Assembly: GCA_021209875.1 (NCBI GenBank)
Contig: JAGYVD010000008.1
Coordinates: 1,797,501-1,861,500 of the forward strand
DNA length: 64,000 nt
Direction of reading: 5' to 3'
DNA from: Rosellinia necatrix
Taxonomy: Eukaryota > Ascomycota > Sordariomycetes > Xylariales > Xylariaceae
In this document: piece by piece, positions 1-64,000 of the stretch
How the letters are laid out: each line of letters starts with the position of its first letter
Numbering within the stretch: the stretch's first letter is position 1
Made by a program: the position numbers and the translations under genes
The notes under the pieces: generated by a model
What the model was told of the DNA's origin: nothing
Databases searched by the model: none
What the model saw: the letters and a program-made list of their open reading frames with translations, nothing else

Positions 1-63
1 CCCTGTGGCCCAAGTATCAGTTTCTATCGCTCTAGTCGGACTCCTAAAGCCAAACTAAGCACG

Positions 64-1502
64 ATGTACTGGCGCTACCTCCTTGCGGCTGCTGCGGCCT
101 CACCCGCCGCAGGTGCAGCAACCCTCCGTTTTTCGTGCTCACAACTTGTTGTCGATCGGCTTGATCCGTAAGTGAATAGGACATCCCCCAAAACGAATAT
201 TGGCGACCTAAACAGTTGTGGCTAGGCTCGTTAACCCTGGCGCACTACCCTCTCCCCACCTTCACCAGATTGTCGGAGGAAATGCTTTCAACGCCACGAT
301 GAATCCAACGACTCACGATCTGCCCTCGACAGCAACTTGTACTTCTTGTACGCCCGTAGAAGATTTCTCTAATTACTGGACAGCTACATGTAAGTAGCTA
401 TCTACTCCCCTAGTAAGCTAAGAGGCTCCTTGGTTCATAGCTAATCTTTGATGCAGTGTTCTTCCGGTATGATAGGTCAACCCATCTATGACCGTATTCG
501 GTTTTGGACCCTATTACTCACCTGTCTGATCAGTGCACGGAATGGGACGCTTCACCGTGTCGATACATTTGGTAACGAGCTTGGGTATACTGGAGCCAGT
601 GGCGGCCAAACTGTCTACTACTTGTCCTCAGGTAAAGGAACCCGTAATTTATTCAGCTATCTGAGCTTCTACGACGCGTCGCAGACGTTAACCCCTATGT
701 TCTAAACAGGGAAGGTGACGGCTTTCAAGCCAGGTTTTAGGATGACCGTAGGAGACCCGAACTTCCGAACTGCAGCGCAGCTACAGGCGAAGTACAAGTA
801 TATGGATTTTACGTGTCTGCAAACATCTATGACAAGAGGTGGGCAGACATTGAATTTCCCTACTAGGCCTTGCCCGGCAGGTATCATGGTTAGCATTCGG
901 TTCCCGACATGCTGGGATGGTAAGAATACGGACAGCCCAGATCATCAGAGCCATGTCGCCTATCCCAACGGCAATGCCTGCCCCGCTAGTCATCCCGTCA
1001 CCGTCCCTCAGGTGTTTTATGAGACGTGAGTAGCTCGAATATTTATTTTCGCGCATTTAGAGATTTTTGCTAACACAGATCTCAAAGTTACTGGAACACC
1101 CGTCCATTCAATAACCAGGCCGAATGGCCTACAGACGGTTCACAGCCTTTCGTCTGGAGCTTCGGTGACAAATCCGTAAGTGATCCGTGTTTGGTAGCAA
1201 TGTATTTCCTTTAATAAACATGGTCACGGTGGCCTAACTACTGCAATATGCCGTGTTAACCATGAGATGATATCTAGGGATACGGCATCCATGGTGATTA
1301 TGTCTTCGGGTGGAAAGGGGATGCCCTGCAGCGCGCCATGGACCAGAACTGCAACAGCGATCTGTTTGCTAATAAGATCAACTGCAATACACTGAAGACG
1401 CAGTCACTAGCTGACGCTAACAAATGCACGATGGCGAGGAAGGTTGGCGATAACCTGGACGGCTGGCTCACCACCCTACCAGGGGACATGCCTATCATGT
1501 GA
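64..1502 (+). CDS. Secreted DUF1996 domain protein, 7 exons
   Basis: Exons 64-167, 226-389, 457-466, 534-631, 710-1025, 1079-1175 and 1278-1502 join in frame into 337 residues; each junction has GT-AG ends and matching phase. The N-terminus is hydrophobic and Ala-rich (MYWRYLLAAAAASPAAG), reading as a signal peptide. The mature protein opens with the DUF1996 pattern RLDPLVNPGALPSPHLHQIVGG, followed by FSNYWTA, FRARNGT, GGQTVYYL, FPTCWDGKN, HQSHVAYP and a C-terminal GDYVFGWKGDALQRAMD block. DUF1996 proteins are secreted fungal proteins, sometimes fused to WSC domains; no WSC domain is seen here. Their enzymatic role is not established. The third exon is only 10 nt. The family assignment is strong; the exact start is the first ATG before the signal sequence. 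Confidence 0.88.
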
Positions 1503-2589
1503 TACCAGGGCCGGAGTGCGAAACTGGTGTTCGTGGAGTCGCCTGATTAAAGTTCTCGGTCTACCGCAGTCTATTATCGTCGGGATCCAAACCTAGGTTC
1601 CACGAAGAAAACATATAATATTAATGACCCAGCTCAGTTCTGTCTCAGTGTGTGTGACGGTGTTCATACCTAGATAGTTAACCCGGACCCCTATATAGGT
1701 GGTACCTGATTGTATAATAAATAAACCTGGCCGTCACACATAATTGCGTCACTTGATTATTCGCTATAATATAATTACTAACTAAGCTTTTCTCGATATA
1801 CTCTCTTATTAATTATTTATTCTATAAGTATATATCTATGCACCTAGCGGTAAAGATGTAGACTGTCGTCTACGATAAAATGTAGCGGTTGAAAAGCGAA
1901 GTTGTAGATGGGATGGAGACCTAGTAATTGACATGGCTGTCCACCGTAGTAGGTAACCACTCGACACTATGGGTCGTACCTCCCCTTACAACTCCTGACG
2001 GACCTAAGTACCTACCTAGATATTATATCAGAATGAAATACATAACGGCTAGGCACTGTGATGTCATTTACACACAGGCAACTTCCAGACCTAGGTAGGT
2101 ACGTACCTGGGTACTACCTAGATGCCTAGGGTAGTTACCTTAGGTGCCTGGGGTAGTTGCCCTACGTGCCTGGCAGATAAGGCACCCGACCTAAAATACG
2201 GCCCGCATGGCAGGAGGTAGAATTAAGCGTGAATGGGTAGGGAGGGGTATTCTTCTGATTGGTTCGGAAAACTGGGAGACTGACCCTAAGGCTGATCCTA
2301 GGGATCAAGTCCGGTAGGAATCAGCCAATCCAGAGCAGGCCGCATTGTCAAGATATTAGAGTTATAAACCTTATTCAGATACAAATATAGATGCAGCTAG
2401 CCAGTAGCATAATAGGATCAAGAAGACCAGAGATCGGAGATGGAAATATCGTGCGTCGGCATTAAACTTCGTAATTCTATTGGCCAGGAATGAATATCAA
2501 CTACCTAGTTGATGCCGCATTTCGATTTACATTCACTCTCATCCACCAATCATACTGTGGGATCGGTATAATTCAAATGTATAATAGTC

Positions 2590-2690
2590 ACGTAAACGCC
2601 ATTGTCCGTTGTAGAAAACGCAATTGCCCATTGCAAAAAAACGCAACTGCCCATTTTAGAACACGCCACTGCACGTTGTAGCAAACAACA
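2590..2690. repeat. Degenerate tandem repeat, about 22-bp unit
   Basis: About four imperfect copies of a unit resembling CGCAATTGCCCATTGCAAAA lie in a row (CGCAATTGCCCATT, CGCAACTGCCCATT, CGCCACTGCACGTT). Copies differ mostly by transitions. It lies just upstream of a TATA-like site. Confidence 0.55.
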
Positions 2691-2748
2691 GGAGAGCATG
2701 GAATCACGAAGTCAAATCAGTAACCTATCCAGCTTTCCATCTCCCCTA

Positions 2749-2825
2749 GGCTATATAAGCCTCCCCCCCTTCCCTCCCTTTTAATTTTTCCCTTCTCCCA
2801 TCCTCATCTCCCTCATCCTGTTCAG
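2749..2825 (+). promoter_or_regulatory. TATA-like box followed by pyrimidine-rich leader
   Basis: GGCTATATAAGCC at about 2749-2761 is followed by about 60 bp of almost pure C/T and then an ATG at 2827, the arrangement of a fungal core promoter with CT-rich 5' leader. No convincing downstream gene was found: the ATG opens only a 17-codon frame. It may be a stranded or transposon-derived promoter. Confidence 0.35.
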
Positions 2826-2869
2826 CATGCCCACCTACGTTGCCGTCACCATTGCCACACTCCCCCCCC

Positions 2870-3030
2870 CTCCCCACTGATATGCCTCCGCCCTTCCCTA
2901 TCGCTATGCTGTCACCACTGACATGCCTTCACTATTGCTATCCCTTCGCCATTGCTACACCTTTGCCACTGATGCACTATGACTATTGACATGCTTTTGC
3001 CATTGATATGCCTTCATCATTTCTATGCTT
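2870..3030. repeat. Degenerate minisatellite, about 17-bp unit
   Basis: Repeated variants of GCCATTGATATGCCTT and CACTGACATGCCTTC (for example CCATTGCTATCCCTTCG, CCATTGCTACACCTTTG, CTATTGACATGCTTTTG, CCATTGATATGCCTTCAT) follow one another for about 150 bp. The copies are diverged and spacing varies, so it is an old tandem array. Confidence 0.55.
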
Positions 3031-6000
3031 GCCATTAGTAAGTTATTTTGTCCCCATACTCTCTCTTTTCCTTTCCTCCTCCACCACCCCACGCCCCTCC
3101 CCTCTTCACTTTCCCCCCTTCACTTCCATCAACCTAACACGCATACCTCCTCCCTCTACAAGAAACCAGCCTTGGAGAAACCTTTATTATTTGTCCTGGG
3201 CATGACGTTAAACTGCCCCGGACACCATCCTCCGACCCGACTGAGACCGCAACATCAACCGACGAGATGCAACACGCCGCCTCCCGACCCGCGCCGGTTA
3301 GGACACGTCCCTCCTCGCGTTTGAGACCACCCTTGCTCCGTTACCGACGAAGGACTTGGTTCGCCTCACGCTGCACCGGGCAGCTTTCTTCGAGATCTGT
3401 TCTTTTTCCCCCTTTGCTTTGCAAAGCCATGGGACTGGACGATCTCACACCTCCACACCCATCATATTTTCCGAATGGAAAAGCGAATGGCAGATTAAAG
3501 AATGAACCATGGTCGGAATACACTTGCTGTATTCAACTGTTGTGGGATGAAGTACATCAGCTACCTTCATACTGCGCCGATCAAAACTGACATTACTATT
3601 TCTTCCTCTCCTTCTTACTTGGGATCGTTCTTTCCCCCTTGGCCTATCTTGTGAGACTGCACGATCTCTCATGACATGCTAATCCGTTGGGCTTTCCTGT
3701 TGAGGAGTTCGATGTAAAATAAATTGATATTTGCTACCTATGGGATGAAACACTCATTTTCATCCTGCCCTTGCAAATACCTACATATTACTTATAGATA
3801 TATATTGTTAGATTTTGGTATCTTCACATACCTACCTTAGTGTTGATACCATGCCATTTCTCTTATTGATTGACTCTGTCCCACATGTGATCCCTAATCC
3901 TTCTTCGTAACCCTTCTTCGTTCTCTACGACAGACATTCAATTAAGCTGTGTTCTAAGCAGTGGAGGTTACCTCCCTATAATATAAGCTGGAAGAGCCAG
4001 TATGTTCGGTATATGCATGTAGCTTATTGTAGAATTCTCCCCATAGCTAGCCCAAGGATATCTACAATGGCCTTTTTAATAGCATGAGGACGTCTCCTGA
4101 GGTTGCGAGAGATCCTGTGACATTTTTTTTTTTTTTGGTGTTGCCTGTAATATTCCCTCTACTCCCAACCCTTCCCCCTCACAATGCTTCGGGACAACAT
4201 AGGGACGACGTGGCGCCTCCTCGTACAGAATTAAAACAACATAGGCTCTAAAGTCCTGACACTGGCCAGCCACATCTAACTCGCCAGGGACCCGCCCGTT
4301 AATCGGAGTCCGTTCCGTCTACTACGATACCCGGCACCGGCCCTGGGAGTTTCGACGAATGTGGGAGAAGAGCCCACGGACCCAACGCCACCTACCCTCA
4401 CATGCCTCTCAAAGGAGCTTTCATGAGAGACTGTGCATTTTTTCATCTTTACCTTTTATTTTTATCGCTATCGTTGACATCGGCTATCTATCTACCTAAC
4501 CCAGACATGCCCGGGCACCGCGCCCGAAGATCGTCAACGAACCGCATCCTACACTATGCGCATAGCGCCCCCCTCCCTCCCCATTCCCATGCGGCGGCGC
4601 AGCGCTTCCCGTGCCGTCCAACCGTCGCGCGACAAGGCCCGACGTCCTATCTAGATCGCCAGGGCGGCGCCCGATACGCACAATTCCAACATACGTACAT
4701 TATCACAGAAGATGTTTGAATCCGGGGGGGGGGCCAAGCCAAAGCTCGACGCCCGGAGGCGCAACCAAGGCAAAGGTGGCGGCAACCTCCCGCGCGGCCC
4801 GCACCAAAAACCCGCCTACACTACTGTATGCGTGTCCCTGCCCCCCTCCTCGCGTCTCGAGATCAAGATCGCCGACTTGACCGTCACGCCGCCCCCCCCC
4901 CTCGCCCCTCCCTTCACCGACGATGTGTGTGTTTTTGTACACTAAGTCCGGGAATGTGGGGGAAGGAGGGTGGTTGTGAGAGAGTCAAAGCGATTACCCG
5001 ACAGCCGACGCGTCCGGGCGGATATAAAACCCGACCCGTTTCACACAACGTCATTACCAACTAACCTACTTACACTAGATATGTTACGCCCAGATACAAC
5101 TACACTACACTACACTACACAATCGTGTCGAAAAAAAAAAAAAAAAATCGCCATGACCCGGGGCATGAGTGAGAACTGCCGGTCATTTCGTTTTCGTTTC
5201 GGAATGGTGGGGGGTGGGTTTGGGTTTGGGTTTGGGGCTGGGGATGGGAAGGGGAAGGGGGTCGTCCATTTGGGGGTCCCGTCGGCGGTCGTTGGTCGTG
5301 AGGTGAGGACCGGAGCACGTGTGCAGCCAGAGGGCAAAGCAGATCGATCTTATGCGGGCAAGGAACGTCAGGCACCGGGATACCCTATCGAGGTGGGACT
5401 GGGGAGGGGGAAGGGTAAGGGCTTCTTCTACTGGTACGGAAGGTGTCATTTTTTTTTTTTGCATGGGTTCTGGGTCTTTGTCTTTGTCTTGCCATTTCTT
5501 TTATCCAGCTTTCCTCGCCCCGGTTATTTTTAGATTAGATTTCTCCGCGTTGGGTCGCTGCCGGGATGTTCATTGTCAAGTGGGTTTTTTTAAGGTTATT
5601 AATTCTTTTTTTCTCTCTCTTTCTCTCAAAAATTTTTTTTTTTTAGGCAAATGCAACGTTGTAGCTTTAGGTCTGTCTGGCGTATGCCTTGTTAATTGCT
5701 CAAAAATGCACGTGAGACGTTGAGCATTGTTCATTGTGCGCGGGGAGGCAGGTGACATGTAGTAGTCGCGCGAATATACACGTGCGAGGATTAAAAAGAA
5801 GAATAAGTCTATGGAAGTATACGAGTAGGTATGTCGTGGGATCTAGATGCAGTGGTATCAAACTATGTACTTGCGAAACTTGAATCAAAGGAGAAAATAG
5901 GGCGTGTCCATTCCTCTATTCGGAAAGAGGCTTCCTACCATAAACCGTCATTCTGAGCGAGACATCTATTAGCTTCGTGATTCGCAGCATGGCTGATCCA

Positions 6001-6110
6001 CCTGGTCTATCCTCGCACGGATGGACAATCGGGTGAATGTCGGTAGAGGTAAAGGAGAGTGAGGGTGAGAGTGAGAGTGAGAGATAGAGAGAGAGAGAAC
6101 GACCAACGAC

Positions 6111-7826
6111 TCACATGGGATAATAAAAATGAATATTCCTGTCCATCAGGTCCCTGCGCACATCCACGAGCAGGGCCTCGACCGCCTGGGGGCTCATGCC
6201 GAGGAACTGGGTGAAGAGGCGGATGCTGATGCCGTGGAGGCCCTCGAGGATGTTCTCCATCTGCAGGGCGCCGAGCTGCTTCTGCTCCTCGCCCTTGGCC
6301 CAGGGGTTGCCGGGGAGGGCAAAAGCCTCCTCGCGCACGTCGACGAAGCCAGCCTCGCGCAGCCAGCGCTTATACTTGACCGTGTTGAGCCCGCTGCGGC
6401 CCACGAACGCGAGTGCCTGGTTCACCATATTGCTCCACCGCTGCAGCGTCGTGCCCTCGAGCGTGCCGTCGACTGACTGCAGCTTCACGTAGTAGTCCTG
6501 CATCTCCACCCATCCGCCCGGCGTCAGGTTGTCGTACACGACCCCGAAGAACTTAGGAAAGTCGGTGATGGACCCGACCATGTGACGGGCGTGGATGTAG
6601 TCGAATTTTGTCGAGAACATCCACTCGTCGTCTAGGTCGTCGATCTCGAACCGGCAGTTTGGCGGTACGCTGTGGTTGACAAATCAGCTTCAATCCACCT
6701 CGCACGGGCCTCAGGGTTATCTCATCCCTGATGTGCCGCCAACTAGAAGCAAACTCACTACTCCGGCTGTATGGGGCTCAAATCCGTGCCCAGAACGTCA
6801 GATGCCGGATGCTGGATGGCTGGGGCGAGTTAGCCGTTTTAGTAGGACAATAATTCAGGTAACGAACGGCAGGATAACATACCGAACTCTATCGCCCATG
6901 TCCCGGTTCCCGTGCCGATATCTAACACTCTCGCGGGTTCCCGTATAGGGGCGAGAGAAAGTCGATTACCAAATAATTTGACGCATATCATATGTTGTAA
7001 ATCTGTGTCGCGCTGCGTTAGCAGGGAGCCCGTTCCCTTAGCACCGGGGTGGTTGTTGGGTTCTCGTCGTACCTAACCGTTCTTGTTCCCTCTATAATAT
7101 ACAGTGAGCATCAGGTTGTCCGACAAGGCAACACTTCCTGGCGGATAACTCACTTCGTCATTAGGCATCCAATATTCTACGGGCAATCGAATGTGAGCAA
7201 AACGAAGCGCGGGGGGGAGAAGTCACTAGGATCTAGGTTATGAGAACGTACTCCCTTGCTTATATCTATGATACGTCCGTCCATGCTCTACAACGAAATC
7301 GTATAGGCTAGATGCCACAGACATGCTTGACTGCCTACATAGAGACGTATCAGACTTATTCATATACCTGCGTATGCGCCTAGCTATCCCTCTTGGGGAG
7401 AGCCCACTTACGCCTGGTTGAGGTCAAAGATGGCGGAGTCGGCATCTCTGTCGCCATTATCGACCTGAAATAACATGGGATCAGCTTCATACGCATGATA
7501 CGGAAGGCTCAGGCGATACGGAAGATGCGAGAGGAGGGGCGAGGGAGAAATAGCAAGAGGAAACCAGGTAAAAAAGAAAGAAGAAGCGGGAAGAGGGGGG
7601 GTGAGGGGGGATGAGGGGGGAGAAGAGGCGTCTATACACTCAGACCGGTAGAAAAGTCGCCGAAGGACACGGAGGAGCTCGGAGTGTCGCTCTGCGCTGC
7701 GCTCGGGGTCTGGCCGAGGCTCGGGAGGCGTTCGTGCGACGAGGCAGCAGATGCTGACGGATCGGAGCCGGGGGGGCTCGGGCATGCGGCGGCCCTCGTT
7801 AGGATGCGGTGAAGACATCTATTCAT
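6111..7826 (-). CDS. LaeA-like/UMTA-type SAM-dependent methyltransferase, 7 exons
   Basis: Exons on the minus strand are 7638-7826, 7412-7464, 7252-7334, 7154-7176, 6883-7012, 6759-6819 and 6111-6669; they join in frame into 365 residues. The N-terminal 60 residues are Ser/Ala/Pro-rich. The core then reads VVEHGRTYHRYKQGKYWMPNDE, DLQHMI, SAM motif I VLDIGTGTGTWAIEF (about residues 145-159), GTDLSPIQPEYVPPNCRFEIDD and KFDYIHARHMVGS. These are the hallmark blocks of the fungal LaeA/TAM-like methyltransferase family, usually 330-370 residues. Substrates are mostly unknown; members act in secondary-metabolite clusters or as regulators. Exon 4 is a 23-nt microexon that completes the YWMPNDE block. 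The chosen start is the first ATG of the open first exon and is the least certain part. No co-directional neighbour suggests a cluster. Confidence 0.87.
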
Positions 7827-10800
7827 CCTTCATCGGACGACAGCACCTTGACCGCCCAGGCCGACGACGTCCGAGACAGCTTTGGGCTTCCACGGTGCGC
7901 GGAACCAGAGCCTCGCGACTGAGTCTCGGGGCCGGTCGTGGTGTAGATATGTGTTGATGTAAGGGAGCGTGTGCGTATGTACTCTTGGACGCATGTATGT
8001 ACGTATGGGTGCGTGTGTATGTACGGCAAGTACGTATGTACGTATGTACGTAGTGTGTAGTATGTAGCTGTGTATTTACGGGAACCTGAGTAGCAGCAGC
8101 AGCAGACCTGCTCCTCGACCCGCCCGTGGCCCTGTCGCCGACCCTGGTCTGGGGCTGCTTGGCCGATTACCGCAGCTATAGAGCTGGACACGTGCGCTTT
8201 GTCCTGTCACTAAAATGACGCGCCTGCTGGGCTAAACCGCGGTGGGCGACGATGCGACGATGCGACCCCAGAGACCCAGACCGCGCGCGCGCGCGCACTC
8301 TCGCCCAGAGAGAACGGTGAGGGCGCTGTGGCCTGACCTCTCCTTGGGCGCCCGGATTGGGCTCCGAAATGTGCGCAGCGGCGGATCCGCCGGTAGTCAC
8401 TATGGGATGGTAGTAGTTATGCGCTAGTTATGGGATGGTGGCAACTATGGGATGCTGGCCCGAGCCGTAGTTATAGTGTGTCGAACGCGCACGCGTCGCG
8501 GAACGGGGTTAATGATGACAATGATTGCGAGATGGGCAATTTGCAATTTGTGTAGTGCACAAGTAGTGCATCTACCTTTTGCGATTGAAATATGCCCAGG
8601 TTAGGTACATACCTACTTCGGTATGCCGGTTACACTTCCCAGACAAGACTGGCTGACTTCCCAGACAAGAATCTCCCCAGCCATGTTTAGGTAGTGTAGT
8701 AGTAGGTAGTGGTAGTAGTATTTTAACGTCTATACTAGGAGGGTAGGGGGGTAGGGGGGTACGGCCTAGACTACACATGGCGCGACTGTGGCTGCGTGGG
8801 CAGTGTAGGCAGGCGCCATGTAGCACCCCATGATAAGATAAATTGGTGGGTAAACTGTGCCGCAGTGCACGCACTTAAGTACTGTAGTAATCCGCAAATC
8901 CACCCCCCGGCTCCCGACCCACGTGGTACAGTACCGCTGGTGAAGAACGAACTAGGGCGCATCATTATCCTGGTTTCAGTAGCTATATCTCTGCCGGTAT
9001 GTAATATCAGATTCAGGTTTCCGGCCGTTTTGACTACCTACATAATAAAGCCGTCTCCGAGGATAAGTGAGCAAGCGGCACCCAGGTTTTTTTTTTTTTT
9101 TTTTCTCTCTTAATTTAAGATGTATTGCATTTGTGAATAGGTATCATATCATACCAGGTATAGGTAGCCGCTTACAGGGAGGTAATGAAAGTCTGGTTGT
9201 CTGCCTCCCGACAGTTCTGATCACCTCGCCCGTGCCGACATCCAACTCGAGTAAGGCTGTCATTCCATTCCCTTGATCCCTTTAAATGGGGATTTCCCCT
9301 TCTTTTTCTTCTTTTTTTTTCTTTCTTCTTTTTCATGTTCACCCCCACCAAGCCATCCTCTCCCAACCAAACTTGCCTGCTTTCTCATCCCTACCCCTTT
9401 TAAATGCATTTCTCGTTGCGCGTAGACTGCTTAACTCTATGATAGGCTAAGGATGCGGTTGATTGTAGCCCTAGTTTTGCTTGGAGACGCAGGAGGGGTA
9501 TTGGGGTCTGCTGGCGGCGTAGGGGGGCGTTCCTCCTTCTTTTTCTCGGCCATGATTGATCAAAGGGTGTGTGTGCGCGCGTGCGTGTCTAGGTTTTATT
9601 AGCATTGATTCAGATGCCTTAGAGCTGGATGGTAGGGACGATGTCCTTACGACGCGATGTTGCTCTTGCAGTGTTTCTTGCGGGCGTTTATACTGAGATA
9701 CTGAGGCCTTCAAAGTTGTTGTCAAGTGTCTTATTCCAAACAAATGAGAATGATATCTCCTGGGCGCTTTATCGACCTTATATAGACACCAATGATGCAC
9801 GTATTACTAACTTGCGTCGGCTTCTGGGATAGGCAATATGGCCTCGGGCATTTGGGTGACTCGATGTGCTACACGGCCGCCGTATCGAGTTATGGACCCC
9901 TTTCATTCGCTCAAACACGGCGCCTTCCTCATCCAATCTCGTAGATGGGGACGAACTTGAGGCTGGGTACCTATCCGTGTGCTAGGGAAGCTGTCGGTGA
10001 ATTAGCTATACGGTAGTCTCCCTGGAAAGCTGTGTAACATAACATGTACATACCCAACTCTCCTCTTTGAGCTGTATACCAAACATAGGTCGGGTACATG
10101 GATGAGCTGCCCGTGACAGCTGCTGCGTACCAAGCCAACAGAGAATGCGTGAGACCTCAGCCGCTCTGGTAGGAATAGTATAGAATGAGATTTCCCGCGA
10201 CGTCATTGGGATGGCTGGTATAGGGCAAAAAGCTCTTGCGCAACCTGTTCCGCTCTGTGGTGTCGCACACATCAATTGGTGGCCTTCTTTTTGCACTACC
10301 TTTGCTCACACCGGGCAGTCCCCTTTCCTGGCTGAAGTTCTACCGGGATGGTGATCGAGGGCATGTTGTGTTGGCCGCCTTTCAAGGTATAAGCACAGGG
10401 CGAAGAGGGTATCACATGAATAGCCGGAGCGTCGTATCTGTGGCACTGCCTAGCTCTCGGGTTTGGTGCTACCGGTGCTGGCTTTCTGACATTGTCATGC
10501 AACTACGCGGAGAAAATGTGAACTCAAGTGTTTTGGGCACACGGTGAGGTCAAGATATCCGAAAGAAGAAAGCGAGGCTTCTGGGAAGCCGTGCGCTCGC
10601 TCATTGGACTGGGGTTGAGCCTCCTAGTTGGCAAGACATCTCCGCGGAATGATATATGCAAGTCTTCGACGCGTTTCTGCTCCAGACGTCGGTTGGCTGT
10701 TCATCTGTTTCCCTTTATCACGTAGTCCCAATACCCACCTAGGGTCCCGAGGATTCTTTTAGCACCGTTAGTTAGTGTCAGGATATAAACACCATTTCCA

Positions 10801-11158
10801 TGGTTGGTTAAATTAACAAAGAGCCTCTGCAACTATCCTACCGGCTAGTCCCAACATCGCCATGGGAATGTCCTTTCCACTGGCATCCAGACAAAATAGC
10901 ATAGTGTCGGACCCGCCCCCTTAGGCAACCCCGCCGAGAGAGGTACGAGTGCATTCCATTGAATGTGATTGCTTACAACTACGTGCGGGGATAGGCATCG
11001 GTCGAAGGGTGCGAGACGAAAGCCTATTGACACAAAGTTTACGACCCCTCGCTGCGTAAAATCAATAAGTCCGCGTGCAAACCCAGTGGTTTTCTCCGAT
11101 TCTAGTTTCCGAAACAATCGCCCCAGACCATCCGAATCCAAGGTGACAGTTGATCAAC
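7827..11158. other. Spacer without recognised genes
   Basis: No supported gene was found in 3.3 kb. Visible structure: GTATGTAC/ACGT-type microsatellite (about 7965-8060), CGCGCG run (8280-8296), repeated GGGATGGTAGT-type tracts (8400-8450), TAGTAGTAGGTAG-type repeats (8690-8765), poly-T (9087-9105), CTTTTTCTT tracts (9300-9335). Short frames such as 9629-9832 (+) and 10845-11141 (-) match nothing I recognise. Confidence 0.55.
7965..8060. repeat. ACGT/GTATGTAC microsatellite
   Basis: Alternating purine-pyrimidine repeats of GTATGTAC, GTACGTATGTACGTAT and related units cover about 95 bp and can fold on themselves because the unit is near-palindromic. Confidence 0.6.
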
Positions 11159-11622
11159 ATGGCCATTTACCACATTGTGATGTTCGAGTTCAAGGCACTA
11201 CTCCCGCTGGAGGAGGTGCAAACTGTGAGTGTTATCGCCCTGTACGAGGCGATCTAGCTGCAGCGGTTAACCAATGCGTGTGCCCATAGCTCTGCGACGA
11301 GATGCTTGCACTCGGCGAGAAGTGTCTCCATCCCACCACCAACGCACCATACGTCAAGACACTGGGTGGAGGCAAAGACAGTAGCCCAGAGGGCCTCCAG
11401 GTGCGTCCACGTCAACCTGACCAGCCTGAGACCGAGAGACGGGCAACTGACAAATAATAATGACAGGGCGGGATCACGCATTGCTTCGTCTCCAAGTTCG
11501 AGAACGAGGAGGACAGGAAGTACTACCTTGAGACCGACCCTGCTCATCGCGAATTCGTCACCCTGGTAAAGGACAAGGTGGACAAGGTCCAAGTCATAGA
11601 CTTTACACCAGGGTCTTTTTAA
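11159..11622 (+). CDS. Dabb (stress-responsive A/B barrel) domain protein, 3 exons
   Basis: Exons 11159-11224, 11290-11400 and 11467-11622 give 110 residues, the usual length for a single Dabb domain. The protein starts MAIYHIVMFEFKALLPLEEV, has GGGKDSSPEGLQ in the middle and ends FENEEDRKYYLETDPAHREF followed by KVQVIDFTPGSF. The MxxYHIVxFxFK start, DPAHxxF and ending VxVxDFxPG are the diagnostic blocks of the family. Dabb proteins are small ferredoxin-like dimers; some fungal and plant members catalyse cyclisations, others have no known substrate. Both introns fall between codons. No adjacent partner gene indicates its role. Confidence 0.9.
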
Positions 11623-12775
11623 GGTTGGATGGGCGGTCCACGTTTGCACTGATTCGACAAATATCGGGTATCTGCTTGAGGGTCTGACGCGAGGGATGGC
11701 GAATATTTAGGTACCTACTTGGGCTAGGTAGGCAGATGCTGGCTAACATGAGAGTCTAATGACAAACAAAGTGCCCCTCAAGGGGGTATGTATCTAGGTA
11801 GTGACTAGAGCAACCCGATTGAGAAAAGTTCTTCGAATTTGGCATGCATCATTCCTGTCCAGTTACCCTTGCAGATAATGAGGGAGGAAAAGAGACGATG
11901 GGATGATATGGGGAGATCTGTCAAAACCCCGCACCAGATATCGTCCAACAGCCCCGGGAATGGTCCGAATGGCGCACGATACAGCAGGGCGTGCTGAAAC
12001 TCCACCAACGTTACCAATCTACCTGACAGTACCTAGTCTTATTTAGGGGGTAGATACGTCATTCCCCGCTTGACTCACATGAAGCTCGTGGTTCTGAGGC
12101 TGCCCGTGTTACCTTCCTTATTACCTTACTACATCTCTACCCGTTCAAGGTCAAATGTAATACCTATGATTGGGGACCGGCCAGTACGTAGTTTCCTTCA
12201 GCCTAATGCGCCCTATAAGGACCTCCTACGGGATTAAGGTTAATGCGCTATAGGTATGTGATACTTAGTACCTCCTACCTGGTAACATGTAGCATGTAGC
12301 ACTGACGCACATGTTGCTGATCAACAGGTGGCTTTAGGTGTGGGATTACGTGTGGCGCTTTCTTTCTTTATTCATTCATGTAATCCATCGTCCATCTCGT
12401 ACCTCCCATCTAATCGAGGTACCTTTCATCTACGCCGCAAATCCATATACACCACTCATACATCCATTCTCAAGGACTACCTTATGTAGGCAGAGCAACA
12501 TCCTCATACGGAACATCGCCGATCCCTGACCCGATCAATCAATAACACACATCTCCTCGTTTCGTTCTGCATCCATCACGCTCATCCGACAGCGCCTGAA
12601 CTCCTCCGTCTCTGTCCCGCTTTGTTCTATTACCACCTCGGGCGCTGGTGCGCGATTGAGTAACTCAAAGCGCACAACAACTTCGATTCCATCAAGTCCG
12701 CTGCACCAACGGGCTTCCGGAGACCTCGTTCAAGCGTCATCATCACCAGTCGCAAACCGCCCACCAATCGTCGAC
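11623..12775. other. Spacer, nothing recognised
   Basis: Contains TAGGTACC-type short repeats (11708-11735, 12245-12285) and, from about 12540, the CT-rich presumptive 5' leader of the next gene. Short open frames on both strands have no recognisable family pattern. Confidence 0.5.
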
Positions 12776-14010
12776 ATGTCGCAACCACATGTCCCCATGC
12801 TCATTAACATCCCTCCCGCGCCATCCAACCCGGACACACCCAGTGACATACCGTATGTGATCCCGCCGTATCTCGTGCCTTGGCCATTGACACAGGAACG
12901 CTAACTATCACCCTTACCTGCTATAGTGGCACACCAACCAGCAACACCACTTCGCTTTCCGCCCTTTCTACTACCGCTATCAAAGATGGCCATCGCGGGC
13001 ATGCTCATTTGGCGCTCGGCGGCCCCAAAGGCCATGGGCATCACCCGTCCACCAACAGCCTAGAAGCGGAACGTGCCGATCGTATTAGCCGCCTCGCCGG
13101 CCTTGAACGTGTTTCAACCATCCGCGCGCCGAATCAACAACAGGGGGGCGACGCCGGTTCTCCACAGACAACTCCGACCTCCACGGGCTTTCCGGCCCAT
13201 AACGCATCCGCTGCCATGGCTCCGGCGTACTTCGACGCAAATGGCCAGCCGACCGCAGCTACTAAGATGAGTACGGTTGGGACCGCCTCTGCCACAGCCA
13301 GCATTGGTGCTCGAACCACGACTGAGCCCGGTGAGCGATTCGAGGCTGATCTGACTGAGGTCGATGAGGACGAGTTGAGCACAGATACCAATTACCGCCA
13401 CATGGACCTGGATTCCACTTCGGGCGCTATTGACCCCATGGACGAGGACCTAGCCAACCGATCTGTCGGCGGGTTTGAAGATCGCATGAGTGATGATGGG
13501 ACTGCCAGCCTTGTCGGTTTCGGGGAGGGTGCCAACAGCACGGTCAGCGGCCCAATTTACATCCGCAAACAACATCATATCGCGGCCGGACCGGGCGGCA
13601 TTTGGGGCCTTGAGAGAAGCAGCTCGGGTTTAAGCCAAGAGGCCATGCTCAGACATCGAGAGATGCGAGATGTCCCAAGTAGCGATACACCCGTGAGCTC
13701 CGCTGCCGCTGCCGAGAGACGTGAGGCCAAGTATGTCGACGGGGTTGCGGTGGACGGCGGCGGCCATGTGGGCACGGTGGATGACGATATGTTCGTTGAC
13801 ACAACCACCCGCGGACCCGTTCCGATTCAGCCCGGCCAGCACCAGACTAGCGCCCTGCGGGAAGGCGTCGGCGGACCGGCCACTCGCGAGGCCGCGGAGC
13901 GCATCGTTCGTGAGCGGCTCGAGCAGGGAAGCGAAGGCCGAGGGCCTGTGCTAACGAGTCCGCAAGGCGGCGAAAAGCTTGGCAAGTTCTACTTCGAGGA
14001 AAAGAAGTAA
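12776..14010 (+). CDS. Conserved fungal acidic, low-complexity protein (uncharacterised)
   Basis: Exons 12776-12852 and 12927-14010 join at a phase-2 intron into 386 residues. The start is the first ATG of a Ser/Pro-rich leader (MSQPHVPMLINIPPAPSNP). Distinctive blocks are TTSLSALSTTAIKDGHRG, SLEAERADRISRLAGLERV, KMSTVGTASATASIGART, GTASLVGFGEGANSTVSGP, TREAAERIVRERLEQG and the end KLGKFYFEEKK. Block spacing and acidic linkers resemble a conserved Pezizomycotina protein that I remember only as hypothetical; no catalytic motif, signal peptide or membrane segment is visible. The arrangement of short conserved motifs in disordered sequence suggests a regulatory or scaffold protein, but that is inference. 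Coding certainty is high, function unknown. Confidence 0.8.
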
Positions 14011-15067
14011 GGCGGTTCCGTCCTCTCTCTAACTCGGGAGGGATATCCTCGGGCCGTTGGTTTAGGAGTACTTAATGCGTCTGTCCCTTGGCGTTTTGGG
14101 GGTCGGGAAAGGAAGGTGTTCCCTTGGCGCTGGTAAAATCGCGGGCACCTTCGCTATGATGGACTGGGAGCACGGAGTAGGGTTTGCCTTGCGTGATTCG
14201 GAATGTATCGATTGAATCGAGTGTCAGGGCAATTCGGCTGTACAATCAAGAGACGCTCGGAATATGTTTTACACTACATATTTGTTAGGGACAGGCTTTC
14301 GCGGCCATGTGGTACAAAATAAAAGACGCGTTGTGAAACCCGCAATGACCTCATACGATTGTGAACAATTGAGTTATACAGAGGAATGGTTATGATCCGG
14401 CATACTTCGGGGCCATTCTCACATACCTTAGCCGGATTGAATATACGAGGCCACCCGGGGTGAGGGACGCTGAAGTGGCGGTATGAGTAAACAGGGCCAC
14501 CCACCTAGCGGTGAATCTTCACCGACTGGTACAAATTCTACGAGGACCGGAAAATGGATACCTACATATACCAACTGCCTAGGTTAGGTAGGTAGGCAGG
14601 TAGCCGGTAGAATGCCGAACGTGCAGCTGGCCGGCCCGGGTAGGGCCTGGTCGCAAGGTTTATTTGTGTAGCCGAAAGGCGTATCGTATCGTATCGTGTC
14701 GTTTGAATAGTTCGCGATTGGACAAGATGCCCGGCGACAAAGTAGCTGCGGAGGATTAATTAACTAATTCATTTTGGGGGAGGATTCCACCTGGCCACGA
14801 GGTAACGAAGCACCGAAAGAAACATCGTGTGTACTATGTCCGGTGCTCGTGTATCTCAGCATTCATTTATCTCGTTCAGACCTGTTTCGGCGGAAGACGG
14901 ATCATCGTGTCACCCCATCTCAGGCCGGCCGGATGCGACTGAAAGTTGTCGAGTTTTTTTTCTCATACGATACGGGACCTGGTGGGATGTGCGTCGAGAT
15001 TATTTCGTGGCGATGGCCCAATTCACTCGATCAGTAGGTCCGTCGTGAAACGTAACAAGGCGCGGAG
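14011..15067. other. Spacer, 3' region of the acidic-protein gene
   Basis: No coding region supported. A CCTAGGTTAGGTAGGTAGGCAGGTAG-like repeat patch lies at about 14577-14610 and a short CGTATCGTATCGT run at about 14680-14705. Confidence 0.5.
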
Positions 15068-15286
15068 CTAGTTATGCCATAGCGCTAGATGATGCCATAG
15101 TCGGTGGATATTCATATACGTTTCCTCAGACAGGGCATCTCGTCGCCGCCTCATCTTCGGGTCCATATCGAGGCACTGGGAACGGATGCAAACGTAACCA
15201 GCCACCACGTCATCACTAATATACCGGAGATTGGGAGTAGGACGCAGGGCCGGATCGCGAAGACACGTCAGTAAGAGCGATGCGAG
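15068..15286 (-). CDS. C-terminal exon of an unassigned protein (gene incompletely resolved)
   Basis: This exon is open in phase 0 from a plausible acceptor (TTCCGCAG, 15287-15294) to a TAG at 15068-15070. It encodes 72 residues with normal amino-acid use: LASLLLTCLRDPALRPTP, YISDDVVAGYVCIRSQC, MDPKMRRRRDALSEE and TYMNIHRLWHHLALWHN. Upstream on the same strand (15482-15781) another coding-like stretch contains MNSILDLVGTATTWLPRM and NLVYLFSEVMEPRG, and a third frame near 15400-15535 reads WEMLDDSWHSSPIDRT, but an in-frame TAA (about 15408) and uncertain splice sites stop me joining them. It is either a multi-exon gene extending to about 16 kb or a decaying one. I do not recognise the family. 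Confidence 0.4.
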   Translation of the reverse strand, partial: LASLLLTCLRDPALRPTPNLRYISDDVVAGYVCIRSQCLDMDPKMRRRRDALSEETYMNIHRLWHHLALWHN

Positions 15287-18200
15287 CTGCGGAATAGTCG
15301 ACGTGCGCCCTCGAGAGCAAGTAGGATGGCGGAGCGATCGATGCCGAACAAGCAGCCGGTTGCCACAGAGCCGATGATACCTTCAATATGGTAGGTTGGC
15401 GTTTTAATTAGACGTTGTTCGAAGAATACCATGGTACAGCGCTCGTTGTATCGTCTGTAGCATGGTAGAATAGCGGCGCCGCTAACGTTCGGTCAATTGG
15501 TGATGAGTGCCACGAATCGTCCAGCATCTCCCAAGTGCTTTGTATCTAATCACATTTTCTTTCTTGAATGGTATATGCATAGTAACCTGGTCGATCTCCT
15601 TACGGCATGCGGTCGTTCGACGTCTATGCACATGTAAGCAAATTACTACCAAATAGTAGCCCCGAGGTTCCATCACTTCGGAAAACAGATAGACCAAGTT
15701 ATTATCGGCCATGCGGGGGAGCCATGTGGTGGCCGTGCCTACAAGATCCAATATGCTGTTCATCGCTTGCATGCCGAACAAATTGGACCGACAGAAGCAC
15801 CAAGCCCATCAGATGGATGGCGCACTCCATGTTGCGTTATATGTCTTGCTACTATGCCTCACCATGACTGACACCGCATCTCACATCATGTGGCAGCCAG
15901 CGGTGATTAATCAAGTTTCACCAAAAGAAAAGAAAAAGAGGTCACAGGCAAGCCACGGTAATGTCAACATGAAACAGAAAATGGTCTCTATGACCGTTTG
16001 ACGACAAGGCTGCAGGCGATCGCAAGGTCCATCAGCTACAATTAGCTGACGCTGCTGAAAAGTGGCGTGAAACCGGGACACCGACCCAGGGGCGAGGTTC
16101 GGGAATGAGAGAGGCCATCGGGTAACGAGAAGAGAAGGGAGCGAACGCCTGGTTCCTCGGTTGTGTGGCAGTCATGCGTGGAAATTGCAACAACTGTTTT
16201 TAGAGGGCAGTGGCTTTGGAGCCGCAATATGTCGGTATAGTAGCGTCCTCGTACTCCTAAATTGAACAAGGCGCCTGAGGACCACATGTTGCACTGTCAG
16301 CCCGTGTTGAAGGACTTCCCACAAAATTCGGTAAAAGCCCTATGTCGATCGCGATTGCATTGACGAGATCCAGAGCACCGGCCCATGATTATGGGGTTAT
16401 AATTATCAATCAAAATGTCCCAGTTTTATGCCTCCGGATAGCAAAATTTTTCTTTCCAACCAGGGGCAAGTTTCCAGAAACGGCAGATAGATCGGAAAGG
16501 ATTATCGGAGTCAGAAATCAGCAATGAGATCGGTCCTAGTTGCAAGGAAGAGTAATGCAGGGAGATAGGTTGTCCACGTCGCAGGTCGGGAGTAGTGTAC
16601 AAGTATATGTGCAATTACCAGCGAGCGAAGCAATCAGAGCGTTAGTGAGACTCTCCGTAATCCTACGCCGTATTTAATTTTGCAGAACAGCGTGTCAGAC
16701 ACAAACAGGAGGTGAGCAAGTAGGTAGGCGGACGAGAAGCAGCTACACTACATACGCTCACCACACACACGCACATAAACACACTACTGTAGGCTCCTCC
16801 TGTGTTGACGATGATTTGGCATAAAAAATGGCAAAACAAATGGCACCGAGAGGGGGACCGAGAACGGGCTAGGTTCTGCTTCGCCTGGGGGGTTGAGCAG
16901 CCAGTATGGGTAGAAGATCTGCCTTGGTTCTCACGGCCAAGGATCATAAGTGGTTCTTAATTAAAATTGGCAGTCTTGGCTGAGCTCCGCTGTTTGCGCC
17001 TCTCAGCAAAATGATACTCCGTACCTTGCAGTAGCTAGTGTAGCAATAGCAGGGGGAATGGATCATTCACGTAACCACAGGAGTGAGAACGCAGGTCCCC
17101 GTCCAGCCAGCATAAGCCTGCAGTTATTGGAGAGACGAATCAGAAATGGACGAGCATGCAACGAGTAACCGCCATAAGATGCCGTATGCAGGCCGATCCC
17201 CTTTGAGGGGCTGGCTGAAGGGAGTTGGCTGGCAAAGAGTGCAGATGGTTTCCAGGTTTGCTCCAGGTAACGCCACCTGACACGCAGGCACATGCAAACA
17301 CACGCATATACACTAGTAAATACGTAGCAGCTGCTACTAATAAAACAGAGGCCAGTGAGGACTATCCACGGCGGAAGAGACTGAGGCGCTGGCCGACGGG
17401 TGCTGGATCGGGCGTGACTGGTGTGTGGTGCTGGATACCCGATGAGATCCACGATCTGGCGTGCTTGGTTAGATACGAAAGGGTCCGCACTAACACTTGT
17501 ACGAGATGCTAGGACGGTAGTGGAAGTAAGATACGAGAGTACCTTGTTATCGCAGATCCCGAGGATTGGTGGTGTAGTCTCGACCGACTATCGACTCTTT
17601 CTCAAAGCCCAACAAAGATGCGTTTTCCATTGTGGGAAGGCCTCCTCCGGCTAATACTGATAGAGGGGGGGGGCATTGATGCCAACTTGGAAGTCCGGCT
17701 TTTAGAAGAAGCGGGTAATAAGAGTGCCCACTAGAACTTCCCATAGCGAATGACAATGCAGCGCCTAGAGAACGGGCGGGAGGGATTGTGATGACTTTGG
17801 GCTAGCGTGAGATGTAAGAGATGTAGGATGAACGAGTCAGATACAAAGGGAGAGACAGGATTGGCCAGGTTAGCTGCGTAGATGGGGCGGTGGCGCGCTA
17901 GAGGCAGAAGCGAAAGGGGCCGGTCCTGGGCATTGAATTTCTCGTGTCCGTGGGTGGGCGGCGTCTGGGGGAAGGCAGTCCAGGGCCGAAATGGAGCGCG
18001 GTGCAGCTGTCGGTACCGCGCCCTACAGTACCGACATTGGGTACGGATCAGTAGTAAGAGCGTAGTATGCAGTTAGAACCAGCCCGAAGGAGCAAACAAC
18101 ATGGTAATTTCGAGAATATCCAATGGGAAGATCCTCCGCCACGAGTCAAAAAGTATAATCCACGCTAAACCTACCTACTATAACCGGTGCGTACACAACA

Positions 18201-18699
18201 GTAGGTACTTGCTTACACTAGTTAGCGGACGTACGGCTGAGATGTCGCGCACAGTTAGTATTACACTGTATTTCCCAAAACGAAGTAGCGCTTCACCACA
18301 CTAACTCACATATCGACCAACAGACGTGGTTAGTGGCGAGGGACTTAGACAGCAGTTACTGTGTACACTAGACCATGAACAGCACACCACACATGGCCGA
18401 CAGCACATCATCCCCCACTGTCAGTGGGCTTGGTGGCTGCTAGACTGGTAGACCATTCCCAGCTCGGGTTTCGCGCCCAGGGCTCGCCCTGCCAAGGCTC
18501 GGGTCGACCGCCTGGTCACACAGTTCCTGGTCGGTGTTGGGTGGGACCCCCGGTCACGACCCTGGTCACAGAAGCACCACACAGAGAGCCAGGCCGAGAG
18601 CCACTCACACACGCCCACCCCCTTTTCTGGTCCTTTTCTGGCAGCCAGGGCCAGGGGCCCCACAGCGGCGCGGACGAGCGCTGGACACAGGCCACTCGC

Positions 18700-18765
18700 T
18701 ACACTACCACTACCACCACTCCCACTCCCACTACCATCACTACTACCACTATCACCCAGCATCGA
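18700..18765. repeat. CACTAC/CACTCC triplet-hexamer microsatellite
   Basis: About 65 bp of ACTACCACT, CCACTCCCACT and ACCATCACT units in imperfect tandem order; no gene uses it. Confidence 0.6.
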
Positions 18766-18904
18766 CGACGGCGCTAGACTACAGAGCTAGTTCGAGGGCG
18801 GGACAAGACCGCCTTCCTTTGTGGTTGCATGGGACCCTGCCATCTAATCTCGCCAATGTTGCAGCGCCAGTCGGCCAGGCTGGGGGAAATGAACAAAGGC
18901 GGCG

Positions 18905-19122
18905 CTAAAATATATAAGCAGATGATCACTCCTCCATCTGAGATTCCCTTTCTCCTTTCTTCACCCACCTTCAACTGTAAATACAGTCCAGTCGCTCGCT
19001 TGGTATCAACTTGTCACTCTCTCACTCACAGTCTTTCGCTACAGACAATAATACCTGTCACCTCCGACACATCTTAGTAATATCTAATACTCCCACAACC
19101 AACCAAAACAACCTCAATCAAA
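18905..19122 (+). promoter_or_regulatory. TATA box and CT-rich leader of the wall-protein gene
   Basis: CTAAAATATATAAGCAG at about 18905-18921 is a canonical fungal TATA element. It is followed by pyrimidine-rich tracts (18940-19040) and a CA-rich leader ending AATCAAA before the ATG at 19123. The arrangement and the very biased codons of the gene suggest strong expression. Confidence 0.55.
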
Positions 19123-19716
19123 ATGCGTACTGCTGCTGTCGCCCTTGCCCTGGCTGGCCTTGCCGCCGCCACCTACGACTCCTACCCCGTTGCCGGTGGT
19201 TACCCCGTCGAGTCCAGCTCCGTCGCCTACCCCACGGAGACCCCCGTTGAGACTCCCAGCTACCCGGTCGAGACCCCCAGCTACCCCGTTGAGAGCTCTA
19301 CCTCCGAGGCCTACCCCAGCAGCACTCCTGCTGAGTACCCTTCCAGCTCTGCTCCCGGCTACCCCGTCGAGACTCCCAGCTACCCTGCTGAGACCTACCC
19401 CGTTGAGACGCCCACCGGCTACCCGGTCGAGAGCCCTTCCACCTACCCCGGCGGCAACGGCTACCCTACCTACCCGGCCTCGTCTCCCAGCTACCCCGTC
19501 GAGACCTACCCGGTCGAGACTCCCACTTACCCCGTTGAGACGCCTGCTCCTTACCCCACCCAGAGCTACCCCGTCACCCTGACGACCTCCGTCGGCACCA
19601 TCTCCGTGCCCAGCTACCCCACCGGCTCGTCCACCCCCATCCCCACCGCCGGTGCTGGCCGCGTTGCCGCCTCCTTCGGTGTTGTCGGTGCCGCCCTCGC
19701 TGCTTACCTTCTGTAA
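19123..19716 (+). CDS. YPVETP-repeat cell-wall protein, predicted GPI-anchored
   Basis: A single-exon frame of 197 residues. Residues 1-16 (MRTAAVALALAGLAAA) are a typical signal peptide. About residues 20-150 are built from imperfect repeats of YPVETP, SYPVE and related TYP/GYP units, rich in Tyr, Pro, Ser, Thr and Val with almost no charged residues other than Glu. The C-terminus has a small-residue stretch (TPIPTAGAGRVAA) followed by a hydrophobic tail (FGVVGAALAAYLL), the layout of a GPI-anchor signal. Third codon positions are overwhelmingly C, typical of a highly expressed fungal gene. The role is likely structural or surface-related; repeat count probably varies between strains. Confidence 0.85.
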   Translation: MRTAAVALALAGLAAATYDSYPVAGGYPVESSSVAYPTETPVETPSYPVETPSYPVESSTSEAYPSSTPAEYPSSSAPGYPVETPSYPAETYPVETPTGYPVESPSTYPGGNGYPTYPASSPSYPVETYPVETPTYPVETPAPYPTQSYPVTLTTSVGTISVPSYPTGSSTPIPTAGAGRVAASFGVVGAALAAYLL

Positions 19717-21196
19717 GCGATGTCTCTTTCCCACCCAAAAATCTTCCCGGGAAGGACATCCTTTGATGCGAAATGACGGCGCTGCGGCGTGATGGAGTTA
19801 CTCCGAACAAAGGTCTATAACAGGCCGCCCTCTCAGGCGGTAGGGGTTGAGATATATAAAGTTGGTTTGGCTGTATTCTAATTCTTGAGTCGTCGATCAT
19901 GAGCTCATGATGATGATGGATAGACCTTTTAAATAATGATATTTTGAGATGTGTCATCCCATATACCTATTGTGTTTTCATCGCATTGTGACTTGTCGTG
20001 TTGAATCGCTCGTAGTTACTGTCATCCGTCTATGCTAATGTCGTATTCTAAATATATTGAATCTTACACTGTCTCAGAACTATAGTGTTAGTCTGTCTTG
20101 TTTCGTTCTTTGTTATTCAAATCATAACTTCTTGAGTCCGTCGCTATTATCCTCATAATTCATAATTGTTGGTGGTATGGTGTTCTCGATTGCAGCGTAA
20201 TTGGCCACCTCCTCATGTTGTCACACCCACGCGCTTTTCCACGAGCCAATGAAGCCTGTCGTACAAAAGAGTTATATTTTAGATTGCATCCGCGTTCCCG
20301 GCCGTCCTTCTCGACCATCGCTTGTGGTAGGGCTGTCGTCTTATTTGAGTTCGCCGATCACACCCCCCCTTGACCGACCCGGATCGCTGGAATGCCAGAA
20401 ATCAAGATATGAGAGATGCGCTGGGGTCGTTGCGGCCGATCGGATCTCGTCGGGCGGGGGGGTTACCCTGCAATGACTGTGCACCCACCACCCACCCTCC
20501 TCCCCCCTTGGTCCTTGTCCATCGTTCCACGAACCGAATAATATATCGTCACAGTTTCCTGGGTGCTTTAATTTAATTGAGGCGGAAGCCCGAGTTACAC
20601 GCCACATTCCGTCATGTAGTTGATGCTGGGGGCTTGTAATTTTCGCGCCGCGTTGAAGTTGCTGTTTTCCTCTTCGGGAACATTTATTTTGTTACACCTT
20701 TCACAATCGCCAAGCACCCGCTGGTTTTTTTTTTTTTTTTTTTTGGTATCTTTCCCATACCTAGACTGCAAATTATTTTATTTCGTACGTAAATTCAATA
20801 TTACAAGGTATATATATATACTCTATCTATCTTGTTGTAAACAGTTCGTATTTACGAAATTATCCGAGACATGTATATGTTTCGGAGCCCTTAGATATTA
20901 CCGCAGCCCTACATCAACGGCAGACTAGGCGGCTGCTCAGGATGCACAGAGACATTCATCTGTAATCCTGCTGCTTACCCCGAACCGTTACTTCATCATT
21001 ATCTCAGCGATACCATGAGTTTAATCTTTTTGATTGCATCCGCGATCGACTGGGAGCATCCGAGTTGTTCGTTGTGTATCCGCTCTATTGGTTGATGAAG
21101 TAATCGCCCTCTATATTTGGTATTATACAGAACAGCACTATGCGACGTATAATTCACGCTACATGGGGAGCGTGACATATTTCGGCGTATACAATG
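19717..21196. other. Spacer with poly-T run
   Basis: 3' region of the wall-protein gene, then AT-rich sequence with a T19 run (20726-20744). No coding region recognised. Confidence 0.5.
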
Positions 21197-23082
21197 CTAA
21201 TAAGGAGTCTGGTCATTTATTTCCCGTTCACTCCTCTCAAGGGCTGCAACCAGGCTTTCCAATTCGCAAATGACCGATTTGTAGAAAGCCCTCTGCAGCG
21301 GCGGGCTACCAAGGTCCGATCCATGCCCGAAGTCGCAGTCGATGCATTTCTGCGTGAGCTCTTGATACCGAGGCCCCAGGCGCCCGTTCACCGAGGCCAG
21401 CTTTCGGATCGTGAATACGTCGCTGGCGTCCAGTTGGCTCCAGCGGCCGATCTGCAAGAGCGCGACCCCGAGACAGTAGAGAGACAAGTTGCGGATGCCG
21501 TACGTAAGCTGCAATACCTCGCCGCTTGGCGGCTGCTCTGCTGTCGTCATCTCGTATTCTTCAGTCCCCAAATCCAGCCCTGTTCCAATATGCACCGTCT
21601 TCAGACAAGCAGAGAGCTCCGTGGCGGACGGGTCCTTGAAATAGGAAAGGTCCCACAGCGACCAATACTGCTGCCACCATGGAGTCCAGTGTAGCTGTAG
21701 ATGCCCTTTCGCTATTTGCAACACGAGCCGGAGCTGCTGTGTGACCGTCAGGTCGGCGTCTAGACTGCTGTTTAGGATATTGGTCAATGGGATCGCCGCT
21801 CTTTTTGGTGCCGACTTGGATACTGCGCCACCAACGTGGTTGCCTGGAAACAACGCGCGCCGCCGTAGGCAATCCGCCCCGAGAAAAGGCGTAGACGCCT
21901 GGTTCTCTTCAGCTAGTTGGAATAATGTCCCGCAGACGTTGTTAGATGTTTGTAAGTCGACGGACTTTTGGGGCTCAGGCGTATTCTCCGACGATACTGT
22001 GAGTGGTTCCCCTACAGAAGAGACCTGTCGCTGTCTTTTGGCGAGCGGATGTTCAGCCAATTGGTCGTCACGAGAAGGCTTAAAATTATTGGTGTGAGGC
22101 AACTCCGAGCATGGAATGGCTGTCGAAAGGTTCATCGCAAGGGCTCTGGTTTCACCGAGCGGCAACCGCGGCGGTTGTATAGTTAGATCCAAGGAGTGAC
22201 TGGATACGTATCAGGATATATACTCTTATACTCTTAAAAGGTCAGTTAGGAATGGGGGTCTTAATTACGTGGAAGTCGTGATACCGATCCGATGACGGCA
22301 ATGGAGAAAGATACGCATATCGTGACCGTCAAACCATTCTAGCAAGAGAGCTATCCGATGCTCTGCATGATGGACCTCTGCGCAGGACCAGCAGGATTTC
22401 ACAGAGTTGTAAAATGCTCTTGCGAGCTCCCCTTTCACACTATAGTCCGCGGGGATTGGCTTCTGTTCCCCCGCCTGAGCGACTATGTTGCTTTGATTGA
22501 ACTCCTTCGCCATTTTGCGCAGTCGTCTGAACTCTTGATTGAGCTCTTTAATGTGACCTATATCCGCCTCGTAGCTTGTCTTGTTAGTCGTGACACTGAC
22601 TGCCTCCCGGACTTTCTCAGTAGCAGTAAGCTGCGTTCGTTAGTCGGCGCGCTTCGTCATCTTAACGGGCCGTTACCGAAACATACCTTCACATTGCGGT
22701 CCGTGTCTTGTAAAGTATAGTTGAGTCTTTTATCGAGCGCCTGAATCTGACGGCGAATCTCTCCCAATGTTTCCTCGATAGACTCATATTTGCGCCCGAG
22801 ATATCGCTTGATCTTCTGATCTAGGTCGGGGTCGGCCCAAAGCTCGCTCTCTTCGTCTTCCAGCATAAAAACCACGTCATCCGGATTCACAATCTCCTGC
22901 AGGAGGAGATGACATTCGTCAAGAAACACATGCAACTGGGTTTTAAAGCTTCTACGTAGCCTCTGCAGTACCTTATCATGGCTCCGGAGGACTTTCAGCT
23001 TAGAACGCGTACCCTTGATGATCTTGATGGCCGATAGGGCGAGAGGTGCTATCCCCAGGCCGAGGGAGATTGGGTCCGCCAT
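21197..23082 (-). CDS. HeLo-like N-terminal plus DUF7580 C-terminal protein, 3 exons
   Basis: Exons 22687-23082, 22269-22630 and 21197-22199 join in frame into 586 residues. The N-terminus MADPISLGLGIAPLALSAIK, followed by a helical segment with LKVLRSHDKVLQRLRRSFKT and FLDECHLLLQEIV, is the fungal HeLo-like/prion-inhibition-type helical domain that opens many DUF7580 proteins. The C-terminal exon has the DUF7580 pattern: LRLVLQIAKGHLQLHWTPWW, WSLWDLSYF, YCLGVALLQIGRWSQL, LGPRYQELTQKCIDCDFG, LQRAFYKSVICELESLV. HeLo-like domains act as signalling or membrane-active domains next to fungal NLR receptors; DUF7580 resembles a degenerate kinase-like fold, but its function is not known to me. It is transcribed divergently from the zinc-finger/bZIP gene 381 bp away. 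The donor of exon 2 (CCAC|GTAATT) was chosen by phase. Confidence 0.82.
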
Positions 23083-23463
23083 TTACATAGCGATATGGAA
23101 GTGAGTAGGATAAGCGACAAGATTAGATATTACAGATATATCGGTACGGTCGCCGCATCTATTTGCTACAACTGCGCTATACAGTCGGACATCAGGGAGT
23201 GGGATCAACCGAAGCCTTCCGGCTGCCCCTCAGTTAGTTATTTGACCGCACAGCGAAGCAGCCTGTCTCGGCTCATGCAGGCCTTCGATAGTCGGCTTAT
23301 CTCATTGGGTGGTGACCGTCAGCCACACAGATACGGACAGATACGAACAATAAGCGCGCGGTTTCTCCAACCAGGGTCACGTATTGCTAACCGATTCAAG
23401 AATCAGCCCCTGGTACATCTTTGCGGGCAACTGCTCCCTCTGGAACGCGCGTATAAGGGAGTC
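23083..23463. promoter_or_regulatory. Shared divergent promoter region
   Basis: 381 bp separate the divergent start codons of the HeLo-like/DUF7580 gene and the multi-zinc-finger/bZIP gene. The right half remains open in the reading frame of the downstream gene, so the true start of that gene could lie further left. No clear TATA box. Confidence 0.4.
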
Positions 23464-26142
23464 ATGAATCCATCTGAATGGCGGGAGGCAGTCCGGCCGG
23501 GTCAGATATCTGATGAAGTAGTCGGAATCGCCAATATTTTTTCCGCCTGTTCAGAGCTATGGCTGCTCGCCACGCGGATCCTATCGCAGCAGGGTTCGAC
23601 AAAGAAAGGGATTATCCACAAGCTCGAAAGTGGCCGTCAATACCTTAACCTTTGGGCCGACGGGTATTCCGTCTTAGATGGACGTTTTGAGGATGGGTTG
23701 AAGAAGTCGCAAAGAGCTGGCGACTTGACAATCCGGTTGATGCAAAGCATATGCCGGATTCTAGCACAGGGTGAGTCATGGACAGACAGTAGCAGCGCGG
23801 TATGCGACGGGCCCATTTCTGATTTGCAAACCAGAGCTAGTCCCATGTATCACATCGATTGACATTTCGGGCGCGGACTTGTCACTGAAAGCCGCGGATC
23901 TGGTCCTTTCATCCGAAAAGTTAGCCGTGCTCGTCCAGGGAGATGACGATAGCGATGCCTTGAGCAACAGCGATTCAATAGCCGAGCCAGAGTCGATATC
24001 CCATGAGGAGAGGTTGGAAAATATCGCCGACGATCTGCGGAATGACACCCAATGCCTTCTCGACCTTGGAGCGAGGTTTGAGGAGCAGGTGATGAATCCT
24101 ATTATCATCGAAGCTACAGCTAATGAGACAACCCTGACAGTGGTGGGGTCGTCTCAAATATTCGTCAATCGAGTTCTTTGGTTCTATCCTCACTGCGAGA
24201 GAAACCTGTGCAGGCGTCTTGGGGAGGCTGCGTCAATGCAGGTATCGAGAATCGAGGAGTTGAAGCCGGCGACACGCGAGGTTCAACCCACACCTAATTC
24301 CAGGAGCGGCATATTCCAAAACGGGGTCTGGCATTGTATGTACATCGTGGAATTGAGCCCGGCATGCGGCTTTCTTCATCCTTCACCCCGTTAATAAGCC
24401 AGGCTAACATCCTTTTCCAACATGTAGGTAATTGCGAGCCACGGCTTATTGCTAAGATGGGGGTCGTCAGAAGGGACATCCCTATCTACGGCAGGAGATT
24501 CTACATGTGTCCCCAAATAGGGAACCGGTGCAACATGTTCCTCTTCGTCGAGGACGCAAGCGCGCTGGAGAAGGCATCCGCGACAGAGCATGTTGGTCAG
24601 CAAGCCGCCACCGTTGACGTGGCATCGATATCGGCCCCAACACGAACATCGGGAGGCCACAAAGAGCCGCCGGCGATGAGCGCGACGTCCGTGGCGGCAC
24701 GGAGCGGCGGCAGCGGAGGTCTGACTGAACTGCCCGACAGCTTTTACGCGACCACGTCCGACGAGGACGAGGATGACGACCCGGCCGGACGCGCTAGAGA
24801 TACCGATGCGGCCCGTGGCACTCGGAAAGCCGAGTCCATTGTGTCAAATGCGTCGTTGGGGATCTCTCATGCTCCAGAGTCAATAATATTCCACGACTCC
24901 GGCGTGGGGACATCTATACATACCAGTGAGGGTGGCTACGGTGCAGTCCTAGCACCATTAGGAAACAGGACGTATCCACGTCTCCCGGAGGGTGCGACTA
25001 AAGGAATACCATTCCAATGCACAGTATGCAGAAATCAAATGACGCTCACTACCGAGGCGGAGTGGAGGTTAGCGCTCGATTCCCAAGAAAGCGAGCATGA
25101 AGAAGCACTAACTTACCAAAAAAAAAAATAGGGAGCATCTCCTGTCTGACGTCCAACCTTATGTATGCCCAGAGACGGAGTGTGATGCGCATATATTCGC
25201 CACAATACCAGAATGGCAAAAGCACATTGATGATACCCATCCAACTGCGTCGATTTGGAACGATTCCGATTGCCGTATCTGTCAAATACCGGTCGCGAAC
25301 AAAGACGCTGTGCGTCAGCATCTTATCAACCATATGGAACATCTTGCCTTGGCGGTTGTACCATCAACCACGCAGCCTAAGAATGCAATTATCCCCGCCA
25401 TAAAGCCACAAGTTCTATCTACCAGTGAAATGACCGACAAACCCAAGAAACAATGGAAAATAAGGCCACAATGCAAGAGATGCCAGTGAGTTTCTAATTT
25501 AACCCATTACAACGTTCCACCTTACTAATGCTAGGCAAATAGACAAAGAGGCTACAAATGCGACGTGAAGGTATGGCTTTTTACCCACTTGAAATCCTGT
25601 CTTCCTCTACTCGCATCCGCTAACCTGCAAGGAAGCGGCCGTGCAATGTGTGTACTAGTTTAGGGATAGATTGCGTGGATGTCTCTCTACCAGGAGCCGA
25701 CCCGGTGGATATACAATCCCCCTCGAAAAGTCAGCGTAAAGAATACTCGCTGACGAGGACATCGGATTCTAAATCCGAACTATCCACTGCCGGTGGCTTG
25801 CTTGGCCGTGAGACTCACGTTCCTAAGGTCCGGTCCTCTCCTGTCCCGCCCGGATCGGACCGCCTCCCCATGGCGTATCCCCAGACAGGGCGGCTTCCGA
25901 CATCCAAGTTCCCGACTCCTTCCACGAGCTCGCCACAAGGAGGAACGTCATCGACCCCGGCCTCCGTCGATGACGGCTCGAGCTCGGTGGCGGCGAAGCG
26001 CGCGCGCAACACTCTCGCGGCGCGGAAGTCGCGGGAACGTAAGGTCAGGCAGCTAGAGGAGATGGAGGAGAGGATCGCCGAGCTGGAGCGCGAGCGCGAT
26101 TTCTGGCTACGTAAAGCTGCCCCTGGGCGTGATGAAGGGTGA
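23464..26142 (+). CDS. Multi-zinc-finger protein with GRF, C2H2, Zn2Cys6 and bZIP domains, 6 exons
   Basis: Exons 23464-23770, 23835-24335, 24428-25067, 25132-25485, 25543-25570 and 25636-26142 keep frame into 778 residues. In order: an N-terminal helical part of the kind that opens fungal C2H2 signalling proteins (WADGYSVLDGRFEDGL); a GRF-type finger at 270-312 (C270, C272, GRRFYMC to C297, C304, then FLFVED); an acidic linker (DEDEDDD); a degenerate finger C467/C470; C2H2 fingers C495-C500-H514-H519 and C530-C533-H546-H550; a perfect fungal binuclear cluster C597-C600-C607-C613-C616-C623 (spacing 2-6-5-2-6); and a C-terminal bZIP (about 731-770) with N735-x7-R743 and RARNTLAARKSRERK, very like GCN4/CPC-1. 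The cluster is formed only by splicing exons 4, 5 and 6, which supports the model. Likely a nuclear DNA-binding regulator; targets unknown. Confidence 0.82.
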
Positions 26143-26719
26143 TAGCCAGGGACACTGTCGTCGTGCCGCAATGGATTTAGGTTAGGTGGGTTTGACGTCC
26201 TGTCGATGAGTGTACTACGAATCTGTCTCTCGGCGGTGGATGATCCCTGTCATCTTCGCATAAATCAGCCTGCGTCTGAAAGAATATTTCACACTCTCTG
26301 AGACAAGGCGATAGCAGCGGCCTGAATCAAATCGGTATACTGTCTCGTAGCGTCAATCGCTAATAAGACCGCGCCTTCGCGGAGCGATGGGAGGGAAGAG
26401 CATGACTTGTATAACTTGCACTACTGCGAGGGCTTACCAAACGCAGCGCCTGTTAAGGTTGAATTATCGTCAGTTTTTTTCAAGTTCCGATTAGTTTGAG
26501 GGTCGAGGGTCGAGAGGTTCATATTTCCTTGGTAGTCTCGTGCGTACCAGCCGATTTCCGGCATGCTTGAGACTGTGAGTCTGGATTAAGTACGTATATT
26601 ATCAATTACAAACTAGAATTTGTCGTTGAAATGCTCGCTAGCTAATATGACAACTCATTTACCGTCGCCAGCCATCGTTATCCCCGAGCGGCTACGTCGT
26701 ATCCCATTGCGTGATAGTT
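26143..26719. other. Spacer between convergent genes
   Basis: Presumed 3' regions of the bZIP-type gene and of the PNS1-like gene, which converge here. No additional coding region seen. Confidence 0.5.
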
Positions 26720-28780
26720 TTAGGCATGAATAGCTGTCTGTACCTGTGGGTACACGCGCACCATCGCATCGTACAGGTCGGGGTGATTCTGCATCATCTT
26801 CGCGGGGTCCCAGGCGGCTGCCACGAAGATGGTGTCTACTCCACTGCTCAATGGCGTGGTGAAAATGTTGCAGATCTGCAGGCCGATAAGGAAAGCGAAC
26901 GCATCGACGACTACACAACATAATGATTAGTATGTCTCGTAGGTTTATTTCTGATGGTTGCTTACCGGGAGTATAAACGCCTCCACTGTTGTATGCAGGG
27001 GCCGTGAATTCCTACAAGCATATAATAATGAGTTTCATATTGCGTAAAAATCACCGAGAAAGAAGCGCGTGTGGGACTTACTAGATATAGGTGGGCTAAC
27101 AGGGCACAGGCGAACCCGACGAATGTGGCACCCATAGAGAATACAGGGCCGAGAAGGCATTCGTTGACTAGAGCGTCAATGCCGCGTTGCTTAATCATGG
27201 TCCAAGTGTCTTTAGCTGCCGCGAAATAGGGTTTCCCATATAGAGCAATATAGGAAAACGCATATCGATTGAGGAACTGGACAGCCCAATCTAAGAGGGA
27301 AATGAGGCAACCGAGAATTATGAATAGGATTGAAGCGATAACATTTCCCCTCGGCCGCCTCGCTTTGTCGAGCGATCGAACATATCTGACGTAGGAAGTT
27401 CAGAATGGCTACCAATAACGAGCCCAGGGAAATAGATCCGAAGGAGTAGGTAAGAGAACGTTTTAGAGCGCCTCGAGTCACTGCTCTTGGTTGTTCTGAT
27501 GATTTGAAAAAATACCAAGATCCAAACACGCCAGAAATAGTGGTGTGTGTCACATTCTTGAGGACTTCCGAAATCCACTGAGAAAAATTGTGTTAGCTAT
27601 GAACGATTTTGTGAAGAGGGGAGGAGCGAAGGCGCGCGAGGGGGAGGGGAGGGGGATTTGACGATGCTGGTGCTTTTCCCGGTCGCGCTGAATGAGAGAT
27701 GAGAGGGGCTCACATAAGAAGCGAACGTGATGAAGACTAAAAGACCTGTGACCTTGGCGGTGCTACAGCCACCACCCCCAGCCGAACACGCGGGGTTGCC
27801 GCCCCCAGGGCTGTATTTGGCGTATATGGCGACAAAAGTCACAGAGTAATAAGCTGCGAAGGCGGTTCCAAGGATTCCGGCCAAGAAGCTCACTAAAAAA
27901 AAACGTGACCGTAGCTCTTGGACACATCAACAGCCGTCTTGAGCATAAGAGCACTGAAAGGTATACGAGGGATCCAAGTCTGTCTCGTGTAAGCTGCGAC
28001 ACCACCATAGGACATACTGGGCGAACTGACGATAAACGCAAAGATCCAGAACGCAACGAAAATGAGAAATACGATGCCGCCTGACCAATAATGTCGGTAA
28101 AGCATATAAATGGCTGTGACCAGACCGAAAACGATATTGAGAATCCCTGCGGATGCTTAGCAGAGCTGCGACAGGCCATTATTCGAAAGTATGCCTACCC
28201 GTGACCCAGATAAAAGCACGGGGGAAAGTTCTGGCAAGGAGAACGTAGCTATAACTGAGGACGACGGCGACAGCCAAAACAAAGGCGAACAGGACGATGG
28301 TATTGGTATTCAAACCGGCCCGGGAATCCGAGTCATAAATCCCATCACCAAATGTGCGTTTGTCGGACGCTGTTATTCATTAGCATACCTGAAGTAATAA
28401 TGGCCTTCAATCCCAAAGCATGCCCCAAGCGCACGAGGATCCGAACAATGAGAGTTGGCATACCGTATCCATGAATCGCGAGCCCGGAGATGGCAACAAA
28501 ACCGGCACACACAAGGAGGAACTGGGTTGGGCACAGAAGGTCAGCCTACACTGGGCTACAGACTTGGGCGAGCGTGTCGTACGAGGATAGCGGCCCATAG
28601 ATCATTATATTTAGGTCTCTCTAGCTTGAACGCCTGGTCAAACATAGGCTTCTCGGAGTACTGGGGTGGCGGTGCACCATGTTGCTGTTGCTGCCCGTAG
28701 GGGTTCGCGGGCTCAGGATTATTAGGATTATTATGATTATTATAGTAGCCGGCGGCTTCGCCGTGTTGTTGATCAGCCAT
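26720..28780 (-). pseudogene. PNS1: PNS1-type choline-transporter-like protein, 7 exons, two frameshifts
   Basis: Exons (minus strand) 28583-28780, 28464-28521, 28199-28369, 27714-28146, 27082-27577, 26966-27011 and 26720-26910 total 1593 nt, about 530 residues, the usual length for Pns1. Family blocks: FDQAFKLERPKYNDLWAAIL, FLLVCAGFVAISGLAIHGY, GDGIYDS, KVTGLLVFITFASYWISEVL, YIALYGKPYFAAAKDTWTMI, RGIDALVNECLLGPVFSMGA and SSGVDTIFVAAAWDP. CTL/Pns1 proteins are plasma-membrane proteins with about ten membrane segments; choline transport by the fungal members is not firmly shown. Two breaks prevent a continuous frame: a one-base deficit in the T9 run (A9 on the plus strand at 27895-27903) and a one-base excess at GGGGAAA (27344-27350). 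They cancel in length. They may be real mutations or homopolymer sequence errors. Confidence 0.85.
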
Positions 28781-29369
28781 GGCGAAGCGAGTTGAGACGG
28801 TAAAGAAGACGACCAAAATATTCTTTTGCGCTGTGGTTCAAAGGCGATCGATCGCCAGCCAGCGTGAACCGATTCGATTCCTGTATATGTTTGGCGCGGC
28901 GTTGATGTTTTGGTTTGATGCAGGGTGGAATGTATAGAATGCGGTTCCCGACAGAGGGTGTGATGGGGCGGGCAGTTGATGTGGCACCAATCTAAGATAC
29001 CCCGTGTTCCATCCTTGGTACTGAAGCCGTGTACCGCTAGGACGGGCGGCACATAGAGAACCTGAGGCTTGCCCGGATGGGCATAAACTCTATTTAGAAG
29101 CACCCTTTCTATTGGCTGCTTTTGCATCATAACGTCACTGGTCTTTGGCTGTGCTTGGTCAATCGGGAACCGGCAAGACAAAAAAGTGAGGGGGAAATTA
29201 CATGGAGTCTCATTAAGTACTTAATTCATTCACTTGGTGCCGCCGCTCATAGTGTATATTGCCTGGCACCCAGCCTAGGAGCAAGTACCCCAGGCAAGCA
29301 TTTGGGTAGGCACTTAGCTTTCCTGTGGGTGTGTTCTGCACGCAGCCTCGAAGCATCGGCAGGCTAAGG
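28781..29369. other. Spacer / promoter of the PNS1-like gene
   Basis: No coding region supported. Contains GCCTAGG/CCTGGCACCCAGCC-type imperfect inverted sequence around 29260-29320. Confidence 0.45.
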
Positions 29370-30978
29370 CTAGGCAATTCTTATCCTCCAGAATACACCA
29401 CACGCCGCAAGGTATATGAGGGATGACGCAATATATGGGCTGCCGTAGAAGGAAATCTGTATACCATAGTACCATAATGCTGCCATCAAAGGTGCCCCTA
29501 TGAGCGACCCGAGCGTTTTCACCATCATGACGACGGAAAGAATGCCACTCTCTGGGTCTCTCGAGTCGGAACCGTCATTTTGTGCGCGCGCCCACATGAT
29601 CGGTGAATTGGCGAGCGAGAGTGTGAACACGGAGAGTGGCACACCCAGGGCATATATTAGAAGGCTGGGGATCAGTTCCCAGATCGCGGCCGAAATACCA
29701 ATGGCAAGAGCACCTAGGACTGACGAGACTAAACAAAACCGCGCGTAGCGAACGTTGGCTCTGCCAGAGAGCGACTGTGAAATGCCACCCTGAGTAGCGA
29801 GGAAGAACGGAACTACAAAGGTTAGTAGAAAGAAGTTAACTATGGCTTTCGCCGAGAGTAGATATCCCGCCGATGCGAACGTCCAGTTATACCTTTTCGA
29901 TATATACTGAGCAAGAAGTTTCGTGTCTGCGCTTGCGAGACTAGTGAGGAGCATGGACGTGAGCAACAACATCAGTTGGGGAGTTCCTATGGCGGATACC
30001 AGCGCATGTACGCGATCAATAACGGAAGCAACAAATGACGCGCGAGAGGTCCGGGCTTTTAAGGTGGGTGAGGAGATCAACGGACGACGCGCCTCTGTCG
30101 TGTCATCTGGGGCGTCGTCGCCAATAGGCAATAGCATAATGACTAGAAGCGCTAGCGTGAGGAAGCCGATTCCTAGCAAGAATGGAAGAGACAGATTTAT
30201 CGTCATGGCGGCTGCTGCCATCGCCGGGCTTAAGAAGCCTACCACGGAAGTCAAGGCTGTCATTCTACTGAAGTAGATTGCTCTAGAAACGGCAGATATT
30301 AGTTAGCGAACGCGGAGATCCGGCCAAGCGACAAACCGGATTGTACCATCCTCTGCTATCCTAGCCGCAAGCCCGTATATGAGAGAGTTAAATACGGTAT
30401 CGCCACCGAGTACGGAGAGCGCGGCGCCTGCGATTGCGGCTCGCGGCGGAAGATAGTCTTCAAACCATGCGACGCCAAGGGTCCAGAACAGCATAAACGA
30501 CCGGGGGACAAGATTCAGCAGCAAGATTACTCTTCGGCCATATTTTTCGGATAGAAAGGTGAGCGGTATCGTCATCACGAAGTCTTTTGAAAGTTAGCCC
30601 TGGTACTACGAAACGGGGGATCTGTCTGTTGTATCCAGGTATTATATTCAGGTATTACTCACCACCGACAATCCAAAGGGTTTCAAAAAATCCCATGATC
30701 CAAGCTAGGTCCTGTTGTACTTTATCTACCTTGCAAAGCTTCTCATCTATATCGTAGTCGGCATCATAATATTTTCGGCAGAGACGCCGCTCAAGGAGAC
30801 GGTTCAACGGGATATTGGAGATGCCATTCGTGAGGTTGACGAGGAGCAGGAGTAAGAGAACAAGCCAGATTGCACGGCGCGCGGGCTGCGAGTCACGGGT
30901 AGGAGGCCGTTGGTGGCCGTCTGACATAACATTATGCGAATCAAAATCTGTGTCTCGAATGCTATCATGTTGATCCAT
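29370..30978 (-). CDS. Major facilitator superfamily transporter, 3 exons
   Basis: Exons 30663-30978, 30337-30583 and 29370-30282 join in frame into 491 residues. An N-terminal hydrophilic stretch is followed by the first membrane helix (AIWLVLLLLLLVNL). The loop between helices 2 and 3 carries the MFS motif A form LSEKYGRRV. A long cytosolic loop (DDAPDDTTEARRPLISS) separates the two six-helix halves, and further helices follow, including LGALAIGISAAIWELIPSLL. The substrate cannot be told; the family includes many uncharacterised fungal solute or toxin exporters. Start chosen at the ATG directly before a polar leader (MDQHDSIRDTDF) rather than a non-ATG extension. The downstream end lies 590 bp from the PNS1-like start, same strand. 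Confidence 0.85.
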
Positions 30979-31377
30979 TCTACAAGAGCGAGTGGATGTA
31001 GCTAAGGTGGTTCCCGAGTGCTCGTTACTGTTAGCTGGAGGTGGGCAGGTCCTATCTAGATACTTAGTAGGCGGACCTGTTATGGATGGTGTGAGGGAGG
31101 ATCTGGGGACCCTCTGGGTTGAGGTAGGTAGGCCAAGAAGCACTACTAATCCTGATAAATTATACACACTTGATATAAGACTAAACCCGAAGATAATCCC
31201 CCACATAAATATACTTACCCCCAATGTTCCACATAAAGCGAAAATTTAATCCCGATAAGTGCATTGAGAATCCCATGAAGCGGGAGTACATTGTACATTA
31301 GGTACTCAACCTTAACATCTACATCACCAACAGGGCACACCGCGCAGTGTAAATAGCATGTATTCTGGGGGGGAGCG
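30979..31377. other. Transition from gene to AT-rich block
   Basis: Promoter side of the MFS gene; base composition still normal. No coding region supported. Confidence 0.45.
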
Positions 31378-31500
31378 TGAGCTTAATATAAGTTGTTTTT
31401 GGTACGAGGCCGCAGCTAAAGGTGTAGTAAACGTATATTTATTTTTTAGTGTTAAATTTAATATATAGTTAGGCTTAAAAAACTAGCTGGAAAAATATTT
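31378..31500. repeat. Direct repeat copy A at left edge of AT block
   Basis: About 120 bp beginning AGCTTAATATAAGTTGTTTT recur at 31735-31858. Copy A keeps G/C bases (GGTACGAGGCCGCAGC) that copy B has as A/T (AATATAAAGCTGCAGC), so the copies differ mainly by G-to-A and C-to-T changes. Confidence 0.65.
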
Positions 31501-31734
31501 TATATTATATATACTATTTACTAATTAAAAAAAACTTAATTTTTTTTTAATAGCTTGTTATTATTAAATAATAAATAAAATAAATTTAAAGCTATTTTAA
31601 GCTTAATATATTTAAAAGTTAAAATTATAAAAAAAATTAAATAATAAAGCTTTAATTTTAATAAAACTTAATTATTTATATTATTAATAAAATATATTAT
31701 ATAATATAAATAATATATATTTTAAAAAAATATA

Positions 31735-31858
31735 AGTTTAATATAAGTTGTTTTTAATATAAAGCTGCAGCTAAAAATATAATAAACATATATTTATTTT
31801 TAACGTTAAATTTAATATATAATTAAATTTAAAAACTAGCTAAAAAATATTTAAATTT
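31735..31858. repeat. Direct repeat copy B, more heavily mutated
   Basis: Second copy of the 120-bp unit 357 bp downstream of copy A; transition-type differences only are apparent, as expected for RIP. Confidence 0.65.
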
Positions 31859-32765
31859 ATATTTTAAACATTTATTTTATTTATAAATAAAATAATAAAA
31901 TTAAAAATATAATTAATTTATAAAATAAAAAAAGTTAAAAATATATAATTAAATATAATTAAATAAATTTTTAAATAAAACTAGCTAAACAAAATAAAAA
32001 ATATAACTAAGTTTATAAATAAAAGCTTTTTTTAGTTTTTATAACTTTTTTAATAAATATAATAATATAATATAAATTTATTTTAAATTTAAAACGTTAA
32101 TAATATATTAACGCCTAGCTTTTAATAAATAATAATATTTCCGATTTTAAATAAAAACATGCTAGCTTATTATTAATTTTTAGCTTGTTATTATTAAAAT
32201 TATATAATAAAAATAAGTTTTTAATAAATTTTTTAAATTTAATATTAATTTATTATAAATTAAAAACTTATTATAATAATTAAACGTTAGATTTATTATA
32301 TTTATTATATATTTTATATTATAAAAATTAATAGTTATAATTTAAAGCAAATTTAATATTAATTTATATAAAATATAAACGTTTTTATATAAATAATATT
32401 AATATATAAACTTTTAAATATATATATTATATAAAAGCTTAAAAAAACTATTTAAATAAATATTTTAATATAAATTATTAAAACTAATATATAGTAAATT
32501 TAATACTAATTTATTATTAAATTAATATAAATAATATAAAAATTAAAAAATAATAAAATTTATTTATACAGGCTTAAACAGCTGCTTGTTATAATTATAT
32601 CGCGTTAAATATTTATAAAACGTTTTAAAATGCTAAAAATAAAAATTTGCTGTAAATTTATAATAAATTTAATGCTAATTATAAAGTTTTACTACGTAAA
32701 ACTATTAATAAAATCTAAAGTTAAAGTTTAAAGCAAAACAAATTAAAAAGCTGCTGCAATAAAAG

Positions 32766-32830
32766 CTTTTAATAATAATAATAATAATAATAATAATAGC
32801 AATAATAATAATATAAACAATAGTATAAAT
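32766..32830. repeat. AAT microsatellite
   Basis: An AATAATAAT run of about 45-60 bp with a GC interruption, inside the AT-rich block. Confidence 0.7.
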
Positions 32831-34318
32831 AATAATAAAAATAATAAAAGTTGTAGTAAAAAAATACAAATTTGCTTAATAAAAGTTTTTTTAAATGTTT
32901 TAATATTAAAAACTGTTAATAAATAAATTAGCTATAAATTAAGTTTAAATTTAATATATAATAGCTTAAACGTTAAATAAAAAGTATATAATATAAAATA
33001 TTTTTAAATAATTTAATTATTTTATGTTTTGCTGTAAATTTAATATAAATTTAATATATAATAATATATATTTTTTTATTTAGTAGTTTAAAATAAATTT
33101 GCTATAAATTTACTATATAATTAATTAAATATATTACTGCTAGATTTTATTAAAATTAAAAATAAATTTGCAATAAATTTAATGTTTATATTAAATATGT
33201 TTATTTATTTGTTAATAAAAACAAATTTAACGTAAATTTAATATTAAATAAACTTTTAAAATAAAATAATAAATATATTTAAAGTTTAGTTTTTATTAGT
33301 TTTATAATATAAAATAATTTAAGCTTATATTAAATATAAAACGTTTATTAGTTTTTAATATTTTAGCTAAAAATGTTTTATAATAACGTTTTATTATATT
33401 TAATATCTAGCGGCTTAAAAGTTTTATATTATTTTTATTTATGTTTATATTATATATATATTAAACAGCGCTTTATTTAAAACTATAACTTAAATATATA
33501 TTATAATTAATTTTTAAACATAATAAGCGGTTTTATAAGATTTAAAATGCTTTAGTTTTTAAAAAACGTTATATATAAAATAAAAAATAATAATAAATTA
33601 TATATATATATTAAAATAATACTTTATTTTAAAAGTTTGCTATATAAATAATTAAATATAATAAACTGTTTATAGCGTTTATTATTATATTTATTTTAAA
33701 GCGTTTTTTATTTATTTTTATTCTACGTAGTAATATTTAAAAATAGTTTTTATTTATTAAAAATTAAATTAATAATTTTAATAAGCTTAAAACGGCTTAT
33801 TTATAAAGCTTTTACAGGTCAGATTTATTATATATAATTTTGCTTAACTATAAAAGCTATGTTAAACTATTATAAAAGCTGCATTAATTATTAATTTATT
33901 ATATAAGTTTTTATTTATTATAGCTTTATTTAATATTAATTTAATTAAAAGTTATTTTAAAATTAAAGTTTTAATAAAGTTGTTTTATTTATAAAAAAAA
34001 AATATACTGTTTTTAAATTAAACGCTTAATATATAAATGTTTAAAATTTATATGTTTAAAAATAAGTTAATATAAATTAAACATAATATAAATATATATT
34101 TATTTAAAATTAAGCTTTAAACAAGCTATTATAAAAACTAAATATATAGTTATATATATATATAAAATAAAAGTTTATGTTAATATAAGCTAAGCTAGCT
34201 TGTTTTAACAAAAGTATTAGTTTTTATATAAGTTTGTTATAACGTTATATATTTTTTAAATTAAATCTGTTAAGCTTATATATAATAAATAAATATAATT
34301 ATTTTTAAAATAAAATAA

Positions 34319-34551
34319 ATTTAACAAGGATATATTGGGGTCCTGTATGGTGATCTAGTGAAAATAGCGAATTACAGGTAGAAGGAAGGACTGGCTATGC
34401 CAGCCAGCCGAAGGCTGGCCAATATAGCCAGTGGGCTACCCTTATCTAATCTATTGCGGGCCCGGCTAGGTCCTGCGGACCCAGCCTACAGACCTAGCCT
34501 AGCCTATCCTAGGGTGGGTCCTTCGGACACCCCCTACCTGTCTGTATCAAA
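34319..34551. repeat. 233-bp direct repeat, left copy
   Basis: Contains a strong hairpin at 34393-34431 (TGGCTATGCCAGCC pairing with GGCTGGCCAATATAGCCA across AGCCGAA) and further small stem-loops TCCTGCGGA and TCCTTCGGA. Confidence 0.8.
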
Positions 34552-34747
34552 TGCCGCCACAGATATAAAAAATTACTGACCTCAGCAAAAACACCCAAGC
34601 CACACTACTAGCCACTATTCCACTTAGCCGTAGCCCTAGCCCTAGCCTTTGTACGCAGGTCGACTAGTTGGTACTTCGCTTATACCCCGTAGCCTTGTTT
34701 ATAGTCGAACTAATACCTGCCAGGTACTTGGTAAGTAGGTAGATAGA

Positions 34748-34905
34748 TTGGTCGAATTGGCCGGACTGGTCGAATTGGCCGGACTGGTCCAGTTGGCCGG
34801 ACTGGCTGAATTGGCTGTATTTAACTAGACTGGTTAAATTAGCTGTATTCGACTGGACTGATTAAATTAGCTGTATTTAACTGGCTTGGTTGGTTGAAAA
34901 AAAGA
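34748..34905. repeat. Tandem GACTGGTCGAATTGGCCG-type repeats
   Basis: About eight units of GGACTGGTCGAATTGGCC and derivatives. Left units are GC-rich; right units drift to ACTGGTTAAATTAGCTGTAT, consistent with C-to-T and G-to-A decay across the array. Confidence 0.65.
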
Positions 34906-35047
34906 AATTAGATAAGTCGACTAGCTGTTAGGTGTCAACAGGTTATACGGTGGGATTATTAAATAGTCAGGTCTTTTATACGCGGGTCTGACTGTTAAAT
35001 AATTAAAGGTCGAATAAATAGTCGACTGGCTGTTAAATTTCGACTAG

Positions 35048-35230
35048 TTGACTAGTTGGTTGAATGTTGTACGGATATCTACCGCGGTCGAAAAAGTAAG
35101 CGAAACGACCGCGTTTCAACGTTTAGCCAAATATTTTGGGCTGTCCAAAACAGGACAGCGTAAACGGTTACGGCGACAGCGTAAACAGCAACAGCAACAG
35201 CGTACAACAGCTGTTAAAAGCTTCGAGTAG
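35048..35230 (+). other. Short open frame inside the insertion, uncharacterised
   Basis: A 60-codon frame encodes a basic, Gln-rich peptide (RKRLRRQRKQQQQQR). Its first codon may not be ATG-supported and I recognise no family. It might be a remnant of an element-encoded protein, or chance. Confidence 0.2.
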
Positions 35231-35261
35231 CAGACTACGTACGTCTGATACAGGTACAGAT

Positions 35262-35510
35262 CTAACGGTTAAAAAACATGCAGGCGTATTCTGTATACTA
35301 AACGGACTAGGCTGCCGTACGGGCTAACGGTTAAAAAACATGCAGGCGTACTTCAAAAAGCTGTCGGTTTAAAAACATGCAGCAGAAATATATCGAAAGC
35401 TGTACAGTCCGACCGTAAAACGTTCAAGACCAAAATACTTGGTCGGACGGTACAGCAGGCAGTCGACTTGCCTAGCGTACAGACTGACGGTTAAAGAACA
35501 TGCAGCTGTA
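35262..35510. repeat. Spaced ACGGTTAAAAAACATGCAG repeats
   Basis: Four copies or near-copies of ACGGTTAAAAAACATGCAGG lie at about 35267, 35330, 35368 and 35489, separated by unrelated 20-100 bp. Confidence 0.65.
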
Positions 35511-35570
35511 CTGGCTGTGTACGTTACCGACGTAGCCACCGTCGGCAACAGAATTACAGATCACCGCACC

Positions 35571-35803
35571 ATTTAACAAAAATATATTGAGGTCCTGTAT
35601 GGTGATCTAGTGAAAATAGCGAATTACAGGTAGAAGGAAGGACTGGCTATGCCAGCCAGCCGAAGGCTGGCCAATATAGCCAGTGGGCTACCCTTATCTA
35701 ATCTATTGCGGGCCCGGCTAGGTCCTGCGGACCCAGCCTACAGACCTAGCCTAGCCTATCCTAGGGTGGGTCCTTCGGACACCCCCTACCTGTCTGTATC
35801 AAA
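35571..35803. repeat. 233-bp direct repeat, right copy
   Basis: Identical to the left copy from 35590 onward; three G-to-A differences near its left end (AAAAATATATTGAGG against AAGGATATATTGGGG). Confidence 0.8.
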
Positions 35804-38735
35804 ATTGTTGTTTTAGATCTTGTTTAAAAAACATAAAGTTAGGTTATTTTTAATAAAAACTATTAATTAAAACATAAGTTAATAATTGTTGCAAATTTAG
35901 TTTAAAATAAAGCATTAGCTAAATTATTATTTTATAATATAACCTGTTTAATTTAAAAATAAATATTATTTTATATAGCTAAAATAAATATTTTATAGAG
36001 CAAATATAATAATAAAAAGTTTTTTATAAATATATTAATTAAACTAGCTTATATAGTTATATTATTTATATAAATAATTATAATATTAAATATTTAATAT
36101 ATATATTAATATTAAAACGCGATTTAAATCGTTATAATTTTAAAAATATTAATATTTTATAATATTTTATTTTTAAAACATAAATAGCTATAAGCCTAGT
36201 TTTTAAAAATAAGTAGCGCTATATGTTAGTTATAAATATTTATTTTTATTTTAAATTAAAATTTATTAAGCTTTAATTTTAAAATATTTATAAATAAATA
36301 ATAAATTAAACGGTTGTTTATATTTAATATAAATATTTTATTAAAGTTTTTAAAGCGTTAAACTATTAAGTAAAATTTTATATTATATATTTAAATAGTA
36401 GTTAAAACAGCTGTAAGCTAAATTTAAATAATAATATTTATATATTATAAAAAAGCTTTGTTAATTAAAATTATTATAATATAAAAGCTTAAATACTTTG
36501 CAATTTTTTAGTTTTTTATAAAATATTTACGGTTTTAATATTATTTTAAATATAATTTGTTTTATTTTTTATTTTTTTATTAGCAAGCTATGTTTATATT
36601 AAAAACGTATTAATTTTAATGCTGAAAATTTTTATATAGATGTTTTTATAGTTTTTATTATAGTTTAAAATTAAGTTTAACGCGTTTAAAAACGGTTATA
36701 TTTTTAATAAATATTAAATATTTTTAAATATATAACATAAATATTATAAAAATAAAGTTGTTTAAATAATATATTATTAATATAAATAAAAAAGCTTTTA
36801 AAATTTAATGTAAATTTTAGCAAATAAGTTAAAAATAAAAAAGCTGTATATAAGCTAAACAAAAAGTAATTTTTATAAAAAAACCTTGATTTTTATTTAA
36901 ATTTAAGCAGCATTTATTATAAAAATACGATTAAAACTAATTAAAACGTGTTTTTTAAATTTTTTTTAATAAAATATATGTTTAAGCTTACGGCTTAAAT
37001 TAAGTTGAATATTTATTATATTATTAAATATTTAAGCGCTGCTATTTTAAGTTAGATTTAATTATTAATCGAGCTGTTTTTAAAAAAAAACAGATAATAT
37101 ATTTAACGTTATTTTTAAAAATTTTAAAATTAAGCTTAAAAAAAATAAACTAAGCTTGTAAAGCTGTTTTATTTTATAATTTAATTTTATATTAAATCTG
37201 TTTTAATTTATTATTTAATTATTAAATAGTTTTTATTAGCTGATTTTAAGTTATTTAAGCGGCTTAAATTAAAATAGTTTTTATAGCTTAAATAAGTTTT
37301 ATAGCATAAAATATTAATTAATAACTTTTTTAAGTTGCTTAAATAGTTTTATAACATTTTTTGCTAAAATTTAAATTAAAAAAAAAAATTAAAAAGCTAT
37401 AAATAAAAAGTTTGTTTAATTAAAAATTTTAAACTTTAGTATTATATTTGCTGCAGGTTTAAATAATAGTTTTAAAGCTAATGTTATTATTTAAATAATT
37501 AATAATATTTTAAGTTGTTTTTAAAATAAATACAAGTTAAGTTTTAATTAAATTATTAAGCTGTAATTAGGTTATAAAACAGCCGATTTATTTTAAGTTT
37601 TTTTTTTAATATAAGCTGGTTTTTTATATATGTTTTTATAGCAGCAGTATATATGCTTATAGTAATATAAGATTAAGCTAGCTTTAATATAGTTATAATT
37701 ATTTTATTTATTATAAAGTTTATTTTTTAATAAAATATATTTAAATATAAATTATTTTAGTTTAATCTGTTATTAAGTTAATATAGTTTATTATTTTTAA
37801 AGCTATAATTAATAAATAGCTAAATTTTTATTTTTAATTTTATTTTAATTATAAAACAGCTATATATAAAATTATTAAATAATATTTTATATAAGCTGCT
37901 GTAAAAAAATTACTACTTTTAGTTTATATATTAAATTTAATTTATATATTATATAAATAAAATTGTTTATAGCTAAAACTATATATAATTATAATTTAAA
38001 TAACTATATATAAATTGCTATAAAAATTAAAAACTTTATATTTAAATAAAAATATTATTTTTATATGTTTTTAATTTAAAAATATTATTTATATTATAAT
38101 ATTTTTTTTAGTTTATATATAAAACTATAGCTACGTTTAAAATATATATGCTTTTTATTTATAGTTTAATTAAGTTTATTAGTTTAAAGTTGCTGCAAAA
38201 TATTGTTATAATCTGTTTTTAATCGACTTTAAAAAACTAACCTGTTATTAATTAAATTATAAAAAATAATTTATATATTTTAGCAGATTTAAAATTTAAA
38301 TTTAAGCTTTTTAAACAGGCTAAATTTAATCTGATTTTAAATTTAAGTCGGCTTAGCCGAAGTTTTTTTTTTTTTTATATTTAAAATGCTGCAAATAAAA
38401 ATATAGCTTGCGTTAAACGATTTTTTTTTTTAAAAACAAAAAAATGCTTATTATATTAGCTTTAGCTTGTTTTTTTAAAAAAAGTTGCAAGTTTAATTTA
38501 ATATAAATATAAATTAATAATAAGCTAAAAATTATAATATTATTTATATCGTTAAAAAATTTAATTTATATAGTTGCTAAAAATAAAACTTTAGCTTATA
38601 TATTTTTTGCTATATTATTAGCTTTAAAACAAAAAAATATCGTTATAAATATAATATTATTATAACTTTTAAACGTTTTTTTAATATTAAAATATTTAAT
38701 TTGTTATTTTTTCTTTTGTTTTAATAAACGAATTC

Positions 38736-39049
38736 GGGACTATTTCGAGCCTAATATGCCTAAGAGTTAGGGTTATAAAAGGGGAAGTTGGGTGGTGGAG
38801 CCCTGACCCTAGTAGAACCTAATCATTAATAATATGCTTCCAAGGTTGCTTTATAAGGTCCAAGTATTTCGCAGTTGCTAGTATAGTCCCCGCTCATCCC
38901 CAACTCCGACATGATCCCAATCGTGTTGTTTAACAAACGTACGCATTGATCTAGCTGCCTCGCTACCGTCCGTCGTCCACCTGTGCTTTTCACCTCACGT
39001 GTACATTAGGAATCGTCTGAACGGTGGATTCCGCTCATCGGACACAGCC
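38736..39049. other. Border region and promoter of F-box gene
   Basis: Normal base composition resumes abruptly at about 38735. No TATA box is obvious; no other coding sequence. Confidence 0.45.
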
Positions 39050-40030
39050 ATGCCAAAGGCCAGCCTCGGTGAGGACGAGGGACTGGGGGTGCTAGAAGAC
39101 AAAACAGAAGCTCTAACTCTCCATTCAAAGCGTACGGAGCGAGCTCGGAAGAGGCGGATAAAGAAGACCATGAAGGTCAAAGATTCTCCAGGCCCTCTGG
39201 GCTTCCTGGGCTTCCTACCTTATGAGCTGGCCATGGAAATCATCACGCTTCTGAGACCTAGCGATCTCTTCAACCTGCAACGGACGAGCAGGCCGTTTTA
39301 TGATTTCATCGCCCGGGAGGAGGCTAGGATCGCCCGGCTCGTGTCGGGTTGGCGTTATGCTTGTTTGGAGAAGTGCCTTCGACTGCCGGTGCTGCTTGCA
39401 AATGTCGACCCGACGATCCACTGCCTCCTGCAGGCACCAGAGCGCCAGGAGATTCTAACAATTCATAAAAAACCATACCAGCATATAAAATCTCCAGAGC
39501 CTACCGAAGTATGCACATGCCTTACCTGCACACTGAGATGGTCCGCGTTGGCTATCATTGTTGATTTCGCTCATTGGCAGAGACATCTTGACGAAGGCGA
39601 ACCTATCCCTATGATTCCACGCGGGAAGCTTCCTGAATGGAACCAAACCCTAATTGCTGCCCACGCGGCCATTGTACGTAAGGCATTGTACAGCCCTCTC
39701 TGGCATGCCTACCTGCTGGAAGTCCACCTTGATTCGACTACAAGGTCGATACGGCGGCATGCCGCAAATAAGGGAAATAAGCGGCGACGGTATCGGATGA
39801 CCGAAGACGATGTGAACTCAGGAACAGATGCTTTTCTAGACCGGAGCGGCCCGCCATCACTCGACTTCCCATATCATAGAGACAATTACTATCTGCTCGA
39901 GACTTTTTTACCAAACCGTTGCTGGAGCCAGGACCAGTCCAGTTGGCTATATGTGCCTGCCGAGCAACATGATAGGGATATCGAGTTTGTCGTTATGTGG
40001 GCAGAACGTCGAAGGAGAGCTGTAGCTTGA
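39050..40030 (+). CDS. F-box domain protein
   Basis: A single-exon frame of 326 residues from the first in-frame ATG (an open non-ATG extension reaches 38999). A basic N-terminal stretch (KRTERARKRRIKKTMK) precedes an F-box at about residues 50-90: GFLPYELAMEIITLLRPSDL, then FNLQRTSRPFYDFI. The remainder (EARIARLVSGWRYACLEKCL, CTCLTCTLRWSALAIIVDF, LPNRCWSQDQSSWLYVP) is of the type found in many fungal F-box proteins that have no recognisable substrate domain. F-box proteins link substrates to SCF ubiquitin ligases. It begins about 315 bp to the right of the AT-rich block, so its expression may be affected by that chromatin. Confidence 0.82.
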   Translation: MPKASLGEDEGLGVLEDKTEALTLHSKRTERARKRRIKKTMKVKDSPGPLGFLGFLPYELAMEIITLLRPSDLFNLQRTSRPFYDFIAREEARIARLVSGWRYACLEKCLRLPVLLANVDPTIHCLLQAPERQEILTIHKKPYQHIKSPEPTEVCTCLTCTLRWSALAIIVDFAHWQRHLDEGEPIPMIPRGKLPEWNQTLIAAHAAIVRKALYSPLWHAYLLEVHLDSTTRSIRRHAANKGNKRRRYRMTEDDVNSGTDAFLDRSGPPSLDFPYHRDNYYLLETFLPNRCWSQDQSSWLYVPAEQHDRDIEFVVMWAERRRRAVA

Positions 40031-40968
40031 GCAATAACTTGAGGACGGCGGAAGAAAACAAACGTTGACTTTTGCCCTGAGGTTCTCCTCTCATAATTGT
40101 TGCATCTATGCTGCCGTTGCCGATGGAGGATTTCGGCCTCCCTGTGCTTCATTAGCTGGTCTGCAGGCAAGGGTGTGGACAGGTGGTCGTAAGGGTTGCA
40201 GAGCAAGAAGCGTCTCCGCATCTAATATAACAATTATAATAAAAGTTCACATGATCCGTTCTATGCACAGGATTAGGCACCTTTTTATTGGTTTTAAGGT
40301 TGGTGATTGCCTACCTTGGAAAAGAGACATCGCAGCGCTGTGGCTATAAAATCTTCCATTGGCATGTGAAACATTCAGTCCTGATCATTCGAGGTATGCG
40401 GAATCCAACGAGGTAATGCTAACTAGTCTAATAATAAGTTGAACATGTGGAAGCCGTAGCCTGCTAGTAAAACGAGACCAAAGTTGGCGAAGTCCGACAA
40501 TCTTTGTAGATTGGTGATTTTGTGATGTGATTGGCCCTGTCGACCCAGCAAAAGTAAGCAACCATGCGCCATCCGAAGGATTTCTGTCTAGCACGTGAGA
40601 TTCCACCGTCGTTGGTATGCCTACAAGTGCGTCAAGTCCTTAGATAAACGATAATACAAGTCGGTATTGCCCGGGAGTCTTGATCTGCCTCGGGCTTTAT
40701 TCTAATTGGTTAGACGGTCTCGCGACCAACAATAGCCACCATCTATCCAAACTAAGCTCACTCTCAACAGTCTCCCATAGTAAAAAACCATCCTCTGACA
40801 CAGCTATCATCCTAACTTTTTATTTATTGAATATTTCTAAACGTCACCAAACTCTCCGTCCCCACCACACACCACGCACGCACGCACGCACGCACACACG
40901 CACGGCGGACATAGTTTCCGTCGCCTCGGAGCGAAGTCACCAGACTCAGGGAAAAAGACAAAAAGAGG
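40031..40968. other. Spacer and promoter of the FSH1-type gene
   Basis: Only short frames. An ACGCACGCACGCACGC microsatellite at 40875-40902 lies 70-95 bp upstream of the FSH1-type start codon. Confidence 0.5.
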
Positions 40969-41832
40969 ATGAGCGCGGGGGCGACGACGGCCGGCGGGAC
41001 GGACCCGACGCTGCACCTGCCGCGCATGCTCTGCCTGCACGGCGGGGGCACGAACGCGCGCATCTTCCGGGCGCAGTGCCGGGTGCTGTCGCGGGCGCTG
41101 GAGGGGCGCTTCCGGCTGGCGTACGCGGAGGGGCCGCACGCGTCGGCGGCGGGGCCGGACGTGGCGACGGTGTACGCGGGCGACGGCCCGTTCAAGCGCT
41201 GGCTGCGCTGGCTGCCGGCGCACGAGGCGCTCGAGGAGGGCGCGGCGGTGCGCGCCATCGACGGCGCGGTGCGCGACGCCATGGCCGCCGACGACGCCCG
41301 CGGCGCCGACGGGCCCTGGGTCGCCCTCCTCGGCTTCAGCCAGGGCGCCAAGCTCGCCGCCAGCCTGCTCTTCCGCGCCCAGCGCCGCGCCGACCGCCGC
41401 GCCGACCGCCGCGCCGCCGGGCAGCGCCGAGAAGAAGAAGAAGAGGAGGAGGAGGAGGACGACGATGGTGTCTACGACGCTTGGAGGTTTGCCGTCATCC
41501 TCGCCGGTCGCGCCCCGCTCGTCAACCTCGAGCCGGGCCTCTTCGCCTCCTCGCTGCTCAGCAGCCCTTCGGAGACCGGCCTCACCGCGCCCCCCGACCT
41601 CATGGAGATGGCCGCCGGCGCGCACGTCTTGCGCCTGCCATCGATCCACGTCCATGGCCTCGCGGATCCGGGGCTGGGCCTGCACCAGGACCTGTTCGAG
41701 CAGTACACGGATCCCGCGACCGCGAGGCTCGTGCAGTGGGATGGCGGTCACCGGGTGGTTCTCAAGAGCACGGACGTCCAACCGGTCGTAGATGCTATCA
41801 TTGCGGTGGCGGAGGAGACTGGTGTGCTTTAA
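40969..41832 (+). CDS. FSH1-family serine hydrolase (LovG/CitA-like alpha/beta hydrolase)
   Basis: A single exon of 287 residues with ATG at 40969. The FSH1 start block LPRMLCLHGGGTNARIF (about 17-33) is followed by FRLAYAEGPH, the nucleophile elbow LLGFSQGAK with Ser124, LPSIHVHGLADPGL with Asp233 and WDGGHRV with His261, giving a complete Ser-Asp-His triad. FSH1 proteins include yeast Fsh1 and fungal polyketide hydrolases such as LovG that release polyketides from synthases; the true substrate cannot be told. A charged low-complexity insertion (about residues 136-167: Arg/Ala repeats then a Glu9-Asp3 run) interrupts the domain after the nucleophile helix. Coding GC is very high, producing long shadow frames on both strands. 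No polyketide synthase lies nearby. Confidence 0.9.
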   Translation: MSAGATTAGGTDPTLHLPRMLCLHGGGTNARIFRAQCRVLSRALEGRFRLAYAEGPHASAAGPDVATVYAGDGPFKRWLRWLPAHEALEEGAAVRAIDGAVRDAMAADDARGADGPWVALLGFSQGAKLAASLLFRAQRRADRRADRRAAGQRREEEEEEEEEDDDGVYDAWRFAVILAGRAPLVNLEPGLFASSLLSSPSETGLTAPPDLMEMAAGAHVLRLPSIHVHGLADPGLGLHQDLFEQYTDPATARLVQWDGGHRVVLKSTDVQPVVDAIIAVAEETGVL

Positions 41833-43790
41833 AGCGTGTTTTACTGTCGTTTTTGCCTGAACGTTGGAAAGAGTGCGACTGCCAGTTGCGTTTCTATCAT
41901 GATTGCTACATTAGAACAGGCGGGATATAGACTTTCAGCAGGCTTCTGCAATATGAGTATGACGATCTTTCAGATCGTCTTTTAACACGGTCAAAGACTG
42001 GCTTCTCCGGCATTGCATAGCCATTCTGTTGAGGATCGACTGAAAAAGGGATACTAAGTTATTGTAGGTACTATCGGGGCCGGCAACATGGGCTGGTTTG
42101 GGTCGCAAGGAAGGGCTTTGTGTACTATGCAGGCTAACTACGAGGCCTGAGTGAGTCGGGTTGGCGGGTGACCAGGGCTGCGAAGACAGCCATGAAGATA
42201 ATAGCTCGAGAAATATATCGTTCGGATAGTGCCTTGCATTACTTATTCCCAGCGAGTTCTACTGTCCGGCCAGCCGCGGTTTCTCTTAGGGGTTTGTGGT
42301 CGTGAACTAGCGTGAGATGACGAACCACACCAGCTAGGTATCCCTCATTTCCCGTCCGTTGGTGGAACACGGCGTAAGCCTAGCTAGCATACTTGTTCTT
42401 GAAGCCTCCTGCGTGATAGTAGAACAACCGTTTTTCTCTAATCATCCCGGGAATCCGGGTGTCTAAGTGTGCATTAATATGCATTAACTTGAATACGAAA
42501 TCATCTAACACAGTGGGCACATATACAACCCTTGGGTCTGCATTACTGTAGCGCGACCACGTGTTCTATGGCGTATGCGCCTAAGGTTGTGCTGTCTAGT
42601 CGCACTGCTTCGACGCGTAACTTTATTAGCGTTGACGCGCTCCTTTCGCTGATGTTACAATCTTGGGATCTAGTATATCCTTCGTTCATGTCAATGATTT
42701 CTTCGCACGTCAGGTTCATCTTTCTATTACGTGTGTTTCCCTTATGCTCATATAATATTGGGTAAATAAGCTTACCCCCTCTCTCTAACTTTTGCAGCAA
42801 GAACACATACTGGCCCTTCCACGGATTGCGGTGGATATTTATTATCCATTACTCATTAAATGGTTGGGTAGAATGGATTAGTAAACACTGGCTCTTAACG
42901 TAAGGTGGGTGTGCTGTTTTCATCCCCGGACAATATTCTCTTTAATGCCTCTTCATTAGTCGCGTTTAACAAACCATCGATACTAAAAAGTGATAAGTTC
43001 TTGTTTCTAATATTTAGCCAAGTATAAGACGAGAAGCGAGCAATAAACTAAAAGAAGCTTGCGCTGCTGTCTATATATAGCTCGGTCAAGATACCGCGAC
43101 CATTAACAGCCTACAAATATGAACTCGTTATTGGTATTTCGCTACGACCCAACACATGTTTCACTCGACCAAGAGGCCCAAGGCCATGTCTTCTCTCGAG
43201 CGTTTTCAAGTCTCGACGATCTTAACTGGCGGACAAGCGCCATGCGCTCACTTACTTTGGGTCGGAAAGCTCAGCGAACAACCTAGAATCGCGCGGTGAT
43301 GCTCAGAATACGACCAGGACCAGGAACTCCATCGCGGGTTGGGCAGCATTGGTGTTGCTTTTGACTGATATGATCAACAAACCTCACCCATCGCAGCGTG
43401 TGAACCACGATAGCCCAGAGACTACGACCCGGAACATTCTTTCCTTCGCTGACATCGGAGTCTCTCGGGGGGGCACTGGGGGCCTATGAGGGAAATTATC
43501 GAGCCATGAGGGGAAGGGTTCAGTGTTCGACTGCCCACCCAATGTATCAGCTCGCGTAATAGAGGTTTCGCGATCATGAGATACTACGGAAATGGAGCTG
43601 AGGGACGTGATTTCCTCCCTCGTTTCACTCTAATCTGACCCTGCGCCTTTACTCTATCCACGGTGTTGCTGGCGACGGGTCTCGTGTTGAATTGTACGTT
43701 GGTATGTTGTCGTCCGCTTTTACGTCATTACATTGTTCGGCCTCCTTTTCAAACATCTCATGATTCCTTGTCACCTACCTGGATATTGGG
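41833..43790. other. Spacer without supported genes
   Basis: No gene supported. A minus-strand frame at 42543-42806 (87 codons) has ordinary amino-acid use but no recognisable family or splice partners. The segment 43120-43620 carries only short frames; the missing N-terminal part of the broken helicase downstream is not recognisable here. Confidence 0.45.
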
Positions 43791-46700
43791 TTGGTGTATG
43801 GTAGTACGAAGCGTAACCTATATGGCGACAAAGATTACAGCTATGTAAATCTTTGCCTTGCCGAACCTCAAACAGCGGATGTTGAGGTGGTGATTCGGGC
43901 TTTTAAGTCGGGGTTATCTAGCCAACGTGTCTTGGTAGAATTCCCTGGCATCCTCTTTGCATCCTTTCAGTCGATCCTGGTCGCGTTGCAGCAAATATAC
44001 AAAACTGCAGACTTACCTTTTAGTGAGATTCTAGCGCCGAACGAAGATGGCCCTGAGACCCTTACAATTCCTCCCCCTTTATACTTGACCAAGCCAGGGT
44101 TTTCCTTCATAATAATAAGAGCCAGTTCTAATTATAGATTATAGGCGATTCTAAAGGTTCTTCTTGACAATACAAGCGCTGCGAATAGTGGCCCAATACT
44201 CTGTGTGCGTTATACAAACCATGCATTGGACCAGCTGTTGGAGCATCTTTGGCATCGTGGTATCACTCAGATTGTTCGCATTGGTAAACGCTCAAAATCC
44301 ACGCTTCTCGAAAACCTTAATTTAAAAAAGCTAGCGCAAGACATCGAGCGCACAAAGGAAGAAAAACGGGATGCCTATCACCAAGTAATCAAACTCGTTG
44401 CCATTGAGAACGAGTTCCAAGCGTGCTTGGATCGAATGAAAAACGCAACCCCAGCTAAAGCCATAAAGGAATATCTGGGCCGGTGTGGCGAATCCGCTCT
44501 TCAAACTGCTATGTTCGGCGCTGAGGCAGAAGAAGGATGGACTGAGGTCACCTTTCAGGACGACAACGAGTCATTGCATGCATGGGTTTGCGCTGGCACA
44601 ATTTCACAGGACATACCACGGCCAATAAACATATTGAGAGCTCAGCCTTCTGATAGCCTAAGCCGACAGGAACGGCAAGCGCTCTGCCATGTTTGGGCTT
44701 CGGAGCTAATGGAAGACCACGTCGAGCAATTTTTATCTCTAGAAGCGGATCATCGTCAGGCCAAACATGATTTCGAGGCTGTGCGCCGAGAAGTCGAACT
44801 ACGCGTTCTTTCTCAGTGCAAGATCGTTGCAGTAACTATTACTGGGCTTGCTAGTAATCTAGACCTGCTTCGGAAAGTAGATTCCAAGATTTTACTTTGC
44901 GAGGAAGCTGGTGAAGTGCTGGAAAGTCACATCCTCACGGCCTTGCTTCCTTCGCTAGAGCACGTTATTTTGATCGGCGATCATCTTCAATTGCGCCCTC
45001 AGGTAGCAAACTACGACCTATCCGCAGACAATCCTTCAGGACATGCATACGCTTTGGATGTGTCACTTTTTGAACGACTGGTGAAGCCAGTCCATCCGAA
45101 TCAGCCGAAGTTACCGTTTGACACCTTGAATATACAGCGAAGGATGCATCCATGTATATCAACGCTAATACGAGAGACCATATACCCAGATCTCGAGGAT
45201 GTCTCTCATTTATCTAACTATCCGGAAGTGGTTGGCATGCGGAAGCGGCTGTTTTGGTTTGATCACGACAACCCTGAGAGCAGGGCGGATCCTACACAGC
45301 CATTGAGCACTTCTCGTACAAACAATTTCGAAGTAGAAATGGTAGCCGCCCCAGCTTCGCATCTGTAAGCAATCCTCTAGGTTATTTCCTTATTATTCCA
45401 GTAATCTTTAGAGATATAGATGCCTCTCTAAGCCCAATTCCCTATTCTAGAATCATCCCCTATCTCTAAACTTAGCAATTGCGCCATAAAGTATCATTAA
45501 CTGACCACGAGTGTTGTAGTGCGCGACAAGGTGTCTACGCTCATGATCAGATTGCAGTACTTACACCCTATCTTGGGCAGCTATACGAACTTAGGAAGAG
45601 ACTCGCAACTCTTTCGAGATAGTTTTGGGTGATCGAGACATCAAAGACCTCGATCGAAAAGGTCTTGATCTGATACGGAAAATCCCACGGGTTTCCAGAA
45701 GGAGCCTCTAGGAAAATGCTTGACGCTGGCCACGGTCGACAATTTCCAAGGAGAAGAGGTTGAAATCGTCGTGATTTCCGTTGTACGTAGCAACCCAGAC
45801 GGCCAATGCGGATTTTTGAAGACATCAAACCGCATCAATGTCTTGCTTTCATGTGTAAAGCATGGCATGTATCTCTTTGGCAGCGCTAGGACTTATTCTC
45901 ATGTCTAATTATGGTTAGAAATCATTGGTATGCTGAAGACTGAGGGCAATTTCGGTACTAAGTTGCCGCTTCAATGCCCACGCCATAAGGGCACGGCCAT
46001 CAAGATCGGAAGCCTCGACGATTTTGCGAGACTATCGCCTGAAGCAGGTTGCAATCTTCAATGTCGCCAGCGACGCCACTGTGGTCATACTTGCACTAGT
46101 CCTTGTCATTCAGCGGTTTTACACCAGGCTGTAAAATGTCTCGAACCCTGCCCACGATCAAGACCATTCTGCGATCATCCGTGCCCGAATGTCTGTGGTG
46201 ATCCATGCGAAGGACAATGCTCAATCATTCTTGAATCATATAAGCTAGAATTGCCTTGTGGCCATGTTCTAGTCTCTCCTCAATGTTGGCAAGCCCGCGA
46301 TCCTGCGTCAGTCACGTGTACTACGCCTACCGAGAAGACCGAACCCGGCTGTGGTCACAAAGTCAGGGAGCCTTGTCATGAAGACGTAAGCAAGAATTCT
46401 TATAACTGCAAGGCCAGATGCGAACATCCCCTGGGTTGTGGGCATTTATGTTCAAGGGCATGCGATGGATGCAGAACACGTGTCGAGGGTCGGGTAACGG
46501 ACGAATGTCACCCACCATGTCCTTTGCGGCCGAAATTATAGCACATGTGCACACGCCTGCTCAATGCAATGCCATCCAGGCAAGGATTGCTTACCTTGTG
46601 ATAAGCCTTGCGAAATACAATGCGAACATAGCCGCTGCGGGAAAAAGTGTTCAGAGCCCTGCGCACCCTGTGCCGTGGGAACATATTGCTCTGCTTGCCC

Positions 46701-48252
46701 CCATAGCCAATGCACAATGCCGAAAGTAGTGCTAGGCACGTATCCAGATGTGATGCTGATTTAGATAGATGTGCTGCGCCCTGCAACTGGACTCCATGCT
46801 CTAAACGTTGCGCGCAACTGTTAGCATGTGGTCACCAATGTATGTTTATTATAGCTGGTTACACTAGTACTTACCGCTAACTAACAGTAATAGGCCCATC
46901 CCTTTGTGGAGAGATTTGCCCAGAGTCCGAGTACTGTCAAGTCTGCGCCTCTTCAGAAATTACATCAATGGTCGTTGATATGTTAGAAATGAGAGAATAT
47001 GGCGATATTGATCTTGACGTTGAGCCATGTATTTTCCCAGACTGTATGCATATCCTTACTGTCACCAGTATGGATGGCCAGCTGGGGATATCTGAGCATT
47101 ATTATATGACGGATGATGGTCGCATCACGGGTGCTAAGGAATTATAGGGTATCACCCAGCTCAAGTCTTGTCCAACTTGTCGTGGAAGTTTACGCAACCT
47201 GTCACGTTATGGACGAATCTTCCGCCACACACTTCTTGAGGAGTCGATTAAGAAGTTTATCATCTGGTCGCATAATAAGTCGATGGACTTAGAGAGTCGT
47301 CTACTAGACGAGCAAGAGCGACTTGAGTCCTCGGAAATTGAAGGAGTGCTCACGACAGTCGGGCGTCAGGGCCGGCTAGTTATTTCGGGTGAGCGCCTGC
47401 ACCAATTGCTAACCATTGATGAATGGGGTGGTCATGGTTGATATAGTTCTCTCATTCGATTGTATCGTGAGATTGCGGTGTATGTTCACCGTGTCGCAGT
47501 TGAAGAGTAACCTTATCAGCGGGTCCACGACTTGGTTCAGCATGCTCGCCGCTGTGGGCACAGCACCGGCCAGTTTCTTCTGAACCCATCTAGGCTCGAA
47601 ACTAGAGGGCTTCTCTTAGCAGGGAGCCTCCTTCTCCGCTGCGGTCTCTTAATTCTAAGGGACTTCGTAGCTCTTCATCGACAAGCAAATGAAAACCTGA
47701 CGGCCATCTTTATCAATCTTGAAGTGACGCTAAACCATTGCAATGAATTGGTCGAGCTCGCCAAAGAAAAAAAGTATGTTCGCCATGAGGCGGAAGGTCA
47801 TATTTATTTCACCCAATTGGTAGGTGTGGTCCGAGCAATTGAAAAATGCAGAACAATTAGAGGATAGGGATAAGTTGAAGGTAGAAGGCAAAAAACATCT
47901 AGTGAAAGCTCGTTCCCTTCTAGATTTATACTAAGGATCGACCTCTTACTTGGTCGGGGAGCTTAAGAGCGCCGAGTTGTTGCTCCATGGTGCATGGCAC
48001 GATCCTGTCAGCGTAGAAGAGAAGCGAACTATTTGGTCGGCAATGTCCACAGAGTTCCAGGGACAGGGCCATTGGTATCTGTGCGAGAATGGCCATCCAT
48101 TTACCATAGGCGAATGTGGGATGCCGATGGAAGAGGCGAGATGCCCCGAATGCGGCGCGGCTATCGGAGGACGTCATCACAACCTTGTGGCTAGTGTCCA
48201 CCAAGATGCTGAAATGGAAAGCTTCGGTGCTTGGTACAGGGGCTTGTCCTAG
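43791..48252 (+). pseudogene. Broken ZNFX1-like SF1 RNA helicase with NFX1-type and RZ zinc fingers
   Basis: Successive pieces match the order of fungal ZNFX1-like proteins: VLVEFPGILFASFQSILVAL (about 43940); ILCVRYTNHALDQLLEHL (44205); the DExx-type segment ILLCEEAGEVLESHILTALL with ILIGDHLQLRPQVANY (44900-45020); LNIQRRMHPCIST; IAVLTPYLGQLYELRKRL (about 45560); TLATVDNFQGEEVEIVVI (45720); an NFX1-type Cys/His repeat region (45960-46950); and an RZ finger at the end (GHWYLCENGHPFTIGECGMP, 48070). ZNFX1 relatives act in RNA surveillance and heterochromatin/RNAi. The copy is dead: the Walker A GKT/S segment expected before ILKVLLDN (44155) is missing; stops or frame changes occur at about 44143, 45620, 45711, 45907, 46540, 47145, 47440, 47508 and 47866; the N-terminus is absent. 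An arginine expected in NVLLSRAKHGM is Cys, a C-to-T change. Confidence 0.82.
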
Positions 48253-48868
48253 TCGTGTAATGTCTAGAATACAATATAGCGCTGGGAGAATTGGCTAAAT
48301 TGCTTGTACCGTCGCATTATTATAAGCTCCTAAAATGCCAGAGGTGGTTAAGTGTTGTCATTCCAAGCTACTACAAGCGGATTCAGAAATATTTCGCTAT
48401 GAGTCCGTGGAGAAGCAATACATAAGAAGAAATTTATACGATTCGTTAAGTTTGAGGACGACAATGAGAGGGAATTGTGCCACCTCTTCCACGCAATTAC
48501 TGTTGCTTGGGGTATCTAGGGCGAGTTGCTCTACGTCGAGGTGAGTTTACAGTCATGTTTCATAGATTGTATCCGGGCACTTTGATGATTTAATTTGTTT
48601 GTTTATTTCCTATAAGCTACCTCCCGACTGGTAGCTCTTCGTTAGTAGATGGTGCTGCGGGCACGATCAGATCGCCACATCCACCTGTAACGTTGGCCTC
48701 ATGGAGTCAGCCCCCGACATAGGCGCTCAAAGTAGTTGCCCCGGGGCAGAGCGGAAGTGCTGCCATTGTGGCAGATGGCCAAGAGGAGATCAAAGTCATC
48801 CCCTATCACCGCCGCCGTTAGTTGGACATTTTCCGTGAGCGTCGTGGTAGGGGAAGAGTTGAACTCAC
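48253..48868. other. Spacer with a possible coding fragment
   Basis: Around 48440-48540 a plus-strand frame reads KFEDDNERELCHLFHAITVA then an in-frame TAG and GELLYVEV before a GT donor; this looks like a decayed exon of an unrecognised gene. The rest is featureless. Confidence 0.3.
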
Positions 48869-49199
48869 TTATACCGAGTCGCAGGCGGCGTTGACGGCGG
48901 GGATGACCTCGTTGATGGCGGTGCTGAGGCCGCAGGCCGAGATGACGCAGGACGAGGCCCTGATCGTGACGGCGTCGCGGCTGGCGCCTGCCATGGAGGA
49001 AGGATCGGTTAGCACTGCCCCTATCTAGAGGAGAAGGAGTGTCCGACATACAGATGCACGCTACGTCGTCGAGGGCGCAGCTCGTGACAGCGGTGGTGGC
49101 GGCCTGGATGCAGGGCACCGCACAGGCTGGGATGTCGTCCCAGGACTGGGCCGAGACGGCGGCGATAAGAGTGACGATGGCGGCGAGAGTGAACTGCAT
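48869..49199 (-). CDS. Small secreted CFEM-domain protein, 2 exons
   Basis: Exons 49052-49199 and 48869-48987 join at a phase-1 intron into 88 residues. MQFTLAAIVTLIAAVSA is a signal peptide. The remainder is a complete CFEM domain with eight cysteines in the expected order: PACAVPC, TSC, VACIC, SSC, SAC and AAC, with the typical DDVACIC block containing the Asp. The frame stops directly after the last cysteine (CDSV then TAA), so there is no Ser/Thr linker or GPI signal, unless the GTATAAG at the stop is used as a further donor. CFEM proteins bind haem or act as surface/secreted effectors and adhesins; the small soluble form here is of the effector-like type. Confidence 0.83.
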
Positions 49200-51029
49200 G
49201 GTGGCTGGGAGGGCGAGAGGTTGGTTTAGGTGAAACTAAACGGTGTATTGATTATGGCTTGATGAAGAGGTGGAGCTCGGAGTTGTGGGATGAAGGGTGT
49301 CGAAGGCAACATTCGATCGTCGAGCAGATCATCGAGGGTTTATATATCCAACAACATGGTATCACCCTTGTACCGTACACCGCAGAAATTGATAGGTTGC
49401 TCACATGCCAGGGGGACGCACAAGTCGCGACGTTGTCTTGCCTCGGCCAGACCATGCAGTTTTGTCTTCTCGCTGTTCGTGCCAGGTTTAGGGATTCATG
49501 GGATCGCGGATGATATGAACGCCAAGATGGTCTTGACAAGTAGTTGGCATACCCCTCCCAACGCCCCTTTAAGAAATAAACGTCGAGGCATGATGTTTCT
49601 CTGCGGGGAGAAATCACAACACCGTAGACATATATGGCACCATTACGTGTACTCACTTGTACGATGTGCAATTTTGTGTATAGTGATACATAACTAAGGG
49701 GTTTCTCCTTTCATCTCAATGGCATTTTACACTATGAAGAATGAATAACTATAGGTGGGCACAAAAGACAGAATTGTACGACATCTGGCCGAGGTAGTGT
49801 ACACGTTTCACTATCCTTCTCTTTCACATGTGACGACTGCATCTCCAGATATTGGGAAGGTTGTCAAGTAAGTATTGACATCCCAACATAGAATTATAAG
49901 CCCGCATGCTATATGCTAATTCGCCAATCAGATGTTGCAACTTCGGCAACGTTTCTTCCCACAGGGCCGCCCCTGACGGGCACTCTTGCAGATCTGCTAC
50001 GTATCCAGAGAAGCGAAGGGAGTGAAGGAGGTGCCGGTTACTACCCCGGATTACGACGTAACAAAAGACGACAAAGTATGGGGTAGAGAACTCCTCCACT
50101 CGGTAGCTAAGCATTTCTCCTCCAATGGAGGCGTGTGGCTGCGCAAATGAGGAGCTGACGAAGCTCTAACGGGTACTGACCCGTATTCAGTAACGCTAAT
50201 AGAGGAAAGTTGCATGGTGTTTGCTGGGCGCAATATCCCGGCCTTGACCGGAAACTGGGGCCAAGCCGAGCAGTTTATATACCTACTTATATACCTACTT
50301 ATATATCTATATAGAAGAAGAATAATAATCCCCGACCTAGCGTTGTGGCACATGGACGCTTAGGTAGGGTAGTGTAGAGGCTTGAGACAATCCGGGGGCG
50401 GGGCAGGTGGCCCTTACCAAGAGTTCTAGGGGACCCTTGAATGTGTTGATCAACGGCTTGGCTGATATTCCCGAGGCTTGGTCAACAACACTTGAGCTCC
50501 CAACTGGGCTCGACTCAATGCCTTTGTAGATATCGCTTAGAAGCTAGCTGTCTGTCTGTCTCGGTTACGACGAGGTTACGAAGACTAGGGTGGTCGCGTT
50601 GTGACAACGAGCCAGGGCCAAAATATTGGCTTTACGCTTTATAGCCTGGCGAGGACGGGTGGGAGGAGTAGCGTTCGGCTAGGACAAGCTTTAAAGCAAG
50701 GCTCAACTTGTGAAGAATGGGGTATGGGGTAATTATGGGGTAGAGACCGGGTAAGACACGGGGCAAGGGACGTGTCGGTTTGGCGACCCGCCATCAATGT
50801 CACCAAGAGAGCCTCCCTACGTCCCGCTCCCCGTGCCACTATCGCCGAAGAGGAAACTCGAGGCACGGCCCAAGAAACCCATCATGTATATGCTGAGCGC
50901 TAGCGGCCGGGCGTCACCAGAATACGATAAACTCCCGGGCCCTGGGACTGTGTGCTCCCTTTCGCCGCTTTAGATGGGATTCACGTTGCATCTGCCCACG
51001 GCGGTTGACTGACTCCTGGCTCCTCACGA
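49200..51029. other. Spacer, nothing recognised
   Basis: Contains the CFEM promoter side and a TATATACCTACTTATATACC run (50276-50310). No supported coding region; short frames only. Confidence 0.5.
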
Positions 51030-52642
51030 TCAAAACGGGGTGCGAGAAAACGAACCTATTTGCCTCCACAACACCTGTGAGGTGTCATCGGCGAAAGCCT
51101 TGACCCAGGGGAACTTCTGGAGCGTCCGTAACACGTCGTCCCAGGCGGAGAGGCCGAGCTGGGAGGCGAGATGGAATATTCTGGGAAGCAGCCAGATGTC
51201 CTCCTCCGCTTCTTTGAAGACCGACGCCTTCGCGGTGAAGAGAAGCCAAAGCATGACTTCCTGTCCCTCTTGATCGTCGAGATATTCCCCCAGCGTGACT
51301 GAGGCGATGCGGCGTTTGAGTAAAGCAACATCTGATTTCAAACTGACGGCGAGGAACAACATGGCTATCATTGCCACCAGCCCTAGGTGAAGCAGGAGTT
51401 CGGACCTATTCATGGCCATGGCGGGGGTATTGAATGGCCGTATGTTCAACAATCGATAACCCACTACGAGGAGCACGTCGTGGAAATCATAATCATCCAT
51501 TTTGATACCGTGGACAGCGCTGTCATTGAAGAGCCACGCAATGGTAGTGATGTCTTCAAAGACTTCCCTAAGACCCCCGCCGACGCGAGCAATCAAGGTC
51601 GGCATATCGGGAGGGCCTACTCGGCTCTGCCCATGCTTCTCTCGTAGCCAATCCAGAGTTGCTTTGCCGGGCATGCATTCGGCAATGCTAAATCTTGTCG
51701 GAGTGCCGAACGCAAGCGCAAAGTCGAAATCCGCTCGGAGGGCTTTCTGAGCGACCCCCCGACAGTCCACGACAAGCGTCGACATGCCCCCCCTCAGTTT
51801 TATTAGCCTCTGCAGCCCTTCAAAGTGCACGAGGGCGTGGTCGTCGTATCCGAGAAGCCTCTCATGCTGGGTCATCGCCACCACGACGGCGAGCGTCGCG
51901 TCGGAGAGTGCGGGCTCCCCGGCCCCGGCCAGACGCTGATTGACCAGCCGCAGACTCCGCGATAAGTGGCCGAACGCCTCGGCTGTCTCTCGACGTGTCA
52001 CGGAGAGCGACACCGAGGCCGCGACCGACATTGCGACCACACAATGGAAAACTGGCTACTGTCAGCTCTACCCTGTGGCCGTCCGTCTCTCCTGCGCCCT
52101 CTTTTCTTCGCTCTCATATCGGATTGGTACTGGTACATACAAGCTTCGTCGACGAAGGCGTATTGTAAAAAAAGCCGGGGCCCTCTGCCCTGGATGATGG
52201 TATTTCCTAGCTCGGGTGGGCAGGGGATGGCATTCGCGTAAGTCACAACTTCCGTCATCGTCGTCAGTTATCATTGGCATTATTCAATGCACGGGGAAGA
52301 CTCGAATATGCGCGCTGGCTGGTGCAACAAACATTCATGAAAGAGGCGCCGACATGCCCGGCTCACGGCAAACGGGAGCGACGTCGCCAAGTCCTCTTGG
52401 AATTTCCTCTGGATAGATGGCGACAACCCCGAGTTTTTATCGTTGTATACGAATACATCGGGCCTTTGGCCAGAGCACGGCTCTGCCGAGGGGGCAGCAG
52501 ACACGGCGACTTGGCGTTTTTTGGGGTATCGTGATGGGCGGTATACTGTCCGCCCCAAATTCTTGCCTTTCGCTACATGGCTGCGGATTAAGGATCTTGT
52601 TTTCCTATCCATTGAGGCATTGTCGATGAATTGAACCGACAT
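51030..52642 (-). CDS. Fungal transcription-factor-domain protein without Zn cluster, about 3 exons
   Basis: The last exon (51030 to about 52051) encodes a domain of the Fungal_trans_2 type: FHCVVAMSVAASVSLSVTRR, GHLSRSLRLVNQRL, DATLAVVVAMTQHERLLGYD and HFEGLQRLIKLRGGM, then helices to ITTIAWLFND and LFLAVSLKSDVALLKRRIA. A middle exon (about 52130-52245) reads NAIPCPPELGNTIIQGRGPR and LFLQYAFVDEACM. The first exon (about 52290-52642) starts MSVQFIDNASMDRKTRSLIR, then SHVAKGKN, the usual opening of regulators of this class that lack a zinc cluster. The three pieces lie in the right order on one strand, but the inner splice sites were not resolved in phase, so the ends of exons 1 and 2 are approximate. 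DNA binding is doubtful; it may be a co-regulator. Confidence 0.65.
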
Positions 52643-52651
52643 GGTCACAGA

Positions 52652-53385
52652 TTAGATGGTGTATATATTAGCCATTGAAGTTGTGGGACGGTATTTCTGT
52701 CGCCGTGTAGGGAGAATCGCGTTGGCCTCTGTAGGTAGCTAGCTATTCGGCTTATTCTAGGCGCGTCTTGGTCAATAGCGGAATTAGGATATCTCTTATT
52801 TCATTATCTCCGTCGATGGCCTGCCGGCTCCTTGCTACTGGGATAGGGCGTAACGGCCTTGCCTCTCCCTGTAAGTATTTTTCTCTCTCATCACTGATGG
52901 ATGGCTTAAGGTCGCCAATAGACTATCAACCCAACCTGACAACATACTATCGCGAGTTCATATATCGTATGTGCCTACTAACCTGGGTATTTAGTGGGCC
53001 GCTGCTACGTATAAATGATTCTAATTTTAGCATAAATTTAAAAAAAAAAAAAAAAAGTATTTCGTAAATGTACATCGGTACTTCGTTCACTGGGAAGTGC
53101 TTACTTCGAAGTGTATTCCAAATACCCGTCGGTTACCCAGTTGAGGGATGTTTGTTGGTAATGCGTGCGGGTTAAATCAAACATCATGTGGGTGTTCGAG
53201 GGCCGTCAGATGCGAACACTCTTGCATTGTGTGTGGAATACATCATAGTCGAGAATCGCGGCCTCATTACCAACTCAGGCGCATCTGCCCGACCCTTACG
53301 CCCAGCAGTGCGTATAGCAGCGATACCCCCAGCCTGTTGTTATAAGAGGTGTACATTGACTGTGCATGAAGATCAACCCGCGGTC
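52652..53385. other. Spacer with poly-A run
   Basis: An A18 run (53040-53057) lies here. No coding sequence was recognised; the right end is the promoter of the dehydrogenase gene. Confidence 0.45.
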
Positions 53386-55321
53386 ATGCTCGACGGCAGC
53401 AATGCGCTCTGGGCGCTCGCGGTCGCGGCCTTTGCGGCCCTCGCGTACCTGGTTCGCATAAACCAGCAGTTGAGCGGGACGCCCGAGGAAGTGAGGCGCC
53501 TGGCAGGGCCTAGGTGGACGCCCGATCTCCTCAGGGAGACATACGAGAGGCTCCAGCAGCAGCCGATCGATTACACGCACAGGTTGCCGCCGAAGCTGGA
53601 TCGTCGATACGTTGTGACCGGAGGTTCCGGTGAGTTTTTCGTTGATCTGTTTTATATCTCTTGTAATAGATCGCGGGTGTGAATTGGGGTGGAGTGAGTA
53701 TAGATAGATGCGCTCACCACTTACAACCAACCCCGTGCTGTTCTCTCGTCCGGGATCGACGGGTTGCGCAGGAGTGGTCGCTTTGGCTTCTTTGAATTTT
53801 CACTTGCTCTTCGTATATACCGCGTTCGCTCTAAACGGGGCCACCCTGATTAATCGTGGCTGGCATCACAGGCCTCGTCGGCGGGTACATCGTGCTGCAG
53901 CTCCTGGCGCGCGGGACCCCGCCCACGCACATCCGCGTCCTGGACATCCGGCGGACGGAGCGCGGGGACATGCGGACGGGGCCGGCGGCGGCGGTGGAGT
54001 TCGTGCGGACGGACATCACGTCGCGGGCGTCGGTGGACGCGGCGTTCGCGCGCCCGTGGCCCTCGGCGGCGGCGGCGGCGCCGCGGCCGCTGACGGTCTT
54101 CCACACGGCGGCGGTGATCCTGGCGTCGGAGCGGTCGGCGCGCTCGTACGGGTTCCCGGAGTCCGTGAACGTGCGCGGCACCGCCAACGTGCTGGGCGCC
54201 GCGCGCGCCGCCGGCGCGACCGTCTTCAGCGCCACGTCCTCGGCGAGCATCGCCATCCGCCCCGTCGGCGCCTGGGCCGCGCCCTGGGCCGCCGCGCCGG
54301 CCGACTTCTTCCAGGCCCTCGACGCCCGCGACTTCGGCCTGCCGCTGCGCCCGCGCGAGGGCTACTTCGGCAACTACCCGGCCACCAAGGCCGCGGCGGA
54401 GCGCCTCGTCTGCGACGCCGACCGCGACGGCTTCCGCACCGGCACCATCCGGCCCGCGAACGGCGTCTACGGGAACCCGACGGACAATACGGTCGGGGAT
54501 CCGCTGAGCAGAGCTGTCTTACCCACGTGAGTCTCCCTCCCCCTCCTTCCCCCCTCCCCTTTTCCCACTCTTCCCACTTTTGGTGCTCCATTCATTCGGT
54601 GGCGCCCAGCCCCCCCCCCTTCTTGTGTTTCCAATAAAAACGCGGATACGTGCACTCATATAGGGGGGCGCATGTGTAACGTCGTCTTCATTCGAAGCTA
54701 ACTCGCCGCCATCATCGCTGCAGCTGGGTCAATCACATCGTACAAAGCTTCGTGCATGGCGCCAATGTCGCAGTCGCGCACCTGCATCACGAAGCCGCGC
54801 TTCTGCAGCCGTCGGCATCCGCGCAGTCGGGCCGGCCGTTCGTGGTGACGGATCCGAACCCGCCGATCTCGTACGGAGATCTGTACTTGGCAATCAAAGT
54901 GCTGTCCCGCCATCCCTTCACCACCGTATCCGTGCCGCCGGTGCTCATACTCCTCCTGTCCCACGCCGTCGAGATGTACTCGGAGCTGCCGTTCCTCCCC
55001 TTCCCGTTCTCGATCCTCGGTAGGCTGTTGCCGCCGCTGCAGGGCGACGTGCGCCACCTGAAACCCGGGATCTTCTCCATCACTACCCACCTCGTCGCCA
55101 CCAACTCCGAAACGAGCAAGCCGGTGAGCGAAGGTGGGCTGGGATATCAGGGCGTTATCACTACGCTTGAGGGAATGGCCCTCGAGGTCCTCGAGTGGAA
55201 TCGTGAGCATGAGCATTTAGACGAGGGCAAAGGGAAGACCAGGAAGGCGTATACGACATCTATTTCTCTCGCCGAGAAGATCCAGAAACTGGGCTCTGTT
55301 GGGCACCAGGTTGCCGCCTAA
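53386..55321 (+). CDS. 3-beta-hydroxysteroid dehydrogenase/C-4 decarboxylase-type SDR, 3 exons
   Basis: Exons 53386-53629, 53872-54526 and 54724-55321 join in frame into 498 residues. Residues 5-22 (NALWALAVAAFAALAYLV) form an N-terminal membrane anchor. The NAD(P)-binding fold begins YVVTGGSGLVGGYIV (about 75-89; intron 1 splits the glycine loop), followed by HIRVLDIRRTER and FHTAAVI. The catalytic YxxxK is YPATK (Tyr250, Lys254) preceded by FSATSSAS; IRPANGVYGN and WVNHIVQSFVHGANVAVAHL follow as in 3-beta-HSD proteins. The C-terminal third has hydrophobic helices (FPFSILGRLLPPL), fitting an ER-associated sterol-type enzyme. The paralogous family includes ergosterol ERG26 and many cluster-borne relatives; the extra length and divergence argue against it being ERG26 itself. 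Substrate unknown. Confidence 0.88.
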
Positions 55322-57878
55322 ATTGGATATGATAGAAAGATGGCATCAGGGAGGCGTTGTTACATGGGACAGGCAATGACATGATCATGGTTAGTGGTCT
55401 TCGTGGCGGAACCCTAGTATCAGGATTGCGAGGGCTGCATATGGATTCCTTGGATATGGCAATGCATGATAATATGTTTGAATGATACCGCAAGTGTATC
55501 CGCGATATCCACGGGAGGACTAGTCACCATCTGCGGTGTGGTGTACAACAGGCTTACTGCTTAAGCACCACGCACCACGCCAGCTCAGACTCGGATCACT
55601 AACTAGGCTAGGTCTCGATGGAGAAGAAGAACATTACCGTGGGATATGAGTAACGAAACACAAACATGTAGGTACTGCATCATGCGCCTATAACTAGTCT
55701 CTGCTTGCGCAAAACTTATCGCGACTTTAGGCGCAGAGGCGCATAATATGAACATCCTCTCCCACCTAGTCTCACCTGCTTTCCAAACTTGTGCAGTTAC
55801 AGGATTTCTATTCCGTCTTATGCTTGGGGTGGTTCGCGACCCGGCCGATCATGGCATCTTGAAACGGGGACTGATAGCAAGGGAGATACAGTGTACACTA
55901 GAGGTGTCTAGGCTATGCAAGTAGTGTAAATACACTAAATAGCATCATGAGCTGGCATCCGTCGTACACTGTTCATCAGGGTACATATTAGACCGAATAT
56001 GATGGTACCCACTAATAACACGCTATCGCCTACTCATCAAAGGCCTGTCGATGAAATGAAAAAATGAGTGTTCAATATTAATAAAATAAAATGATTGTGA
56101 CTCAAGTTGTGTCACTCGTGACCGCTGCGTGATGGCGAAATCCTCGCCTCGGCGGAATACGACGTACTGTAGCATGCAATAACAACATGGCTGGGCCTCG
56201 AATGGCTATAGTCTGCAAAAGTCAAAAGTTCAGGGGCCAAAACGTGGTTCTCTCCCCTGCATCGAACTCTTGCACCATCGATTTCGCCTGCCCGACATTA
56301 CACTAAGTAAGTAAGTACACTATTACTAGTCCACACGTCTACACGTGTACAAAGCAGCGCATAATAAACCGATCAGTATGTTTTGTGTGGGGATGGACAA
56401 TTTAGCCATGCGCTAGTCTCTCGCAGGCTAGGTAGTCCCACTTGACTAGAAGCACGGACGTTCTAGCCTGTCCATTGATAGGTGCATTTCTTGTGCCTCT
56501 GGGGTCCCCCAGCGCAGGAACGCCCCACTGCCGTGCGGCGTCCGCGTGGTATTTTCCTCGCCATGCTTGACGTCTACCAATGTTCTTCGTTCTGGTAACG
56601 CACTAGCCCGCACTAGCCTAAATATACTATCATTACTACCACGATATAATCCCAAGTGGTGCAGTGTAGGATTCACAATGTAGTGTAGCTGTTGCGACAC
56701 TGACCCAGGGTGCTCTCTGATTTAAATGCTCTGTGATTCCCGGGGGTTTGGAGAGGAAATTGGATACAATAACTATGTGTAGTTACACACGGTAGATATT
56801 TATGAATAATATTATTCCTTGTACACTACACTACATATATAACTCCGTTCAACCGTCTTTCTCCACGTACTATATCTCATACTAGGTACCTGCCTGCTGC
56901 ACATAGTACACTACAGTACGCGGCGGGCATGCAGCAGACATGCAGATAACTAGTGTACATGCCTAGGTAGTCTGTACATAGTATTCGAGACCCACATTAC
57001 CTCAGCTGACTAAACGGTATCCGGAAAGATTCCGGAAGGTCTGGCCAATCGAAGACGGGCTGGTCGGCCCTAAACTCTCTAGCCCAGTGCACGCAACTAG
57101 CCCGATCGATCCTCCCCTGTCTCTCGCGTAGGCGGTTCCGGCTAGCTACACTACCTAAGTTACTGGCCATGCCCAGCACTAACCACGGACAAAGGAAGGA
57201 CGGGTCAACGTCCAACCTCGTCCATCCCCATTCCCTCCTACATACATTCCTGGGTGCTTTGCTTCTCTTTGCCGTTTGCGCTCCCGACCGATTCCCCCTC
57301 CCCAACATCGGAACTCTGCGGCAGGCTTGTAGACGTTTCCCATTTCGATCGCTACTTTGGATAGAACCATTAGACTTGTTTTTCCCTTTTCGCTCACTTA
57401 TCTTGCGCGACAAAACAACTGATGCTCCCCTAACCACTCTCATAACCGCTCTCATAATCACTCTCCTAATCACGTCTATCGTACCCACTGAGCGCACTTC
57501 GTCCGTCTTCCCCTATAGACACAGCTCTCATTCGTATCTGCGTGTGCCGTTTGTTCGCTGCCTTCCCGACAAGTCAGGCCGTTAGTCGTGTGGGGTTATC
57601 ATTGCGACATCTCCGTCGTGATTGTCCCGAATCCGTATATCTGGGAGGAACCGCGGTCGAGGAATACCATCCTTCTTTTTTGGACCCAGGCCTATAGGGC
57701 ACTTTATTATTGTATATAATAAAGTCACCTTCTCTTCTCGTCAAACGACGCAATCATATCAACAGACCGTCCACTCACGCTGCATATACGCGCCGTATTC
57801 CGTCGGCTTCTCAACTCTCGATTGCTTGACCTTCCGCATTTGCATCTCTAGAGATAGCCTCAGATACAAATCGTTACC
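55322..57878. other. Spacer, no supported gene until 57.88 kb
   Basis: Short frames only. Contains many CTAGTGTACACTA-like and CACTACACTA tracts (56820-56980). A frame at 57169-57585 looks low-complexity and untranslated. The last 200 bp is the leader of the next gene. Confidence 0.5.
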
Positions 57879-58214
57879 ATGGGTTTCTTCGAAAAGATTC
57901 AATCTAAACTCGAGCTGTATCGCCTTGAAAAGCGCTACACCCGCAATCGCCAGCAGCGCTCCACCTTCATCAGCAATGCCATGTACGTAGACGGCGAATA
58001 CATATACCAGACGCCCACCACAACGGGCTCTTCTACCAACAGCTCGACCATGTCGTCACAAACCAACGCCCAGGTGAACGCACGTCGAAGCCTCGAGGCT
58101 CCTGCCGTCTCCGAACACCCGGAGCAAACCCAAACCTCAGCACAAACAAAGCGGTTACACAGACTATCTTCGATGCCAGGGTTTGGCTCTAAGGATTCCC
58201 GCCGTAACTGGTAG
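57879..58214 (+). CDS. Small conserved fungal protein, uncharacterised
   Basis: A single exon of 111 residues. The N-terminal 45 residues are highly ordered and charged: MGFFEKIQSKLELYRLEKRY, TRNRQQRSTFISNAMYVDGE, YIYQTP. I know this pattern only from short hypothetical proteins of filamentous fungi. The rest is Ser/Thr/Gln-rich and probably disordered, ending KRLHRLSSMPGFGSKDSRRN. No signal peptide or membrane segment. The single conserved amphipathic helix followed by YVDGEYIY suggests a protein-interaction motif, but the function is unknown. The ATG has good context (TTACCATGG). Confidence 0.72.
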   Translation: MGFFEKIQSKLELYRLEKRYTRNRQQRSTFISNAMYVDGEYIYQTPTTTGSSTNSSTMSSQTNAQVNARRSLEAPAVSEHPEQTQTSAQTKRLHRLSSMPGFGSKDSRRNW

Positions 58215-60639
58215 GGATGGCGTGGTGACATTAACGATGATGAGGAATGACGGTGGCTCGTTTTTTGGAAAAAGAGAGACGATTAGCTGCTTAGACAAAA
58301 GGCATAACCCATACTTACATACACATACGCAACAGCTAGGTGTAAATGCGCCACGACATACGTATCCTTTGCTGTTACACCGGCAGCGTCCGTATTCCCC
58401 AGCCCGAGGCCAGTGACGGGTAGGCGATGTTGCGTGGTTTAGGTTCGTTGTTTTTAGAGCTTGGCAATCAACTCCCACGCTGAGCCGCAGGCGCGAGCTC
58501 CAGAGCCCATCTTGGGCGGCTTGAACCGGGCTGGGGGACTTTTCATTGTACATATTTATCTACCTCATACCACAAGAACAAGAATGCCAAAGAGATTATA
58601 CATCCCCCCCCCCCTCTCTCTTTTTCTCTCTCTCTAGCGGCCCACCGCGAGGCCCCAAGGGCTAGTCAAGTGGAATGCATACCTTGGCACTTCTTGATCT
58701 AATAGAGGCTATGTCATATATGCTGTGATACTACGTGGTAGGAGATGTGATTCCCTTGAAGGACACCTAACCCACGAACATTAGCCCGAATTTGAGATAG
58801 TGCCTGCCTGCTGCACTTTGTCGATCCGGCTGCGTGTGTTAGATTGGACGATTACGATGTGCAGATGCAGTGTCGCTTAGTTCGGCCCCTGGCGCTCATT
58901 GGATGACGAGGTTGATTGGTCTTGGTCCTCGCTTCCGGTTTCGCATTTAGTATAGATATATATATATAGATAAGTCTATCGTCGGGGGTGGTGATTGCTC
59001 GGAACTCAGTTGATGGCCGACAGTAGTCGTCGCTCTTCTGCACGCCGAGCGCGCCACGGATGTAACGGTTTTATATTATACACCTTTGGTTGACAGCTCA
59101 CCTTTGGCCGACTGCATGTATGCATGTATGTATGTATGTATGTTTGCACCGTGCTTTCTCGGTTAGCCTGCGGCGCAGATCGCCTGCCCGAGGAGCAGGA
59201 TGAGCCGCCGCAGGCGTGCGTCACTGGGGGGCGTCTGTTATGGCGATGACACCTGGGCTTTTCGGGGAGGAAATCGGCCATGTCATACCATATATGCTGT
59301 TGAAGTGAAGTGAAGGAGAAGAGTGCTGGGGGCTCCTGCGACGCCAGGTCTAGCCGAACGCGAGCTTACGCTTTGGTCGAACTTCGTCGGTCTCATGATG
59401 AATAGCGGAAGGGTTAATCATGAGAAATATCGTGATGCAGAAATGGTCAGTGCGTAGATTTACGCAGCTTCGCCGAAGTCTGGAAAGGCGCGTGGCCTTC
59501 GCGGCTTCATTTGGTTAAAGCCTCATCGTGAAGAGGGTTCGGCATGGTATTGCAATAGAGAGCAGACCTTCTGATAACGAATATTAATTCAGTGCCTCAC
59601 GAACAAAATACCAACTTGAGATGATACATGCGTCCCAAATACAAGATCTTTCGGCTACTCACTCCTACAAATTCATCAATATCTTTTTTCGTTTCCCCGG
59701 TTTCCCCTTTTGTTTTCTCTCGCTGTTTGCGGCTTTCCCTTTCTTTTCCTGTGCTCTTCAACGACCTTCACATTTAGGCTCACCTACTATCGCACAAGAT
59801 TCGAGGCGATTATCTAACGGAAGCCCCCCTCTTTTCTCCCCTTGCTGCTTGTCTCTCAGCGCGGGCCGCAGTGAGTCGCACACTTTTGTCGGTGCATGTG
59901 CAAGTATGCCCGTCATGTGTGGGCGGTCGTGGTACATTACCGTGCCGCGGGCGCAAACTGGGGGCTCGGTGTTGGCGATAAGGGCCGGGGGGGGGACAAA
60001 GGGAACTTCACTTTTCATGGGCTGCATGACGGCACATCTCGGATATGCGATGCCAGGAGAGGCGATGGCCTCTGAATATCTCTCGTCAGGTGACCGGGAA
60101 CGGAACCGACGCGTTTCCTGCCGACGTAGGGTTAGCGGCCCGTCTGGCGAACATCTGAGCAAGATTCATGTTGATTGGGGAAACACGTTTTTGCTGTTGA
60201 TCGCGTTGGTCATATTTTCTTGGTGTGACTGAACGTATCTTCTCTGTTATGCCCAGACGAAATATGGCGGGAATCCCATATTCGTCGTAGTAAGATATGT
60301 TATCCTCTCTTTTCCTCTCTTCCCGCTTCCCCCTTTTGAGGTATTACGAGACAAAGACGCTGGTAGAAGCAAAAAAGTAGGTATTCATCGACGTCTACTG
60401 GATGGGCGTCTCGGCAGGCCACACGATAGTCAGGTATGTAGCGCTGACCCCCGTAGATCGAGGTAAGGCTGATGGGCTTTGGAATGAAGAATTCGGTTAT
60501 TTGCTTGAAGGGAGGGTATCTCGAGGGAAGTTAACGGAATCTAAGCCCAAACCACGAAATAGCGGTGGCCATTCCGTAGCCTTGTTTACCTCAAGCATCC
60601 GTAGCGTACTGGCGTAGCCGTACCAATCCTGCTTTCCAC
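58215..60639. other. Spacer with simple repeats
   Basis: Includes a C10 plus CTCTCTCT pyrimidine run (58599-58638), TATATA (58955-58968) and ATGT/TATG microsatellite (59115-59142). The frame at 59621-60232 (+) starts with phenylalanine-rich low complexity and is not supported as a gene. Confidence 0.5.
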
Positions 60640-62819
60640 CTAACACCAATTACGTCTCAAGACTTCGTCGGGCAATATAGAAACCTCGAAAGCACACGGG
60701 TCCTTGGACTCCTCGGTTTTGATTCCACCAAGTACCTCGCGGCAGTGTCGTTCGAGCTCAGCATCCATCTGACTGGCGCCTTCTTTGTGGCGCTCATACC
60801 ATCGAATTGCCGTCTCGAGAGTATAGACGGCGACGAGCGAGCCGAAGCTCTGGGACACGCTGTGACAAGCGCTCGTGCAATTGATGGCAACATTGCTTGC
60901 CAGCTCCCGGCACTCTCTGGAAATCAGCACGGCGGGAGCCAGCTCCACGTCAGGTCTTCTGGTTTCCAACTCCGCGGTCAACAGATCCCGGAAACCATCA
61001 GAGGCGCCGAGCAACGCGCCGAGGGCCGAATTGTCGAGGATCGTCATGTACAGGTCCAGACGCAGCGTCCAGTAGCTATACATCATGCGCTGCCAGTAGA
61101 GCGCCTCCGACGTCCACCCGGCGCCCGGCGATAGCGCCGCCGCCGTCGTCGTCGGGTACCCGCGCGCCCTGGCGCGGTCCAGCCTATGGCGGGCGGCCGA
61201 GCCACCGTCAGGGAACCTGAGCGGGCCGCTGAACCCGACGACGTCGGACCCGCGCATCCACCCCCGGAGCCTCGACAGGAGGCCGAGCATGTCCCGGAGC
61301 ACGCGCGCGGCGGCGGCGGCGGCGCGGCCTCGAGCCCGTGTCGGTGGCCCGGCGACGCGCTGCCGCCGCCGCCGCCGGCGAGGCCGTCGGCGCGCGAGCA
61401 GCTCGCACGCCTCCGCCGACAGGTCGTAGAAGCGCTGGTACGCGTTCTTCTCCCGGCCGCGGAACGGCCCGTGGATCCACATGTGCGCGCCGGCGCAGAC
61501 CGGCTTGCGGCGGGTGAGGCCTTGCATGATCTGCTCGCGGGTCCCGTCAGAGATGTATGTATGTTGTCTCGTCTTTAAACCTCCGGCACAAAATAGGGAG
61601 AGAGGAAAGAGGAGAGGGGGCGGGGGAAGGGAGGAGGGGGGTTGAGAGAGAGGATGAGTACTCACGAACACGACGCGACAGAACGAGAAGATCTTGAGGT
61701 ATGGGTCGGCGGAGACGCCCTCAGGGCCCAGAGCCTGCAAGAAAGCGGCGACGCCCTTCATGTGCGCGAGCCAGCCGCTCGAGTCACCACCACCACCACC
61801 ACCACCACCACCACCACCACCGCCGCCGGCACCGCCGCTGCCGCTGCCGCTCCCGAACTGGCAGAGCTCGAAGGCGACGAAGACGGCGGTGACGGCGAGG
61901 GCCTGGCGCGGCGGGCAGGCAGCGCGCAGGTCGCGGCGCAGCTGGCGCAGCGCCGCGTCGTAGAGCCGCACGCCGTCGTCCGCGAGCCTTCGCCGGCCCC
62001 CCTCCGACGTGTCCGGCCCAGCCGAGCGCGAGCGCCGCCGTCGCGAGCGGCAGCGCGTCTATCCCCCCTCCTCCTCCTCCTCCTTCTCCTCCTCCCCCTA
62101 CCGCCACCGCACGACCAACATCTCCCAGCCACGCCAGCGGGGCCTCCTCTTCTTCTCGCCCCCGCGGCGCCGGGCGGCACACCGCGTCGAGGAACCGGTC
62201 CGTGATCCCCTGCACGGCCCACACTAGGGGGGTCCGGCGTCCCGCGCGGCACCGGCGGCGGCGCGGCGAGCCGTACCCGGGCGGCGACGACAGCGGCGGC
62301 GGCATCGGCGTCGTACGGGTGCGCCCGATGAGGAGGGCCGAGTCGCGTCTCGCGGGGCGGCCGCTTCCTGGCGCGGACACGGGTGTCATGGCTACTGCTG
62401 CTGCTGCTGCTGCTGCTTACCCGGACAACGTTGTCGTCGTCCGGGTTTTTCTTCTCGGACCACCGGGCGACATTCTGGTCGCGAGAGGGCGGCGGGCCGG
62501 CACCGCTACCGCGGGCGAAGTCGCCGATGGACGCGTGGCGGAACAGAGTGGTCGGCTGCTCGTATCCCTCGCACTCCCGCACCCCCCCTCCGACATTGTC
62601 CGCATCTCGGCTTCTGCTCATCGCACTATACGGGGGTGGTGTGTGTGAGTAAGCCGGGGTCAAAGTGATGGGCCGCCAATCGTACACACACACACATATA
62701 TATATATATATAAAGGGGGGGGGGAGGGGGGCGAAGGGAGGGGGATGGAGCTGCTTTCTTACCTTGATTTTCTTCCTCCGGCACGTCTTGCAGCCTTTCG
62801 ACCGCGGGATGCCGACCAT
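60640..62819 (-). pseudogene. Zn2Cys6 transcription factor with a frameshift inside the zinc cluster
   Basis: Exon 1 (62763-62819) encodes MVGIPRSKGCKTCRRKKIK; after an intron, exon 2 starts at 62625 with CDEQKPRCGQCRRGG. Together they make cysteines 1-5 of a C6 cluster, spacing 2-6-6-2. The sixth cysteine (RECEGYEQPTTLFRH) lies one frame over: the C7 run at 62582-62588 (G7 on the coding strand) carries one base too many. The rest is typical of fungal regulators: VWAVQGITDRFLDAV, LYDAALRQLRRDLRAAC, LAVTAVFVAFELCQFG, GWLAHMKGVAAFLQALGPEG (after a GGT-encoded poly-Gly run, 61787-61822), WTSEALYWQRMMYSYWTLRL and the C-terminus ending EVLRRNWC. At least one more frame change occurs near 62015-62040. 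Probably a regulator of a metabolic gene set if intact; the frameshifts may be sequence errors in GC-rich homopolymers. Confidence 0.72.
61786..61822. repeat. CCA trinucleotide run (poly-Gly on minus strand)
   Basis: About 12 CCA triplets in the coding region of the Zn2Cys6 regulator; expected to vary in length. Confidence 0.75.
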
Positions 62820-63572
62820 GTTTGCTCGGCTTTTACCGTGATGAGCGCGCGGACTGGCGACGGATGCTAGCCAAGTTGTCGTTTGAGCGTTGGATTCCGC
62901 TGGGGCAGGTGAGTTTGTGTTCGCAACGCCGAGATGCTGTGATGGCTTTCATCGTGATGCCATCTTGTGAGACGGCGGATGTTGAATGCGTAATTACATG
63001 ATTAATGTAAAGATGGATGACGACGAATGGGGAGGGCCTCTGGCTATCCCATGGCTGGAGTTGACGATGGCCTTAGTCAGCAAAGCTTCTGGGGTCATTA
63101 CTAACGTAGTGCGCTTAAGTAGCGACGATGTGGATGTGCTGGGTATCGGACGGGTGTCCTAAGCTCGACTCTGTTCTACAAGTACTTATCCTTAGATAAC
63201 CCCTGGCTTCACAAATTAGCTACTTGGACTAACCTAGCTCGGGTAGTATAGCTATTACGTAGTGTTGATCAACTGTCCGGCTCGTCATCTAACTAACTAC
63301 ATACTAGTTACTAGATAGATGACCGAAGAGGATCAGAGACTCTTGTTCCGAGGAGTGTTACATCCACCCTAACTTGTATATCGTTCATAAGTTTCTATAT
63401 CTAACTCGGAGAAAGTCTACTGTGAGCTAGTCTAAAGCCGACTCTTAAGATCGGACGCCGCAAAGCAACCGCAAAGGTCTTCTATAGGTAAACCTGCCAT
63501 TATAAACGCCCAACCATTATCCTGGCACTACCATTGATTCTAGCCCGAACGCCTGTACGCAAGCAAACCACT
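62820..63572. other. Spacer between two minus-strand genes
   Basis: Promoter side of the Zn2Cys6 regulator. ACTAGTTACTAGATAGAT-type short repeats near 63295-63320. No coding sequence seen. Confidence 0.45.
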
Positions 63573-64000
63573 TTAGTAAACCTCTCTATCAAGGTCGTCG
63601 GCCGCGGTCGCAATCTTCATGGTGATATCATCGAGCTGCATTGGTTTAGCATCCTGTTCCCCGACGTGATGGATCCTGTTCTAGGCTGCCGGTGACTTTG
63701 CAACTCACATATTCTTCCTTGAAAATGTTGAAGTGATGGCCGTTCAGATCTACGACCTGCTTGATCCAGCGCGCGCCGTAGTATAGATCCCAGCCCAGCA
63801 GACGGAACTCGCGCATATGGTCCACGAACTCCTTCCCGCTCTCTTCAACCAGCTCCTTCGCGCGTAGCAGGATCGTCGGCGGGATCTCGGCCTCCCGCCC
63901 TTCCCAGTCGGGCAATTTCCAACGGGCGATCATCATCCTGGCGTGCGTCATGTTCAAATCGACCTTCTCACGCAGGGACATCGCCTTGAGCTCCTCGGGC
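63573..64000 (-). CDS. C-terminus of an alpha/beta-hydrolase or thioesterase-like protein (runs off the window)
   Basis: Two exons: 63709 to beyond 64000, and 63573-63635, joined in phase 0 (donor TAT|GTGAGT, acceptor TGCAG|CTC). The readable tail is KAMSLREKVDLNMTHARMMI, ARWKLPDWEGREAEIPPTIL, LRAKELVEESGKEFVDHMRE, FRLLGWDLYYGARWIKQVVD, LNGHHFNIF and the end DDITMKIATAADDLDREVY. The order PPTxLLRAK, then LGWD, then GHHFNIF near the end resembles the last strand and the catalytic-His loop of thioesterase/hydrolase domains such as those closing fungal polyketide synthases. Without the nucleophile region this remains a guess; it could also be a free-standing hydrolase. Confidence 0.45.

Follow-up and report, generated by a model that had tools for sequence, protein, structure and literature searches.

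GCN4/CPC-1, the bZIP activator of the amino-acid-starvation response, is among the best studied eukaryotic regulators and recognizes the site TGA(C/G)TCA. Fungal factors of dual specificity, which combine DNA-binding domains of two classes on one chain, were counted in a 2017 survey by Shelest; according to the sections available to us, 10 of the 191 fungal genomes covered have a Zn cluster with a bZIP (never more than one such factor in a genome), 9 have a bZIP with C2H2 fingers, and 140 have a Zn cluster with C2H2 fingers, Cmr1p and Pig1p being examples of the last (PMC5415576). The accessible part of a further article contains nothing on Zn2Cys6 and bZIP in one protein (PMC8396895), and no report of a Zn2Cys6 protein with a fused CPC-1 bZIP was found in the open-licence literature. 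The original prediction for the gene described here had presented a chain bearing both Zn2Cys6 and bZIP as an unknown architecture; as the survey's sections show, it belongs to a class already listed (PMC5415576).

This gene lies in a 64,000-nucleotide stretch of Rosellinia necatrix DNA, the whole of which is called the window below, from a genome of 49,113,603 bases in 12 contigs (largest seen, 7,159,521). It reads as one open chain with a conserved order of modules, ending in a bZIP of CPC-1 origin in which contact residues and zipper core are retained. P0001 (SAMD00023353_3900920, 780 aa), a protein of R. necatrix, matches it at 91% over the whole length, with the same module order.

Gene model and modules

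Rebuilt from the sequence, six joined exons form one open frame of 778 amino acids plus stop at 23464-26142 on the plus strand, a splicing pattern that we infer from the genomic letters; the five GT-AG introns measure 57-92 nt, and each holds a branch-site-like motif. All residues named beforehand (C270/C272/C297/C304, C597/C600/C607/C613/C616/C623, N735 and R743) occupy their predicted positions in this model, whose features are as follows.

23464..23770, plus strand: exon 1, with the start codon; residues 1-103, first part of the N-terminal helical domain
23835..24335, plus strand: exon 2, remainder of the N-terminal helical domain, plus the first nucleotide of C270
24335..24549, plus strand: GRF zinc finger (residues 270-310), interrupted by intron 2; Pfam 24.2 bits
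24336-24427, plus strand: intron 2, which splits the GRF zinc finger
24428..25067, plus strand: exon 3, with GRF, a linker predicted to be disordered, and the first part of the C2H2 module
25012..25363, plus strand: AcuF-type C2H2 module, residues ~465-560; PF26082 precomputed for relatives
25068-25131, plus strand: intron 3, which splits the AcuF-type C2H2 module
25132..25485, plus strand: exon 4, in which the Zn2Cys6 cluster begins
25472..25674, plus strand: Zn2Cys6 cluster C597-C623, spread across exons 4, 5 and 6
25543..25570, plus strand: exon 5, a micro-exon of 28 nt carrying C607 of the cluster
25571..25635, plus strand: intron 5, inside the cluster; its retention truncates the protein before the bZIP
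25636..26142, plus strand: exon 6, with the second half of the cluster, a linker, the bZIP and the stop
25996..26142, plus strand: CPC-1-derived bZIP and stop, residues 731-778

The original prediction took the formation of the cluster across three exons to argue against chance. Among 207 two-intron GT-AG combinations tried there, 17 keep the frame open as far as 26142 and only one, that modelled, yields the Zn2Cys6 pattern, while 2 of 95 single-intron combinations stay open and neither yields it. Independent support for the 28-nt exon comes from P0001, in which the cluster is continuous at the same place. The exon 4/5 and 5/6 intron positions, which flank the micro-exon, match break points of Xylaria gene models, and by this comparison both positions appear conserved.

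The N-terminal domain is predicted to be helical to about residue 246 (window 24265) and single-copy as far as the genome search goes. Its proposed NLR-associated character found no support in these searches: no NACHT/NB-ARC or defined NLR N-terminal domain matched the 778-residue model in Pfam, nor did any NLR or STAND domain match the gene, and fold searches returned helical bundles only. With the predicted models of P0001 or P0137 as queries, no PDB chain matched this domain at E 0.001. The AlphaFold2 model of P0001, built with 18 sequences, has a mean pLDDT of 53.8; it comprises an N-terminal helical bundle (blocks mostly 70-92), a low-confidence region from 248 to 452 that includes the GRF, an ordered C2H2 module, and a bZIP formed as one helix (728-773). 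P0137, which contains little beyond the N-terminal part, was predicted to consist of helices as well.

The calls of GRF, Zn2Cys6 and bZIP in the window rest on motifs and on Pfam scores near the cut-offs. For the GRF (PF06839), the spliced model scores 24.2 bits against a curated cut-off of 25.9, the GRF exon alone 26 bits in the genome search, and P0001 32.7 bits; the Asn of the N-x-GR motif in P0001 is Ile in the window. A structure search with the P0001 stretch identified NEIL3 as the nearest solved relative of the finger. The GRF pattern is found only in the window gene and P0001, the latter being the single case among 21 homologue models. At the inter-domain gap where Rosellinia has the GRF, P0006 and P0016 carry C2H2-like finger inserts, and this gap is perhaps a hot spot for finger insertion.

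The two clean C2H2 fingers of the original prediction are both present with the full Cys/His pattern (C495/C500/H514/H519 and C530/C533/H546/H550), and a third finger, C467/C470/H485, is partial. PF26082 is precomputed for P0001 and many relatives, and the window module is identical to that of P0001 at 94 of 98 residues. The Zn2Cys6 cluster, described beforehand as perfect, is complete as a pattern (C-x2-C-x6-C-x5..12-C-x2-C-x6..8-C) and falls just short as a domain match, with Zn_clus (PF00172) at 20.6 bits under a curated cut-off of 21; the cut-off is passed in P0001 (22.7) and in P0003 from Xylaria (31.9). It sits at residues 597-623 of 778, not at the N-terminus as is usual for Zn2Cys6 regulators. 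The bZIP_2 domain scores 20.3 bits in the spliced model against a cut-off of 22.3, 23.9 bits in the frame of the last exon alone, and 20.7 bits in P0001, again under the cut-off; 3 of 12 homologues scanned exceed it (P0003, P0008 and P0009). In a structure search, GCN4-DNA complexes were the best solved relatives of the bZIP.

The surroundings of the gene contain the following.

21197-23082, minus strand: neighbour in divergent orientation; 381 bp separate its start from the start codon of the chimera
26962-27399, minus strand: choline-transporter-like protein (PF04515), the neighbour on the downstream side
38915-40030, plus strand: F-box protein, beyond an AT-rich island
44145-45368, plus strand: AAA_11/AAA_12 helicase-like frame, beyond the AT-rich island

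The divergent neighbour had no Pfam match; it begins MADPISLGLGIAPLAL..., a start that we take to resemble fungal STAND-type/DUF7580 proteins. AT-rich blocks of 7-15% GC lie at window 31500-34000 and 36000-38500, separated by a stretch of 26-45% GC, near the middle of contig C10 and about 5 kb from the end of the chimera gene. These blocks look like RIP-degraded, perhaps pericentromeric, DNA.

Homologues and the origin of the bZIP

With 7,992 candidates scored, the homologue search returned 22 proteins at E ≤ 0.001; a search with a ten-member alignment scored 7,988 and returned 18 at E ≤ 1e-10, adding relatives from Apiospora. Patterns were checked in 21 models, 19 of them named as Xylariales or Apiospora (Xylariomycetidae) and two without a name (P0017 and P0018); in NCBI taxonomy, Rosellinia and Hypoxylon belong to Xylariales and Apiospora to Amphisphaeriales, all within Xylariomycetidae. 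A complete Zn2Cys6 and a bZIP share one chain in 10 of the 21 (P0001, P0002, P0003, P0005, P0006, P0008, P0011, P0013, P0135 and P0136), a bZIP occurs without a complete cluster in three (P0009, P0015 and P0017), and eight lack the bZIP (P0004, P0007, P0010, P0012, P0014, P0016, P0018 and P0139). Six further proteins were left out of this count: P0019, with a bZIP-like stretch and no cluster; P0137, a 343-aa piece with neither; and P0138 and P0140-P0142, also with neither. One gene encoding one chain, as originally proposed, is supported by the end-to-end match of P0001 and by homologues with the same module order except for the GRF, and two distinct genes were not seen among the homologue models examined.

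Five of the eight bZIP-less models end 20-30 residues past the third cysteine, which corresponds to the site of intron 5 in the window; P0007 stops at the site of intron 4, P0012 does so close to it with an unclear tail, and P0139 has lost the second half of the cluster and continues differently. P0009 lacks about the in-cluster stretch that the micro-exon encodes in the window. Short and long models of nearly the same protein exist in X. flabelliformis (P0007, P0009) and X. arbuscula (P0010, P0013). Because such near-identical models from one species run into the bZIP, its loss looks like gene-model choice or splicing, and the truncated models are best read as gene-model choices or real retained introns.

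Judged by sequence comparison, the fusion bZIP derives from the C-terminus of CPC-1. The original description of a GCN4/CPC-1-like C-terminal bZIP was right as to type and understated, since the segment comes from CPC-1's own C-terminus. The genome has its own separate CPC-1 on contig C4; the window bZIP shares 32 of 50 residues with it (100 of 153 nucleotides), the stop codon falls in the same column, and its distance to the basic-region Asn is equal in the two. The N-x7-R basic region keeps N/A/A/S/R at the positions that contact DNA in bZIP proteins, and the zipper a-positions (LIRA) are those of CPC-1, with d-positions MLW against LLW. Of 12 fusions tested, 9 retain the contact residues, the exceptions being P0008, P0135 and P0136; the bZIP of Apiospora arundinis is divergent, with Leu for the contact Ser and T/I/Q/T at the a-positions. 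Separate CPC-1 copies are also present in Xylaria acuta, Xylaria sp. FL1777 and Apiospora aurea. The N-terminal part of CPC-1 is absent from the window gene, which is not a CPC-1 orthologue proper.

This comparison was extended with the C-terminal half of Xylaria P0003 as query. Of the 280 proteins returned, 120 were listed; 8 of these are fusions, the query itself being one, and 112 are not. Among the matches listed, all 112 non-fusions have the bZIP pattern, 108 have a DKPLPPI-type stretch ahead of it, none has a complete Zn2Cys6, and many are named cross-pathway or general control protein. They align to 21-49%, mostly 22-24%, of the Xylaria half. The stretch common to CPC-1 and the Xylaria fusion starts upstream of the basic region and stops at the common stop; its DKPLPPI part is no longer recognizable in the Rosellinia fusion.

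In a tree of the N-terminal domain and C2H2 module (496 columns), the Apiospora group joins the Xylariaceae/Hypoxylaceae group at 99/99. Because complete fusions occur in both groups, these sequences suggest that cluster and bZIP were probably present in the common ancestor, before Xylariaceae and Apiosporaceae split. The bZIP tree (71 columns) does not resolve, and the fusions need 5 changes on it; a single clade of fusions is not rejected (p-AU 0.476), a result that does not demonstrate one clade. Fusarium P0019 and Apiospora P0138 fall outside both groups on long branches, and their joining may be false. P0019 (Fusarium sp., 1236 aa) begins with a related N-terminus and C2H2 module and continues with a CPC-1-like stretch in which Lys replaces the basic-region Asn; it has no cluster, and it had no Pfam match at E 0.01. 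A second bZIP-like basic stretch is visible by eye near its C-terminus. With its CPC-1-like stretch and no cluster, P0019 may reflect either an earlier stage or a second, independent capture, and the modules may have been gained in more than one order.

Divergence between the window gene and P0001 (70 of 778 residues) is unevenly spread. Differences number 1/51 in the bZIP, 4/98 in the C2H2 module and 13/248 in the N-terminal domain, against 38/304 in the linkers and tail, so that all three are better kept than linkers (uncorrected Fisher p 0.027, 0.021 and 0.005, respectively). The Zn2Cys6 (6/33) and GRF (8/45) are no better kept than linkers (p 0.41 and 0.34), with all their cysteines retained. 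Against the rest of the protein, the N-terminal domain alone is significant (p 0.015; bZIP 0.076, C2H2 0.087). Because these three parts are better kept than linkers, the comparison suggests that the helical domain, C2H2 module and bZIP carry the function in Rosellinia; it also suggests that the GRF and Zn2Cys6 deserve less weight than they were first given. The prefix SAMD00023353, borne by P0001, is used for R. necatrix genes, and reads of strain CH53 on strain W97 differ in 0.75% of bases in mapped regions, according to the available part of the report (PMC6933693). If both copies are from one species, a 9% residue difference would seem high, and the gene is possibly highly polymorphic.

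Proposed role and alternatives

The gene probably encodes a chimeric, CPC-1-tailed second regulator able to meet CPC-1 at its sites. An ancestor composed of the N-terminal helical domain and the AcuF-type C2H2 module would have gained the Zn2Cys6 cluster and the final 50 to 70 residues of CPC-1, down to its natural C-terminus, with the GRF between helical domain and C2H2 either gained or kept by Rosellinia alone. The product would enter the nucleus and bind CPC-1/GCN4-type sites, TGA(C/G)TCA, as a homodimer or with CPC-1. Because it lacks the N-terminal part of CPC-1, it would bring its helical/C2H2 part to these sites instead, and may thereby compete with or redirect the amino-acid-starvation response. 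In Xylaria the Zn2Cys6 may make a second DNA contact, which in Rosellinia would be weaker or in decay. Both the DNA binding and the function of the protein are predictions.

A less probable, still credible alternative is that the gene is an ordinary dual-specificity factor born of domain shuffling, with no particular link to CPC-1 regulation. The surveyed frequencies, in the sections cited above, are in keeping with this (10 of 191 genomes for Zn cluster with bZIP, 140 for Zn cluster with C2H2 and 9 for bZIP with C2H2; PMC5415576). However, mere assortment would not lead one to expect a bZIP that is specifically CPC-1's, with contact residues kept in 9 of 12 fusions.

It is doubtful that the Xylariomycetidae possess a second, splice-gated starvation arm, in which the chimera, devoid of the CPC-1 N-terminal part, would pair with CPC-1 at its sites and splicing around the 28-nt exon would decide whether the DNA-binding tail and Zn2Cys6 are made. 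About as doubtful is a regulator whose main product would be truncated inside the Zn2Cys6, leaving the helical and C2H2 parts, with the DNA-binding tail added conditionally by removal of both introns beside the micro-exon. The bZIP-less models that end at the intron 5 site (5 of 8) and, for P0007, at the intron 4 site agree with such gating, as do the six alternative splice choices examined for introns 4 and 5 of the window, all of which truncate the protein before the bZIP, including an acceptor for intron 5 at 25631, 4 nt upstream. Gene finders that miss a 28-nt exon would give the same pattern, however, and near-identical Xylaria genes are annotated both ways (P0007/P0009 and P0010/P0013).

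There is very little to suggest that the model has joined two adjacent genes or taken in a fragment of a bZIP gene. The bZIP-coding exon is an open frame in itself (172 codons, stop to stop), M689 precedes the bZIP within exon 6, as does a Met in the checked fusions of Xylaria, Hypoxylon and Apiospora, and intron 5 ends in AAG, a less usual acceptor than CAG or TAG; yet the same fusion recurs in 10 of the 21 homologues, whose models come from several annotation sources, no Met separates cluster and bZIP in P0001, and the second half of the cluster shares one exon with the bZIP. Equally improbable is a decaying gene whose modules are drifting remnants, which would account for Pfam scores just under cut-off and for the linker-like divergence of GRF and Zn2Cys6 between the two Rosellinia copies, but not for a frame intact in both, with identity at 50/51 residues of the bZIP, 94/98 of the C2H2 module and 235/248 of the N-terminus.

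Relation to known regulators

If the chimera is indeed a CPC-1-tailed second regulator, a conserved gene that joins the DNA-binding and dimerisation end of GCN4/CPC-1 to a second DNA-binding class offers a natural experiment on how an old network takes in a new regulator. There is a warning for annotation as well: the in-cluster 28-nt exon can give truncated models (8 of 21 homologues are without a bZIP), and such chimeras may therefore be undercounted.

Among described systems, AcuF-type C2H2 proteins (PF26082) have the C2H2 module in common with the window gene; their distant relatives P0138 and P0140-P0142 carry neither the Zn2Cys6 nor the bZIP pattern, unlike the window gene. The GRF finger resembles that of NEIL3 in its four Cys and GRRFYMCP motif, and differs in setting, being a single finger in a regulator-like protein rather than in a DNA-repair enzyme. 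Cmr1p and Pig1p have C2H2 fingers followed by Zn2Cys6, as in the window, and are described without a bZIP in the survey's available sections; there, the C2H2 and Zn2Cys6 unit is N-terminal in all but one of the A. nidulans set, unlike its place here (PMC5415576). Factors with a Zn cluster and a bZIP likewise bear both classes on one chain, as in the window, and those sections give counts for them, with no description of C2H2 or GRF on the same chain or of a CPC-1 origin (PMC5415576). CPC-1/GCN4 itself is alike in contact residues, zipper core and C-terminal end; in place of the CPC-1 N-terminal part, the window gene has the helical domain, GRF, C2H2 and Zn2Cys6.
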